Positions 1 to 61,915 of a DNA stretch of 61,915 nucleotides are shown here, piece by piece (the first letter of the stretch is position 1; every line of letters begins with the position of its first letter). The position numbers and the translations under genes are program-made. The notes below the pieces were generated by a model, which saw nothing but the letters and a program-made list of their open reading frames with translations, did not search any database and was not told the DNA's origin. Source of the DNA: Pelotomaculum sp. PtaU1.Bin035 (GTDB lineage: Bacteria > Bacillota > Desulfotomaculia > Desulfotomaculales > Pelotomaculaceae); NCBI GenBank assembly GCA_002067965.1, contig MVRN01000084.1:1-61915 (forward strand), read 5' to 3'.

Positions 1-613
1 CATCTGAACAATTGGCCGGAGCCACCCTGGCAGCGACCGGTACTGGACCCGCAGCAGTGTTTACTGCTGCCAGGTGAAGTTTATAACCGTAAAACATTTC
101 ACTTTCCCCGGTAGAGGCGGTTCGGTGTCCAAAGGAAGCACCCATTGTGTTTTCCCCGGAAGGTTTTTCATGGGCCGGTATATCGGTGCTGTCAATGACC
201 ACTTGACCGGTGGAGCCGGTTAAAGAAAGGATTTCCGCCGACAGTTTTTCACAAATATTATTCAGTTCCTCCTGGAGTTGAGGATCGGTTATTTTGGCCT
301 CGAACCGAGAGAAAGTGCTTTCCGAAGGGACTCTTTTCGATAATTTAAAACCACACCAGTATACCAATTGTGGTGAATATGATAGGCAGGCCACCAGGGA
401 CTTAGTAGTAGTAAGACCTAACAATTTCTTCAAAACCAGTGCCCGGAAAATTGCTGTTTTCTCGGCACCTCTGCGGCCACAACCCTTATATTGAAACTGT
501 TTTTCAACTGAACTACAGTCAATCTGGGAAAGGATCTGGTAAATTTTGTCCTCTGGATTAAAGTTTTCCGCAAAAATTTCAAAGGAAAAAAGCACGCCAT
601 CTAGAACATACAT
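1..613 (-). CDS. Transposase, DDE type, partial (runs off left edge)
   Basis: This is the N-terminal part (about 204 residues) of a transposase read on the minus strand; the C-terminus lies outside the window. The ATG at 613 follows a GAGGTG ribosome binding site at 625-630. The first 120 residues look like the helical N-terminal region of IS5/IS1182-like transposases (for example SFEIFAENFNPEDKIYQIL). The motif VVIDSTDIPAHEKP at about residues 138-151 supplies the first catalytic Asp (D141) of a DDE triad. The remaining acidic residues cannot be seen. The family is inferred from this pattern only. The element is probably multicopy, but that cannot be tested here. Confidence 0.8.
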   Translation of the reverse strand, partial: MYVLDGVLFSFEIFAENFNPEDKIYQILSQIDCSSVEKQFQYKGCGRRGAEKTAIFRALVLKKLLGLTTTKSLVACLSYSPQLVYWCGFKLSKRVPSESTFSRFEAKITDPQLQEELNNICEKLSAEILSLTGSTGQVVIDSTDIPAHEKPSGENTMGASFGHRTASTGESEMFYGYKLHLAAVNTAAGPVPVAARVAPANCSD

Positions 614-619
614 AACTGG

Positions 620-687
620 GGTTTCACCTCGCTTGTGTTTGTTTTGTTGTAGCAAACTAACATTTCTACAAGCTAACAGGTGAAACC
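620..687. repeat. Inverted repeat upstream of the left-edge transposase
   Basis: GGTTTCACCT at 620-629 is exactly repeated in inverted orientation as AGGTGAAACC at 678-687. Between them TTGTAG (647-652) and CTACAA (666-671) form a second inner pair. The outer arm overlaps the ribosome binding site of the transposase, so a transcript folding this way would hide it. It may be the terminal region of the insertion sequence or a translation-limiting hairpin. From 690 to 910 I see only AT-rich DNA with no gene. Confidence 0.45.
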
Positions 688-917
688 TCTTTATTTTACT
701 ATTTTGTGATATATTTCTATGATTTTAGGTGGGTAAAGCCAATTTTAGATATCTTGGAAACCTTATCTATCAAGGGCTTGGAGTTTTGCAATTGACTCGA
801 TATAAATAATCCTTCTCAATTGATTATTAAATAATTCCTACACATCAACATATCAATGCCATATATTCCCATGCAATTTATCAAAAAATTAGTTTAATAA
901 GTATATAATGCAAGTAT

Positions 918-946
918 TTGACTACTAATAAGATTTGGTATATAAT
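918..946 (+). promoter_or_regulatory. Sigma-A type promoter
   Basis: TTGACT at 918-923 and TATAAT at 941-946 are separated by 17 bases, close to the consensus for housekeeping sigma factor promoters. It lies 38 bases upstream of the ATG of the small gene at 984 and points towards it. Confidence 0.7.
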
Positions 947-983
947 AAAGACATAAGTTCTAATAGAATTGGAGTTGAAATTA

Positions 984-1283
984 ATGGCTTTTGAAGTTTA
1001 TAAACCAAAGATTGAAAAAGAAGCAACTGTTTCTATTTCCAAGAATCACATTACATTAAACAAAAAACTAATATCTAGGCTTAACACAAGTTATGTTGAA
1101 TTGGCTTATGATCCAGATACAAAAACCATCAGAATAAAAACATCGACCAATGAAAATGGGTTAATAGTTAATAAAAATAGAATAGGCACCAGAGGTTTCT
1201 TTAAACATTTTAACATACAAAATAAGGGTAAATATAATACAATCGTTGACGAAAACGAAAATGCTATATATATATATCTTTAA
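984..1283 (+). CDS. Hypothetical protein, 99 aa
   Basis: A short gene with its own good promoter (918-946) and a GGAG ribosome binding site at 971-974. The ATG at 984 was preferred over the in-frame TTG at 969 because that TTG lies before the binding site. The product is basic and rich in beta-branched residues, with no signal peptide or membrane segment. The start (AFEVYKPKIEKEATVSISKN) and an internal run of alternating hydrophobic residues resemble small beta-rich DNA-binding-like proteins, but I do not recognise the family. It stands alone, AT-rich, between a transposase and a convergent DedA gene. It may be accessory. No function is proposed. Confidence 0.6.
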   Translation: MAFEVYKPKIEKEATVSISKNHITLNKKLISRLNTSYVELAYDPDTKTIRIKTSTNENGLIVNKNRIGTRGFFKHFNIQNKGKYNTIVDENENAIYIYL

Positions 1284-1306
1284 ATATAAGCTTATTTCTT
1301 ATGGAA

Positions 1307-1909
1307 CTAAATGTTTTTTATTTCTTTTCTAAAGAACTTTTTCACATAAGGATAAAGAAAGTATGAACCAAGCAATACCAGGCCGATTAATGGAAGTTTG
1401 GAGTTAAGGTATTCTGAAAAAATATAGTAATTATGGCCAAAAAATATCCCAATCATTAAATACAGAACACCCCAACCCAGAGCAAAAATAGAATTATAAA
1501 ACAGAAAACATCCTATTTTGACCCTGCTGACACCCGCCATATAAGGAGTAAGGTTACTGAGACCGGGAAGAAATCTTCCAAAAATAATAAAGGCTGGTGC
1601 TGAACGGTCCAGCCAGCCCCTAGCTTGATTAAACCGCTCCGGGAAAATGTGTAAATACCTGCCGCTTTGTACAAAAAACGGTTGGCCCAATTTTCTACCT
1701 ATCAAATAAGCCACCAGTGAACCAGCAGTATAACCGGAAAGCATGACTAAAAGGGCGCTTAAAAATTTCATTCTGCCCTGATTGACCAAAAAACCTGCGA
1801 GAATTACCATTACGCTCCCGGGGAACGGTATGCCCATAGATTCGATAATGACACCCGCAAACAGGCCTCCGAGGCCTAGTGCGCTAAGATAATTGATAAT
1901 ATCTGACAG
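1307..1909 (-). CDS. DedA-family membrane protein, probable CTG start
   Basis: A 200-residue integral membrane protein of the DedA/SNARE-associated family (VTT fold), implicated in lipid carrier flipping and envelope homeostasis. The family core is visible: the ESMGIPFPGS re-entrant segment, GRFLPGLSNLTPYMAG, and several hydrophobic helices. The only ATG (1837) would cut off the first helix and has no ribosome binding site. In the same frame the sequence continues upstream as LSDIINYLSALGLGGLFAGV, exactly what a DedA N-terminus needs. It reaches CTG at 1909, six bases after GGAGGG. No ATG, GTG or TTG lies between the upstream in-frame stop and 1837. A CTG start is therefore inferred; a start-codon mutation or sequencing error is the alternative. 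Confidence 0.8.
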   Translation of the reverse strand: MSDIINYLSALGLGGLFAGVIIESMGIPFPGSVMVILAGFLVNQGRMKFLSALLVMLSGYTAGSLVAYLIGRKLGQPFFVQSGRYLHIFPERFNQARGWLDRSAPAFIIFGRFLPGLSNLTPYMAGVSRVKIGCFLFYNSIFALGWGVLYLMIGIFFGHNYYIFSEYLNSKLPLIGLVLLGSYFLYPYVKKFFRKEIKNI

Positions 1910-2051
1910 AAAAATCCCTCCTCAATATCACCTAATCTTAGGATACCCGGAAGAAAGGACTTTCTATCTAACAAAAAGCCACCATTTTGATTATTTTACA
2001 TCACCCTGGCCGCGCTGCTATATTAGCCCCCGCCGCAAACTATCAACAGTA

Positions 2052-2077
2052 ACGGTCTCCCCTTAAGGGAAGACCGT
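2052..2077. repeat. Palindromic hairpin downstream of pfkA
   Basis: ACGGTCT (2052-2058) pairs with AGACCGT (2071-2077), and an inner CCC(TTAA)GGG continues the stem. It sits 64 bases beyond the pfkA stop on the minus strand. Neither side has a T-run, so it is a 3'-end hairpin rather than a textbook intrinsic terminator. The rest of 1910-2140 shows no gene. Confidence 0.4.
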
Positions 2078-2140
2078 CATTTAACTTCTAACCCGGCTGC
2101 CACCGGTATACAAATTCCTCCCCGGCCTTTCCAACACTTA

Positions 2141-3103
2141 TTAAAAAGATAAAATACCAGCTAAGCTATACATTTCCAGATCAATCGATCTAGTCTGAGC
2201 CAGGGCATCATCAAGATTAATAGATGCGATATCTCCTGAAACAACACCAACCATCATTTTGGTCGCTCCTTTAATAAGTAAATCCACCGCCCCGGCCCCA
2301 AGCCTGCTGGCCAATATTCTATCCGCCGCGGAAGGCGAGCCGCCCCGTTGAAGGTGACCCAGAATGGTTACTTTCGTATCAAACCCTGTACGTTCTTTAA
2401 TTTTTCGCCCAACTTCCAAACCACCGGAAGCACCCTCCGCTACCACAATTATGCTATGTAATTTACCCCGGCGAAAACCCTGCAAAAGTTTCTCACAGAT
2501 TTCGTCGTAATTAAAAGGGCGCTCTGGGATCAGAATCGATTCAGCACCCCCGGCCAGCCCGGCCGCAAGTGCAATAAAACCACTTTGACGCCCCATTACC
2601 TCTACTATAAATGCGCGCTCATGGGATGTAGCGGTATCCCGGATTTTGTTTATCGCTTCAACAGCAGTGTTCACTGCCGTATCAAAACCAATAGTTTGTT
2701 CAGTACCGGGAATATCGTTATCTATAGTAGCCGGAACTCCCACTACCGGGAGGTTATATTCCCGGTTGAAAGACCTGGCGCCTCGAAAGGATCCGTCGCC
2801 TCCTATTACTATTAGTCCCTGAATGCCGAAGCGCTTTACATTTTCGTAAGCCTTGGCCCTGCCTTCCGAAGTCAGAAACTGGTCAGAGCGAGCAGTACGA
2901 AGGATAGTACCGCCTCGTTGAACTATATCAGCTACCGAACCAAGTTTCATTGGTCCCATATCAGCTTCCATAAAACCATTGAAGCCGCGCTTTATTCCAA
3001 TAACCTCAAGGCCATGGTAAATAGCCTTACGCACTACCGCCCTGATGCAGGCGTTCATGCCTGGAGCATCCCCGCCGCTGGTTAACAACGCAATCCTTTG
3101 CAA
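2141..3103 (-). CDS. pfkA: ATP-type 6-phosphofructokinase
   Basis: A cytoplasmic glycolytic enzyme phosphorylating fructose 6-phosphate to fructose 1,6-bisphosphate. The 320-residue length matches bacterial PfkA. Visible motifs are the nucleotide loop LLTSGGDAPGMN, GGDGS at 101-105 with Gly104, the catalytic PATIDND (125-131), and EVMGRQSGF. Gly at position 104 and a small residue instead of Lys just before TIDND are the pattern of ATP-dependent rather than pyrophosphate-dependent enzymes. The TTG start at 3103 has GGAGG eight bases upstream. It lies at the end of a minus-strand run that begins with dnaE, an arrangement common in Firmicutes. A second, different PFK lies at 48849-49952. Confidence 0.95.
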   Translation of the reverse strand: MQRIALLTSGGDAPGMNACIRAVVRKAIYHGLEVIGIKRGFNGFMEADMGPMKLGSVADIVQRGGTILRTARSDQFLTSEGRAKAYENVKRFGIQGLIVIGGDGSFRGARSFNREYNLPVVGVPATIDNDIPGTEQTIGFDTAVNTAVEAINKIRDTATSHERAFIVEVMGRQSGFIALAAGLAGGAESILIPERPFNYDEICEKLLQGFRRGKLHSIIVVAEGASGGLEVGRKIKERTGFDTKVTILGHLQRGGSPSAADRILASRLGAGAVDLLIKGATKMMVGVVSGDIASINLDDALAQTRSIDLEMYSLAGILSF

Positions 3104-3196
3104 TGAGCTTTACCTCCACCCAGATAAGATGACAACGATTAATCATATGAGATCGGACTGTCATATTAGCTATTTGCAGTTTTAGGAAAGCGATTC

Positions 3197-3388
3197 TTAA
3201 ACAGTATTAATTATTTCTAATGCTTCATCGACCTCTGACTCTGGCACCAGGATCTCTATTGAGCAGGTATTGCTGGCTTGTGGCGGGCCGATCGCCCTTA
3301 ATTTCACCAAAAAGCCTTCTGCTGTCAGACGTTTTTCCAGCTTATCCGCCTCTTTTTTATTATGCGCGATATATACTACCGTCCACAC
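3197..3388 (-). CDS. Small DUF2007-like protein, 63 aa
   Basis: A soluble protein of 63 residues with a GTG start at 3388 and GGGAGG eight bases upstream. The pattern is a ferredoxin-like alpha/beta fold: a WTVVYIAHNKKEADKLEKRL strand-helix unit, a strand LVKLRAIG, then IEILVPESEVDEALEII. This resembles the DUF2007/signal-transducing small proteins that bind nothing obvious. It lies between mtrB and pfkA in the same direction, so it is probably cotranscribed with pfkA. The role is unknown. Confidence 0.75.
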   Translation of the reverse strand: MWTVVYIAHNKKEADKLEKRLTAEGFLVKLRAIGPPQASNTCSIEILVPESEVDEALEIINTV

Positions 3389-3466
3389 TTTGAAGCCTCC
3401 CCTTGCCGTTTACCGTTACATCTTTAGTTTTTTCTACCCAACCGGTCAGTATTCCTCTTTTTCGAT

Positions 3467-3500
3467 AAAAAAAGTGTATCCAGGGCGTATTCCCTGGATA
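3467..3500 (-). terminator. Rho-independent terminator of mtrB
   Basis: On the minus strand TATCCAGGG pairs with CCCTGGATA (3492-3500 and 3477-3485, nine pairs, six-base loop), followed after CAC by seven Ts (A-run 3467-3473 on plus). It begins four bases after the mtrB stop codon and separates dnaE-mtrB from the gene at 3197-3388. Confidence 0.85.
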
Positions 3501-3503
3501 GTC

Positions 3504-3737
3504 TTACTCACCCGTCCGGATCCGGCCATGTTTCGTCAGTAGTTCCACTCGTCCTCGAATTTTAATAGCCGAAGTATGCTCGGTAAACTGGGCAATCATA
3601 ATCTCCCCCTCATCCAATTTTTCTGAATGATGGAACTTGGTATCCTTGCCCCTGGTCAGCCCAATAATTGTTACACCTTTATCGAGAGCCTTAATGACAA
3701 CATACTCTCCGGTAACAACATCCAACATTTCCTGCAA
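3504..3737 (-). CDS. mtrB: trp RNA-binding attenuation protein (TRAP)
   Basis: TRAP forms an 11-subunit ring that, when loaded with tryptophan, wraps leader RNA carrying repeated GAG/UAG triplets. It causes transcription attenuation or blocks translation of trp genes. The protein is almost collinear with Bacillus Mtr[20 protein letters not shown], then [12 protein letters not shown] and [15 protein letters not shown], which carry the tryptophan- and RNA-contacting residues. The start is ambiguous. GTG 3746 overlaps the binding site, TTG 3737 has GAGAGGTGA at ideal spacing and is chosen, and ATG 3728 gives a length closest to Bacillus. No trp biosynthesis gene lies in this window, so its targets are elsewhere. 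It is downstream of dnaE and has its own terminator. Confidence 0.93.
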
Positions 3738-3848
3738 AAAAATCACCTCTCAATTAACTTTATTTGCAAATGTATCATAACACTAGGCAATGGCCTGACT
3801 AGCAATGTAATAATAGCTTGGATTATAGACCACCTCAAATATTTTATA

Positions 3849-6800
3849 TTATAGCTCCAGGATGCTAAACAAATTTCTATTTTTCCTAACTGAAACACTT
3901 AACTTTTTAGTTTGGATATGTTTCTTTAGCCCGGGATCAGACAAAACTCTCTTGATTTCAACCCTGGATTGCCCCAACAAATCCACTAATCTGCTTATAG
4001 CCGGCCCTGATAGATCTATCCAACATTCATCCCCGGTTTTATGTACTTTTTTCTCATTTTCGAAGTGAAGAAATACTGGAGATCTACCCTCGAAACTACG
4101 TAAAATCATTTCAACCTGATCCAACAAAACGGACGAAACGCTATCAATTTTTAAATGGACCTCTCCTGTGAGATAGCTGTCAATAGCAGAAATCTCTTCA
4201 CAGATGACCTTGAGTTCTTCACCGTTTCCACTACTTCTCCCTTTAATCAGAACTGCTTCGTCAACTTTGGCAAGCTTCCGGTATTGGAGATAAGTCCGGG
4301 GAAAAATCACCACCTCAACCGTTCCGGTAAGATCTTCAGCAGTTAAAAAAGCCATCGTATCTCCCCTGCGGGTGTTGATTAATTTAATACCGGTTACCAA
4401 TCCCCCCAATAATACCTCACTATTATCAGGCAGTTCGGCTATTTCCGCCACGGTGGTGGCAGTCAACCGGTTTAGAACCTCACGGTACTGTGAAAGCGGA
4501 TGGCCACTGATATAAAGACCCAGGGATTCCTTCTCCAACGCCAGCAATTGGCTCTCCGGGAATTCTGCCACATCCGGAAGAAGTATATCAATAGACACCT
4601 TACTGTCGTCCTCAAAGAAATCCAAGAGGGAAAGCTGTCCATTTTCCCGATCCCGCTGAGACTGCTGAGCCAAACCCAGCCCCGTGTCCACCGCCGCCAT
4701 CAACTGTGCCCGCCGGCAGCCTAGAGAATCAAAAGCGCCACATTTGATCAAACTTTCAAGTACTCTCCTGTTGATAACTCTTGCATCCAGTCGCCGGCAG
4801 AAATCGGTATATCCGCTGAAATAGCCCCCCTGCCTCCTTACCTTGATAATGGATTCTACCGCCCCAGGACCGATATTTTTTAGCGCCGCCAGTCCGAAAC
4901 GAATTTTATTTCCCACAACTGTAAAGTTTTCCCTGCTTTCGTTAACATCCGGAGGAAGCACATCAATACCCAGCCGCCGGCATTCTTCTATATAAGCCGC
5001 TACCTTATCAGTATTATCCTTAACCGAGGTTATTAAAGCAGCCATATAATAAACAGGGTAGTTTGCCTTTAAATAGGCAGTCTGAAAAGAAATTAAGGCA
5101 TACGCGGCACTGTGGGATTTGTTAAAACCATAACCCGCAAAGTATTCCATCAGGTCAAAGACCTGTCCGGCGGTATTCCTGTCTATGCCGTTTTTCGTGG
5201 AACCTTCAACAAACTGCGAGCGCAAACCGGCAATAATTTCTGGTTTTTTCTTGCCCATTGCCCTTCGTAAAAGATCCGCTTCGCCCAGGCTAAAACCAGC
5301 CAGATCACTAGCTATACGCATAACCTGTTCCTGGTATAAAATGACACCGTAAGTGTCTTTGAGGATTGGCTCAAGTTTGGGGTGAAGGTACTTAACTTTT
5401 TTTATACCGTGCTTATTTTTAATAAAATCATCAACCATGCCACTGCCCAAAGGGCCGGGGCGATACAGCGCATTTATCGCTACAATATCCTCAAATACTT
5501 CTGGCTTCAAATCCCTAAGGATCGCACGCATTCCGCTGCTTTCAAGCTGGAAGACGCCTGATGCCTCGCCTCTACCGAGCTTCTCATAAGTCACCTGATC
5601 ATCCAGTGGAATGCAGTCAATATCGATAACCTCACCTGTGCTTTCAGCGATCAGACTCAATGCGTCGCCGATCACGGTCAATGTCCTCAACCCTAAGAGA
5701 TCCATCTTCAGAAGTCCGAGTTCTTCCACTGTTTCCTTCGCAAACTGGGTAGTTACCGGTCCGTCGGAAGCCTTGTATAAAGGAAGATATTGAGTAAGAG
5801 GGTCCTTTGAAATCACCACGCCGGCCGCGTGGGTGGAAGCATGTCTTGGCATCCCTTCTAAAGCAGCCGCGGTATCAATCAATTTTTTTATTTCCGGTTT
5901 CTGATCGTATAGTTCTTTTAATTCAGGCACATCGTTCAATGCCTTTTCGATAGTAACATGCAGTTCCACGGGCACAAGCTTGGCTACCCTGTCGACTTCA
6001 CTATAAGGTATGTTAAGCACCCTGCCAACATCCTTAATGGCTGCCCGTGCGGCCATCGTTCCGAAAGTGATTATCTGAGCAACCCGGTCGGCGCCGTATT
6101 TTTGAACCACATAATCGATAACCTCACCTCGCCGCTCATAACATATATCCACGTCAATATCAGGCATTGAAACTCTTTCCGGATTAAGAAAACGCTCAAA
6201 CAACAATCCGTATTTCAACGGGTCGATGTTGGTTATCCCCAAACTATACGCCACAAGGCTACCGGCTGCAGAACCGCGGCCAGGTCCTACAGGTATCCCA
6301 TTTTGCCTGGCAAAATGAATGAAGTCCCAGACGATCAGAAAGTAGGCCGAGTAGTCCATCTGTTTAATTACACCCAACTCGAACTCCATCCGCTTACAGA
6401 CCTCTTCACTTAGCTCGCCATAAATCCTGCGTCCCCCCTGGTAACATAGTTCCTCTAGATAAGTATCTGCAGTGTAACCCTCCGGTACTGTATAATCCGG
6501 TAAAAAATATTTACCAAAATCCATATCCACATTGCACCGGCCGGCAATTTCTACCGTGTTCCTGATTGCCTGCGGCAACTCGCCGAAAAGGAGGGACATC
6601 TCTTCACCGCTCTTTAGATACAATTCTTCCGATTGGAACTTCATCCGGCCGGGGTCATCCACATTCCTTCCAGTCTGGATAGCCAAAAGCACGTCCTGAT
6701 TCTTAGCGTCCTCACGCCGGACATAATGCACATCATTGGTTACTACCAAAGGGATGTCCATATATTTATGAATATCCAGGAGTCCCCTGTTGGCTGTCCT

Positions 6801-7343
6801 CTGTTCTTCGAGTCCATGGTCCTGAAGCTCTAGAAAGAAGTTCCCCGGGCCGAAAATATCCCGGTAATCCCCGGCCGCCTGAACGGCCTTCTCATTTTCC
6901 CCGGCGAGGATCTTGGCGGCAACCTCTCCGGCAATGCACCCGCTCAAGGCGATGATCCCCTTACTATAACGGGCCAGTGATTCCTTGTCCACCCTGGGCT
7001 TATAATAAAATCCTTTGGTAAAACCCAGAGATACTAGATTTAATAAGTTCTGATAGCCCTCTTTATTTTTTGCAAGAAGCACCAAATGGTTGTAGTTGTC
7101 ATCGATACGTGGCGTACGGTCGGCCATGGCGCGCGGCGCCACATAGACCTCGCAGCCCAGGATTGGCTTGATTCCAGCCTTCTGGCAGGCCTTGTAGAAA
7201 TCCACCACACCATACATAGCCCCGTGGTCAGTGATGGCCAAAGCGGGCATTCCCATCTCCTGAGCCTTGATTATAGCTTCTTTAATCCTAGCCGCGCCAT
7301 CAAGCAGGCTATATTCCGAGTGAAGGTGTAAATGGACAAACAA
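3849..7343 (-). CDS. dnaE: DNA polymerase III subunit alpha
   Basis: DnaE-type replicative polymerase, 1164 residues. Domains in order: PHP (about 1-270, starting FVHLHLHSEYSLLDG with ITDHGAMYG), polymerase palm/fingers (the catalytic PDIDVDI segment and GPGRGSAAGSLVAY), beta-clamp and helix-hairpin-helix region, then an OB fold near 980-1080 (VLLGGLVTGIK, MAFLTAEDLTGTVEVVIFP). The PHP metal-binding histidines are kept. The TTG start at 7343 is favoured because translation must open with the FVHLHLH strand, and GGTG lies upstream. In Firmicutes carrying both PolC and DnaE this one makes the primer-proximal stretch; whether PolC exists here cannot be seen. It is followed by mtrB 102 bases downstream. 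Confidence 0.97.
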   Translation of the reverse strand: MFVHLHLHSEYSLLDGAARIKEAIIKAQEMGMPALAITDHGAMYGVVDFYKACQKAGIKPILGCEVYVAPRAMADRTPRIDDNYNHLVLLAKNKEGYQNLLNLVSLGFTKGFYYKPRVDKESLARYSKGIIALSGCIAGEVAAKILAGENEKAVQAAGDYRDIFGPGNFFLELQDHGLEEQRTANRGLLDIHKYMDIPLVVTNDVHYVRREDAKNQDVLLAIQTGRNVDDPGRMKFQSEELYLKSGEEMSLLFGELPQAIRNTVEIAGRCNVDMDFGKYFLPDYTVPEGYTADTYLEELCYQGGRRIYGELSEEVCKRMEFELGVIKQMDYSAYFLIVWDFIHFARQNGIPVGPGRGSAAGSLVAYSLGITNIDPLKYGLLFERFLNPERVSMPDIDVDICYERRGEVIDYVVQKYGADRVAQIITFGTMAARAAIKDVGRVLNIPYSEVDRVAKLVPVELHVTIEKALNDVPELKELYDQKPEIKKLIDTAAALEGMPRHASTHAAGVVISKDPLTQYLPLYKASDGPVTTQFAKETVEELGLLKMDLLGLRTLTVIGDALSLIAESTGEVIDIDCIPLDDQVTYEKLGRGEASGVFQLESSGMRAILRDLKPEVFEDIVAINALYRPGPLGSGMVDDFIKNKHGIKKVKYLHPKLEPILKDTYGVILYQEQVMRIASDLAGFSLGEADLLRRAMGKKKPEIIAGLRSQFVEGSTKNGIDRNTAGQVFDLMEYFAGYGFNKSHSAAYALISFQTAYLKANYPVYYMAALITSVKDNTDKVAAYIEECRRLGIDVLPPDVNESRENFTVVGNKIRFGLAALKNIGPGAVESIIKVRRQGGYFSGYTDFCRRLDARVINRRVLESLIKCGAFDSLGCRRAQLMAAVDTGLGLAQQSQRDRENGQLSLLDFFEDDSKVSIDILLPDVAEFPESQLLALEKESLGLYISGHPLSQYREVLNRLTATTVAEIAELPDNSEVLLGGLVTGIKLINTRRGDTMAFLTAEDLTGTVEVVIFPRTYLQYRKLAKVDEAVLIKGRSSGNGEELKVICEEISAIDSYLTGEVHLKIDSVSSVLLDQVEMILRSFEGRSPVFLHFENEKKVHKTGDECWIDLSGPAISRLVDLLGQSRVEIKRVLSDPGLKKHIQTKKLSVSVRKNRNLFSILEL

Positions 7344-7383
7344 ATTCTAATCATCACCTTATCCTTGAAAATATAATAACTCT

Positions 7384-7842
7384 TTATTTAAGCCCGGTAA
7401 AACCTTGCTGTCTTAGCGATTCATAAAGCACCACCGCAACTGAGTTGCCTAGATTAAGAGATCTTGCGCCGCTAATCATGGGTACGCGAATTTGGCTCTC
7501 CGGGTAAGCGTTAAGAACTTCCGTGGGAAGCCCCCTTGTTTCCTTTCCAAATATCAGGAAGGAATCAGGCTCATAGGTAATATTTGTATATAAGCGGAGA
7601 GCTTTTGTCGTAGCCAGGTAGAACCGGCGGTTGTGGTACTGGCTGGAAAATTCCGCGAAGCTGTCATGGTAAATGACTTCTACAAGATGCCAATAATCCA
7701 GCCCGGCTCGTTTCAAATACTTATCTTCAGTAGAAAAGCCCAGTGGCCTTATTAAGTGTAGAGTGGATCCGGTAGCAGCGCAAGTTCGGGCTATATTACC
7801 TGTGTTTGCCGGTATTTCCGGTTCCAATAGAACTATGTTCAA
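7384..7842 (-). CDS. trmL: tRNA (cytidine/uridine-34) 2'-O-methyltransferase
   Basis: SPOUT-family methyltransferase that modifies the wobble base of tRNA-Leu using S-adenosylmethionine. With the TTG start at 7842 it has 152 residues, the family's usual size, opening NIVLLEPEIPANTGNIAR. The knotted SAM site is seen as FLIFGKETRGLP and IRVPM...RSLNLGNSVAVVLYE. The start TTG overlaps the TGA stop of nth (TTGA, 7839-7842), and an AAGGGGGAAG ribosome binding site lies inside the end of nth. The two genes are therefore translationally coupled. Upstream in-frame codons back to 7923 lie inside nth and are rejected. Confidence 0.93.
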   Translation of the reverse strand: MNIVLLEPEIPANTGNIARTCAATGSTLHLIRPLGFSTEDKYLKRAGLDYWHLVEVIYHDSFAEFSSQYHNRRFYLATTKALRLYTNITYEPDSFLIFGKETRGLPTEVLNAYPESQIRVPMISGARSLNLGNSVAVVLYESLRQQGFTGLK

Positions 7843-8540
7843 GAGCGCTCTTCCCCCTTCGACGGATACTTGCAGAGCTCTTGTAAACAGCAGATCCCGC
7901 AAGCCGGCTTTCTCGCTGAACAAATTTCGCGACCATGGGCAATCAGGCGGTGGTGTGCCGGCATCCTTTGTTGGGGTGGAATATAGTCTACCAACTCTTT
8001 TTCCACCTTTACGGGATCGTTTGCCTCGGATAGTTCCAACCGGTGGGCAACCCGGCGGACATGAGTGTCGACAGGCAACACGCTCCCTTCAAAAGCTACC
8101 CCCAGCACAACCCCCGCGGTTTTCCACCCCACCCCCGGCAAGGCTTCAAGCTCTTCCCTGGTTTGTGGCACTAGACCGCCGTAATGTTTTAATAGCTCCC
8201 TGGAAGCTTCAATTATATATTTGCTTTTGTTGCGGTATAATCCGCACCCCTTGATTTCTTCCTCCAACTTTTCCGGAGACAGCGCTGCAAATTCCCGGGG
8301 GGTATTATACTTTTTGAACAGGCCGGCAGTAATCCGGTTAACTTGTTTATCAGTACACTGGGCCGATAAAATAGCTGCGATCATTAATTCAAAAGGTGTA
8401 TTAAAATTTAAGGCTGTGCCGGCGCCGGGATAAGATTCCGCTAATATTTTCAATATTTTGGCTATCTTATCTTTTTTAGCGAGTCTTTCATTACTGCAGC
8501 TTACTCTTTGGGATAACTTCTTTCTATTATTTTCCCTCAA
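7839..8540 (-). CDS. nth: Endonuclease III
   Basis: DNA glycosylase/AP lyase for oxidised pyrimidines in base excision repair. The 233-residue protein has the helix-hairpin-helix LPGVGWKTAGVVLG, whose Lys forms the Schiff base, and the catalytic Asp in VDTHVRRV. A C-terminal [4Fe-4S] cluster is bound by C-X6-C-X2-C-X5-C (CSARKPACGICCLQELC). The N-terminus is about 20 basic residues longer than in E. coli; the TTG at 8540 has GAAAGG upstream and I kept it. It is coupled to trmL by overlap. Confidence 0.95.
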   Translation of the reverse strand: MRENNRKKLSQRVSCSNERLAKKDKIAKILKILAESYPGAGTALNFNTPFELMIAAILSAQCTDKQVNRITAGLFKKYNTPREFAALSPEKLEEEIKGCGLYRNKSKYIIEASRELLKHYGGLVPQTREELEALPGVGWKTAGVVLGVAFEGSVLPVDTHVRRVAHRLELSEANDPVKVEKELVDYIPPQQRMPAHHRLIAHGREICSARKPACGICCLQELCKYPSKGEERS

Positions 8541-8632
8541 GCAATTGTTACCTTTCTAAAAATTTATTGATGCCTTTTTATTATTTTACATAAAATTTGT
8601 CATTCTATCTATCTCCCAAATAAGCAATCGTC

Positions 8633-8730
8633 CGGCTTTCTTTTTAGCAGCTCTTTGATTTCCGATTCTTTTAGATTGGAAATCAAAATGATCCCTCCAA
8701 AGCTGCTTATCCAAAATTCGCTGAAAGCCG
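8633..8730. repeat. Large nested palindrome in the nth / DUF4912 divergent region
   Basis: Three concentric inverted repeats share one centre. CGGCTTTC (8633-8640) pairs with GAAAGCCG (8723-8730), AGCAGCT (8646-8652) pairs within AAAGCTGCT (8699-8707), and TTTGATTTCC (8654-8663) pairs with GGAAATCAAA (8678-8687). The loop is 14 bases. Together they could fold into one long interrupted hairpin. No T-run follows on either strand, so it is not an intrinsic terminator. It occupies the gap 8541-8859, which holds no gene. It could be a small mobile palindromic element, a structured leader, or an operator. Confidence 0.6.
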
Positions 8731-8859
8731 AATAATACCTGCCAAGAAAGTAAATAAACCTTTTTCGTCCGGGCAATAATAAAAAAAAGCTTTTAAGTTA
8801 ACTCTATTATTCCACAAAATTTAAGTAATCTTATTATTTATGAAGGGGGACTCTACTCC

Positions 8860-9582
8860 ATGAATGTTTCGTTTCCATGGTTATTTTTAGCTGTAATACT
8901 GGTTCTGGTTGCAGGTATTTTTTTATGGCCGTTAAGGCGCAGCCAGCCGGTTAAAAAAAATGAATATAAAAACATGCCGCATCCTTCATTTAAAGAAGAA
9001 TACTCTGAAGAGTTAAATCTTCCAGTTTCCACATTACCGCAACACCGGACGGAACCTGAACTACCTCATCATTACGGTGTTGACAGGATGATCTTACTGG
9101 CGCGTGATCCACATTGGCTTTTTGCCTATTGGGAGATTACGGCAACAAAGCAAGATGAGTTTACTAAAAGATACGGACCGGCAGCCTGGTCCACAACCTA
9201 CCCGGTTCTACGTGTATATGATATAACCGGTGTGGACTTTAACGGCAAAAACGCGCTTGGATATATAGATATTCATGTCAGTGAAAATGCGGAAAACTGG
9301 TATGTCCACGTGGGAGAACCAGACCGTTCATTTTGCGTTGACCTTGGCCGGATGTTTCCAGACGGCCAGTTTATCACTCTATTAAGATCCAATACCGTAA
9401 CCACACCCAGGTCTTCACTCTCAGATTGCCTTGACGAAGAATGGATGTGGATCGAAGGGCTGTATCGCTCCATGGGCAGGATCCAATATGGCGCCAGTTC
9501 ATCCATGATCTTTGATGAACTGGCCTTGCGGGCAGGCGCCTTACCCCTTGGAATTAGCTCACCGGGCATTAAGCATAGTTAG
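8860..9582 (+). CDS. DUF4912 domain protein with N-terminal membrane anchor
   Basis: 240 residues. A hydrophobic helix at about 4-24 (FPWLFLAVILVLVAGIFLW) followed by RR suggests a membrane anchor with the rest in the cytoplasm. From about residue 72 the sequence matches DUF4912: MILLARDPHWLFAYWEIT, then LRVYDITG, and WYVHVGEPDRSFCVDLG, an immunoglobulin/carbohydrate-binding-like beta sandwich. The ATG at 8860 is preceded by AGGGGGA. It lies 44 bases before a GH57 branching enzyme in the same direction, an association typical of clostridial glucan clusters. This suggests it holds or senses alpha-glucan, which is inference only. Confidence 0.85.
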   Translation: MNVSFPWLFLAVILVLVAGIFLWPLRRSQPVKKNEYKNMPHPSFKEEYSEELNLPVSTLPQHRTEPELPHHYGVDRMILLARDPHWLFAYWEITATKQDEFTKRYGPAAWSTTYPVLRVYDITGVDFNGKNALGYIDIHVSENAENWYVHVGEPDRSFCVDLGRMFPDGQFITLLRSNTVTTPRSSLSDCLDEEWMWIEGLYRSMGRIQYGASSSMIFDELALRAGALPLGISSPGIKHS

Positions 9583-9626
9583 TAGTGAAAAAATTTTTTA
9601 CACTATGTTATTGAAAGGAGTCCATT

Positions 9627-11243
9627 ATGTCAAAAGGTTATCTATGCCTGGTTTTACACGCGCACTTGCCTTACGTGCGCCATCCTGAACATGAAGATTT
9701 TTTAGAGGAGAAGTGGCTTTACGAAGCAATTACAGAAACATACATTCCACTAATCCAAGTTATCGACCGGCTTATCGAAGATAACGTCTTGTTCCGGCTA
9801 ACTATCACCCTGTCCCCGCCGCTGCTCTCGATGTTTACCGACCCGCTCCTGCAGGAGCGCTATGTGCGCCATCTTTCAAAACTAATCGAACTGGCAGACA
9901 AGGAAGAAAGCCGTACTTATGGGGGCCCTTTCCATGAAGTTGCCTTAATGTATAAAAAAAGCTTACGGGATACTTTCTCCACTTTTTGTGACCGTTATAA
10001 CCGTAACCTGGTATCTGCTTTTAAAAACTTTCAGGACGAAAACCGCCTTGAGATTATCACCTGTGCTGCCACCCACGGCTATTTACCTTTAATGATGCTG
10101 AATCCGGAGGCGGTACGTGCCCAAGTAAAAACCGCAGTTGACTTGCATACCCGGCTACTGGGCAAGCCGCCCGCGGGTATCTGGCTGCCTGAATGCGCCT
10201 ACGCTCAAGGTGTTGATGAAATACTAAAAGAATGCGGACTAAAATTCTTTTTTACTGACTCTCACGGAGTGCTATATGCCTCACACCGGCCACGCTTCGG
10301 GATTTTTGCGCCAATTTATTGCCCCTCCGGGGTTGCAGCCTTTGGAAGAGACATGGAGTCTTCAAAACAAGTCTGGAGCGCTCAAGAAGGCTACCCCGGT
10401 GATTATGAATACCGGGAATTCTACCGGGATATAGGATTCGACCTTGATCTTGACTATATCAAGCCTTATATCCACCCGGACGGGATCAGGACACACACCG
10501 GAATAAAGTACTATAAGATTACAGGTAAGGTGGACTTAAGCCAGAAGGAGCCCTATAATCCCTGGCGGGCTGATGAAAAAGCGGCGCAGCACGCCGGTAA
10601 TTTTATGTTCAACCGCCAGCAGCAAATCTACCACCTTTCCAAGCTGATGGAGAGACCTCCGATTATTGTAGCGCCCTATGACGCCGAGTTATTCGGACAC
10701 TGGTGGTTTGAAGGACCACGTTGGCTGGACTACCTTATTCGCAAAATAGCCTTTGATCAGGAAGTCCTTGAAATGGTAACTCCCAGTGACTACCTACAGC
10801 GGTTCTCCTGTAATCAAGTGGCTACGCCATGCTCTTCAAGTTGGGGCAACAAAGGTTACCATGAGGTATGGCTTTGCGGCGCAAATGATTGGATCTACCG
10901 GCACCTGCACATGGCGGCAGGAATGATGATAACCCTCGCCAATAAGCATCGCAATGCCGGCGGACTGTACAGGCGGGCGCTAAATCAGGCGGCGCGCGAA
11001 CTTCTTCTAGCACAAAGCAGTGATTGGGCATTTATTATGAGTACAGGCACCATGGTTGAATACGCAATAAAGCGGTCAAAAAACCACCTGTTAAATTTTC
11101 TCCGGCTATACAAAGAAATCCAAGGCGGGCATATCGATGAGGGCCACCTGATTCATCTGGAAAACAGCAACAATATATTCCCGGATATCGACTATAATTG
11201 GTACGCTACCAGGGTGGATCTTCCTAAAGCCGCTTCAATATAA
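9627..11243 (+). CDS. GH57 1,4-alpha-glucan branching enzyme
   Basis: A 538-residue glycoside hydrolase family 57 enzyme (DUF1957 type) introducing alpha-1,6 branches into glycogen-like polymer. It opens with GYLCLVLHAHLPYVRHPEH, the family hallmark. The nucleophile is Glu189 in GIWLPECAY and the acid/base is Asp352 in APYDAELFGHWWFEGP. The C-terminal helical domain carries the conserved SSDWAFIMSTGTM. The ATG at 9627 has GAAAGGAG at good spacing. It follows the DUF4912 gene and faces the glucan genes on the other strand across a two-way terminator. Confidence 0.93.
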   Translation: MSKGYLCLVLHAHLPYVRHPEHEDFLEEKWLYEAITETYIPLIQVIDRLIEDNVLFRLTITLSPPLLSMFTDPLLQERYVRHLSKLIELADKEESRTYGGPFHEVALMYKKSLRDTFSTFCDRYNRNLVSAFKNFQDENRLEIITCAATHGYLPLMMLNPEAVRAQVKTAVDLHTRLLGKPPAGIWLPECAYAQGVDEILKECGLKFFFTDSHGVLYASHRPRFGIFAPIYCPSGVAAFGRDMESSKQVWSAQEGYPGDYEYREFYRDIGFDLDLDYIKPYIHPDGIRTHTGIKYYKITGKVDLSQKEPYNPWRADEKAAQHAGNFMFNRQQQIYHLSKLMERPPIIVAPYDAELFGHWWFEGPRWLDYLIRKIAFDQEVLEMVTPSDYLQRFSCNQVATPCSSSWGNKGYHEVWLCGANDWIYRHLHMAAGMMITLANKHRNAGGLYRRALNQAARELLLAQSSDWAFIMSTGTMVEYAIKRSKNHLLNFLRLYKEIQGGHIDEGHLIHLENSNNIFPDIDYNWYATRVDLPKAASI

Positions 11244-11256
11244 TACTATAAAAATT

Positions 11257-11293
11257 ACTATGTCCAGTAGGCAGCTTCTACTGGACACAGTTA
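11257..11293. terminator. Bidirectional intrinsic terminator
   Basis: TGTCCAGTAG (11261-11270) and CTACTGGACA (11278-11287) form a ten-pair stem with a seven-base loop between the convergent genes ending at 11243 and 11303. T-rich tails follow on both strands (TTATTTTTA on plus, AATTTTTATAG on minus). Confidence 0.85.
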
Positions 11294-11302
11294 TTTTTAC
11301 AT

Positions 11303-13774
11303 TTAATTTATACTTTCAGTTATATCACCAATTTTTTTGATATACATATCAGTTAAAGATTCAGCTATTTCCATGGTACTACCTTCACTGAAAACCCGGC
11401 ATACAGGTTTATCAGGATCAGGAAGTACGAGCGCCCAGCCGTCCTGGTGAAACACTTTAACCCCGTCCAACAACTCAAGACGCCCACTTGAGGGTTCTTG
11501 AATTAAACGCCTGATAACCCGGCCTTTAGTCTCCCAGGGTACCGGAACCTCCTTTTTATCTGTAAAAAAGGAGGGTATTTCTGTGATTAGCTCCGAAAGT
11601 AAAATTCTATGCTGTGCAATATAGTCCAATATTTTTACCAAAGCCGAAAATGCGTCAAAATGAAGGGAAAATTGTGAAACTCCTCCCAAATCTTCCTGTA
11701 TCAGTATTTGGTACAAAAAATCCTGAATGGTGGTTTTAGTCCGCACCACCCTTCCCTTGTAGCGTTCAGCCAGCGCTTCTATTGTTTGTGGGGCCGTTAC
11801 CGGCACCACTACCGGGCCTTTTTGTTCTTTGAGGATGATCAAGGAAATTAAAGCAGTCAGCAAATCACCTTGGATTATCTGTCCCTTGTCGTCAATTAGA
11901 ATCAGGCGGTCAGCATTGGAATCCAGCACCGCCCCGGCATCAAAGCCGCTTTCCACTACTGAAAAGGCTATGGATGATAGTATTTCCTGGCAAAAATGCC
12001 AACCGTGAAATTTGTTCCCGGCTTTTTCCGGCCAGTAGTTTTCCAGTGAAAACCCAAGTTCTTCAGCCAGGCCGGTGACAAAACCTGCCAGATTGTTCCG
12101 GTCAAAGGACAGCAGTAATTTATAACGGGCGTTTCGCAACATACCAGTATTTAATCCGGCAATTGTTTCCGACAGGTAGGACCGGGGCATGTCCTGCACA
12201 CTTACCGGCGGAATAATCCGGCTTACTTCAGTCCGTGTAAAGTCTTCCCGGGCAAGGGCATTTTCCACCTTACGCTCTGTGCCGCGAGATATATTGCCAC
12301 CACGAGAGTCAGTAAATACCAAGGTCACCCGATCTGGCGACAGGTGCGAAATTTTCGCGTGCACTCCTCCATTACACTCCAGGGAACGGACTGCATAACG
12401 AAGCATCGGAGTTATTCCTGTTCCCAGGTCCAATATCGCGGCGCCGGTAGATTGTAATCCGCTAATCACCGCTTTCTTAATCATAAGCGAAGCAGCGTAG
12501 TTATCGCTGCAAACCGCGAGGCGCGCCCCAGTCCCGGATATTGATCCGAAAGCCGCCCCTACCATGGCAGCAAATTCGGGGGTAATCTCTACATTAATTA
12601 TGCCACTGATCCCTTCAAAACCAAAATATTTTTTCGGTGAACAGGTTCCCCATATTAAACTTCTCTGTACGGTGGCACCGGTTTCCACCAGTTTATGGGG
12701 CCATAGCTTAACATCGGGCTTTAAAAGACTGTTTTCCTGAATGATTGAATCATCGCCAACTACCGCACCTTCATAAATACCCGAGTTGGCGTGCACCTGT
12801 ACCCGGCTGCAGACGATTGCGCCTCTTAATGCAGTATTATTACCAATATAAACATTGCTCCATAGAACGCTTCTCTTTATTGAAGCCCTTTCTTGCAGCA
12901 AACAGCCGTTTCCCAACACGGTTAGAGGCTCGATCCGTACACCGGCGCTTAACCCGCAGCCTGCCCCGATCAATGCGGGGCCCTCAATTGAAGCGCCGGA
13001 ATCGATTGAAACACTTTCCTCCACCCAAACCCGGGGTAAGATTTCAGTACCCGGCATTTTGATTTTTACTTTACCGGAAAGCGCGTCATGATGCGCCCCC
13101 AAGTATTGCTGAAGATTGCCTATATCACACCAGTAACCGGGGAGAACCAAACCGAATAACGGCTTTTGATTCCTCAACAGCAAAGGAAACAAGTCCTGGC
13201 TAAAGTCAAATTTTTGGCCGGGGGCGAAATATGCCAATACCTCCGGTTCAAGCACGTAAATACCGGTGTTGACCGTGTCGCTGAACACCTCACCCCAACC
13301 CGGCTTTTCTAAAAACTGATTTATTTTCCCGTCCTTACCGGTAATTACCACGCCATATTCCAGTGGACAGTCGACCCTGGTAAGTACTAGAGTCGCAATC
13401 GAACCTCGTTTTTTATGAAACTCCACCGCACGGGACAGTTCCAGATCGGTTAACGCGTCCCCACTAATTACAACAAAGGTTTCATCAAGGAAATCGGCAG
13501 CATTTTTTACGCTGCCGGCGGTACCCAAGGGAACATCTTCCACAAAATACTGTAAGTTAACTCCGTATTCCTCACCGTCAGCAAAATAATCCCGAATCGC
13601 TTCCGGCTGATATTGCAAGGTTACCCCGATATCAGTAATACCATGTTCTTTTAAGAGTTCCACGATGTGAACCATGATAGGCCGGTTTAAAACCGGTACC
13701 ATAGGCTTCGGTCTGCCGCAAGTGAGGGGTCTGAGACGCGATCCTTCACCGCCTGCCATAATGATAGCCTTCAT
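11303..13774 (-). CDS. Sugar-1-phosphate nucleotidyltransferase fused to a degenerate phosphomannomutase-like domain
   Basis: 823 residues with three parts. Residues 1-230 are a nucleotidyltransferase ([13 protein letters not shown], the metal-site SGDALTD, EKPGWGE). Residues 240-370 are a left-handed beta-helix of hexapeptide repeats. Residues 380-820 resemble phosphohexomutases. In the last part the usual TASHNP phosphoserine loop reads KISHLSP (475-480), the DGDGDR metal loop reads DSNADR (618-623), and the sugar-binding GEESGH loop reads GGVSQFSLH. The mutase half is therefore probably inactive or altered. The family is usually annotated mannose-1-phosphate guanylyltransferase, but its place beside glucan genes would also suit an ADP-glucose or other NDP-glucose supplier. 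ATG with GGAGG six bases upstream. Confidence 0.88.
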
Positions 13775-13796
13775 GAAGAAACCTCCGTTTTTTAAT

Positions 13797-15044
13797 TTAA
13801 GAATTTCTTGTTAACATACGGCTCACCCGGCTTAATACCCTGTCCTGCCGGTTGGCTGCCAACCAGGAAGTACTCCGGTGTGCTTCCCATACCTCCCGGT
13901 AAACCGAGGCTGTTTGCCAGGCAATCTTTCTCCAGTTAAATTCATTAAGAGCACGCCTGTAAGCGTTTTCTTTTAATTTATTACCCAACCCGGGCTGTTT
14001 TAAAATAGCCAAAATATTTTGCGCCAGGGAGTGACTGTCACCCGTATAGGCTTTGAGGCCGTCCAGGCCGTGATTTACAATTTCAGCCAAGCCGCCGCTG
14101 TCAGCTACCACCACTGGTGTCCGGGCAGCCATTGATTCCAGTGCCACAATCCCGAATGGCTCGTACAAACTGGGAAAAACAGCCACATCAGCCCAACTGT
14201 AAAGGTTGTTCCTAACCACATCGTTTATGTATCCGGTAAAGTATACCCTGTTGGCAATACCAAGCATCATAGCCTGCCTTCTTAATGAATCCATAAAAGG
14301 ACCTTTGCCGGCTATGACAAACTTTGTCTGAGGATGATGGGTCAGGATTTCAGGCGCCGCGTCCAGTAAAACCTGAACACCCTTTTCCCTCACCAGTCTC
14401 CCTACATAAAAGACTATTTTTTCATCCGGGGCGGCATAATCACTGCGCTGCGCACTGGTTTCCCGAACCTTGAAGTTAGTATGGTCGACCCCATTTGGGA
14501 TAACCGTGATTTTATCCTGGGGAACCTGAAAAATGTTTCTTAATTCACCTTCCATATAGTGGCTGCAACAAATTACCCGCCAGGATTCATAAGTGAGCCA
14601 CCACTCGATATCACTGATATGTCTTTGTATGTCATTATGCAAACCCTGGTTGCGGCCGTATTCCGTAGCGTGGATAGTAGCCACCAGAGGTTTCTTCCAG
14701 GCATGTTTGAGCGCCCGCGCGGCATAAGCCACCAACCAGTCATGGGCGTGCAGGACGTGGATCTCACCCAGGTCGTCAAGAAGAGAAATAGCCCGTTCCA
14801 GCAAGGCGATGTTAAATTGAGCGACCCAGGTAACAAAATCATGCGATGATACTTGATAAGGCTCGACCCGGTAGACTTTTACCCCGTGCACATTTTCAAA
14901 AAAAGGCGTCCCTTGACCACCTGAGGTAATCAGGTGGACGTCCACTCCGTTTTCAACCATGGCATTAGTCAGGTCGTATACGTGCTGAGCCAGTCCACCC
15001 ACGCTTTTGGGCGGGTACTCCCAGGATAACATCAACACTCTCAA
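13797..15044 (-). CDS. GT4 glycosyltransferase, probable alpha-glucan (glycogen) synthase
   Basis: 415 residues of GT-B fold. The N-terminal domain starts [20 protein letters not shown], like starch/glycogen synthases of the GT4 type, and includes VLHAHDWL and [14 protein letters not shown]. The C-terminal nucleotide-sugar domain has [16 protein letters not shown] and the E-X7-E motif [13 protein letters not shown]. The TTG at 15044 is chosen because AGGAGG lies ten bases upstream; codons back to 15086 precede the binding site. It follows, in transcription order, the starch-binding domain gene and precedes the nucleotidyltransferase 22 bases away. The trio plausibly makes activated sugar and polymer together. 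The exact donor is not determined by the sequence. Confidence 0.88.
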
Positions 15045-15140
15045 AAGATTCAAACCTCCTTCTGACTTTTGGTGATAATACTCCATATTTGTATCATGTT
15101 GCTAGTCCACTATGTTCAGAAAGCAATACTTTCAGGCAAA

Positions 15141-15174
15141 CCGAAAATCCCTACCGGGATTCTGGTAGGGATTT
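15141..15174 (-). terminator. Intrinsic terminator after the starch-binding gene
   Basis: AAATCCCTACC (15145-15155) and GGTAGGGATTT (15164-15174) form an eleven-pair stem with an eight-base loop. It starts just after the stop at 15181 on the minus strand, and the T-tail is short (TTTTCGG). It also lies before the GT4 gene, so read-through to the glucan genes is likely to be partial. Confidence 0.7.
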
Positions 15175-15180
15175 ATCTTT

Positions 15181-15558
15181 CTAATAACGTTGGCTTCCGT
15201 CGTGAATTTGAAAGCTCCAGTTGGCCCCGTTATTATTATCCCAGTTATTCGCCGTATCCCTGAAGCAGAAATGGAACCTGTCTTCGAAATCTGAAACAGT
15301 CACATCACTCACCCATCCCCATCCGGTGCGTTCCATACGCAGATCGGTCACATCACGCCATTCTTTCTCGCTGCCATAGCCATAGCGCAGGTATACCTGC
15401 CCGTTTCCTTCTTTGCCAAGCAAACCGTTATAAAAGATTGTTACTTCCTGGCCCGCGGTAATCGGTTTCGGATCTACCACAACACCACCGGGATAATCAG
15501 CTTTGTGCATAGCCTTTAGCCGTGCCTCACCGTCTCCAAACCTGCTCGGGTTGGCCAC
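15181..15558 (-). CDS. Free-standing starch-binding domain protein (CBM25/53-like)
   Basis: A 125-residue protein consisting of little more than one carbohydrate-binding domain. The pattern FYNGLLGKEGNGQVYLRYG, an aromatic WRDVTDLRMERTGWGW, and FHFCFRDTANNWDNN match CBM25/CBM53 modules that bind alpha-1,4-glucan through Trp and Tyr. There is no signal peptide, so it probably works inside the cell. The GTG at 15558 is nine bases after GAGGAG and is preferred to the upstream TTG that overlaps that site. In other organisms such modules are fused to starch synthases; here the domain is separate and next to a GT4 synthase. It may target that synthase to its polymer (inference). Confidence 0.82.
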   Translation of the reverse strand: MANPSRFGDGEARLKAMHKADYPGGVVVDPKPITAGQEVTIFYNGLLGKEGNGQVYLRYGYGSEKEWRDVTDLRMERTGWGWVSDVTVSDFEDRFHFCFRDTANNWDNNNGANWSFQIHDGSQRY

Positions 15559-15682
15559 TGCAATCAACTCCTCGGAAAATTTTTCTTTATTAGTATGGTT
15601 TATCTTAAATTTTTTATACTAAAACAGAAAGAACAATGGGAATAGAAAAAAGTCTAGAATTATCATAGAGATACCGCGCATG

Positions 15683-15707
15683 AAAAAACGAGTGAATTTT
15701 CATCCAC
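15683..15707 (-). terminator. Intrinsic terminator of the leuCD-like pair
   Basis: On the minus strand GTGGAT, a GAAA tetraloop and ATTCAC (15707-15692) form a short six-pair stem including one G-T pair, followed by TCG and six Ts (A-run 15683-15688). It lies 76 bases beyond the small-subunit stop. The rest of 15559-15782 shows no convincing gene. Confidence 0.65.
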
Positions 15708-15782
15708 CCGTTGTCTTGAGTCCACTTCATTTTTTTATTAAATATTCTTCCTGCGTTAGGCCACAGGCATATACCCCTATTT

Positions 15783-16283
15783 CTAATCAAAATTGAATCC
15801 GCCGTACTCCCGGAAATGGGCAGCCAAACCACCGTCATTCAGAATCTTGATCATTACTGCCGGTAATGGTTTAACCGGGATAGTGGCGCCTTTTGTCTTG
15901 TTTTCGATTATTCCGGCTGCCAAGTTGACGGTTAGTTCATCCCCCTGGTCAATCTGGCCGGTATCACACTCCACCACGGGCAGTCCGGTATTTATGGCGT
16001 TCCGGTAAAAAATACGGGCGAAGGATTTGGCCAGCACCGCACTTACGTCCGCGTATTTAATCGCTAAGGGAGCCTGCTCCCGGGAAGAACCACAGCCAAA
16101 ATTGGTACCGCCGATAATAAAGTCACCTGCTGTTACTTTTCCGTAAAATCCCGGATCGAGGTCTTCCATCACATGCTTGGCCAGCTCTTTCATGTCAAGG
16201 GTCTTAAATTTATATTTACCCGATATAATATAATCGGTATTTACATCATTGCCAAATTTATGGGCTTTTCCATTAAACTGCAT
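15783..16283 (-). CDS. leuD: 3-isopropylmalate dehydratase-type small subunit
   Basis: 166 residues, the swivelling domain of the two-subunit aconitase family. Visible are FGNDVNTDYIISGKY near the N-terminus and GGTNFGCGSSREQAP, the substrate-binding Ser/Arg loop. The ATG at 16283 follows AGGTG. It lies 30 bases after the large subunit and works with it. The specificity loop after the NTD motif reads GKYKFKT, which is not the usual leucine-pathway signature I would expect. No other leucine genes are nearby. Homoaconitate, 2,3-dimethylmalate or citrate-type substrates remain possible. Confidence 0.9.
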   Translation of the reverse strand: MQFNGKAHKFGNDVNTDYIISGKYKFKTLDMKELAKHVMEDLDPGFYGKVTAGDFIIGGTNFGCGSSREQAPLAIKYADVSAVLAKSFARIFYRNAINTGLPVVECDTGQIDQGDELTVNLAAGIIENKTKGATIPVKPLPAVMIKILNDGGLAAHFREYGGFNFD

Positions 16284-16313
16284 AAAAACACCTACTTTTA
16301 CAATATTCTATAG

Positions 16314-17570
16314 TTATTTAATAAATTTTCGCGGATCGGTAATTTCCCCGGTAATAGCGCTGGCGGCTACTGTGGCAGGGGAGGCGAGAAAAATCTCTGC
16401 TTTAGAGTTACCCATCCTTCCTTTGAAATTACGATTGGCTGTGGAAATGACCGTTTCTCCGTCGGATGGAACACCATTGTGGGTACCAACGCATGGCCCG
16501 CAACCTGTAGTTACTACAGCCGCGCCGGACTCAACCAGTGTCTGGATAACTCCTTCCGCCATCGCATCTAAAAAGACCCGCCGGGAGGCCGGCGCCACAA
16601 TTAGGCGAACTTCCCGGTGAATTTTACGGCCAGCCAGGATACCGGCAGCAATACGCAGGTCTTCCAGCCTGCCGTTGGTGCAGGTGCCCAGCACTGCCTG
16701 CTGAATGGGTTTCCCTGCCACCTCGCTTACAGGGGCTACATTATCAACCTGATGTGGCTTGGCCACTTGAGGTTCCAGCTTTGATACATCGTATTCCCGT
16801 ACATCAGCATATACTGCGTCCCGGTCGGCAGTCACAGGGATAAATTGCCGTTTAGTAAACCGGCTCAACCAGTCGAAGGTTGTTTCATCCGCCTCCATCA
16901 GGCCGGCTTTCGCACCCATTTCAATGGCCATATTAGCAATTGTAAAGCGAGCCTCCTGGGACAGAGCGCTGATCGCTTCGCCGGTATATTCGGCAGACAT
17001 GTAGGTAGCCCCGTCGGCAGTAACATCCCCGATCAAATACAAGATCAGGTCCTTGGAAAATACGCCCGGACGCAGCGTTCCGTTACAGACAAACCTAATC
17101 GTCTCAGGAACCTTGAACCACATCCGGCCAGAGATTAACCCCCCGGCCAGGTCGGTGGAACCAACTCCGGTTGAAAAAGCGTTCAATGCCCCATAAGTAC
17201 AAGTATGAGAGTCAGCGCCAATGACCAAGCTGCCCGGTCCAACCTCTCCGCTCTCGGGTATAAGCTGGTGGCACACGCCTTCACCGATATCGTAAATACG
17301 GAATCCCTTTTCCCTGGTGAATTCCCTCATTAACTTGTGCAAGGCGGAAACACCTTCATTTGGACTGGGGGCGCTGTGGTCAATCACAAAAGCCACTCTG
17401 GACGGGTCAAAAACATCCTTGCCATTCATTTCGTGAAAAGCGCTTATAGCCAGCGGAGCTGTTCCGTCCTGGCCCATCACGTAGTCGACACGCGCTACCA
17501 CAATTTCATTGGCGCGTGCTGATTGGCCGCAATGATTGGAAAGGATCTTTTCAATAATCGTTTGGCCCAA
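16314..17570 (-). CDS. leuC: 3-isopropylmalate dehydratase/homoaconitase-type large subunit
   Basis: 418 residues carrying the [4Fe-4S] dehydratase core. The cluster cysteines are seen in GADSHTCTYGALNAF, GTCTNGRLEDL and CGPCVGTHNGVP. The family usually has about 420 residues in this shorter HacA/LeuC2 type. The TTG at 17570 follows AGAGGG. A TTGACA (minus strand, 17625-17620) stands upstream but only 15 bases from a TATACG, so the promoter is weak or activator-dependent. The enzyme catalyses reversible dehydration/hydration of a hydroxy-dicarboxylic acid; the exact acid is uncertain because leuA and leuB are absent here. Confidence 0.9.
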   Translation of the reverse strand: MGQTIIEKILSNHCGQSARANEIVVARVDYVMGQDGTAPLAISAFHEMNGKDVFDPSRVAFVIDHSAPSPNEGVSALHKLMREFTREKGFRIYDIGEGVCHQLIPESGEVGPGSLVIGADSHTCTYGALNAFSTGVGSTDLAGGLISGRMWFKVPETIRFVCNGTLRPGVFSKDLILYLIGDVTADGATYMSAEYTGEAISALSQEARFTIANMAIEMGAKAGLMEADETTFDWLSRFTKRQFIPVTADRDAVYADVREYDVSKLEPQVAKPHQVDNVAPVSEVAGKPIQQAVLGTCTNGRLEDLRIAAGILAGRKIHREVRLIVAPASRRVFLDAMAEGVIQTLVESGAAVVTTGCGPCVGTHNGVPSDGETVISTANRNFKGRMGNSKAEIFLASPATVAASAITGEITDPRKFIK

Positions 17571-17783
17571 GATTAATCCCTCTTTCTAAAATAATCTTCG
17601 TATACATAAACCAGCTCCTTGTCAAAAAGCAGTCGCTTCATCGAAACCGCATGGGAGCAAATACTGGGCAATAATTCCTTTTGGCCCAACAATCGTTTTC
17701 CACGGGACCATCTACAAATGAATATTACCATAAATTTATTTAACTTTAAAGCGAAAAATGAAACAATCGTTCCGCCCGAAACC

Positions 17784-17812
17784 TTGTCATTAAGAAAAAA
17801 GGGATGTATAAT
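17784..17812 (+). promoter_or_regulatory. Sigma-A type promoter
   Basis: TTGTCA (17784-17789) and TATAAT (17807-17812) with a 17-base spacer, about 80 bases before the carbonic-anhydrase-like gene at 17891. The gap 17571-17890 otherwise holds no gene I can support. Confidence 0.75.
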
Positions 17813-17890
17813 ATATTATGAAGTAATATAAAAAAATCTAGTACTGGAAGGGGGATAATAATATTTATAACACAGGAAAGGAGGGGGGAG

Positions 17891-18268
17891 ATGGCGCACG
17901 GAGTTTTCGGCACCGCGATTAACTGTATGGACGGCAGGACGCAGTTACCAGTAAATGAATACCTAAAAAAACGATATCAGCTTGATTTCGTTGATACAAT
18001 TACTGAACCAGGTCCGGTAATAATATTAGCTGAAAACCAGGCGGGAGTAGCTTCAATCCAACATAGGGTTAAGATTTCTGTAGAAGCGCACGGTTCAAAG
18101 TTAATTGCTATTGTGGCTCATCATGATTGCGCGGGTAATCCGGTTCCCAAGGAGATACAATTAGAGCAGCTGGAAGCTGCCCTTAAAGCTGTTCGTGCCT
18201 GGTATAGCGAAGTACAGTGCATTGGGTTATGGGTAAATGATAAATGGCAGGTCGAGCCTGTAGATTAG
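17891..18268 (+). CDS. Small beta-carbonic-anhydrase-like protein
   Basis: 125 residues, shorter than true beta-carbonic anhydrases (about 180-220). The zinc-site pattern C-X-D-X-R (CMDGR, residues 12-16) and H-X2-C (AHHDCAGNP, about 76-84) is preserved with the usual spacing, so zinc binding is likely. It has no signal peptide. The ATG is preceded by the very strong AGGAGGGGGG and by a near-consensus promoter, so expression should be high. The next gene on the same strand is an oxalate/formate-type transporter. A role in bicarbonate/CO2 handling is possible but unproven, and activity of this compact form is uncertain. Confidence 0.8.
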   Translation: MAHGVFGTAINCMDGRTQLPVNEYLKKRYQLDFVDTITEPGPVIILAENQAGVASIQHRVKISVEAHGSKLIAIVAHHDCAGNPVPKEIQLEQLEAALKAVRAWYSEVQCIGLWVNDKWQVEPVD

Positions 18269-18420
18269 CTTTTTGGAAATCATAGCATCTTTAAAAACGT
18301 GTATTTTTTTTTATTATTAGTTAATTATAGTTATTAATCAAAATTGTAACTATAAATTAATTATTATTATTGGTTTAATTAACTATTCCATTAACCAAAT
18401 TAAATAAGGAGGAAATTAAA

Positions 18421-19632
18421 TTGTCAGAGGAAAAAGTAATGAATCGATGGCTTGTTGTGGTCGGCGCCTTATTAATTCAAATTGCCCTAGGAGCAGTATA
18501 TATTTGGAGTGTGTTTAAAGCTCCCTTGATGGCAAAATTTCATTGGGAGCCGGCAGCTACCAATTTAACTTTTTCTATCATTATTCTTCTTTTCGCCATT
18601 GGCGTAGTAATTTTCGGTAAAATCCAGGACAAAATCGGTCCCCGGTGGGTGGCCACCACAGGAGGCATATTACTGGGGGTAGGACTTTTATTAGCCAGTA
18701 TGACAACAACTATTGGCTGGCTATATATAACATTCGGGGTAATCGGCGGACTGGGTATCGGTGCCGGCTATGTTTGCCCGCTTGCAACTTGCGTCAAGTG
18801 GTTCCCGGACAAGAAAGGCTTGATCACCGGCCTAGCCGTAGCAGGATTCGGAGGCGGCGCCCTGGTCTTTACTCCGGTGGCCAAAAGTCTAATCGCTTCA
18901 AAGGGTGTATTGGACACATTTGCTTATCTGGGCGTTATCTTTGGTATTTGCGTAATAATTGGCGCCCAACTCTTGAAGAATCCCCCGCCTGGTTATAAGC
19001 CCGCCGGCTGGGAACCGCCGGTACAGGCCACCGGAAAAACAGGCGCTGCAGATTTTTCTACCGGCGATATGTTCAAAACAGCTCAGTTTTATTTTATGTG
19101 GATTTCCTACCTTTTTGGCAGCGCTGCCGGTCTGATGATTATCTCTAACGCCCTGCCTATTGCGCAAGCTCAAGGGTTAAGCGAAGCTTTAGCCGCGTCT
19201 GCCGTAATGACCGTTTCTGTATTTAATGCCGCCGGCCGGCTGATTTGGGGCACGGTTTCCGACAAAGTTGGCCGTACCAAGACTTTGATGATAATCTTTG
19301 CACTTTGCGGTATTACTATGATCGGTTTAAAAGCCCTTACCGGAACCTCCATCCTGCTCGGGGTGTCCTTGGTCGGCTTCTGCTTTGGCGGTTTCCTGGC
19401 ATTATATCCATCTCTGACTGCCGATTATTACGGAACAAAATTCTTGGGTACGAACTACGGCATGATGTTTATGGCTTATGGAATTGCCGCAATCCTCGGC
19501 CCAATGCTGTACGACTTGATGAAGAGCCCGGCAGCCGGCCAGTTAAGCGCCACACCGCTGATTATTTCGGGAGTGCTTTGCTTTGTCAGCCTGGCACTGG
19601 TACTTATCTTGAAGCCACCGGCAAAAGCTTAA
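18421..19632 (+). CDS. OFA-family MFS transporter (oxalate/formate antiporter type)
   Basis: 403 residues, about 12 transmembrane helices. Typical OFA features are the opening RWLVVVGALLIQIALGAVYIWSVF, the GKIQDKIGPRW loop between helices 2 and 3, and SDKVGRTK between 8 and 9. The family exchanges small monocarboxylates or dicarboxylates (oxalate, formate, lactate and others); the substrate cannot be read from the sequence. The TTG start at 18421 has AAGGAGG eight bases upstream. A 152-base AT-rich gap precedes it and an intrinsic terminator follows at 19705. Confidence 0.9.
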   Translation: MSEEKVMNRWLVVVGALLIQIALGAVYIWSVFKAPLMAKFHWEPAATNLTFSIIILLFAIGVVIFGKIQDKIGPRWVATTGGILLGVGLLLASMTTTIGWLYITFGVIGGLGIGAGYVCPLATCVKWFPDKKGLITGLAVAGFGGGALVFTPVAKSLIASKGVLDTFAYLGVIFGICVIIGAQLLKNPPPGYKPAGWEPPVQATGKTGAADFSTGDMFKTAQFYFMWISYLFGSAAGLMIISNALPIAQAQGLSEALAASAVMTVSVFNAAGRLIWGTVSDKVGRTKTLMIIFALCGITMIGLKALTGTSILLGVSLVGFCFGGFLALYPSLTADYYGTKFLGTNYGMMFMAYGIAAILGPMLYDLMKSPAAGQLSATPLIISGVLCFVSLALVLILKPPAKA

Positions 19633-19704
19633 TTAAAAACATATACAATATAATATAAAAATTAACGATGGGGTTCGATCCCCATACCGGTTACATTTGA
19701 TACT

Positions 19705-19734
19705 CTCCTACTAAAATATAGTAGGAGTTTTTTT
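19705..19734 (+). terminator. Intrinsic terminator of the OFA transporter
   Basis: CTCCTACTA (19705-19713) pairs with TAGTAGGAG (19719-19727) around a five-base loop, followed by seven Ts. It lies 72 bases after the transporter stop. Confidence 0.9.
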
Positions 19735-19925
19735 ATTGTAAACGTGTCAAGTTTCATAGTCTATCTCAAAGGTAAAAGCTCATTGATGAAATTTGATACA
19801 TGCAAACTTGAAATACAAATATGGCAACAGACACTTCTAGTATAGTTTGCCACTCTTTCAATCAGATCTCTCTTGATTTACAAGTGTGACTTCTTTTACG
19901 CTTGCACTTTAAAAACCCTCATAAT
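19735..19925. other. Non-coding stretch, no gene seen
   Basis: Between the two terminators at 19705-19734 and 19926-19962 the sequence is AT-rich and broken by stops in all frames. I see no promoter pair, RNA gene or long repeat. Just before the first terminator (19668-19685) lies a tRNA T-arm-like sequence discussed among the findings. Confidence 0.5.
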
Positions 19926-19962
19926 AAAAAAATAAGCAATAAACCCGGCAAAGAGCTTATTT
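19926..19962 (-). terminator. Terminator of the pcrA-to-gatB operon
   Basis: On the minus strand AAATAAGC (19962-19955) pairs with GCTTATTT (19937-19930) with a 17-base loop, leading into a run of Ts (A-run 19926-19932 on plus). It follows the gatB stop at 19999 by 37 bases. Confidence 0.75.
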
Positions 19963-19998
19963 GCTTAAAAATAGCCGTAAATAAATTAAATTGATAAA

Positions 19999-21438
19999 CT
20001 AGCTCAAACGTTCCTTAAAAAGTTTATTAACCAGCTCTGGATTCGCTTTGCCCTTGGTGGCTTTCATCACCTGGCCAACCAGGAAACCTAACGCGCGGTC
20101 CTTACCAGCCCTAAAATCTTCTACCGACTTCTGATTTTTAGCAATAACCTCATCCACTATAGTCGCTATGGCGCCCTCGTCACTGATCTGGACCAGGCCT
20201 TTTTCTTTGACGATGATTTCAGCGTCCTTACCAGTGGCAAACATTTCTTCAAAAACTGATTTTGCTATTTTGCCACTAATAGTTCCTTTTTCCAAAAGTT
20301 GCAGCATGGCAGCCAATTGTCCCGGTTTTATCGGGCACTTAATAACATCAACGCCGCCAGCGTTGAGAAGCCGGGACAGATCGCCCATTACCCAGTTGCT
20401 CACCGCTTTGGGATTTGGGTAGGCAGCCACGCAAGCCTCGAAATAATCAGCCAGTTCTTTGGTGTTTGTAAGCACCATGGCGTCATAAGCCGGCAGGCCG
20501 AATTCGCGGATATAGCGATCCTTTCGGTCATCAGGAAGCTCCGGAAGCGAACATTGGATTTTCTTCACCCATTCCTGGTCAATCACCATCGGCACCAGGT
20601 CCGGATCCGGCAAGTAACGGTAATCATGCGCAAATTCCTTGCTGCGCATGGAAAGGGTTACCCCTTTTCCTTCGTCCCAAGTGCGGGTTTCCTGAATAAT
20701 CCGGCCCCCTTCCTCTAAAACCTCAATTTGCCGCTCAACCTCGTATGTTAGCGCCTTCTGTAAAGCTTTAAAGGAATTCATATTTTTAATTTCTGTTTTA
20801 GTGCCAAATTCCATACTGCCGGCAGGACGCACCGAAACATTGGCGTCACAGCGCAAACTGCCCTCTTCCATCTTGCAATCGGAAACGCCGGTATACTGGA
20901 TAATCGCTTTTAGCTTATTAAGATACTCATATGCCTCTTCCGGCGATCGTAGATCAGGCTCGGATACAATCTCAATAAGCGGAACCCCGGCCCGGTTATA
21001 ATCTACCAGAGAAAAAGGCGTAGTAGTAATAGTGCCTTGGTGCACCAGCTTGCCGGTATCTTCCTCCATATGCAGCCTGGTTATCCCAATTCGTCTCGTT
21101 TCACTGTTTATTTCTATATTAAGGTGGCCGTGCTCGGCAATAGGCAAATCATACTGTGATATCTGATAATTCTTGGGCATATCGGGGTAGTAGTAGTTTT
21201 TCCGGTCAAACTTGGAATAGTGCGCTATCCGGCAATTAAGTGCCAACGCGGCACGGATGGCATATTCAACCACGGTTTTATTAACAACCGGGAGTACTCC
21301 CGGCAGTCCCAGGCACACCGGGCAGACGTGCGTATTAGGCTCGCCGCCGAATTCAGTGGTGGAATCGCAGAATATTTTGGACCTGGTCTTTAGCTCCACA
21401 TGGACTTCCAGGCCGATAACAGTTTCGTACTGGGTCAA
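19999..21438 (-). CDS. gatB: Asp-tRNA(Asn)/Glu-tRNA(Gln) amidotransferase subunit B
   Basis: 479 residues with the kinase-like tRNA-binding subunit pattern: [15 protein letters not shown] at the start, DFNRAGVPL-type [28 protein letters not shown] and the C-terminal YqeY-like helical tail with [17 protein letters not shown]. It activates misacylated Glu- or Asp-tRNA with ATP and receives ammonia from GatA. The TTG at 21438 is chosen because GGGAGGG precedes it by six bases. Order on the minus strand is gatC-gatA-gatB. Confidence 0.96.
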
Positions 21439-21498
21439 ATTAAACCCTCCCAATCAGTCTTCGGACATCAGACGTCAGAATAATAAATTTTATCAAGA

Positions 21499-22956
21499 TC
21501 AAATCTCCGGAAATCTCTTGTGGTAATTGGTGTTTTGTTCAAACGTATAGGCTACCCTGATCAAAGTCCCTTCGTCAAAGTGCTTGCCCATGAGCTGCAA
21601 TCCAACCGGCATCCCGTCCACAAAACCACAGGGCAAAGAAATGCCCGGAATGCCGGCCAGGTTAACCGAAATGGTGCAAATATCTGAAAGATACATTTGA
21701 ATCGGGTCATCGACCTTTTCACCGAAGCGGAAGGCCGTGGTGGGAGAAGTCGGTGACAGAAGCACATCAAACTTTTCAAAGGCACGGTCATAGTCTTCCT
21801 TGATCAACGTGCGCACCTTCAGGGCTTTTAAATAATATGCGTCATAATAGCCTGCGGAAAGAGCATATGTACCCAGCATAATGCGCCTCTTGACCTCAGG
21901 GCCGAAGCCCCGGCTCCGGGACTTCATAAACATATCGATCACGTCTTCACCTTCCACTGCACGGAAGCCGTAACGCACACCGTCGTAACGTGCCAGGTTC
22001 GAGCTGGCTTCGGCAGGCGCAATCAGATAATAGGTGGGTAAGGCATATTCAGTATGTGGAAGAGTAGTATAGTCTACCTCAGCTCCCAAAGACTCCAGCA
22101 GGGACATTGCCTTTATTATTGCGCCACGCACCTCCGGGCTGATTCCTTCAGCCATATACTCTTCGGGAACTCCTATTTTCAGCCCGCGCACGTCATCAAC
22201 CAAAGAACTGGTATATTCCGGCACTCTATAGTCCGCCGAGGTTGAATCCTTTGGGTCGTGCCCGCAAATAGCCTCTAACATCAAAGCGCAATCTGTCACG
22301 TCTCTGGAAAAAGGTCCGATCTGGTCCAGAGACGAGGCAAAAGCAATTAAACCATAACGGGACACTGCCCCGTAAGTAGGCTTCATTCCTACAACGCCGC
22401 AAAAAGAAGCAGGCTGGCGAATGGAACCGCCCGTATCCGAACCCAGGGCGCAAACGGCCTCGCCGGCACAAACCGCGGCTGCCGAACCCCCGCTGGAACC
22501 GCCGGGCACCCGCCCGGTATCCCACGGATTCCTGGTGGGAAAAAATGCTGAGTTTTCGGTGGAAGAACCCATGGCAAACTCGTCTAAATTCGTCTTGCCC
22601 ACAACCGTCGCCCCGGCGGCTTCTAGTTTTTCCACGACAGTAGCGCTATAAGGCGGGATAAAGTTGTACAAGATTTTCGAACTCGCGGTGGTACGGATAC
22701 CGTCAGTGCACATATTATCCTTCACAGCGATGGGGATGCCGGCAAGTGGGCTAATTTTTTCACCAGCCCGGATTTGCCTGTCCACCATACGGGCACGTTC
22801 AATCGCGCGTTCCTTTGTCCTGATAGTATATGCTGCAATTTTATCCTCAACGGCTTCTATCCGATCAAATACGGCGCTATTTAATTCTTCCGCTGATATT
22901 TCTTTATTTATTAAAAGATTATGCAGTTCATGAGCTGTAAGCCGGAAAAGCTGCAA
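21499..22956 (-). CDS. gatA: Asp-tRNA(Asn)/Glu-tRNA(Gln) amidotransferase subunit A
   Basis: 485-residue amidase-signature enzyme that releases ammonia from glutamine for GatB. The Ser-cisSer-Lys triad is visible: Lys in [11 protein letters not shown], cis-Ser in [12 protein letters not shown], nucleophile Ser in [16 protein letters not shown]. The TTG start at 22956 has AGGAGGTG upstream. It begins 21 bases after gatC ends. Confidence 0.97.
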
Positions 22957-22977
22957 CTAATATCACCTCCTGAAAAC

Positions 22978-23259
22978 CTAGATTATTCTGGGCACCTTGA
23001 AGTAGTTCTCATTCCGGTCGGGACAGTTAACCAGGGCGTCTTCGCGGGAAATGTGCCGCCCGACCTGATCCTCCCGGTAAACATTTTGCAAGGGCAGGAC
23101 GTGCGCCGTTGGCTGCACTTTTTCGGTATCCAGGCGCTCCAGGGACTGGAAATGCCCTAAAATGTCATTAAGTTGCTTGGTAAACATCTCCTTTTCTTCA
23201 CCGGTTAATTCCAACCGGCCTAAAAGAGCAACATGGTCAACGTCTTTTTCGGTAATCAA
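22978..23259 (-). CDS. gatC: Asp-tRNA(Asn)/Glu-tRNA(Gln) amidotransferase subunit C
   Basis: 93-residue subunit that wraps round GatA and stabilises the complex. The family pattern is seen in ITEKDVDHVALLGRLEL, the LNDILGHFQSLERLDT helix and VYREDQVGRHISREDAL. The TTG at 23259 follows AGAAGGTG; the more upstream TTG at 23277 lies before that site and is rejected. Confidence 0.95.
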   Translation of the reverse strand: MITEKDVDHVALLGRLELTGEEKEMFTKQLNDILGHFQSLERLDTEKVQPTAHVLPLQNVYREDQVGRHISREDALVNCPDRNENYFKVPRII

Positions 23260-23333
23260 GATTTCACCTTCTTTCAATAATAACCTACAACATTATACCA
23301 ATACAGGTAATATTCGTGCAAGTTTGCGCATTG

Positions 23334-25433
<2,100 letters not shown>

Positions 25434-25528
25434 TCATTCTTATTTGTCCGGCATCATCAATTCTTCGCATAGATACTTCATAACAAAACGACAATACAAG
25501 TAATTAATCTCTCATACCCGGCTAAAAT

Positions 25529-26401
25529 CTAAACCAGCCAGGCTGCAACATATTTTACCAGATAAGCGGACGGTAAAAAAATCACCTGTGCAAAGACCGT
25601 ACCCAGAAGCCTGGTACCGGTAAGGTAAAGCGCCATTTGCCTGACATCTTCTTCGCTCCGCTCTCCCCGTAAAGCTTGATCGGTGATTGAGGCTGCCGTG
25701 GGTTCCACCACAGTAGCTGCCAGTACCGTAGCCATACCGTTTACAACGGCCGATAGGAGAGCGGCTGTTGAGCGGAAATTGGGGAAAAGCGCTCCGGCAT
25801 AGAGGGCCGACAGGACTCCTGTAGTGTAAACACCTGTTACAACAATATTTAAAACTAAAAAGGTCTTCGGTATAGCGATCCGGCGCGCCGTCACCAATTT
25901 CAGCAAATCCCAGCGGGGCAAATATAACTGCCGGGACAGGTTGAACATCCGGCGCGGTGAAATAACTACCATACCGATCATCCGGGGGACAGAGCCGGTC
26001 TCTTCAAAAAGGAGAATAGCACGAATAAAAATCCGGACAAACGCCGGAATCAAAGCGGCTCCCAATAGCGTCCCCAATGTGGCCGCGGCAATAACTAACC
26101 GGATATTCTGATCAAGTAAGGCAAGCTGCTCCTGATAAAACGGATGGTAAATGAGCTGGTCGGCTGGGATTCTGCCCCCAGCCTGCATCTCACCAACGTT
26201 AATCGCACGTTCAACAATAGATGAAAGAAGCGGCCCCTGGATAGTATTAGCAGTGCTGGAAAGCAAAAATATAACATTAAAAAGAGAAAAAGCTGTTGCC
26301 AGCCGCCGGGTGCGCACCCCGGACAGGCGCACTGAGTAGGTCAGGGTATTAATCAAATGGATAACCGCCGTAAGGACCGCGACAATCAAGAGACGCTCCA
26401 T
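25529..26401 (-). CDS. amj: Amj-type lipid II flippase (DUF2837)
   Basis: 290-residue multi-pass membrane protein. The N-terminus AVIHLINTLTYSVRLSGVRT and FNVIFLLSSTANTIQGPLL closely follow Bacillus Amj (YdaH), the alternative flippase that moves the peptidoglycan precursor lipid II across the membrane when MurJ is blocked. It lies between pcrA and ligA in the same direction, so it is probably cotranscribed with them. Whether MurJ is also present is not visible here. Confidence 0.88.
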   Translation of the reverse strand: MERLLIVAVLTAVIHLINTLTYSVRLSGVRTRRLATAFSLFNVIFLLSSTANTIQGPLLSSIVERAINVGEMQAGGRIPADQLIYHPFYQEQLALLDQNIRLVIAAATLGTLLGAALIPAFVRIFIRAILLFEETGSVPRMIGMVVISPRRMFNLSRQLYLPRWDLLKLVTARRIAIPKTFLVLNIVVTGVYTTGVLSALYAGALFPNFRSTAALLSAVVNGMATVLAATVVEPTAASITDQALRGERSEEDVRQMALYLTGTRLLGTVFAQVIFLPSAYLVKYVAAWLV

Positions 26402-26474
26402 AGTCCCTCCAGAATATTATATTTATATTATTGCCAATAATTGTATTAAAATTAATAATATTTTTATTCTTTTT

Positions 26475-28661
26475 TTAATTTACTCTCTCCAGTGGAGCAT
26501 ACCGCGCCATTAAAATTTTAATACCCTGGCCGGGGAAGGCTACTTTATATTCGGTATCTTCGCCTTCACCTTGCACGCCAACGATAACCCCAACGCCCCA
26601 CTTGCTGTGTTTAACTTTATCTCCAAGGCTTAATTGTTCTATAGTTTTAAGATTTGCGCCAACTGAAACAGAGCCGTTCGCCAAACTGTCCGTAGGCATC
26701 TTGCCAAACGGTTTACCCCCAATCACCATATCACCCTCGTCAGCCCTACTTACCAGGTGTGGCGGTATTTCCTCAATAAAACGGGAAGGCTGGTTATAGC
26801 GGGTAGTGCCGTAAATGTTGCGCTTCCAGCAGTGAACCAGGTATAGTTTCTCCTTGGCCCTGGTTACACCCACATAACAAAGCCGCCGCTCCTCTTCCAT
26901 TTCACCGGGCTCCGTCAATACGCGGGAATGAGGGAAAACCCCCTCTTCCATGCCAATTAAAAACACTACCGGAAATTCCAAACCCTTAGCGCTGTGCAAC
27001 GTCATCAGTGCCACCTGATCGGTCTCCTGACCGTACTTGTCGAGATCGGTAACCAGAGCGATATTTTCCAAAAAACCCTGCAGGTTATTTTCCTCAGCCT
27101 GCCGGTCAAATTCACCCGTTGCAGACAAGAATTCAGCCAGGTTCTCCAGCCTGGTGCGCGACTCCACCGTATTTTCCTCAAGCAGTTCTTTCTGGTAGCC
27201 GGTATTTTCAATCACCGCCCGGGCCAACTCGGTTACAGTAAGTTCAGCGGACCGTTCTGAAAGATCACGGATTAATTTTCCCAGTTCCTTCCCGTTGCTA
27301 CGGCCTTTGGCCGACAATCCTGAAATTTCAGCCAACCTTTCCAGCGCCTCAACCGGACTTATATCTAATTCCCGGGCAAAAACGGTAATCTTACTAAAAG
27401 ACGCCTGCCCGATACCACGCTTCGGAATGTTGATAATCCGGGCGAGGCCGACTGTATCATAATGGTTGAGGATCACCCTTAGATAAGCCAGGACATCTTT
27501 GATTTCCTTGCGATCATAGAATTTCAAACCTCCAATAATCGTATAAGGCAGGCCTGTCCGGACAAAATTTTCTTCAATCACCCGGGACTGGGCATGGGTG
27601 CGGTAGAGCACGGCAAAATCTCCGTAGGTCCTGTTCTCCTGTTCTTTCAGACCGAGAATTTGCCCGGCAACAAAGTCAGCCTCAGCATGCTCATCTTCTC
27701 CGTAGTAAGCTACCAATGGCGTACCCGGCCCCATAGCCGTCCACAGTCGCTTTTCCTTACGGTTGGAGTTGTTCTGGATGATCCGGTTTGCCGCCTCCAG
27801 GATTGAGCTGGTGGAGCGGTAGTTTTGCTCCAGAGTAATCACACGAGCCTCGGGGTAATCCCTCTCAAAACTCATAATATTTTTAATGTCCGCCCCCCGC
27901 CAGCCATAAATCCCCTGGTCAGGATCGCCTACCACGCACAGGTTGCGGTATGCCCGGGCCAGCAAGTTTACCAGTATATACTGGGCATGGTTGGTATCCT
28001 GATACTCATCTACCAGGATGTAGCGGAAGCGATCCTGGTAGTAAGCCAGGACTTGTGGGTAATCCTGGAAGAGTTTGACGGTCAAAAAGATCAAATCATC
28101 GAAATCAACAGCGTTGTTGCGGCGAAGACTCTCCTCGTACCGGTAATATACCTTAGATACATTTTTACTAAAATGGTTGTCCGCATAACGCTCGAAATCC
28201 ACGGCGTCCTGCAACTGGTTTTTGGCCTGGGAAATAGACCCTGCCACCGAACGGGGCGGGTATTTTTTATCATCCAGGTTCAACTCTTTTAAACAATCCT
28301 TGATTACTGTCAGCTGGTCTTCCGTGTCGTAAATCACAAAATTCCGGTCCCGCCCGTAAAACTCTTCCTGCCGGCGCAAAATACGGACACAGGCGGCGTG
28401 GAAGGTACAGATCCAGAGGTCGCGGGCCTCATCAGGCACCATTAAACCAATCCGCTCCCTCATCTCCTGAGCGGCTTTATTAGTAAAGGTTATAGCGAGA
28501 ATCCGGTGAGGTTGAACCCGCCTTTCTTTTAAAAGGTAAGCGACTCTACTGGTCAACACCCTGGTTTTTCCGCTCCCCGCACCGGCTAGGACCAACAGGG
28601 GACCTTCCCCGTGCGTTACAGCCTCAACCTGTTGGTGGTTCAAGTTAGCTATTATATCCAT
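26475..28661 (-). CDS. pcrA: ATP-dependent DNA helicase PcrA/UvrD type
   Basis: 728 residues, SF1A 3'-5' helicase. Motifs in order: Q-motif region LNHQQVEAV, Walker A GAGSGKTRVL, Ia TFTNKAAQEM, II VDEYQDTN, III VGDPDQGIYGWRGAD, IV QNYRSTSSIL, V TLHSAKGLEFPVVF, VI VGVTRAKEKLYL. The C-terminal tail ends in the Tudor-like KVKHSKWGVGVIV segment that binds RNA polymerase in Gram-positive PcrA. ATG at 28661 with AGGCAGGG upstream. It heads the run pcrA-amj-ligA-gatCAB. Confidence 0.96.
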   Translation of the reverse strand: MDIIANLNHQQVEAVTHGEGPLLVLAGAGSGKTRVLTSRVAYLLKERRVQPHRILAITFTNKAAQEMRERIGLMVPDEARDLWICTFHAACVRILRRQEEFYGRDRNFVIYDTEDQLTVIKDCLKELNLDDKKYPPRSVAGSISQAKNQLQDAVDFERYADNHFSKNVSKVYYRYEESLRRNNAVDFDDLIFLTVKLFQDYPQVLAYYQDRFRYILVDEYQDTNHAQYILVNLLARAYRNLCVVGDPDQGIYGWRGADIKNIMSFERDYPEARVITLEQNYRSTSSILEAANRIIQNNSNRKEKRLWTAMGPGTPLVAYYGEDEHAEADFVAGQILGLKEQENRTYGDFAVLYRTHAQSRVIEENFVRTGLPYTIIGGLKFYDRKEIKDVLAYLRVILNHYDTVGLARIINIPKRGIGQASFSKITVFARELDISPVEALERLAEISGLSAKGRSNGKELGKLIRDLSERSAELTVTELARAVIENTGYQKELLEENTVESRTRLENLAEFLSATGEFDRQAEENNLQGFLENIALVTDLDKYGQETDQVALMTLHSAKGLEFPVVFLIGMEEGVFPHSRVLTEPGEMEEERRLCYVGVTRAKEKLYLVHCWKRNIYGTTRYNQPSRFIEEIPPHLVSRADEGDMVIGGKPFGKMPTDSLANGSVSVGANLKTIEQLSLGDKVKHSKWGVGVIVGVQGEGEDTEYKVAFPGQGIKILMARYAPLERVN

Positions 28662-28703
28662 TAAATAATCCCTGCCTTAAACATAGATGATTAAAAAAAC
28701 AAT

Positions 28704-28737
28704 AAAAAAATCCTAAAACCGTACGGGATACGGTTTT
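28704..28737 (-). promoter_or_regulatory. Hairpin plus T-run upstream of pcrA (possible leader terminator or small RNA end)
   Basis: On the minus strand AAAACCGTA (28737-28729) pairs with TACGGTTTT (28723-28715) across a five-base loop, followed by AGGA and seven Ts (28710-28704). It stands 43 bases before the pcrA start codon, where no minus-strand gene ends. A second weaker hairpin (GATACTC with GAG.TCT, 28740-28771) lies just upstream, and a TATAAT-like sequence lies near 28790. It could end a small RNA or attenuate pcrA transcription. The whole gap 28662-28932 contains no gene. Confidence 0.5.
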
Positions 28738-28932
28738 GAAGACTCTACCTGTTTGCTGCGTCTGAGTATCTTTTTGTTTATTATTGTTATTATAATCCTA
28801 TACTTTTTTTCTAGAAGGAGCAACTGAAAAATGCTTGTTTAATCTTGAATATGGTTTCTTAAAATCCGGTGGCGGCATAACCGGTGAGATGTTAAAATTG
28901 AAGTTAAAAGTTGCTTGACAGAGGTGACGTTA

Positions 28933-30849
28933 TTGCTCAGAATAGCCCTGGCACAAATGGAAGTTATCCCCGGAAGACCGGATTTGAACACCCGGACTAT
29001 GTTAACCATGATAGAAAAGGCCCGCAGGCAGCAGGCTCAAGTGATAATCTTCCCGGAAATGTCTATACCTGGTTACCTGCTTGGAGACACATGGGAACAA
29101 CAAGCCTTTCTCCGGGATTGCGAAGAGCATGGCCGTTTAATCATAAAAGCTTCAACCGATTTATGTGTATTTTTCGGTAATGTAGGTATTGACTGGAGTA
29201 AAATTGGCGACGACGGCAGAGTACGCAAGTATAATGCTTTTTTCATAGCGCAAAACGGCAGGCTGCATAAAAACGAAAATTTCCCTTATCCTTTTCGGAT
29301 TAAAACACTACACCCCAACTACCGGGAATTTGATGATACCCGTCATTTTTACAGCCTGCTCAAGCTTGCACCTGAAATAGGAAAAAGTGTCGGTGATTTA
29401 CTTCAGCCGGTTCACCTCAACATAGGCGGCAAGTCCTACAAATTCGGCTGCATTCTTTGTGAAGACGGCTGGAGCGAGGATTATAGCGTGAAACCTATCG
29501 CTGCTATTCACCGTAACGGTCCGGTAAATTTATTTATAAATATTTCTGCCTCACCCTTCACCATCGGCAAAAACAACAAGCGGAACCGTGTTTTTTCCAA
29601 GCAGGTTAAAGACACCGGCACCCCTTTGATCTATGTAAACAACGTAGGAATTCAGAACAACGGTAAAACCGTTTATACCTTTGACGGTTTTAGCACCATG
29701 TATAACGGCAAGGGCGAAATCACCGCTTACTGCCCGCCTTTCGAATCAACCTTAAAATGCGTCGATCTGGCTTTGGCCGATGATGGTGAACGACACCCTC
29801 CTGTACCGGTGCCGGATGATCAGGATATTAGCGCCATTTATCAAGCTCTTTACTACGGGATTGGCAAATTCCTACGTATCATCGGCATGAAAAGAGTGGT
29901 AATAGGTATTTCAGGCGGCATCGATTCAGCAGTAAGCGCTGCTTTGTATACTAAAATATTGGGACCGGAAAACACATTGCTGGTAAACATGCCTAGCATA
30001 TATAATTCGCAAACCACCAGGGATCTAGCGGCCAAACTGGCTCAGAATTTGGGCTGTCAGTATACAGTTATACCTATCCAGGAGGCGGTTGATTTAACTG
30101 TTAAACAAATTAGCCAGACTCCGGTCGTTAACCTCAAAGATAGCCGCCAGTTTAATCTGGAAGTTACATCATTCACAACCGAAAACATTCAGGCCCGTGA
30201 CCGTTCAGCACGGATTTTGGCCGGGCTGGCGTCGGCTTTTGGCGGGGGCTTTATCTGCAACGCAAATAAAAGCGAAATGACAGTCGGCTACTCTACGCTA
30301 TACGGGGACCACGCCGGTTTTTTAGCGGCTCTGGCAGATCTTTGGAAACACCAGATCTATTCTCTTGCCAGGTACCTCAATGAACATATTTATAACAGGG
30401 ATGTAATTCCCCAGAAAACTATCGATATTGTACCCAGCGCGGAGCTTTCTTTTGATCAGGATGTCGAGCAGGGCAAGGGGGACCCGATTATTTACCCATA
30501 TCACGATTACCTGTTCCGTGCCTTCATGGAGCACTGGCATAGGGCCACTCCTGAAGATATCCTTGAATGGTATAAGGAAGGTGTCCTGGAAGAAAAAATT
30601 GGTTGCCGACCGGGTATGGCTGCCCGGTTGTTTCCCACCGCCAGCGAGTTTATCACCGACCTGGAGCGCTGGTGGATATTATACACCGGCATGGCTGTCG
30701 CTAAAAGGATCCAAGCTCCGCCGGTACTTGCCGTCAGCCGGAGAGCCTACGGCTTCGACCACCGCGAATCACAAAACGGTCCGTATTTTACTGCAAAGTA
30801 CTTAAGACTTAAAGAGCAAATCTTACATTCTCTTCATGAGTATAAATAA
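28933..30849 (+). CDS. nadE: Glutamine-dependent NAD+ synthetase
   Basis: 638 residues with two domains. The N-terminal nitrilase-like glutaminase (about 1-270) has Glu in FPEMSIPGYL, Lys in LHKNENFPYP and Cys in ILCEDGWSEDY. The C-terminal synthetase has the PP-loop VIGISGGIDSAVSA and SKSEMTVGY-like NKSEMTVGYSTLYGD. It amidates deamido-NAD+ to NAD+, taking ammonia through a tunnel. The TTG at 28933 follows GAGGTG by six bases; the longer reading from 28915 lies before that site. It has its own terminator at 30917. Confidence 0.95.
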   Translation: MLRIALAQMEVIPGRPDLNTRTMLTMIEKARRQQAQVIIFPEMSIPGYLLGDTWEQQAFLRDCEEHGRLIIKASTDLCVFFGNVGIDWSKIGDDGRVRKYNAFFIAQNGRLHKNENFPYPFRIKTLHPNYREFDDTRHFYSLLKLAPEIGKSVGDLLQPVHLNIGGKSYKFGCILCEDGWSEDYSVKPIAAIHRNGPVNLFINISASPFTIGKNNKRNRVFSKQVKDTGTPLIYVNNVGIQNNGKTVYTFDGFSTMYNGKGEITAYCPPFESTLKCVDLALADDGERHPPVPVPDDQDISAIYQALYYGIGKFLRIIGMKRVVIGISGGIDSAVSAALYTKILGPENTLLVNMPSIYNSQTTRDLAAKLAQNLGCQYTVIPIQEAVDLTVKQISQTPVVNLKDSRQFNLEVTSFTTENIQARDRSARILAGLASAFGGGFICNANKSEMTVGYSTLYGDHAGFLAALADLWKHQIYSLARYLNEHIYNRDVIPQKTIDIVPSAELSFDQDVEQGKGDPIIYPYHDYLFRAFMEHWHRATPEDILEWYKEGVLEEKIGCRPGMAARLFPTASEFITDLERWWILYTGMAVAKRIQAPPVLAVSRRAYGFDHRESQNGPYFTAKYLRLKEQILHSLHEYK

Positions 30850-30916
30850 ACGGTATCACTTTCGCAGCCGGCAGAATATATATAATTGTACATAAGCAAA
30901 TACAACTCAGGCAAGG

Positions 30917-30956
30917 GCGCGTGAGTCTCTTATGAACTCCGTGCGCTTTATTTTTT
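30917..30956 (+). terminator. Intrinsic terminator of nadE
   Basis: GCGCGTGAGT (30917-30926) pairs with ACTCCGTGCGC (30936-30946) with one bulged base, followed by TTTATTTTTT. It lies 68 bases beyond the nadE stop and before asnB. Confidence 0.8.
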
Positions 30957-31008
30957 ATACTATCCACAGGCTCTTAAAGTTATCAAAAAAAGGAGCGTGA
31001 ATGTTTAG

Positions 31009-32859
31009 ATGTGCGGGATTACTGGTTGGATAGACTGGGAAATTGACCTTACCCAACAGCGCCGCACCCTTGAAGCAATGACCGGGACGCTGGCCAACCG
31101 CGGGCCTGACGCCGCCGGGACGTGGCTGTCACCGCGTGCCGCCCTGGGCCACCGCCGCCTGGTTGTGGTTGACCCTGAAGGCGGAAGCCAGCCGATGACC
31201 CGACAGCGCGGGGATCGCTTATATACCATTGTCTACAACGGTGAGTTGTACAATACGCCGGAACTGCGTTGTGAGCTGGAGGCACGCGGGCATACTTTCC
31301 TCACCCGGAACTCAGATACGGAAGCTCTATTATTGTCATATATAGAATGGGGGCCGGCTTGCGTAGAACGGTTTAACGGCATCTTCGCGTTTGCGGTTTG
31401 GAACGAAGCAGACCAGAGTCTTTTCCTCGGCCGCGACCGGCTGGGCGTCAAGCCGCTCTTTTATACGCTGCGCGGCAGCGCATTCGTGTTCGGCTCCGAA
31501 TTGAAAGCACTCCTGGCTCACCCGGCGGTCCCACCGGAAGTGGACACAGAAGGTCTGGCTGAAATCTTTGTTATGGGCCCGTCCCGCACACCAGGTCAAG
31601 GTGTCTTTCACGGGATAGCGGATCTGAAGCCAGGATACTGCCTGACATTTGACCGGAACGGGATCCATACGCGAAGATACTGGGCGCTTGAAAGCAGGCA
31701 GCACGAGGATGACCTGAACACTACCACTGCCCATGTGCGTGAACTGTTTATGGACACGGTTCAGCGTCAGCTTGTGGCCGATGTGCCGGTCTGTGCGTTT
31801 CTGTCCGGCGGCCTCGATTCAAGCGCCATCACGGCGCATGCAGCCAACGCGTTTAAACAGGCCGGCCACGGTCCACTCCACACTTACTCGGTGGACTATT
31901 CCGGCAACGACCGCTATTTTCAGCCGAACTCGTTCGAACCGAACGCTGACGCCCCGTGGGCGGACCGTGTTTCAAGTTTCTTCGGCACGCAACACCACAA
32001 GATTATGATCGATACCCCCGAGCTGGCCGAGGCGCTGGTATCGGCCGTACGGGCCAACGACCTGCCCGGCATGGCTGACGTGGACTCTTCTTTATACCTG
32101 TTCTGCCGCGAGATTAAAAAAGAGGCCACGGTCGCTCTTTCAGGCGAGTCCGCAGACGAAATTTTTGGTGGCTACCCCTGGTTTCGCAATAAAGAGGCCC
32201 TGGCATCCGGAACCTTTCCCTGGATAAGCATGACGCGGGAACGGGCGAGCCTGCTCTCACCCGAGTTAGCCGGGCGGATCCGGCCCGTTGAATATGTAGC
32301 CGAACGGTACCGCGAGGCCCTGGCAGAAGTACCTCGTCTGGCAGGTGAAAACCCCGTGGAAGCCCGTATGCGCGAGATTTTCTACCTGAATATCACGCGG
32401 TTTATGCCCACGCTTCTCGATCGCAAGGACCGTATGAGCATGGCCGTCGGCCTGGAAGTACGAGTGCCGTTTTGCGACCACCGTCTGGCTGAATATGTCT
32501 GGAACATCCCCTGGGCGATGAAAAACTGTGATCAGAGAGAGAAGGGCATCCTGCGCCGGGCGTTGGCCGGCGTGCTGCCGGACGATGTGCTGGCTCGCCG
32601 CAAGAGCCCGTATCCAAAAACGCATAACCCAGATTACCTGAAAGCTGTGCGAGACTGGCTTCTGCGCATCCTCGGCGACCGTACATCACCCCTGCACCAA
32701 TTGATCAATACTAAAGCAGTCCTCCATATCGCCCAGACAGGAGGGATGATGACCTTTGACCGGCCTTGGTTCGGCCAGCTTATGCGCGGCCCCCAGCTTT
32801 TCGCATATCTGGCCCAAGTCGATACATGGCTGCGCGAATACCGGGTAATCATTCGCTGA
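31009..32859 (+). CDS. asnB: Asparagine synthase (glutamine-hydrolysing)
   Basis: 616 residues. The N-terminal class II glutaminase domain begins Met-Cys-Gly-Ile with the catalytic Cys2, and has LANRGPDAAGTW, LGHRRLVVVD and YNGELYN. The synthetase domain has the PP-loop FLSGGLDSSAI and SGESADEIFGGYPWF, making asparagine from aspartate and ATP through a beta-aspartyl-AMP intermediate. The ATG at 31009 is fixed by the need for Cys2, although AAGGAG lies about 14 bases upstream. Its codons are visibly richer in G and C (long GCC/CGC/CTG stretches) than nadE or the his genes, which suggests acquisition from another genome. Confidence 0.93.
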   Translation: MCGITGWIDWEIDLTQQRRTLEAMTGTLANRGPDAAGTWLSPRAALGHRRLVVVDPEGGSQPMTRQRGDRLYTIVYNGELYNTPELRCELEARGHTFLTRNSDTEALLLSYIEWGPACVERFNGIFAFAVWNEADQSLFLGRDRLGVKPLFYTLRGSAFVFGSELKALLAHPAVPPEVDTEGLAEIFVMGPSRTPGQGVFHGIADLKPGYCLTFDRNGIHTRRYWALESRQHEDDLNTTTAHVRELFMDTVQRQLVADVPVCAFLSGGLDSSAITAHAANAFKQAGHGPLHTYSVDYSGNDRYFQPNSFEPNADAPWADRVSSFFGTQHHKIMIDTPELAEALVSAVRANDLPGMADVDSSLYLFCREIKKEATVALSGESADEIFGGYPWFRNKEALASGTFPWISMTRERASLLSPELAGRIRPVEYVAERYREALAEVPRLAGENPVEARMREIFYLNITRFMPTLLDRKDRMSMAVGLEVRVPFCDHRLAEYVWNIPWAMKNCDQREKGILRRALAGVLPDDVLARRKSPYPKTHNPDYLKAVRDWLLRILGDRTSPLHQLINTKAVLHIAQTGGMMTFDRPWFGQLMRGPQLFAYLAQVDTWLREYRVIIR

Positions 32860-32976
32860 ACTTGATCAGCAGCCTTTCTTTACCGGGAAGAGGCAACACG
32901 AGAAAAACAAAGCAGCGATGAAGGAAAGACCTTACACCTGAAGAAGAATATTTATGATTGGCTTTGCTGATATAGA

Positions 32977-33013
32977 GAACCCGTTGCATTGGCTACCGGC
33001 CGGCAACAGGTTC
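32977..33013 (+). terminator. Probable terminator of asnB
   Basis: GAACCCGTTGC (32977-32987) pairs with GCAACAGGTTC (33003-33013) with one internal mismatch. The following sequence is only moderately T-rich (TTATGTTAATT). It lies between asnB and the convergent hisI. Confidence 0.5.
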
Positions 33014-33070
33014 TTATGTTAATTATCTCAGTTTGCAGGCGGGGCTTGCATATGCATGACCTCTTGATGT

Positions 33071-33457
33071 TTAAGATCTTTTTCCGTAAACCAGATCCGG
33101 GTCAAATATTCTCTCTCCAACAACATCTACGGTTCCATCCGTTCCCAACCGGTAATGAAAACAGGTGCGGTATCCCTCATGACAAGCCGCCCCCCGCTGT
33201 TCAACTTTAAACAGCAGGGTGTCACGGTCACAGTCGAAGAATACCTCCTTAACCCGCTGTACGTTGCCTGAAGACTCCCCTTTATGCCAGAAAACCTTCC
33301 TGCTGCGGCTCCAGAACCAGGTTTCGCCGGTAGCAAAAGTCTTTTCCAGCGACGCTTGATTCATATAAGCCATCATCAGCACCATTCCGGTTTCGGCGTC
33401 TTGAATTATGGCTGGGATTAGGCCGGCTTCGTTATATTTTAAGTTACTGAATTCCAT
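33071..33457 (-). CDS. hisI: Phosphoribosyl-AMP cyclohydrolase
   Basis: 128 residues, the stand-alone cyclohydrolase without the HisE pyrophosphohydrolase domain. Family motifs: KGESSGNVQ, the metal-binding FDCDRDTLL and [14 protein letters not shown], which binds zinc through its cysteines. It opens the adenine ring of phosphoribosyl-AMP in step 3 of histidine synthesis. It is the last his gene here and is set 162 bases after hisF, with a perfect palindrome in between. No hisE is next to it. Confidence 0.96.
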
Positions 33458-33525
33458 AACCTGCCTCCAGTTTTGTTTGAAGATAAATAAATAATATAAT
33501 TCCCAAAAAACATAATGACAGCCAC

Positions 33526-33553
33526 CCTGCTGATAACTTAAGTTATCAGCAGG
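33526..33553. repeat. Perfect 28-base palindrome between hisF and hisI
   Basis: CCTGCTGATAACTT is followed directly by its reverse complement AAGTTATCAGCAGG. As RNA it gives a 12-pair stem with a TTAA loop. On the minus strand the next T-run is 15 bases further on, so it is at best a weak terminator. It may set a lower level of hisI expression, or be a dyad operator. Confidence 0.6.
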
Positions 33554-33619
33554 CTAACTGCTATAAAGAACTGATTATACCGAAAGCCCGTCCATCTGGA
33601 AAGTGTTATCGAATCCAAT

Positions 33620-34378
33620 TTATATCCTTACCGCTATGCCCCTGGATCGCAGGTATTCCTTGCTCTCCCGGATCGAATATTCACCGAAGTGAAAGATCGA
33701 AGCGGCCAGGGCGGCGTCGGCTTCCCCGTCGGTCAGGCCCTCGGCCATATGTTCCAAAGTACCGACCCCGCCGGAGGCGATTACCGGTATGTTTACCGAC
33801 CTGGCTATTGCCCGCGTCAGGGGTATGTCGAACCCGTCTTTGGTACCGTCCCTGTTCATACTGGTAAGCAATATTTCCCCCGCTCCAAGGGACTCCACTT
33901 TTTGCGCCCATTCCAGCGCGTCGATCCCGGTGGGAGTACGGCCGCCGTGAATGTAGACCTCCCAACTGGCCGGTCCGGATTGCCGGGCATCTATGGCAAC
34001 AACAATGCATTGGCTTCCGAATTTGCCCGCCGATTCAGCCACTAATCCAGGATTTTTAACAGCGGCGGTATTAACAGAGACTTTATCTGCGCCAGCTGCA
34101 AGGATGGCCCGGATGTCTTCCAAAGTACTGATTCCGCCACCCACAGTATAAGGAATAAATACCTCGCCGGCAGTGCGGTAAACCATATCCAGAGTAGTCT
34201 TACGCTCCTCAAATGAAGCGGTGATATCCAGAAAGACCAGCTCGTCAGCCCCCTCGCGGTCGTAAAAAGCGGCCAATTCAACCGGATCGCCGGCGTCTCT
34301 CAAATTAATAAAATTTGTTCCCTTTACAACTCTCCCCCTGGTGACATCCAAACATGGTATGATTCTTTTTTGAAGCAT
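33620..34378 (-). CDS. hisF: Imidazole glycerol phosphate synthase cyclase subunit
   Basis: 252 residues, (beta/alpha)8 barrel. Catalytic Asp11 in [15 protein letters not shown] and the second Asp in VVAIDARQ; phosphate-binding loops TVGGGIST and VIASGGVGT. It takes ammonia from HisH to make imidazole glycerol phosphate and AICAR. The start codon directly abuts the hisA stop (no gap). Confidence 0.97.
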
Positions 34379-35122
34379 TTAATTAGCACCCGCTTCTTCC
34401 CTGGCCGCAATGGCCAGCGCTTCTTTTAAAGTTAAGTTCCCGGCATAGAGTGCCTTGCCCATTATCACCGAATCCACACCCGCGGACTCCAATTTTTTAA
34501 CCGCTCTCAGATCATCTTTATTAGAAACACCACCTGAGGCAACCACTTTCAACCCGGTGGCACGGGCAAGATCTCCGGTAGCTTCAAGGTTGGGCCCCTG
34601 CAGGGTGCCGTCCCGCCTGATATCAGTGAACACTACTCTTTTTATGCCCCGGTCCTGCATTTCCCTGGCCAGTTCCAGGGTGCTTTTATCTACGGTAACA
34701 CCCCAACCCTCAATTGCCACCCGGCCATTTCGCCCGTCTATACCCACTAACACAGACTCTCCGTATCTGGCACAAGCCTCAGAAACCATTTGAGGTCTTA
34801 AGATGGCCGCCGTTCCCAGGATCACCCGCGCTGCGCCCAGTTCCAACAAGCGTTCAACGGTATCAAGATTTCTAATGCCTCCCCCCACCTGCACCGGCAT
34901 ATTGACCGCGGCCAATATTTCACTAATTACGTCCAGGTTTTTAGGGGAACCTGCAAAAGCGCCGTCCAGATCCACTACGTGCAGCCACTGGGCGCCTTGC
35001 TCCTGCCAGTGAACAGCCATTGCGACAGGGTCGTCTGAATAAACAGTTTCCTGATCCAGCTTACCCTCCACCAGTCTCACACACCTCCCTGCACGCAAGT
35101 CGATCGCTGGAATAATTAACAT
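34379..35122 (-). CDS. hisA: ProFAR isomerase
   Basis: 247-residue barrel related to HisF. General base Asp8 in IIPAIDLRAGRCVRLVEG and acid Asp in VGIDGRNGRV; phosphate loops VQVGGGIRN and VVASGGVSN. It isomerises the Amadori substrate in step 4 of histidine synthesis. Its start overlaps the end of hisH by seven bases. Confidence 0.97.
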   Translation of the reverse strand: MLIIPAIDLRAGRCVRLVEGKLDQETVYSDDPVAMAVHWQEQGAQWLHVVDLDGAFAGSPKNLDVISEILAAVNMPVQVGGGIRNLDTVERLLELGAARVILGTAAILRPQMVSEACARYGESVLVGIDGRNGRVAIEGWGVTVDKSTLELAREMQDRGIKRVVFTDIRRDGTLQGPNLEATGDLARATGLKVVASGGVSNKDDLRAVKKLESAGVDSVIMGKALYAGNLTLKEALAIAAREEAGAN

Positions 35123-35727
35123 CTTTCAACCAACCTCCCGAAATTCTCCAATATCTTTAGCCCGAGGACGCTGCTTTTTTCAGGGTGAAACTGGATTCCG
35201 TATACTTTTCCCCTACCCACAATACAAGCAAAGTGCACCCCGTATTCAGTTAACGCCAAAGTCAGCCCACCGTCGTCCGGGTCAACATAATAGGAATGGA
35301 CGAAGTAAAATGAAGAGCTGTCGGGCACCCCCTCCAGCAGCGGGTCGGGGCGTTTAAACTCCACCAGATTCCAGCCCATATGCGGTACTTTCAATCCTTC
35401 CGGCAGGCGCCGGACACGCCCAGGGAAAATACCAAGCCCTTCATTAAACCCCCATTCTTCACTGGCTTCAAAGAGTAGCTGCTGTCCCAGGCAAATGCCC
35501 AGAAAAGGCTTCCCGTCTTTAACCGCGCGGTGGACAGCAGCATCCATACCTGTTGAACGCAGGTTTGTCATAGCATCGGCAAAAGCGCCTACGCCGGGAA
35601 GGACCACACCGTCAGCTTCATCTACCTGCCGTGGGCTCCCAGCTACTACAGCTTCCACGCCCACCTTTTCAAAACCTTTGTGGACACTTCTGAGGTTCCC
35701 CATCCCGTAATTAATAATAGCGATCAT
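35116..35727 (-). CDS. hisH: Imidazole glycerol phosphate synthase glutaminase subunit
   Basis: 203 residues, class I glutamine amidotransferase. Nucleophile Cys in FLGICLGQQLLFE, His and Glu in GIQFHPEKSS, N-terminal INYGMGNLRSV. The ATG at 35727 is chosen because GGAGGT lies five bases upstream. Forms the HisFH complex. Confidence 0.97.
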   Translation of the reverse strand: MIAIINYGMGNLRSVHKGFEKVGVEAVVAGSPRQVDEADGVVLPGVGAFADAMTNLRSTGMDAAVHRAVKDGKPFLGICLGQQLLFEASEEWGFNEGLGIFPGRVRRLPEGLKVPHMGWNLVEFKRPDPLLEGVPDSSSFYFVHSYYVDPDDGGLTLALTEYGVHFACIVGRGKVYGIQFHPEKSSVLGLKILENFGRLVERC

Positions 35728-35776
35728 TTTTACCTCCAGCAAGTATGGAAATCATTATTTTCACATATTTAAGTAT

Positions 35777-36367
35777 TTACAGGGTACCTTTGGTGGAAGG
35801 AATTCCTTCCCCGTTGCCCGCACTGGTTGCTTCCCGTAAAGAACGCCCCAGTGCCTTGAAAATGGATTCGATAATGTGATGAGTGTTATTGCCGGCCAAT
35901 AACCGGATATGCAAGTTAAACTCTCCGTTTGTGGCCACCGCCCTAAAAAATTCCTCGACCAGTTCGGTATCAAAATTACCAATCCGCTGGGCAGGAAGCG
36001 CTACATCAAAAGCTAAAAATCCTCGCCCGCTTAAATCTACCACAGCCATTGCCAAAGCCTCGTCCATCGGGATAATTGCGTGGCCGTAACGGTTAATTCC
36101 ATATTTCCCACCCAGAGCCGACTTAATAGCGCGCCCTAGGCATATACCGGCGTCCTCAACGGTATGGTGGCCGTCCACGGCCAAGTCTCCCCGGGCCACA
36201 AGTTCCAAGTCGAAAGAGGAGTGTTTGGTAAAAAGCTGGAGCATATGGTCGAAAAAAGGCAACCCGGTTTCAATTTGGAAATTTCCCGCACCATCCAGAT
36301 TAAGCGATACGTTTATTTCTGTTTCGTTGGTTTTTCGGCTGATCAAACCTTTGCGCAACCCGTTCAT
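35777..36367 (-). CDS. hisB: Imidazoleglycerol-phosphate dehydratase
   Basis: 196 residues, the single-domain dehydratase without the phosphatase half. The two metal-binding motifs are FFDHMLQ...DGHHTVEDAGICLG and EEFFRA...NNTHHIIES. The ATG at 36367 follows GAGAGGT; the open frame continues upstream to 36463 but without a binding site. Histidinol phosphatase must come from another gene, not seen here. Confidence 0.96.
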   Translation of the reverse strand: MNGLRKGLISRKTNETEINVSLNLDGAGNFQIETGLPFFDHMLQLFTKHSSFDLELVARGDLAVDGHHTVEDAGICLGRAIKSALGGKYGINRYGHAIIPMDEALAMAVVDLSGRGFLAFDVALPAQRIGNFDTELVEEFFRAVATNGEFNLHIRLLAGNNTHHIIESIFKALGRSLREATSAGNGEGIPSTKGTL

Positions 36368-36468
36368 TTTTTTACCTCTCGTATAATTATTAGCTATTGT
36401 CAATATCCACCTACTGATACCCAATAAGTAGTTAAAAGCATTCCCATTAGATTTCAATAGCAAATCAA

Positions 36469-37542
36469 CTACTGCTCCAGGATACCTCCTAGAGCTTCAA
36501 GGAATACTTTGTTTTCCCAGCCCGATCCCACCGTAACCCTGAGGCAGCGCGGCAACGCGGGGTCTTCTAAATAACGTATTAACACGCCCCGCTCCAGGAG
36601 GCCGTCGTAAACCTTTTTCGACGGCAAAGCCGTACGGAACAATATGAAATTAGTTTGAGTGGGAAATATCTCCACACCTGGCAACATTGACATTTTAGAA
36701 ATAAGCTGTTTTCTTCCTGCCAGGATTGCTTTAATTGTTTCCCGGAAAAGAGGCAGATTCTCAAGCACCGCGCAAGCTGCCGCCTGTGAGAATGAATTAA
36801 CGTTATACGGCGGCTTCACCTTGAGCAACTCGGCCATTACCGAATTACCGGCCAGAAGGTAACCTACCCGCATGCCGGCCATGCTGAAAGCCTTCGAAAA
36901 AGTGCGGAGAATAATCAGATTGGGATAGCGGCTTAATAAGGGAATACAAGATTCACCGCCGAATTCACCGTAAGCCTCGTCAACCACTACAATAGAATTA
37001 GCGTTTGCCAAAATTTCTTCTATATCATCCAGCGCTGTGGCATTACCTGTCGGACTGTTCGGATTGCATATGACAACAACTTTAACCTCCGGCCTGGACG
37101 CTGCCGTTATTAACGCTTTGACATCAATACTAAAATCGTCCAGACGAGGTACTTTCAGTTCCTTTGAGGACGCAACACGGCCATGCAAACCGTACATGGA
37201 AAAGGTCGGGGTAGCCACTGCGAACGCCGCTCCAGCGCTGAAAGCAAGCATAATCATAAGAATTAGCTCGTCGGACCCGTTGCCAACCATGATATTTTCC
37301 ATGTCAAAACCGGTATATCCGGCCAGTTTTTCCAGCAATTTGACTGCATTTGCGTTAGGATAGCGGTTGAAATCTTGAGATGTTATTTCTTCAAAGATTT
37401 GTGCCATTACTTCTGGAGGGAAATCGTAAGGATTTTCATTATCAGCCAGCTTGATCACCCCCGGGTAAACAGGAGCATCATACGGAATTAAGTCTTTCAA
37501 GTCTTCTCTGGCAAGGCCGGCCACATTAATAAATGCTTTCAT
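36469..37542 (-). CDS. hisC: Histidinol-phosphate aminotransferase
   Basis: 357 residues, PLP-dependent fold type I. Visible: [10 protein letters not shown] near the N-terminus, [24 protein letters not shown] and the PLP Lys in [19 protein letters not shown] at 37542 lies within the last codons of hisD (17-base overlap), so the two are coupled. Confidence 0.96.
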
Positions 37543-38872
37543 CCTGGTTGACAACTCCCTCTTCTTTTAAGCTGGTTTCATATTCTTGCATCCTGACCCG
37601 CACGGCATTGGCATGGGCAGTAAGCCCTTCCACTTCAGCCAGCTTAACTATTGCGCCCCCCACCTCAACCAGGGAGGCTGGGGTATAGGAAATCAGGCTG
37701 GTCTTTTTCATAAAAGACTCGACCCCCAAAGGTGAATAAAACCTTGCTGTGCCTCCTGTCGGAAGTATGTGGTTCGGCCCGGCTAAGTAGTCGCCTGCGG
37801 GTTCTGGAGAATAGCGCCCCAGGAAAACAGCTCCGGCATTTTCCACCTTTGAAAGCCAGTGAAAAGGTTCAACAACCATCAATTCCAAGTGCTCCGGGGC
37901 AAACCGGTTAGCCAGTTCAAAAGCCTGTTCCAGGCTATCAGTAATAACAATAGCGCTGCGATTTTCCAAAGACAACTCAATTATCTCCCTGCGTGATAGC
38001 CGGGAAGCCTGCTTTGCTACCTCTGCCCGCACCTCGCGGGCCAGTTTTCCGCAAGGGGTTAATAACACCGCAGAGGCCATTTCATCGTGCTCGGCCTGGG
38101 ACAGTAAATCTGCCGCAATGAAAGACGGGTTGGCTGTGCTGTCAGCGATAATCAATACCTCGCTGGGCCCGGCCAGCATATCAATATCCACTTGTCCATA
38201 AACCTGTTGTTTCGCTAAAGTAACATAGATATTTCCCGGCCCGGAAATCTTGTCGACTTTGGGAACAGTAGCAGTCCCATAGGCCAGGGCGGCTACTGCC
38301 TGCGCACCGCCGATTTTATAAATTTCATTCACTCCCGCCTCAGCTGCCGCGACCAAAGTATACTGATTAACTGTTCCGTCACGGTCAGGCGGAGTAACCA
38401 TGCATATTTCCTTAACCCCGGCTACCCTTGCCGGAATGGCGTTCATCAGCACAGAAGAAGGATAAGAGGCCTTTCCTCCAGGGACATAGATACCTACCCG
38501 GTGCAGGGGTCTGACCAACTGTCCCAGAATAACTCCCAGGCCGCCGGGCTCAAACCAGGAATGTTGCAGTTGCCTGCGGTGGAAATTAGTTATATTATCC
38601 AGAGCAAGAAGGAGTGCTGCCAGAAATTCATCATCTACAAGGCGGTAGGCAGCTTCAATTTCTGCTTTAGTCACTTTAAGTTCTTCCGGGCTAAGCACAG
38701 CCCCACTGAAACAGGCGGTTAACTCGCACACGGCATCGTCTCCCCTTGCCTGAACAGAGGCTATAATTTGTGCGACATTAGCGGAAATTTCTCCGTACCT
38801 CCCGGTTTTCCTTTCAAATATTTCCTCCAATATAGAGTCTCCAGACTCGATTATCTTAATATTTAAACCCAT
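37526..38872 (-). CDS. hisD: Histidinol dehydrogenase
   Basis: 448 residues, zinc enzyme oxidising histidinol to histidine in two NAD+-dependent steps. Signatures: [50 protein letters not shown] and [12 protein letters not shown] with the catalytic Glu/His region [12 protein letters not shown] with AAGGAG at good spacing. It is the first biosynthetic gene of this his run. Confidence 0.97.
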
Positions 38873-38951
38873 TCACGATACTCCTTTAATATGTTAAAGT
38901 AACACCATAATAAAATAATAAGTTCTCTGCCGCCCCCTGTCAAGAAAAAGT

Positions 38952-39263
38952 TTACAGGAATCCTTTTTTATTTGACAAAACCAGCCGGTCCAACACAAGT
39001 TTATAACCGTCAGCACCATAATTGAGTGATCTTTTTACCCGGCTGATGGTAGCCGTACTTGCTCCAGTCCATTTTGTAATCTCCCCGTAAGTCAGGTTCT
39101 CTCCAAGCATCTTAGCCACCTCCAGCCTTTGGGCGAGTGACTTGAGTTCGGCCACCGTACAAAGGTCCTCAAAAAACTGGTAACACTCATCAATATTTTT
39201 TAATACTAGAATTGCTTCAAAAAGCTTGTCTAAAAGATCTTCTTTTAACTTCCCAGAGTACAT
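38952..39263 (-). CDS. YerC/YecD-family TrpR-like regulator
   Basis: 103 residues, all helical. LCTVAELKSLAQRLEVAKML and the helix-turn-helix LTYGEITKWTGASTATISRVKRSL are the hallmark of the TrpR superfamily (YerC branch). ATG 39263 follows GGAGGAG. It is the first gene behind the promoter at 39301-39329 and is 79 bases upstream of hisD. It may therefore regulate the his genes, but ligand and target are not known to me. Confidence 0.9.
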   Translation of the reverse strand: MYSGKLKEDLLDKLFEAILVLKNIDECYQFFEDLCTVAELKSLAQRLEVAKMLGENLTYGEITKWTGASTATISRVKRSLNYGADGYKLVLDRLVLSNKKGFL

Positions 39264-39300
39264 TGTTCACTCCTCCGGTTTTATAGTTTGACTCTTTACC

Positions 39301-39329
39301 ATTTTAATATATTAAAGCCACCGGATCAA
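39301..39329 (-). promoter_or_regulatory. Promoter for the yerC-his operon
   Basis: On the minus strand TTGATC (39329-39324) and TAAAAT (39306-39301) with a 17-base spacer, 38 bases before the yerC-like start codon. No T-box or other leader structure was recognised between it and hisD. Confidence 0.6.
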
Positions 39330-39428
39330 GAATTACCTCCGGGCAAGACAGCCACCGTAAATAATTGGTGATATTCATATCATCATGCATCTGCATTATT
39401 TACAAAAGCATGATAGCACTCAGCTATT

Positions 39429-40997
39429 TTATACTTGCCAGTACTCTCCAAACAGTTCTATCCACTTAGCCATAGCTTTGTCATTTTTCTTGGCACGGTA
39501 ATAAGAAATGCCTTGAATGGCCGTATTATATGAATTAGTTAATTTGGTAGAAAAAATATTGAAAACAGGTGAACTCGTAAAAATATACTCGTCGATATAC
39601 GAATTAGGTTTACTGGGATCCTGGATATATGGTTTTTTTATCTTACTATAGTAGTTATACGCATACCTGAACCACTGGTATACAGATTCAAAAGATAATT
39701 CAAGTTTGATTTGTGATGCTATGAAGTCAGTGAGCAATTCAAGATGGAAAGGTTTAATAATCGCACAGTTAGTTCGCTGCCACATTTTTAATAAACGTAA
39801 AAATGGCAAAAATGTTGGGCCATTTCGTTTAATTGCCTGCTCCATCCATTGCTCAGGAATCGCTGGATTAGAAGGCACCCAAAAGTCTCCTTTTGGAACC
39901 ATAAATTGTCCACGCCCACTATCAATAACAGCCAATACCGGCGTAATAACAAATTCTATTCCTTGTAAGGAGGTGCTGATACGGTGATCAGCGTTGGCTG
40001 CTACGGAATCAGGGTATCCTTGAGACAAACAATATTCCAGGTGATACGCCGTTTCCTTAACGCTTTTAGATCGATCGGAAGGCGGCGCCATTACTGTTAT
40101 CACATCGATTTGCTCTAACGGTTTAATCATGGCGCCTCGTGCAAATGTTCCGCTTAAAGAAACCTTGCATATATGCAAGCTTGATTCCTTTTCCAGCAGA
40201 TGGCATATATTTTGATAGCCAATAGCAACAGCATCCAATTCTGTTTTGGATAATGTCCATGATTCCAACATTTTACCCAGCGGCTCATCTTTGACCGAAA
40301 TTGGCTCAGCCGGCTGAACTGTCAATGGCGGCAACTCAACTCTGACACGGGGTACAGGCGCTTCTTTAAGTACTATGCTTTCTGTAGCGCCTGATGCATT
40401 AAACCTCACCTCAGGAACAGTGGCATCATCATTAACAAAACCGTTTTCTACTAAAGATATCTCGTATACGGGAATGCTTCCGATACCCTTAAATTCGCGC
40501 ATGCCAAGAAACCGGGATATGATTTGATCAAAATCCTTTAGATAGGGCTTGAATATGTCCATGGTCGTTTCATCCGTTAATATCTGGTTGGGTAGGGATT
40601 GACTAGTTAACCTGGCACTCCGGTCAACAGCATGCCCGAGATAATCGACTCCGTTAATATTGACTTTTTTGACAATACCATGGACCAGTCCAACTTTAGT
40701 GCGAAATGATAACTGTTTTGAATTAATCGTATTGATAAATTCAATTGAGGCTAGTATTCCTTCAAGGGGAATATTAAACACAACCATGATTGAATCGCCA
40801 ATATGCTTGATTATCCTGCCATTGTAACTCTTACAAATATCAGCCGCGGTTTGATTATGTTCTAATGCCAGGTCTACTCCCCGCAACTGGCCCATTTGCT
40901 TTTTAAGATGGGTAGAATCAACAAGGTCATAAAAGGCAATACATACTGCTTCCAGTACTCCTAATTCTTGATATTTTGCATGTAAGTATGTAGCCAC
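39429..40997 (-). CDS. Class III nucleotide cyclase fused to a CD-NTase-like domain
   Basis: 522 residues, soluble, two domains. Residues about 15-180 are a class III cyclase homology domain: metal Asp24 in AFYDLVDST and Asp68 in IKHIGDSIMVVF. The base-selecting pair would be Lys64 and Asp118 (VDYLGHAVD), the combination of adenylate cyclases, with Arg129 in SARL. A Pro-rich linker (about 205-240) leads to residues 245-522, which read like an OAS/CD-NTase fold: LSGTFARGAMIKPLEQID, the NPAIPEQW segment and RLLKMWQRTN...IKPFHLELL helices. The expected DxD is Q296-I-D298 and the third Asp position is Val350 (FVITP), so this half may be catalytically dead. GTG start at 40997 with GGGGGAG. Cotranscribed with the unknown gene upstream. 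Confidence 0.85.
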   Translation of the reverse strand: MATYLHAKYQELGVLEAVCIAFYDLVDSTHLKKQMGQLRGVDLALEHNQTAADICKSYNGRIIKHIGDSIMVVFNIPLEGILASIEFINTINSKQLSFRTKVGLVHGIVKKVNINGVDYLGHAVDRSARLTSQSLPNQILTDETTMDIFKPYLKDFDQIISRFLGMREFKGIGSIPVYEISLVENGFVNDDATVPEVRFNASGATESIVLKEAPVPRVRVELPPLTVQPAEPISVKDEPLGKMLESWTLSKTELDAVAIGYQNICHLLEKESSLHICKVSLSGTFARGAMIKPLEQIDVITVMAPPSDRSKSVKETAYHLEYCLSQGYPDSVAANADHRISTSLQGIEFVITPVLAVIDSGRGQFMVPKGDFWVPSNPAIPEQWMEQAIKRNGPTFLPFLRLLKMWQRTNCAIIKPFHLELLTDFIASQIKLELSFESVYQWFRYAYNYYSKIKKPYIQDPSKPNSYIDEYIFTSSPVFNIFSTKLTNSYNTAIQGISYYRAKKNDKAMAKWIELFGEYWQV

Positions 40998-41081
40998 AAT
41001 GTTCTCCCCCTTCCGCGCCCGGCCAAATGACTAACAAACAATTTATTGCTTCCATATCCCTTTTTATATATTCTATTAAAC

Positions 41082-41873
41082 TCATTTTCCAGGTGGTTTT
41101 TCCGGCCTCTTAAAGTCCAGAAGCTGGCCCATATTTGGCGGTGGTTCAAAACTTTCCGGAGAGATATGCTCAATTTCAGGAAAATATGATTTTATTTGCT
41201 CCATAACTGATCTGGTTACTTTTTGTGTTTCCTTATCTGTGTTTTCACTGGCAATGTTTAAAGCCAACCCTAGAAGAAGCATCTCATCATGCGAAAGGTT
41301 GAGTTCATATTCATTTAACGGCAGTTCATTTATTTTCGCAATAGCCATCAGACATACACCAGAGATCATTGCAAAAGATTCATTCTCAATTTTATTATTG
41401 GCTATTTCGTCATGAATATTCTTTAGCGTCCCAATAACGGCATTCAATAGTACCGCAACGTCCCCCGGTGAAATTTTCAGGTTGAATAAAGCAGAGAACA
41501 CATAACTGTCCTGCCCTGTTCGCAGGATCAGTTCCCCTCTGCTTCCAACCAAGCCTGCCATGCGCCCGCCTTCAATTTCTATTTCCAGAAGTGATCCATT
41601 AATATACAAACTTGTAACGAAATTATTTTTTAACAAGGATAAAAACTCTTGATCTTCAGTATCATCTTTTATGTACTTTTGTTTAAAAAACCGGCTGGCT
41701 TCCCCTGGTTCATAATCAACTTCAATATCCTCAACATATATGATTTGTGCTTCTATCAATTGATCCTCATAATAGTGCTCTATTAATATATACTCGCCTA
41801 TAAAATCCTCAAGCGTTTCTACTATTTCATCCACTTCAAAAATAATTTGATTGCTAATCAAATTGTAATCCAC
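41082..41873 (-). CDS. Hypothetical acidic protein, partner of the cyclase fusion
   Basis: 263 residues, strongly acidic, no signal peptide or membrane segment. The first half is rich in beta-strand-like stretches (LIEHYYEDQLIEAQIIYVED, LYINGSLLEIEIEGG). The second half is helical (DVAVLLNAVIGTLKNIHDEI, LLLGLALNIAS), ending in a Pro-rich tail. I do not recognise any family. The GTG at 41873 follows AAAGGAG; the upstream TTG at 41888 precedes that site. It ends 84 bases before the cyclase fusion in the same direction, so the pair probably forms one operon. It could be a sensor, regulator or effector for the cyclase, but nothing in the sequence decides. Confidence 0.75.
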   Translation of the reverse strand: MDYNLISNQIIFEVDEIVETLEDFIGEYILIEHYYEDQLIEAQIIYVEDIEVDYEPGEASRFFKQKYIKDDTEDQEFLSLLKNNFVTSLYINGSLLEIEIEGGRMAGLVGSRGELILRTGQDSYVFSALFNLKISPGDVAVLLNAVIGTLKNIHDEIANNKIENESFAMISGVCLMAIAKINELPLNEYELNLSHDEMLLLGLALNIASENTDKETQKVTRSVMEQIKSYFPEIEHISPESFEPPPNMGQLLDFKRPEKPPGK

Positions 41874-42022
41874 TTTTTCTCCTTTCAATAAAACAAATAA
41901 TTAAACATATTTAATATTATTTCTCTCTCATCATTTCATAAACCTGGAATAAAATATATTCTATGTGCTATGATAAATTCCTCCAAGCAAAGTAATTTAA
42001 ATAATGAAAATACTCCTGTGAA

Positions 42023-42059
42023 CATTTAAACCACCCTAAGTGATTTGGTGGTTTAAATG
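42023..42059 (-). terminator. Strong hairpin at the end of the hyd operon
   Basis: CATTTAAACCACC (42023-42035) pairs perfectly with GGTGGTTTAAATG (42047-42059), thirteen pairs with an eleven-base loop, starting seven bases after the hydA stop. The tail is not T-rich, so it may act as a 3'-end stabiliser or weak terminator. No gene lies in 41874-42065. Confidence 0.6.
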
Positions 42060-42065
42060 GGACAT

Positions 42066-43979
42066 TTATCCTATAAATTCTGGCTGTCGATATGGCGGCT
42101 TGTTTTCCTTATTATGTCCGTCATGGCTACCCTTTAACTCTCCAAAGTTAAAACCGGGCAATACGCCGCGCGGCGTGTAATATGTGTGGAGCAATTTCTT
42201 TGACATATCACCTAAAGGACGTCCAAGAAAATCCTCATAGATTTTTTTCACTGCCGGATTTTCGTGAGCCCGTCTCAATTTCTTTGAATAATCAATGCGA
42301 TCCAGGGCATCCGCCCGGTTGTGACGATAATCCAGAGATATTTCTTTATGTTCCCTGGTACCGAATACCGGTTGCCCGCCTCCACCCACACAGCCGCCCG
42401 GGCAGGCCATTATTTCCACATAGTCGAATTGTTCTCCCGCCTTCAACCTGTCCATCAATATCCTGGCGTTGCCGGTACCGTGGGCGATGGCCACTTTAAT
42501 CGGCCGCCCTTTCAATTCCACCCATGCTTCCTTCAATCCGCTGAAACCACGCAATTCCTCATAATCGAGGACGTCCAATTCCTGACCGGAAGAGAGATAA
42601 TAAGCAGTTCGCACCGCCGCTTCAATTACTCCTCCCGTAGATCCAAAGATTGCCCCGGCTCCGCTGGAAATCCCCATGGGAGTATCGTAGTCTTCATCCG
42701 GCAGGTCGTGAAAATTCAAGCCTGCCTGCCTAATCATCCTGGCCAACTCTCTGGTAGTGAGCACCCAGTCTACATCCTTCATACTGCCGGTTCCCATTTC
42801 AGGGCGGCTGGCCTCAAATTTTTTTGCCGTGCAAGGCATAATTGCCACTACTACAATTTTTTCCGGTTCTAGCCCTTCCTTTTCAGCAAAGTAAGTTTTG
42901 GTCAGAGCGCCGAACATTTCATGAGGAGATTTGCAGGTAGACAGGCTTTCAAGAAATTCAGGGTAAAAGTGCTCAGCAAACTTAACCCACCCCGGGCTGC
43001 ACGAGGAAAGCAGGGGCAGTCTGTCGTGCTTTTCCAACCTTTCCAGCAATTCGTGCGCTTCTTCCATAATGGTCAGGTCAGCGGTAAAATCTGTGGAGAA
43101 AACCTTGTCAAAGCCCAAGCGCCGTAAAGCCGCCACCAGCTTTCCGGTAACCACTGTCCCAACCGGGTAACCAAACACCTCACCCAGGGTGACCTGAATG
43201 GATGGCGCTGTCTGTACAACCACATACTTATCCGGATCTTCCAACGCCTCCCATACTGAATCCACGCATTCTTTTTCAGTAAGCGAAGCAGTGGGGCAGG
43301 CAATCACACATTGACCGCAGGTAATGCAGGCCACCCGGGAAAGGTCTTGCATGAATGCGGGAGCGATTACAGTATCATAACCCCGGTTTATCGCAGAGTA
43401 TACATTTACCTCTTGCACTTTGCTGCAAATTGCTTCACACCGGCGGCACTTGATACATTTATTATAGTCCCGGACGATAAATGAATTTTTATTTTGAATT
43501 GGAAGCTCTTTCATTTCCCCGGTATATTTAATATTTCTTATACCCAGGTTGTCCGCGATATTTTGCAGCTCACAGTTCAAGTTGCGAATACAGGTGGTAC
43601 ATTCGCGGTGGTGATCGGAAAGAAGCAGTTCCACCATTGTTTTCCTTACCCGTCTTACCCGTGGTGAAGCAGTGTGGATCACCAGCCCTTCAGTCGCAGG
43701 ATAAGCACAGGAAGCCTGAAGAGTCCTTATCCCTCCTATTTCGACTTCGACAAGGCAAACCCGGCAAGAGCCGATTTCATTTATGTGGCGCAGGTAACAC
43801 AAACTTGGAATTTCAATTCCTGCGGCATGCGCTGCTTCCAGGATATTCATTCCCTTGTCGGCTTCGACCTCCCTGCCGTCAATAGTGAGCTTGATTTTTT
43901 GGACTACTTTTTCCGGGTTGTCATAAAGTTGCCCGGTTTTCCGGACCACCGGCGCCGGCGAAAATTCCGGTTTTTTCAT
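42066..43979 (-). CDS. hydA: NADH-linked [FeFe]-hydrogenase, catalytic subunit
   Basis: 637 residues. Order: N-terminal [2Fe-2S] domain (CYLRHINEIGSCRVC, Cys91), His-Cys3 cluster (HHRECTTC...NC), two [4Fe-4S] clusters (CIKCRRCEAIC and CITCGQCVIAC), then the H-cluster domain with L1 SSCSPGW (325-331), L2 MPCTAKKFE (381-389) and L3 MACPGGCVGGGGQP. L1 has Ser in place of the second Cys of the classical TSCCPxW. It forms a trimer with HydB and HydC and, by family knowledge, couples H2 to NADH and ferredoxin (electron bifurcation or confurcation). ATG with GGAGG nine bases upstream, inside hydB (59-base overlap). Confidence 0.95.
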   Translation of the reverse strand: MKKPEFSPAPVVRKTGQLYDNPEKVVQKIKLTIDGREVEADKGMNILEAAHAAGIEIPSLCYLRHINEIGSCRVCLVEVEIGGIRTLQASCAYPATEGLVIHTASPRVRRVRKTMVELLLSDHHRECTTCIRNLNCELQNIADNLGIRNIKYTGEMKELPIQNKNSFIVRDYNKCIKCRRCEAICSKVQEVNVYSAINRGYDTVIAPAFMQDLSRVACITCGQCVIACPTASLTEKECVDSVWEALEDPDKYVVVQTAPSIQVTLGEVFGYPVGTVVTGKLVAALRRLGFDKVFSTDFTADLTIMEEAHELLERLEKHDRLPLLSSCSPGWVKFAEHFYPEFLESLSTCKSPHEMFGALTKTYFAEKEGLEPEKIVVVAIMPCTAKKFEASRPEMGTGSMKDVDWVLTTRELARMIRQAGLNFHDLPDEDYDTPMGISSGAGAIFGSTGGVIEAAVRTAYYLSSGQELDVLDYEELRGFSGLKEAWVELKGRPIKVAIAHGTGNARILMDRLKAGEQFDYVEIMACPGGCVGGGGQPVFGTREHKEISLDYRHNRADALDRIDYSKKLRRAHENPAVKKIYEDFLGRPLGDMSKKLLHTYYTPRGVLPGFNFGELKGSHDGHNKENKPPYRQPEFIG

Positions 43980-45873
43980 CTACTATAACCTCCCTTCCGG
44001 CGCCTTTCAAGATCGCTTTTTTCGGGCACTTCGCAAAACATGCCGCACACTTGACGCATTTTTCCGGATCAATGCGGTACGGCTGTTTCGGCGCGCCGGA
44101 TATTGCCCCAACTGCGCAGGCTTTGGCGCAAAGGCCGCAGGCAATACATTTTTCCTCATCGATCCTTAAGTCCAGCAATGCCTTGCAAACACCGGCCGGA
44201 CAAGTTTTGTCCCTGACATGGGCAATATACTCATCCTTAAAATAACGCAGGGTGGAAAGAACCGGATTGGGCGCGGTTTGACCAAGCCCACATAAAGAAG
44301 CGTCGCGGACATCGAATGAAAGTTCTTCCAGGACCTCCAAGTCTTCCATTTCCCCCTGGCCTTCCGTGATCCTTTTCAAGATTTCCAACATTCTTTTGGT
44401 GCCTACACGACACGGGGTACACCTGCCGCATGACTCGTCCTGAGTAAACTCCAAGTAAAAACGTGCCAGGTCAACCATACAATTATCCTCGCTCATGACG
44501 ATCATTCCGCCGGAACCCATGATTGAACCGATCTCCTTCAGGTTTTCATAGTCGATCGGCAAGTCGAGGAATTTTTCCGGAATACAACCGCCCGACGGCC
44601 CGCCGGTCTGAACAGCTTTATACCGCCTGCCGCCGGTTATGCCACCGCCGATATCAAAGACAATAGTACGCAAGGACGTGCCCATGGGTACTTCGATCAA
44701 GCCGGTATTTTTAATTTTTCCCGCCAGGGAAAAAACTTTGGTGCCCTTGCTGCCAGCGGTCCCATACCCCCGATACCGCTCCCAGCCCGCTCGCAAAATA
44801 ACCGGTATGTTGGCGAAGGTTTCAACGTTGTTAATTAAAGTAGGTTTGCCCCAAAGCCCTTCCTGTGCCGGGTAAGGGGGCCTCGGACGAGGCTCGCCAC
44901 GCTGGCCCATCACTGATTGAAGAAGCGCGGTTTCTTCTCCGCAAACAAAGGCTCCCGCGCCATAGCGCAACCCGATATCAAAATCAAAATCAGACCCAAA
45001 CAAGCCCTTGCCCAGCAAGCCAATCTCCCTGGCCTGCTCAATGGCAATTTCCAATCTATCCACCGCGACGGGATATTCCGCCCGCACATATATGTAGCCC
45101 TGATTTGCGCCAATGCAGTAAGCGGCTATAGCCATTGCTTCCAATACACTGTGCGGGTCACCTTCCAGAATGCTGCGGTCCATGAAAGCGCCCGGGTCGC
45201 CTTCATCAGCGTTGCAAACAACATATTTCGGAGTGACATCCTGAGCGGCAGTCATCTCCCACTTCCTGCCGGTTGAAAAACCGGCTCCGCCTCTACCCCG
45301 GAGACCTGATTTTTTGATGATGTCAATTACTTCTCCCGGCTGTTTGCGCAGAATGATGTCAGCCAGGGTGAAGTACCCGTCCCGGGCTATATATTCCTCA
45401 ATTTCCTCAGGATTAATTTCACCACAGTTTCGCAAGACTATTCTTTTTTGCGCTTTGAAAAAATGAATGTCATCAATACTTGGAGTCCTTATCCCTGTAT
45501 TCTCATCGCGGAAAAGCAATCTTTCAACCAACTGTCCTTTCACCAGGTGGGTTTGCACCAATTCTTTAACGTCCTCAGGTTTTACCAAGCAGTAGAATAT
45601 TTCTCCCGGATGCACCATTATGATAGGGCCGTGCTGGCAAAAACCAAAACAGCCGGTTTTAAACACCCTAACGTGTTCCTTTAATCCATGCTTGTCCAGT
45701 TCCTGTTCCAATTCCTGCCGGATGATCTGGCTTTCAGAAGATGAGCAGGCTGTCCCTGAACAAATCATGATTTGGGTCAAACCCAAGCCGTTACGGTAGC
45801 CCAACCTTTGTTTAATAAGTGGATAGTATTTCTCCTTAACCGCTTTAAGCTCTTCAATGTTCCGAACTTTCAA
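43921..45873 (-). CDS. hydB: NADH-linked [FeFe]-hydrogenase, NuoF-like FMN subunit
   Basis: 650 residues. An N-terminal thioredoxin-like [2Fe-2S] domain (CSGTACSSSE...CFGFCQHGP) is followed by the NADH/FMN domain (GLRGRGGAGFSTGRKWE, CNADEGDPGAFMDRS, GEETALLQS), the NuoF [4Fe-4S] site (SCGRCTPCRVGT plus a later Cys) and a C-terminal two-cluster ferredoxin (CIACGLCAKAC, CVKCAACFAKC). The start is put at TTG 45873 because AAAGGTG precedes it; ATG 45897 has no binding site. It overlaps hydC by 20 bases and hydA by 59. Confidence 0.95.
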   Translation of the reverse strand: MKVRNIEELKAVKEKYYPLIKQRLGYRNGLGLTQIMICSGTACSSSESQIIRQELEQELDKHGLKEHVRVFKTGCFGFCQHGPIIMVHPGEIFYCLVKPEDVKELVQTHLVKGQLVERLLFRDENTGIRTPSIDDIHFFKAQKRIVLRNCGEINPEEIEEYIARDGYFTLADIILRKQPGEVIDIIKKSGLRGRGGAGFSTGRKWEMTAAQDVTPKYVVCNADEGDPGAFMDRSILEGDPHSVLEAMAIAAYCIGANQGYIYVRAEYPVAVDRLEIAIEQAREIGLLGKGLFGSDFDFDIGLRYGAGAFVCGEETALLQSVMGQRGEPRPRPPYPAQEGLWGKPTLINNVETFANIPVILRAGWERYRGYGTAGSKGTKVFSLAGKIKNTGLIEVPMGTSLRTIVFDIGGGITGGRRYKAVQTGGPSGGCIPEKFLDLPIDYENLKEIGSIMGSGGMIVMSEDNCMVDLARFYLEFTQDESCGRCTPCRVGTKRMLEILKRITEGQGEMEDLEVLEELSFDVRDASLCGLGQTAPNPVLSTLRYFKDEYIAHVRDKTCPAGVCKALLDLRIDEEKCIACGLCAKACAVGAISGAPKQPYRIDPEKCVKCAACFAKCPKKAILKGAGREVIVDEKTGIFAGAGGPENRATL

Positions 45874-46462
45874 TTTTTTCACCTTTCCGGTACTCATGAA
45901 TTATTTTTACAACATCCTTTGCTCCAGCTTCGCCGTAGACATCGTCATTTGCCACTAGGACCGGCGCCAGTCCGCAGGCGCCGACACAGCGGGTGCTTTT
46001 TACAGTGAAAAGTTTATCTGCGGTAGTTTCCCCCTCATCGACTTTCAAGTGCTCTTTGATAGCATCCATAATTTCCTGGGCACCCTTAACATAACAGGCT
46101 GTCCCCATACAAACCTTCAGCGTGCATTTCCCTTTTGGCTCGGTTGAAAAAAGGGAATAAAAAGTAACCACCCCGTTGACCTCACTGACCGGCGTTTCAG
46201 TTTTTTCAGCTATATAAGCCTGGACGTCTTCCGGCAGGTAACCGAATATATCCTGAGCTTTATGTAAAATTCTTATCAACTGGCCGGGCTCTCTCGAATA
46301 CTGTTCAATAACGTGGTCCAAATCCTTATAACGTCTCTCCCGCTTATTATCAGCTTCTTTTACAGCTGCCGGTTTTTTAATTCTGATAGCTACATTATCC
46401 TGTTCTCTATTCACATAATCTTTTTCACCGGTCTCTTGCCGTTTTACTATCTCAGGCTCCAT
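45854..46462 (-). CDS. hydC: NADH-linked [FeFe]-hydrogenase, NuoE-like subunit
   Basis: 202 residues. After an unusual charged, probably disordered N-terminal extension of about 45 residues comes the thioredoxin-like [2Fe-2S] fold, with the four cysteines in CMGTACYVKGA and CVGACGLAPV. VNGVVTFYSLFSTEPKGK is typical of NuoE/HydC. It is the first gene of the hydCBA operon and passes electrons to HydB. Confidence 0.94.
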   Translation of the reverse strand: MEPEIVKRQETGEKDYVNREQDNVAIRIKKPAAVKEADNKRERRYKDLDHVIEQYSREPGQLIRILHKAQDIFGYLPEDVQAYIAEKTETPVSEVNGVVTFYSLFSTEPKGKCTLKVCMGTACYVKGAQEIMDAIKEHLKVDEGETTADKLFTVKSTRCVGACGLAPVLVANDDVYGEAGAKDVVKIIHEYRKGEKIESSEH

Positions 46463-46513
46463 TAAAACACCTCCCGCTTAATCTTTATTGTTTATCTTTC
46501 CACACCTTTTATA

Positions 46514-46542
46514 CAAAAAGAAAACCTGCCTTGACAGGCAGG
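46514..46542 (-). terminator. Intrinsic terminator of the glycosyltransferase gene
   Basis: CCTGCCT (46525-46531) pairs with AGGCAGG (46536-46542) around a four-base loop. On the minus strand it is followed by TTTTCTTTTT. It lies between the glycosyltransferase stop (46606) and hydC. Confidence 0.85.
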
Positions 46543-46605
46543 AGTCAGTTAGGAAATTATAGCCCAACAGCCGGTATCTAATTGATTTCTTGAAAAGCTT
46601 AATTT

Positions 46606-47757
46606 TTAATTTACAAGTGTATTTCTTTCAATTACCTGGCGGTAACAATCAACCAGTGTCGCCGTACATTTGGCAACGGACAGCATTTCAGCGTTTTGTT
46701 GTCCTCTAAGACTCATCTCTTTTCGAATATTAACGTCTTTTAGCAGGAAACAAACTTTTTCGGCAAATTGAAGCGGTTCCAATTCAGTCAGGTAACCGTC
46801 AATTCCATCTTGGATCATTTCGGAAACTCCATAAGCGGCAACAGCGACTACCGGAAGTCCAGCTGCTTTAGCTTCAGTAATGACAATGCCCTGAGTTTCA
46901 GTAACCGAGGAAAATACAAAAATATCTGATCCGGCATAACAGTTCACTACATCTGAAGGCGGCAACACTCCCGTAAATGTTACCTGTTCGCTGATGCCCA
47001 GTTCTTTTGCCCTATTCTTCAACTCCTCTTCCTCGGGACCCCCTCCTACCAAAACCAACCTGGTATTGCTGATTTCCCTGCTTACAATTATAAAACATTC
47101 CATTAGAAAATTGATATTTTTTTCTTGTCCAAGCCTTCCTACAAATAAGAGAATTTTTTCACCCGGTGGCAGGTTAAAGTGGCGCTGCAGCCAGCCCCGG
47201 TCGCCATTCTGATATTCCGCCACTTTAATTCCAGTAGGTACTATGCGAATCGGCTTCTTCACTCCTATTCCCTGTAAATAGTCTCTTATAACACCTGTTG
47301 GAACAAAGACAGCGTCGCAATAGTTACAAAAGGCCCTGCTTATTTTTTGCGCCAATTCCTTAGTAAAAGATTGTGCAAACGGTACATAATGCACATACTG
47401 CTCATACAGGGTATGATAAGTAAAAACCAGCGGTATACCCAGCATTCTCGCGTACCGCGCTCCAAGACGCCCCAGCAGGAAAGGAGAGTGTACGTGGATC
47501 AGATCAAGATTTAGCTTTTTAATAGTAGGCCTTAAACGAATGGAAAAAGGCATAGCCAAAGTAAAATCGTGGTTGGTAGGCGAAGGTATTGAAGAAAAAC
47601 GAAAAATCCGGCTTTCTTTTCGGCAGTTGCGGTAACTTGGAGCAAAGATAAAAACCTCGTGCCCATGATTTGTAAGTTCTTCAGTAAAAGTCTGAATTGA
47701 GCGGACAACACCACTCGTATAAGGTAAATAGCTGTCGGTGAAGATACCGATTTTCAC
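46606..47757 (-). CDS. GT4 glycosyltransferase, lipid-glycosyl type
   Basis: 383 residues of GT-B fold. The N-terminus MKIGIFTDSYLPYTSGVVRS and LIHVHSPFLLGRLGARYAR are typical of enzymes adding glucose or mannose to diacylglycerol or phosphatidylinositol. The donor site has FVGRLGQEKNINFLM and the E-X7-E motif in TETQGIVITEAK. It has no signal peptide and would act at the inner face of the membrane. ATG at 47757; a terminator follows. Membrane glycolipid synthesis is the likeliest role, but acceptor and donor are uncertain. Confidence 0.88.
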   Translation of the reverse strand: MKIGIFTDSYLPYTSGVVRSIQTFTEELTNHGHEVFIFAPSYRNCRKESRIFRFSSIPSPTNHDFTLAMPFSIRLRPTIKKLNLDLIHVHSPFLLGRLGARYARMLGIPLVFTYHTLYEQYVHYVPFAQSFTKELAQKISRAFCNYCDAVFVPTGVIRDYLQGIGVKKPIRIVPTGIKVAEYQNGDRGWLQRHFNLPPGEKILLFVGRLGQEKNINFLMECFIIVSREISNTRLVLVGGGPEEEELKNRAKELGISEQVTFTGVLPPSDVVNCYAGSDIFVFSSVTETQGIVITEAKAAGLPVVAVAAYGVSEMIQDGIDGYLTELEPLQFAEKVCFLLKDVNIRKEMSLRGQQNAEMLSVAKCTATLVDCYRQVIERNTLVN

Positions 47758-47919
47758 TTGCCGGACCTCCTGAGTTTTTGAATGTGGTTATCTTAGTTAT
47801 CAAGAATTATCAAGAAAATATTAACACAAATACCAGCAAGCAGCAAGGGCACCCCGCTTCGCCACATGTAATTACAGTGTGCCCCATAAAGATTACATTA
47901 TATGGTATAATTGTTTTTT

Positions 47920-48795
47920 CTACAGAGCACGCATAAATTCGGGCCTTAAGAGATCCGGGTTCGCCAGCCCCCTTTGGATAAATGCAAGGAGTTTCTCTCT
48001 GTCCTGGTTCAGAGTGCCCTTGAGCGGCAAGTAATTTGAAGCATGATTGCTCCTGAATACACAGTTTGTCAGTGATAATTTTTCGATCATAATTTTGAGT
48101 TCATTAAGGCTTTGCATTGGTGTAAGCAATTTAAACTCGCCGCGCTTTAGCTTTCTATCCATAAACGAACCTTCCGGAATCAACATGGTAAGCGCCGATA
48201 GATACGCCGGGTTGATAGCGCTTGCCGCAGCGGCAGTCGCTGTAGCGTGTTCTTCGGATAATTCCGGACCTCCCGCTCCGATGATTACAGTAACCGATAA
48301 CGGCAGACCGGCATCCATGGCCTTGCGGCCGCCTTCAATTATTTGCGCAACAGTTGCTCCCTTATGCACCATTTTGAGAATTCTGTCACTACCGCTTTCC
48401 AGACCGTAATAAACGAGACTTATACCTGCTTCGTGTAATTTTTTTAAATCTTCAGGTTCTTTGTCCAGGATATCATTCGCTCTGGCGTAGATGCCAACCC
48501 GCTCCAAGTACGGAAAATCATGATATAATTTGTCAAGTACTTTAAGGAGCAGGCCGGTTTCCGCGACCATGGCGTTTCCGTCTGCCAGGAAAACCCTGGT
48601 AGCATTATGATAGAACACCTTTGCCGCTTCGATATCAGCTTTAATTTCCGGCCATGTTTTAATTCTAAATTTCTTGCCCTTATATGATACACAAAAACTG
48701 CAGGCGTTGTGGGAGCAACCCAAAGTAACCTGAAAAATCAGGCTGGCGGCTTCACTTGGTGGCCGGTAGACAGGTGGAACAAGGTAATAACCCAT
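47920..48795 (-). CDS. Radical SAM protein
   Basis: 291 residues. The cluster motif CSHNACSFC at about 26-34 (C-X4-C-X2-C) is the variant seen in several COG1032-type radical SAM proteins. GLESGSDRILKMVHKGAT and the barrel strands fit the family. There is no B12-binding or extra Fe-S domain. ATG at 48795 with GAAAGGAG upstream. Its substrate is unknown, and its neighbours (a glycosyltransferase and a phosphofructokinase) do not reveal it. A GGGCAC/GTGCCC hairpin lies in the gap downstream (47830-47885) without a T-run. Confidence 0.88.
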   Translation of the reverse strand: MGYYLVPPVYRPPSEAASLIFQVTLGCSHNACSFCVSYKGKKFRIKTWPEIKADIEAAKVFYHNATRVFLADGNAMVAETGLLLKVLDKLYHDFPYLERVGIYARANDILDKEPEDLKKLHEAGISLVYYGLESGSDRILKMVHKGATVAQIIEGGRKAMDAGLPLSVTVIIGAGGPELSEEHATATAAAASAINPAYLSALTMLIPEGSFMDRKLKRGEFKLLTPMQSLNELKIMIEKLSLTNCVFRSNHASNYLPLKGTLNQDREKLLAFIQRGLANPDLLRPEFMRAL

Positions 48796-48848
48796 AACTT
48801 TTCTCCTTTCTATAACCCTCGAAAGTTATTATACCATACCCTTCAACG

Positions 48849-49952
48849 CTAATCTCCAAACGAAATACCAGTCTGCTTTGCGGAGCGGATTAGATCGCCG
48901 TCGACAGGAACCAGCCGCTGCTCGCCCACCGCATCAGCCAGTGGTACTGATTCAATATTCGGAGTGCGCAGGCATACCATTTCACCAAACTTGCCTGACA
49001 TAACCATGTTGACCGCCCCGGTACCGTAGCGGGTCGCCAATATACGGTCAAAAGCCGTGGGAGTTCCTCCCCGCTGCAGGTGCCCGAGAACAGTTGCCCT
49101 GGTTTCCATACCAGTGTATTCCTCGATCTGGAAAGCAACGACATTGCCTATGCCTCCTAGACGTACCGGATCAAAACTATCCTCCACTCTACGCTGGACC
49201 ACCATTTCTCCGCCGACCGGCTTGGCCCCCTCCGCTGCCACAACTATGCTAAACTTCTTTCCCCGCTCAAATCGATCATTTATTTTTTCACATATTTTTG
49301 CCATTAAAAAAGGGATCTCAGGAACAAGGATAACATCAGCCCCACCTGCCAGACCCGCTTCCAGCGCGATCCATCCGGCGTAACGTCCCATTACTTCCAG
49401 AACAATGATCCGGTGGTGTGATTCCGCAGTTGTATGCAACTTATCGATTGCCTCGGTTGCAGTGTTTAGAGCAGTGTCAAAACCAAAAGTCTGGTCAGTT
49501 GCCGATAAGTCATTGTCTATGGTCTTTGGTACCCCCACAACCGGAAGTCCCTTTTTTTCAAAAAGTTCCTTGCCGATGCTTAAGCTGCCGTCGCCGCCAA
49601 TAATAACCATAGCGTCGATGTTATGGATATTTACATTTTCGATAATACGATCAGACACATCCTTGAATACCTTTTGCCCGTTAACAACCATCGGGTAGTG
49701 GAAAGGGTTGTCCCGGTTGGTTGTTCCCAGGATAGTGCCTCCGCGAGGCAGAATGCCCACAACATCCCTCTCAGTCAAATCCCGCGCCCGGTTTTGGAGC
49801 AACCCGCCAAAACCGTTTTCAAATCCGACAACTGAAAGCCGGTATTCTTTTATGGCCGTTTTTACCACTGCACGGATAACAGCGTTCAATCCCGGACAGT
49901 CACCGCCTCCGGTAAGCACACCGATCCGCCTGACTTTCTTGCTTATCGCCAC
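48849..49952 (-). CDS. Second phosphofructokinase, group III type (ATP or pyrophosphate)
   Basis: 367 residues, about 45 longer than PfkA. Motifs: GVLTGGGDCPGLNAVIR, IGGDGSL (Gly122 at the donor-selecting site), VPKTIDND with Lys143, EVMGRYAGW. Gly at the first and Lys at the second diagnostic site is the mixed combination of group III enzymes, whose donor may be ATP or pyrophosphate. The GTG at 49952 is preferred because GGAGGGAG precedes it by a few bases. With pfkA at 2141 the genome has two unlike PFKs. Confidence 0.93.
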   Translation of the reverse strand: MAISKKVRRIGVLTGGGDCPGLNAVIRAVVKTAIKEYRLSVVGFENGFGGLLQNRARDLTERDVVGILPRGGTILGTTNRDNPFHYPMVVNGQKVFKDVSDRIIENVNIHNIDAMVIIGGDGSLSIGKELFEKKGLPVVGVPKTIDNDLSATDQTFGFDTALNTATEAIDKLHTTAESHHRIIVLEVMGRYAGWIALEAGLAGGADVILVPEIPFLMAKICEKINDRFERGKKFSIVVAAEGAKPVGGEMVVQRRVEDSFDPVRLGGIGNVVAFQIEEYTGMETRATVLGHLQRGGTPTAFDRILATRYGTGAVNMVMSGKFGEMVCLRTPNIESVPLADAVGEQRLVPVDGDLIRSAKQTGISFGD

Positions 49953-49995
49953 GTTTTCTCCCTCCAAATATATAGATATGATAAATTTTACATTA

Positions 49996-50763
49996 TCATT
50001 TTAAGGACATGAAATCAACTATGCGCCTGTTAATATCATCTGGCCTCTCAATCATAAGCATGTGGCCCGCACCCCCGATTTCTTCCATCCTGGCGCCGGT
50101 CAAACCGGACTTAAGCAAACGGCCGTATTTTAACGGTGTCAGCAAGTCATCGGTCCCTGTCAGGATCAAAGCCGGCAGTTGGATTTCCGCAAGCCGGCTG
50201 GTAACGTCGAAACGGTCACACGCAGTGAAATCCTTAAACCATACTGCCGGACTCACGGCAGTCATTTCTCTGGAGCCAAGCTCTATCATCCGCTGTGGAG
50301 TGTTCTTGCCGTAAGCGGTCCGGACAAGTTCATGATTGTGCCTCCCGTTTTTAAATATATCGAGAATCGCGGGGAGAACCCCAAACTTTGCCCCGGTAGC
50401 TATTAAAATAATACCCTCCAATAGTTCAGGGTAACTAAGGGAGAAGTCCAGCGTAACCGCTCCTCCCAAGGAATGCCCAGCAAGGTAAAAGCGACCTTCA
50501 ATAACCTTATCTACAAGTTTTCTAATAAACTCTTTATAGGCCGCAATATTGTCGCAGGCGGTCCCTCCCGACTTCCCGTGACCAGGCAGGTCCGGCGCCA
50601 GTGTACGGAATTTGTCTCCTACTCCTAATAATTGTTTTATCCAGTAGCTGCCGTTGCCGCCGGCGCCGTGGACAAATAAAATAGTTTTATTAACGCTATC
50701 CAGTTTTTCCGGAAGTTGTTCATAATAAAAATACTTGTTGTTATTAAACTCGCAATAAGGCAT
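49996..50763 (-). CDS. Alpha/beta hydrolase
   Basis: 255 residues. Oxyanion-hole FVHGAGGNGSYW, nucleophile Ser in LAGHSLGGAV, Asp in LTGTDDLLTP and His in GGAGHMLMIE form the usual triad. A lid region of about 60 residues lies between the Ser and the Asp. No signal peptide. The substrate is unknown. ATG at 50763 with GGAGGTG upstream. Confidence 0.88.
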   Translation of the reverse strand: MPYCEFNNNKYFYYEQLPEKLDSVNKTILFVHGAGGNGSYWIKQLLGVGDKFRTLAPDLPGHGKSGGTACDNIAAYKEFIRKLVDKVIEGRFYLAGHSLGGAVTLDFSLSYPELLEGIILIATGAKFGVLPAILDIFKNGRHNHELVRTAYGKNTPQRMIELGSREMTAVSPAVWFKDFTACDRFDVTSRLAEIQLPALILTGTDDLLTPLKYGRLLKSGLTGARMEEIGGAGHMLMIERPDDINRRIVDFMSLK

Positions 50764-50779
50764 TATTAAACACCTCCGT

Positions 50780-50813
50780 AATAAAATAAAAAGCTACCGC
50801 CAGAGCCGATAGC
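50780..50813 (-). terminator. Intrinsic terminator of the UPF0182 gene
   Basis: On the minus strand GCTATCG (50813-50807) pairs with CGGTAGC (50799-50793, one G-T pair), followed by TTTTTATTTTATT. It lies 88 bases after the UPF0182 stop. Confidence 0.8.
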
Positions 50814-50900
50814 AAGTCAGCATAAAAATGATGAATAAAGACAACCTGGGAAGATGTCATCATTTTATAATGTATAATATGATATCCCACTTCAATTATT

Positions 50901-53645
50901 CTACTGTCCAGCGCTTTGGACCAATTCAGATAAGGTCTGTTTTAATTTCGATAATGTTTCGCCATACCCGGACCAATCTCCTGCTTTAAGCTTATTTTGA
51001 GCCTCGTCATAGAGCTGGTTGGCTTTTTGGGCCAAGTCGGCCACGCTTGAGTTCAATTGGGTTTGAGTGCCTGACTCAGGCTGTGCCGCTGGTTTTGAGG
51101 GACCTTCGCTCGTACCAAATATTTTTTCCATCGCTTTTTCCAGGGTGGGCTCCATTACTACCCGATCACCGTGCGCTACGATAACCCGGCGCAACTCCGG
51201 CATTTTGCTTTGCTCGGCTTGGAGGTAAAGCGGTTCGACATAAAGAAGGGCATCTTTAATTGGTATGGCCAAGAGGTTGCCCCGTTTTACTCTGGAACCA
51301 CGCTGATCCCATAAAGTCATTTGTTGTGCTATCGTTGTATCCTGGTTAATCCTGGCTTCTATCTGCATCGGGCCATAAACCAGCTCCTGTTTAGGGAAGC
51401 TGTATGCAAGCAGTTTTCCGTAATTTTCCCCATCCGACCTGGCAGCCAGCCAGGAAATCATATTCTTCTTGTTTTGAGGGGTAAACGGTAAGATTAACAC
51501 AAACTCCGGTTTATCTTCACCAGGCAGCTTGATTATTGTATAGTAAGGTTCCATTGGTTTCTCTTCACTGGCAGAAATTTCTGTCGATAAATTCCACTTG
51601 TCTTCTTTATTGTAAAATATCTGTGGATCCTCCATATGGTATACGGCGTACATTTTCGCCTGAATATCAAAAAGGTCTACCGGGTAACGGATATGGCGCC
51701 TCAAGTCGCCGGGCATATCGTCCAACGATTTAAACATACCGGGAAATATCTTGCTGTAAGTTACCACCAGGGGGTCCCCGGGATCGCTAATATAAAAATC
51801 AACTTTTCCTGTGTAAGCGTCCACCACGACCTTCACAGCGTTGCGGATGTAGTTATTTTCTTTATTATACGGCTCAGAATAAGGATACCTGTCTGTAGTG
51901 GTATAGGCATCCCACATCCAAAATAGTTTGCCGTCACTCAGAACTATGTAAGGATCCTTATCGTATTCAAGGAAGGGGGCAATTTTTGGTACCCTTTGTT
52001 TGATATTGCGATAATATAATATTCTGCTGCTGTTATCAACATCACCGGCAAGGAGCAATTTATAATCCCCAAGAGAAAAAGAAAACATGACCCGGCGCAT
52101 GAAATCGGCCAAATTCACGCCGCTGTCGCCTTCATATGTTGAAAACACATTATCATCACCCCTGGGATAATCAAATTCCAGGGTCTTGGTGTTCACGATA
52201 ACATAATTATCAGTCATTTCGCCGTAATATATTTCCGGGCGGGTGACTTTAAGGTCAGTCGCAGTTACAGGCGGGATATCCTTCAAGAAGAAAGCAGGTA
52301 GGCCTTCCCCGGAAAGTTCATTTACGGGGCTCATTGCGATCCCATAGCCGTGAGTATATTTCAGCCGCTGGTTTACCCAGGTCTTTGCCGTGGTGGCAAG
52401 GTGTTCCTGGTTCAGTTCCCTGGCAGCCAGCATTACTTGCCGGTAACGGCTGTCAACTACGTAGCGGTCTACGTCAATGTCCTGAAGTTGGTAGTAGAGC
52501 CTCATTTCCTGCAACTGGCCGTAAGTCTGCTGGAGCGGTTCCCAATCCCAGAGGCGTATGTTGTTGACGGTATCCTTGTTAGCCTGGATATCATCCAACG
52601 ATAATACTTTCCCGGCGGGAAAATCTCTCTTTTCAATAGAATCAAGGTTATATGCTTTCCTGGTAAACTGGATGTTTTTTTCCAGGTATGGAGTCTCCAT
52701 AGAGATTTCGTTCGGGGTTACAACAAATCTTTGCACAAAAATAGGATAAATTCCACCGAGCAACACCGAGGCGAGCAAGAGGACCCCGATACTGTACACG
52801 ATAAGCTTAAAGCGGCGTAAAATAAGATTTACCAAAATAGCCAACGCGCATACAATTGCCACATATGTTAGAACCTTATAAGCAATTAAGGTAGTATGAA
52901 TGGCTGTGTAACCAGGACCCCATACAGCACCGTTGTGAGTGAAAAGCAGGGCAAACTGGTCAAGCTGGTAACCCGCCGCTTTTAACAGAAAAAAAAAGGC
53001 TGCCAAAAAAGACAAGTGATACCGGGCTGACATTGTTTGCAAGAGCTTGCCTGGAGTACCCTGAGTAACGCTTACAAGAAGATAGGTCACAGAAACCCAA
53101 AAAACAATAATTAAAATAGTCCAACTTGCTATATTATAAAGAAACTGGTAAAAGGGAAGTTGGAAGACATAAAAACCGATATCCCGTTTAAATACAGGAT
53201 CTAATACCCCGAAAGAAGACGGGTGAAGAAATTTTTGCAGAGTAACCCAATCTCCCGCGACAGTAAAGCTAAACAAGAAAGCCATGGTCAGACTCAAAGC
53301 TGTATAGGTTGCCAGCAATAGTCGCGGGGTAAGCAGTTTGTTCAAGGGAGATGTCTGGATCGTCAGCAGGTTATCTTCTTTAAATACTGCCGCTTTCTGA
53401 GAAGCTTTTATCAAAGGACCGCGTGTTAGCAGCAGGTTAATAAATAGAAGTATAAAAAAGGTTGCGCTTGCTGCAACCCGCAGGCCTAAATCGGAAATAA
53501 TAATTGTCATAAATACGCTCTGATAATTGAGTGAACGAAACCACAACCAGTCAGTATAAAGCCTTGCTCCATTTACAGCAAGTACCAGAATGATAAAAAC
53601 CAACCCGATAAATAATGTAAAAGACCACCGCAATTTATTATGCAA
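50901..53645 (-). CDS. UPF0182 family membrane protein
   Basis: 914 residues. Seven or so transmembrane helices occupy the first 320 residues (for example LRWSFTLFIGLVFIILVLAV). A large extracytoplasmic domain follows, ending in a Gln/Ala-rich tail with a coiled-coil-like segment (LAQKANQLYDEAQNKLKAG). The family signature is seen in YLEKNIQFTRKAYNLD and YGYGIAMSPV-like YTHGYGIAMSPVNELS. Function is unknown in the literature I recall. The TTG at 53645 is chosen because AGGAGGT lies seven bases upstream; the reading from GTG 53693 lacks such a site. Confidence 0.92.
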   Translation of the reverse strand: MHNKLRWSFTLFIGLVFIILVLAVNGARLYTDWLWFRSLNYQSVFMTIIISDLGLRVAASATFFILLFINLLLTRGPLIKASQKAAVFKEDNLLTIQTSPLNKLLTPRLLLATYTALSLTMAFLFSFTVAGDWVTLQKFLHPSSFGVLDPVFKRDIGFYVFQLPFYQFLYNIASWTILIIVFWVSVTYLLVSVTQGTPGKLLQTMSARYHLSFLAAFFFLLKAAGYQLDQFALLFTHNGAVWGPGYTAIHTTLIAYKVLTYVAIVCALAILVNLILRRFKLIVYSIGVLLLASVLLGGIYPIFVQRFVVTPNEISMETPYLEKNIQFTRKAYNLDSIEKRDFPAGKVLSLDDIQANKDTVNNIRLWDWEPLQQTYGQLQEMRLYYQLQDIDVDRYVVDSRYRQVMLAARELNQEHLATTAKTWVNQRLKYTHGYGIAMSPVNELSGEGLPAFFLKDIPPVTATDLKVTRPEIYYGEMTDNYVIVNTKTLEFDYPRGDDNVFSTYEGDSGVNLADFMRRVMFSFSLGDYKLLLAGDVDNSSRILYYRNIKQRVPKIAPFLEYDKDPYIVLSDGKLFWMWDAYTTTDRYPYSEPYNKENNYIRNAVKVVVDAYTGKVDFYISDPGDPLVVTYSKIFPGMFKSLDDMPGDLRRHIRYPVDLFDIQAKMYAVYHMEDPQIFYNKEDKWNLSTEISASEEKPMEPYYTIIKLPGEDKPEFVLILPFTPQNKKNMISWLAARSDGENYGKLLAYSFPKQELVYGPMQIEARINQDTTIAQQMTLWDQRGSRVKRGNLLAIPIKDALLYVEPLYLQAEQSKMPELRRVIVAHGDRVVMEPTLEKAMEKIFGTSEGPSKPAAQPESGTQTQLNSSVADLAQKANQLYDEAQNKLKAGDWSGYGETLSKLKQTLSELVQSAGQ

Positions 53646-53689
53646 ACGTTTTACCTCCTGAAGTAATTGTAACTGTATACCATGCCATT

Positions 53690-53866
53690 TCACATCGGCT
53701 TGGGATACTTCTGGGTGTTATCCGCCTCATTTTTCAGCTTAGCCTGACACATTATGCAAATTGCCGCCGGTTTCTTCTGAAACATATCGTCATCATCATC
53801 AAATGGATCGGTATTCAATATTTCTTCTTCAATAGGCTTTCCACATAGCATGCAGCGATTTTTCAC
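53690..53866 (-). CDS. Small zinc-ribbon protein (YlaI/DUF2197-like)
   Basis: 58 residues with two Cys pairs, CMLCGKP and CIMCQAK, flanking an acidic patch (DPFDDDDD). This is the arrangement of YlaI-type treble-clef or ribbon proteins. The GTG at 53866 has GGGGGTG upstream. It lies just before the UPF0182 gene, with which it may be cotranscribed. No function can be assigned. Confidence 0.75.
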   Translation of the reverse strand: MKNRCMLCGKPIEEEILNTDPFDDDDDMFQKKPAAICIMCQAKLKNEADNTQKYPKPM

Positions 53867-54018
53867 TACTAACACCCCCGTAAATTAGTTAAGTGACAAC
53901 ACGAATATTCGACGTTGTCCTGCTTAATTCCTGCCCAGGCAAAAAATACGGGGTTTTATAGATATATTTAATTATTTTTACTGGTTATAGTTTAACCTTA
54001 TTTGCTAAAAAAATAGTT

Positions 54019-54705
54019 TTATGTCCTTTGCAGCTTTAATTCGTTAATAATCGCGACCCCCGAGCTGGAGCCAAGGCGATTTGCTCCGGCATTCAACATA
54101 GACAGGGCTGCCGCAAGGTTACGGATTCCCCCCGACGCTTTTACACCTGTCTCGGATCCGACAGATTTTCTGAGAAGTCTTACATCGGATACAAGAGCGC
54201 CTCCATTGCTGAAACCTGTCGATGTTTTTACATAATCAGCGCCTACTGCAACGGCCAACCGGCAGGCTTCGACTTTTTCTTCATCCGTTAAAAGACATGC
54301 TTCCAGGATTATCTTAACAGTCACACCCTGTCCTTCATGCCTGGCGGCATGCAAGACCCCTTCGAGGTCATCTTTTACTTGTCTAATAAACCCGCTTTTT
54401 AAAAACCCTATATTCATCACGACATCTAACTCTGTGGCACCCGCGCGCACTGCCGCGGCCGCTTCCGCCGCTTTCACGGCAGGATTGCCCGCCCCGAGTG
54501 GAAAGCCGATCACTGTACAGACACCTACTGGCGACTTTTCTAGCTCCCGGCGGGCCAAAGCGATATAGCAAGGATTTATGCATACTGTCGCAAAACCGAA
54601 AACGCGAGCCTGACGGCAAAGAGCAACAATATCATTATTTGTGGCTTCAGGCTTGAGAAGCGTATGGTCAATAACTCCGGCTAACTCTATTGGTGATACT
54701 TTCAT
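54019..54705 (-). CDS. deoC: Deoxyribose-phosphate aldolase
   Basis: 228 residues, class I aldolase barrel. The Schiff-base Lys is in DYVKTSTGFS, the second Lys in GVKASGGIRN, and the Asp in ELDVVMNIG. It opens IDHTLLKPEAT as usual. It cleaves 2-deoxyribose 5-phosphate to acetaldehyde and glyceraldehyde 3-phosphate. It follows ddl by 18 bases. No other deoxynucleoside catabolism gene is near. Confidence 0.96.
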   Translation of the reverse strand: MKVSPIELAGVIDHTLLKPEATNNDIVALCRQARVFGFATVCINPCYIALARRELEKSPVGVCTVIGFPLGAGNPAVKAAEAAAAVRAGATELDVVMNIGFLKSGFIRQVKDDLEGVLHAARHEGQGVTVKIILEACLLTDEEKVEACRLAVAVGADYVKTSTGFSNGGALVSDVRLLRKSVGSETGVKASGGIRNLAAALSMLNAGANRLGSSSGVAIINELKLQRT

Positions 54706-54723
54706 TTTTACCTCTGTTTCTTA

Positions 54724-55662
54724 TTATTTTTCCAGGGCGAGTTTCACTATTTTTTCTACCAGTTCAGGGAATTCAATTCCTGCCGCGCGTGCCGCATCCG
54801 GAAAGAGGCTGGTGTCAGTCATACCAGGCAATGTATTTATTTCCAGAATATATGGTTCCCCCTCGCGGTCAACAAAAAAATCTATCCGCGCCAGCCCACA
54901 ACAGCCTATGGCGTTGAAAGCGCGTAATGCTATATCTTTTACAGCATTTTGTTGTTCTTCCGGGATGCGCGGCGGAGTAATATGGTAGCTCATGCCGGCG
55001 GTATATTTGGCCTCATAGTCATAAACGCCGGTGGCTGAAACAATCTCAATCAGTGGCAGGACTACCGGCTTTTCGTTTCCCAGCACAGAAGCAGTCACTT
55101 CCACTCCCTCAATATACTGTTCAATCAGAGCAACGGGGTGATGCTGAAAGGCCAGTTCCAAAGCTGGAATCATGTCCCGCTCTTGATGGACAAATGATAT
55201 ACCGATTGAAGAGCCCTGCGAGGGTGCTTTAACCACGGCAGGAAGTCCTATTTCTTTAGATACCCTCGTTATGACAGTACTTATGCCTGAATTTTCAGTA
55301 TCTTTCCGACTGACCAGGATAAAGCGAGGCGTCGGTAGGCCTTCGATTAATAACATCTTTTTAGTGGTTATCTTATCCATAGCCATAGCGCTGGCCAGAA
55401 CGCCGGAACCAGTATACGGCAAGTCGAGCATTTCAAGCATCCCCTGGATGGTCCCGTCCTCGCCGTACTTACCGTGCAAAGCCAGGAAGGCAAGCTCGAT
55501 CCTTTCTTCTTTAATTCTTTCCACAATATTTAGATCCACATCTATTTTTATTGTAGTGTAACCTTTCGCCTCAAGGGCATTATAGACAGCTTCACCGGTT
55601 CGCAAGGACACATCCCGCTCGGCTGAACGGCCACCCATCAAGACACCAATTACAGGTGTCAA
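54724..55662 (-). CDS. ddl: D-alanine--D-alanine ligase
   Basis: 312 residues, ATP-grasp enzyme of peptidoglycan synthesis. IGVLMGGRSAERDVSLRTG, LHGKYGEDGTIQG, the loop APSQGSSIGISFV and metal site LEINTLPGMT are all present. The TTG at 55662 follows GAGGTG by six bases; GTG 55671 overlaps that site. Whether it makes D-Ala-D-Ala or D-Ala-D-Ser/Lac cannot be settled by eye. Confidence 0.95.
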   Translation of the reverse strand: MTPVIGVLMGGRSAERDVSLRTGEAVYNALEAKGYTTIKIDVDLNIVERIKEERIELAFLALHGKYGEDGTIQGMLEMLDLPYTGSGVLASAMAMDKITTKKMLLIEGLPTPRFILVSRKDTENSGISTVITRVSKEIGLPAVVKAPSQGSSIGISFVHQERDMIPALELAFQHHPVALIEQYIEGVEVTASVLGNEKPVVLPLIEIVSATGVYDYEAKYTAGMSYHITPPRIPEEQQNAVKDIALRAFNAIGCCGLARIDFFVDREGEPYILEINTLPGMTDTSLFPDAARAAGIEFPELVEKIVKLALEK

Positions 55663-55751
55663 TTCAATCACCTCACTTAGGATTCTAATTTATTTAATTA
55701 ACTCTATTATATTCGCCCCTGAACTAGAAAACCCTACAAAAGAGTTTCCTA

Positions 55752-55781
55752 TTGACGTGATAAACTGATCTATTCTATAAT
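55752..55781 (+). promoter_or_regulatory. Promoter of tRNA-Trp
   Basis: TTGACG (55752-55757) and TATAAT (55776-55781) with an 18-base spacer, 24 bases before the mature 5' end of the tRNA. Confidence 0.8.
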
Positions 55782-55804
55782 AAGTGACATAGAATAAATA
55801 GCGC

Positions 55805-55880
55805 AGGGGAGTAGCTCAATTGGTAGAGCATCGGTCTCCAAAACCGAGGGTTGCGGGTTCAAGCCCTGTCTCCCCTGCCA
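55805..55880 (+). tRNA. tRNA-Trp (anticodon CCA)
   Basis: A complete 76-base cloverleaf. Acceptor AGGGGAG pairs with CTCCCCT, the D-arm is GCTCAATTGGTAGAGC, and the anticodon arm TCGGT-CTCCAAA-ACCGA places CCA at 34-36. The T-arm has GCGGG-TTCAAGC-CCTGT, then G and an encoded CCA. It has its own promoter and terminator. Confidence 0.97.
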
Positions 55881-55889
55881 CAGAAATTT

Positions 55890-55923
55890 AAGCACCGCAA
55901 TGGTTAGAGGTGCTTTTTATTTT
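55890..55923 (+). terminator. Intrinsic terminator of tRNA-Trp
   Basis: AAGCACC (55890-55896) pairs with GGTGCTT (55909-55915), followed by TTTATTTTT, ten bases after the tRNA CCA. Confidence 0.85.
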
Positions 55924-55946
55924 TATATAAAAACAGGGCTACTGTT

Positions 55947-55968
55947 TTAGTGGACACTTAGCGGACAT
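55947..55968. repeat. Tandem 11-base repeat beside tRNA-Trp
   Basis: TTAGTGGACAC is followed directly by TTAGCGGACAT (two mismatches in eleven). It marks the point where the sequence turns clearly AT-rich. Short direct repeats downstream of tRNA genes often belong to integrase binding sites. No integrase gene is present here. The rest of 55881-56163 holds no gene. Confidence 0.45.
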
Positions 55969-56163
55969 CCTCCGATTAGCACTTTCATGCTTTTATTGCA
56001 CTTTTTATGTGGGGGTTCTTATTTCTAGCTAATAAAAATATTGTCGAATTTTGTTGGAAATTTATGTTTTTTATTTGCAGGAAATGCAGTCATGAGTGTA
56101 TAAGCATCATATGATGGGGAAAGATACAAAGAAGCAAAATTAGTTTTTATTTTCTCTTTGTAA

Positions 56164-57057
56164 TTATAGATATTCTAAGATGTCTATATAGCTATTTTGT
56201 TTATCAATATATCTTCGTAATATCTCCCTTAATTTTTCTATTATTTCTCGAAATTGCTCTATTGCTTCACCTGTCGTTTTTATGATTTCATCTATTTTAT
56301 TTTCCTGATCCGGTAATACAATTTTTTTAACAGAATTTGGAATCATATAACAAGAGCCATTAGATATATCATCTTCCAATGGTAATTCAGGGAGATAATG
56401 TAAATGACTATCTAAAGTTTCATTATAATGTAAATTATCTAAGATATTATTATGACGTTCACGATTCAAGTGAAATAAATCAAAGAGTATATCAAAAGGT
56501 TTTGTCTTATTATATTCGTAATATGATATTGTTGTATTTTCTAGCTCAGCTGTTGACTTAATACCATTAAGCAATACACTATAGTTTGGAATATATATAA
56601 TCCTTTTTATGCCAATAAGTGTTTTACTGTCATTTTCTGCATACAAATGTTCATTTTCTAAACTACAAAAACCACAATAGGCATTATTTTTCATAATAGT
56701 TTTCCATATTCTAAATACATTACATTTTGTATCCAATATTCTAAAGATATCTTTAGATAAATCAAGTTCTTCAAGTATTATCATTTCTTGCACATCACTA
56801 TTGAGCAATAAAAGAGAGGTATATATATTTTTTAACATGGATTCGCAATCAGTTGAGTATTTAGTGGAGTAATTTGAGCATTTCCACTTCTGAAGAAATT
56901 CAAAAAAATTGCATAAGTAAATATATACTCTGTTTATGGATATAAAAAATTGAACATATTTCTTTAAATAAATACTTTTTTTAGATCTAAGTTTAGAAAT
57001 TTTATCAAAAACTCTTAATCCAAAATCCCCCAGGAACTTAACGAACATTTCAATCAT
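56164..57057 (-). CDS. Hypothetical protein in AT-rich island, 297 aa
   Basis: A 297-residue protein of unusually AT-rich coding sequence (many Ile, Lys, Asn, Tyr). The first 60 residues are basic and hydrophobic. The middle includes CGFCSLENEHLYAEND, and the C-terminal 45 residues form a likely coiled coil (IDEIIKTTGEAIEQFREIIE). No catalytic motif is recognised. The ATG at 57057 has AGGAG about 12 bases upstream. It lies between tRNA-Trp and a broken TIR-domain gene on the same strand, so it could be a partner of the TIR protein or an independent accessory gene. Confidence 0.6.
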   Translation of the reverse strand: MIEMFVKFLGDFGLRVFDKISKLRSKKSIYLKKYVQFFISINRVYIYLCNFFEFLQKWKCSNYSTKYSTDCESMLKNIYTSLLLLNSDVQEMIILEELDLSKDIFRILDTKCNVFRIWKTIMKNNAYCGFCSLENEHLYAENDSKTLIGIKRIIYIPNYSVLLNGIKSTAELENTTISYYEYNKTKPFDILFDLFHLNRERHNNILDNLHYNETLDSHLHYLPELPLEDDISNGSCYMIPNSVKKIVLPDQENKIDEIIKTTGEAIEQFREIIEKLREILRRYIDKQNSYIDILEYL

Positions 57058-57092
57058 AAATCATCACTTCTCCTAAAATATAAATTCTACAA

Positions 57093-57373
57093 TTAAATAT
57101 TAATACTTTTCATGTTTTTCTTCCCATTATCGGACGGTAGACATACCAGTCCCATTACTTCCATGATGATCTCTCCAATAGAAAAAAAATAAAAATACCC
57201 AAATGCCCACCCCACCACAGCGCCAGCCGTCACCTGCGACGCTTCCCCCTTTCGTCCGTGGTGGCCTGGAATTGTTTTTGGTTCATCATGTGTTGATGCC
57301 GCCAATATTTCAGTCGGCTGCGTAACCCTACCTCATTACCATCACCACCGAGAAAACCATAAAAATTTACAAA
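57093..57373 (-). other. Less AT-rich patch with gene remnant-like open frames
   Basis: Inside the AT-rich island this stretch is markedly richer in G and C. One minus-strand frame reads GNEVGLRSRLKYWRHQHM and ends at TGA near 57240. Another minus-strand frame, open over 57093-57305, gives 70 residues starting at a GTG-like codon. Neither is a convincing gene. The patch looks like a leftover piece of a mobile element or a gene end, but I cannot name it. Confidence 0.35.
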
Positions 57374-58245
57374 CTACTTTCTATTCACCAAAGAAAGAAA
57401 ATGCATAGTTCCAATGCTTCTAATCTTGGTTAGTATTACCGCAGTTTCTGTAAGCATATCTCTAAAGTCACCTAACTTTTTAAAAATTGAGTTTTCGCCA
57501 AATAAACTCTTCGCAAGGTTTCTTTCATCAATTTTTATTAGTATTTCCATAATTAACATAAGATTTTTTTGTATTTTAACAATATCATCAAGATGAGGAA
57601 GATTCAAATTTAAAAATAATGCTATATTAGAAATTATCCCTAATCCCTTGGAATAATTATCAATAAACTTTTGCATTGCAGAAGCAGATCCAATAACTGA
57701 TCTTACTCCATTAGCACCCCACACAATACCATGTAAAAAGGCATCTATAAAATCAGATAACCTCCAAATATAAAGTTCTAAATTTTCGATAAGTTGGAAG
57801 TTATGTATTATGAAAGTTGTAATACCTGATTCAATTACCTCATATTGTATTCCAATACCATCCAGTAAATCACCCATTCCTTTATAGAAACTTTCGCTAT
57901 ATTCCCAATCCCTAAAATCTGCATATTTGATATGAGCGATACTATTTGGAAGTTCAATATTGTCAATAAGAACAGGACATATTTTGTATCCAATTTTAGA
58001 CATTGCTCTGATTTTAGCTATGCTTAATTCTTCCCTTACCCAACGAGAATCTATTGAGTTAGAAGATATTACATATATGAATGCAGTCGTTTTATAAATA
58101 CCCTGTTCAATTGATTCCGGAATATTGTCACCAACTTTTATATCCTTTTCATCAAAATAAGTATCAACTCCTGAAAGTATTAAGGATCATGAAGACGCCT
58201 TACAAAATTTTTATCTTTTTTTGAATGTGAAAGAAATACTCTCAT
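57374..58245 (-). pseudogene. TIR-domain protein gene with a one-base frameshift
   Basis: The ATG at 58245 starts MRVFLSHSKKDKNFVRRLHD, then the frame hits TAA at 58180. One frame over, the protein continues as SLILSGVDTYFDEKDIKVGD and on to the stop at 57374. A single T missing near 58185 explains this, giving 290 residues when restored. The first 150 residues are a bacterial TIR domain: FLSHS, FDEKDIKVGD, the catalytic Glu region DSRWVREEL (about 67-74) and ICPVLIDNIELP. The remaining 140 residues are helical and unfamiliar. TIR domains of this kind cleave NAD+ in phage defence systems. It is either a real pseudogene or a sequencing error in one base. Confidence 0.85.
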
Positions 58246-58330
58246 AAATAAACCCCTAAACATGTAATTATTTACAGTATAATATTTGGCTAAAATAAAA
58301 TATTATCCTGCTATTTATTTAATAATTAAT

Positions 58331-58345
58331 TTCTCAACTTTCTCA
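58331..58345. repeat. Left terminal inverted repeat of the IS4-type element
   Basis: TTCTCAACTTTCTCA, the exact reverse complement of the repeat at 61830-61844. Confidence 0.85.
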
Positions 58346-58750
58346 GGACGAAAGTTGAAGTCGTCCCTTTAAAAATGCTGGCAGACAGGAAATGAACTCA
58401 TTGATCATGTCCTGTAAAGCACCATCAGATATTGTAAGATGTTTCCTTAAGGTGTTTTTCAGCATTGTTAATACCAGCTGGAATGCTTCCGCGAAACTTA
58501 TATCCTTAAGCTCGTCACAGCAATAATAAAATAAATCACCAAGAGTCCTTGGGTCTTTGTTTTCCCGGTTTTCTAAAGCAAGCATGATATAGCGGCAGAA
58601 AACGATAGAGGTATGGGCCACCATGGAATCATACGATCTCCCTTGGAATTCCTTGGCCAGATTCAAAAAGGATTTAGTGGTTTTAAAGAAGACTTGTCGG
58701 GTAAAGGACTGGCGCGGTGGATTTATCCTCGTTTCCAGCCCCTCCCCAAA

Positions 58751-58783
58751 GAACCGTGCATGAAGTTTTCCCTCACACGGCTC
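58751..58783 (-). ncRNA. Group II intron domain V
   Basis: On the minus strand GAGCCGTGTGAGG, a GAAA tetraloop region and a complementary arm ending CACGGTTC form the 33-base catalytic hairpin with the AGC triad at its base. Domain VI and the 3' splice site follow within 55 bases. Confidence 0.85.
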
Positions 58784-58840
58784 ACCCAACGGATTCTTGT
58801 CAAGGTTTATGATTCCTATTCTTGCTGGCCGACTTTCGCA

Positions 58841-60145
58841 TTATCTAGAGGTGCCCAGAGGTTGCAGATATTTAATTTTGTAATCCCAATACAGCCCCAG
58901 AACATCATAGATAAATTGGCTACTCCATCGTTTCCAGCCGAAACCAGGACCTCTTTTACGGGTGCGTTTTGCCAATAGGCGGCGTATTCGCTGCTCAACG
59001 TAGTCCCTGACTAAAGAGAAGGCTTTACTGGAGTGCCCAACCCGATAGAAGTTGACCCATCCGGCGAGAATCTGGTTTACTCCATGAATAATCTCTTTTG
59101 TGTTCTTATGGAGATTATTACTAATTACCTCTCTGACTCTTCGTCTGATATTGATCAGGGCCTTTTTCTTAGGTGTCATTAGCACGAATTGCTTACCATT
59201 CCTTGCCACGGCTTTCCTAAAATCAAAGCCGAGGTAGCCAAATGATTCGCCTTTATCCATGTATGCAATTTTGGTCTTTTCTTGGTTTAGCGATACTTGC
59301 AGTCGGCTTAGCTCTTCGGCCAGCCGTCGTTTTGCCCGTTCCACTATCCATTCTTTGGATGGATGAGGATTAATTAATATGACAATGTCATCAGCCCACC
59401 GGTGATAGTTAATTTCATCGTATCCTTTTTCTTGTGTTTGTAGGCGGGCTCTCTCAAACATCCAATCTATCCTGGTTAGATACAGGTTGCTCAAAAGCGG
59501 AGACAACGGGCCGCCCTGAGGTACGCCTTTCTTCCCAGCCGCCTTCAAAATGAGTTTTAGTAACCTCATAATGTCGTCATCCTGGAATCTTTTTGCTACC
59601 TGTTCAAGCAAGGTGTGATGTCGAATATTATCAAAATAAGCGCTCAGATCTACATCGATGGTGACTGTCATTCCCCTTAGAATGCTGCGTCTAACTTGTG
59701 CCAGCGCCAGGTGTGGGTTCTTTTGTGGCCGATACCCGTAGTTGTTTGGACAGAAGTCTGCCTCAAACACTGCCTCCAGGATGAGCTTGAGGGCACCCTG
59801 TACAACACGGTCTTTTATTGTCGGAATGCCCAATATCCCGACTTTGCCGTTGTCCTTGGGTATTTCGCACCGACGGTTTTTGGTGGGGCGGTAGGTTTTG
59901 GTTTGAAGTTCTCTCTGAATTTCAGTCAAGAAACTTCTTCTACCCATTTGTTCGATGTCGTCGAAGGTAATCCCGTCGATTCCCGGTGCACCCTTGTTCT
60001 TTCTGGCAGTGAGATAGGCAGTCTCCAAGGTTTCAAATTTGCATACGTGAGCATACATTCCCCAAAAGCGGTGCTGCTTTTCAGATTTCGCCTTGACATA
60101 TATCTTCCTTCTCAAGTCTTGCAAATTAACGGCAGGTTTTATCAA
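58841..60145 (-). CDS. ltrA: Group II intron reverse transcriptase/maturase
   Basis: 434 residues. Reverse transcriptase blocks 0-7 include NKGAPGIDGITFDDIE, the RPTKNRRCEIPK segment, RPQKNPHLAL, IDVDLSAYFDNI, GVPQGGPLSPLLSNLYL and the active site YHRWADDIV (Trp before ADD instead of the usual Tyr). The maturase X domain has ILAGWVNFYRVG and the C-terminal GPGFGWKRW. No HNH endonuclease domain is seen. The TTG at 60145 has AAAGGAGG upstream within the intron RNA. It helps splicing and copies the intron into DNA for retrohoming. All catalytic aspartates are present, so the protein looks intact. Confidence 0.93.
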   Translation of the reverse strand: MIKPAVNLQDLRRKIYVKAKSEKQHRFWGMYAHVCKFETLETAYLTARKNKGAPGIDGITFDDIEQMGRRSFLTEIQRELQTKTYRPTKNRRCEIPKDNGKVGILGIPTIKDRVVQGALKLILEAVFEADFCPNNYGYRPQKNPHLALAQVRRSILRGMTVTIDVDLSAYFDNIRHHTLLEQVAKRFQDDDIMRLLKLILKAAGKKGVPQGGPLSPLLSNLYLTRIDWMFERARLQTQEKGYDEINYHRWADDIVILINPHPSKEWIVERAKRRLAEELSRLQVSLNQEKTKIAYMDKGESFGYLGFDFRKAVARNGKQFVLMTPKKKALINIRRRVREVISNNLHKNTKEIIHGVNQILAGWVNFYRVGHSSKAFSLVRDYVEQRIRRLLAKRTRKRGPGFGWKRWSSQFIYDVLGLYWDYKIKYLQPLGTSR

Positions 60146-61829
60146 GCCCGCCTTACCTCCTTTATTGAAAGAAGAGTACCTGTTGGTTTGGATCCTTCCC
60201 TCTCACCAGGTTATGTTGTCCTGGCGATACGAGCGGTACTACAACCCAATCCGCCACCCTCTCACTTTTCGGCCACCTTCCCGTTGCGGTTATATGGCCT
60301 ACCTTTCGCAAGGGATTTCTCCCAGGAGTGAGGAGGGCTTCTCCAGTTGCTGTCGTGCCCTTTTCATCATGTCGCCGCTGATACTCCGCCAATGGGTGAA
60401 GAGCCATACGGTCAGTCTGTTCTCTTCGACCTTCTGCCTTCGCCTGACATAGACCGGCTCGGCCACTGGGCTTGCGTGTAACGAGGCTACATCTACGTTC
60501 CTGTGAAGTACGACCTGATGAACTGCTCATTTCGCTTAACGAAACTTTGTCAATAGGCTTCACGGTTTCGGTTTCCTTCAACCGTGCCATTCAAGCTGCG
60601 AGGCTCTGACCTTTTACCTCGACCGGACTTCCACCGGCTGGGTCACGACACCCTTTCCTGGACACGCCGATGTCCCAGCGTTTTCCGTAAATCCGGATGA
60701 TTTCTTCATCGGTCAACTCTAAATCAGTTGAAAGTAATGCCAACCATTTTTTAGCCTTGTTTCGATCCCGGACAAATAAGATCCGTGCCGATACCGGATT
60801 ACCCTTTGAATCTATGCCAATTTTAACGATGGCATTTGCTAAGATCTTAGCTCTGCCGGGTTTTTTGAGAAGTTCTTTATAGAGGGTGTCGAGAGTCATC
60901 TTTTCCCCTTTGTAGTTGTATAAAACTTTTTTCGTTGACTTTAGCATGCATACCACATGGAGGCGATGTTCACGAACCCTACAGATAATGGACGGAAAGG
61001 AAAACCAGCTATCGAAAAGAAGATACCTTGCATGGACACCATAATTCTGGGCTTGGCGTAACAGGTCAAACATTACTTCAGTAGACTTTTTGATACTTTC
61101 CATCCTTCTTTTGTAGCCAATAGTACGCTTATCAATCCGTGGATCAATTCCACAAAGCCGGTTGCGTTGATTCTCGGAACTGAGCAGTGAAAAGGCAATC
61201 GGCAAAAAAGTGTTACCGTCTGACCAGCCAAGGGTAGGCATCCGAAATCCACGGACATACTTGTGTTCAACATGATCATGCACCCTGGCTAGCAATTCAA
61301 CGGCCTTGCTTCTGTTGCGGCTGTATAGGGAGTCATCGAGAATCAGAACATTTTTCCTGTTGTGATGATTCAATGGTTTCCTTAATGATAGTTGAACTCA
61401 GGGCTAGTAAAAGCTTTCGCCAATTGTACCTGAAAGAATTCAGAAAACGATAGATCGCATCTTTCTCTGGCATTTCGAGGTCACTTTTAGTTTGCAATGT
61501 ACGATAAAGGTTCTTGCCGTTAAAGACAAGTAGAAAAATGAACTTGAAAAGGTGAAGACAGCTAAATCCCTTTTCTTTATGAAAGTTGGCAGAGCGTAAT
61601 ATTTTTCCAATTTCGTGCGTCGATAAAATTTATCCACGCGAGAGTTAAACTGTTTTTCAATTTCATATTGGTTTGGTAAAATAGATTTCATAAAAGACAT
61701 CCTCTCTTCTTGGTTTGATGGTTTGTAGTTAACTCTATTTTACCAAGAAAAGGGTGTCTTTTGTGTTGTTTATGCAAATAAAAGTCAAAAAAATCTAGTC
61801 ATATCAAGACTTGAGAGCCATTATCCATT

Positions 61830-61844
61830 TGAGAAAGTTGAGAA
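61830..61844. repeat. Right terminal inverted repeat of the IS4-type element
   Basis: TGAGAAAGTTGAGAA, the exact reverse complement of the repeat at 58331-58345. Confidence 0.85.
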
Positions 61845-61915
61845 TATAACTTATATTTAACCAATATTCCGGCGGAAAAACTACCGGCTGAAGATATTGC
61901 CTTGATGTACCGGGC
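61845..61915 (+). pseudogene. Fragment of another transposase, running off right edge
   Basis: From the first base after the IS the plus frame reads YNLYLTNIPAEKLPAEDIAL and then MYR. This pattern (LTNxP...EDIAxxYRARW) stands just before the catalytic Glu region of IS4/IS1634-like transposases. Its upstream part is missing: the left flank of the IS element (58250-58330) does not continue it. The piece was probably cut by the IS insertion and a later deletion. It continues beyond the window. Confidence 0.6.

What the first reader, a model, noticed from the sequence alone, without database searches (positions are those of the whole stretch)
56164..58245. TIR-domain locus with a frameshift next to tRNA-Trp
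A TIR protein with an unfamiliar helical C-terminal domain lies beside a 297-residue orphan gene in strongly AT-rich DNA that starts at a tRNA gene. This is typical of small defence islands. The reading frame breaks by one base at about 58185, which may reflect inactivation of a costly suicide effector or an assembly error. The C-terminal domain and the neighbour are not families I recognise.
Basis: partly seen in the sequence, partly recalled or inferred. Interest (0 to 1): 0.62.

Follow-up and report, generated by a model that had tools for sequence, protein, structure and literature searches.

The report
Broken TIR gene beside orphan gene
A horizontally acquired, very AT-rich stretch beside a tRNA gene holds a bacterial TIR enzyme gene that is cut short by a one-base frameshift, plus a neighbouring gene with no detectable relatives; it is probably a decaying anti-phage suicide gene of a known kind whose sensor part is unfamiliar, and not a demonstrable new defence system.

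Summary
On the minus strand, 58245-57374, lies a TIR gene (TIR_2, E 9.7e-18) whose first 20 codons are in one frame and the other 270 in another; the zero frame stops at 58180-58182. Aligned with other TIR proteins, one residue is missing at the break, so a one-base deletion explains it. The first internal start (58003) lies past the conserved Trp-Glu active-site motif. The C-terminal ~155 residues and the 297-residue gene 57057-56164 are open frames beyond chance but match nothing: Pfam, PHROGs, PDB, phages, plasmids, IMG/VR, GTDB contigs and about 500 related genomes gave only chance-level scores. The pair has 26-30% GC against about 47% for the contig and is absent beside the same tRNA-Trp in six relatives. 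Upstream lies an insertion sequence whose transposase is itself frameshifted and split by a group II intron, so the segment looks decayed. No integrase, att repeat or second defence gene was found, so 'defence island' is not shown. Best reading: remnant of a TIR NADase abortive-infection effector with an unfamiliar C-terminal sensor part; whether the neighbour belongs to it is undecided. New member of a known kind, modest interest.

The parts
57374..58245 (-). [quoted passage not shown]
   Evidence: ATG 58245 preceded by AGGGG at 7 nt
58180..58187 (-). frame break and premature TAA (58182-58180); no slippery heptamer and no homopolymer
57845..58186 (-). rest of the TIR domain in the shifted frame (P0002 residues 1 to about 114), with the W-x-x-x-E motif at 58042-58028
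57377..57844 (-). C-terminal part of the TIR protein, no family; no segment hydrophobic enough for a membrane helix
56164..57057 (-). 297-residue orphan gene, AGGAG ribosome-binding-site-like sequence upstream, intact
57058..57373 (.). 316-nt gap between the two genes, 41% GC; 45 nt of it (57194-57238) recur at 87% identity in a stretch of contig C88 without a recognised gene
55805..55880 (+). tRNA-Trp (CCA), left border of the AT-rich segment; its 3' end is not repeated elsewhere in the genome
58333..61842 (-). degraded insertion sequence with terminal inverted repeats, DDE_5 transposase frameshifted near its N-terminus and split by a group II intron

Best explanation
This is the remnant of a horizontally acquired TIR effector gene of the abortive-infection type. 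When intact it most likely worked like other single TIR NADases: the C-terminal part senses a phage component or oligomerises, TIR domains are brought together, their composite active site cleaves NAD+ and the infected cell stops growing. In the sequence as given, a one-base deletion 20 codons after the start ends the protein and removes the activity; the first internal start lies past the catalytic motif. The orphan gene lies in the same AT-rich segment, and a role with the TIR protein is possible but not shown. Shown here: TIR domain, conserved active-site residues, frame break, foreign composition, absence at the same locus in relatives, decay of the adjoining IS. Inferred: NADase activity, phage defence, the sensor role of the C-terminal part, and that the break is real and not an assembly error.
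For: TIR_2 hit 9.7e-18. Alignment to AbTIR structures 7uxr/7uwg/8g83 puts W49/E53 of the open frame on their W-x-x-x-E motif; both are invariant. One residue missing at the break. Both frames too long for chance. GC 26-30% against 44-50% in neighbouring genes. Six relatives with the same ddl-tRNA-Trp order carry secF, ylmC-sigG or other genes on the far side, not this pair. Frame break also in the adjoining transposase. Known TIR effectors with helical or auxiliary phage-sensing parts: SpbK (PMC12847820), Swarozyc (PMC13174449).
Against: No second defence gene, integrase or att repeat. No homologue of the C-terminal part, so its sensor role and helical fold are untested; single-sequence AlphaFold models are unusable (mean pLDDT 35 and 38). 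The break could be an assembly error, in which case the gene is intact and functional.
Confidence: 0.6

Rival explanations
1. The frame break is a sequencing or assembly error in a draft genome; the TIR gene is intact and working, alone or with the orphan.
For: Draft of 128 contigs, 98% complete, 3.3% contamination; contig ends in mobile DNA on both sides; the 270 codons after the break are free of stops with normal position-specific GC.
Against: The break is not at a homopolymer; the long chromosomal ORFs of the contig look intact, while frame breaks cluster in the mobile segment.
Confidence: 0.3
2. The TIR protein and the orphan form a two-gene system, for example a TIR signal producer plus an effector or sensor encoded by the orphan, as in Thoeris.
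For: Same strand, TIR first, both AT-rich, both with ribosome-binding-site-like sequences.
Against: 316-nt gap of different composition; no co-occurrence could be shown because neither part has detected homologues; the orphan has no match to any ThsA or other defence family.
Confidence: 0.2
3. Programmed frameshifting makes the full-length protein.
For: A single frame change near the start of an otherwise open gene.
Against: No slippery heptamer or homopolymer at GAT-CCT-TAA, and no comparable signal known to me in TIR genes; the adjoining IS shows ordinary decay.
Confidence: 0.03

Closest known systems
SpbK (Bacillus subtilis TIR NADase)
   Same: Single TIR protein of about 270-290 residues with a non-TIR part; in SpbK that part is a 4-helix bundle that binds the phage portal and drives TIR assembly (PMC12847820)
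   Different: Domain order reversed: SpbK has the helical domain first and TIR last; here TIR is first. No sequence similarity detected outside TIR.
Swarozyc (DUF4062 TIR-like NADases with a C-terminal auxiliary domain)
   Same: N-terminal TIR-like NADase, C-terminal auxiliary phage-sensing part (PMC13174449)
   Different: This protein is a TIR_2 member with no DUF4062 hit; its C-terminal part has no detected relative.
Cat1 (CRISPR-associated TIR)
   Same: N-terminal TIR, C-terminal regulatory domain, about 260 residues (PMC12162218; weak TIR-only hit)
   Different: No CARF domain found in the C-terminal part.
Thoeris ThsB
   Same: TIR domain next to a second gene; weak ThsB hits over the TIR part
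   Different: No ThsA or other known Thoeris effector nearby; ThsB_TIR score 18.6 below its cut-off 21.2.

Membership tests
TIR domain proteins (PF13676 TIR_2) | Score above the family cut-off | tested here: met
   65.3 bits against cut-off 28, residues 5-99 of P0002
TIR NADases | Conserved active-site Trp-x-x-x-Glu motif | tested here: met
   W49 and E53 of P0002 align with the motif of AbTIR and are invariant among four TIR proteins
TIR NADases | NAD+ cleavage | not testable with these tools
   needs purified protein
TIR NADases | Intact reading frame | tested here: not met
   stop at 58180-58182 after 21 codons; assembly error not excluded
Thoeris | ThsB above cut-off plus a ThsA-type effector | tested here: not met
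   ThsB_TIR below cut-off; no PADLOC hit for the neighbour
SpbK | N-terminal helical bundle, C-terminal TIR | tested here: not met
   TIR is N-terminal
Swarozyc | DUF4062 domain | tested here: not met
   no DUF4062 hit up to E 1
Cat1 | C-terminal CARF domain and type III CRISPR context | tested here: inconclusive
   no Pfam hit in the C-terminal part up to E 10; CRISPR context not examined beyond this contig
Defence island / tRNA-integrated island | Several defence genes; integrase; att repeat of the tRNA 3' end | tested here: not met
   one TIR gene only, no integrase recognised among contig ORFs by eye, no repeat of the tRNA end in the genome; the contig ends 6 kb away, so the far side is unseen

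The most novel reading that the evidence does not exclude
The locus belongs to an undescribed TIR defence system in which a new helical C-terminal sensor domain works with a new 297-residue partner protein.
Probability: 0.12. Interest if true: 0.5.

Novelty: new member of a known kind. Interest (0 to 1): 0.22.

Why it matters
TIR effectors with many different sensor parts are a well-known kind; this one adds an unfamiliar C-terminal part and an orphan neighbour, but in a single, probably broken copy. Its value lies in being a lead: an intact homologue with the same C-terminal part would let its trigger and the role of the neighbour be tested.

Tried and rejected
Structure prediction of both proteins from single sequences: pLDDT 35 and 38, unusable, so no fold search was run. 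Weak hits of the C-terminal part and orphan in phylum genomes (E 0.004-0.009) were examined; three were read and rejected, as they fall on a PhoU-like gene, a SppA-like gene and a stretch with several stops, and the fourth (L012) has six stops. TIR proteins of similar size in other genomes (L015-L018, L022) have different C-terminal parts and neighbours. Similarity between the TIR C-terminal part and the orphan: none. Transmembrane C-terminus: rejected, best 19-residue hydropathy 1.3. tRNA-targeted integration with att repeat: no repeat. Internal promoter or terminator: promoter count at chance level, no terminator. Phages and IMG/VR: nothing.

Full report
What is there. The window is one whole contig (C84) of a 2.54-Mb draft genome in 128 contigs. 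Right of tRNA-Trp (55805-55880) GC falls from about 47% to 26-33%. The segment holds two genes on the minus strand: a TIR gene (58245-57374) and, 316 nt downstream of it, a 297-residue orphan (57057-56164). Both have a ribosome-binding-site-like sequence (AGGGG before ATG 58245; AGGAG before the orphan) and open frames longer than chance allows in such AT-rich DNA: none of 2000 Markov copies reached 270 codons.

The frame break. From ATG 58245 the frame reads MRVFLSHSKKDKNFVRRLHD, then Pro and a stop at 58180-58182. The TIR domain continues in the other frame for 270 codons. In an alignment with three TIR proteins from other genomes one residue is missing at the junction, which a one-base deletion explains. 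There is no homopolymer or slippery heptamer. The first internal start, ATG 58003, lies after the W-x-x-x-E motif, so a restarted protein would be expected to be inactive.

Real or artefact. Reads were not available. Two facts favour a real mutation: the site is not an obvious error-prone one, and frame breaks cluster in the mobile segment. The insertion sequence next to the TIR gene (inverted repeats 58333-58345 and 61830-61842) has a transposase that, compared with an intact 453-residue relative, changes frame near 61.37 kb and is split by a group II intron between residues 338 and 341, whereas the long chromosomal ORFs of the contig look complete (judged by length, from general knowledge). 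I put a real mutation at about 65%.

What the TIR protein is. TIR_2 at 9.7e-18 over residues 5-99 of the open frame. Solved AbTIR structures align so that W49 and E53 fall on their active-site motif; that this Glu is the catalytic residue in AbTIR is established knowledge, not tested here. The TIR domain ends near residue 114; the last ~155 residues have no match in Pfam, PHROGs or PDB at useful scores, and the NCBIfam and PADLOC hits of the whole protein lie in the TIR part. They hold no membrane helix; 'helical' rests on sequence character and an unusable model.

Relatives. No homologue of the C-terminal part or of the orphan was found in 100 relatives (orphan; whole TIR protein), 113 genomes of the order, 398 genomes of the phylum, phages, plasmids (TIR-part hits only), IMG/VR or GTDB contigs. 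The IMG/VR and GTDB scans with one protein find close relatives only. Hits at E 0.004-0.009 were chance. Eight phylum genomes have TIR proteins matched by this one; those read have other C-terminal parts and other neighbours.

Context. Six genomes of the same family share ddl beside tRNA-Trp, but carry secF, ylmC-sigG or other genes on the far side (names given from the translations by eye). The pair is thus most simply a lineage-specific insertion. The tRNA 3' end is not repeated in the genome and no integrase was recognised, so integration into the tRNA gene is not shown; the contig ends 6 kb on, in mobile DNA.

How it most likely worked. Like SpbK (helical domain binds the phage portal, TIR domains assemble, NAD+ is cleaved; PMC12847820) and Swarozyc (N-terminal TIR-like NADase, C-terminal auxiliary domain on the portal; PMC13174449). 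The present protein is not a member of either: domain order or domain family differs. 'Works like' is inferred from architecture alone. The orphan may be a partner, or may merely share the segment.

Verdict. Observation confirmed; interpretation partly supported. A probable pseudogene of a known kind with an unfamiliar C-terminal part, beside an orphan gene. Interest 0.22.

Noticed in passing
window 58333-61842: Insertion sequence with a DDE_5 transposase that is frameshifted near its N-terminus and interrupted by a group II intron (Rfam matches at 60503-60640 and 58696-58785, reverse transcriptase 58841-60145).
   Followed up: yes
window 57194-57238; L002 1501-1545: A GC-rich 45-nt piece between the two genes recurs at 87% identity in contig C88, in a stretch without a recognised gene near small Gly/Cys-rich YjcZ-like genes; its nature is unknown. 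No copy in 24 other genomes of the family.
   Followed up: partly
window 1-655: The left end of the contig looks like a fragment of another transposase gene, so the contig seems to be bounded by mobile DNA on both sides.
   Followed up: no
L023-L025, L027-L029: The far side of the ddl-tRNA-Trp junction differs between genera of the family (secF, ylmC-sigG, others), so this spot is a rearrangement point.
   Followed up: partly
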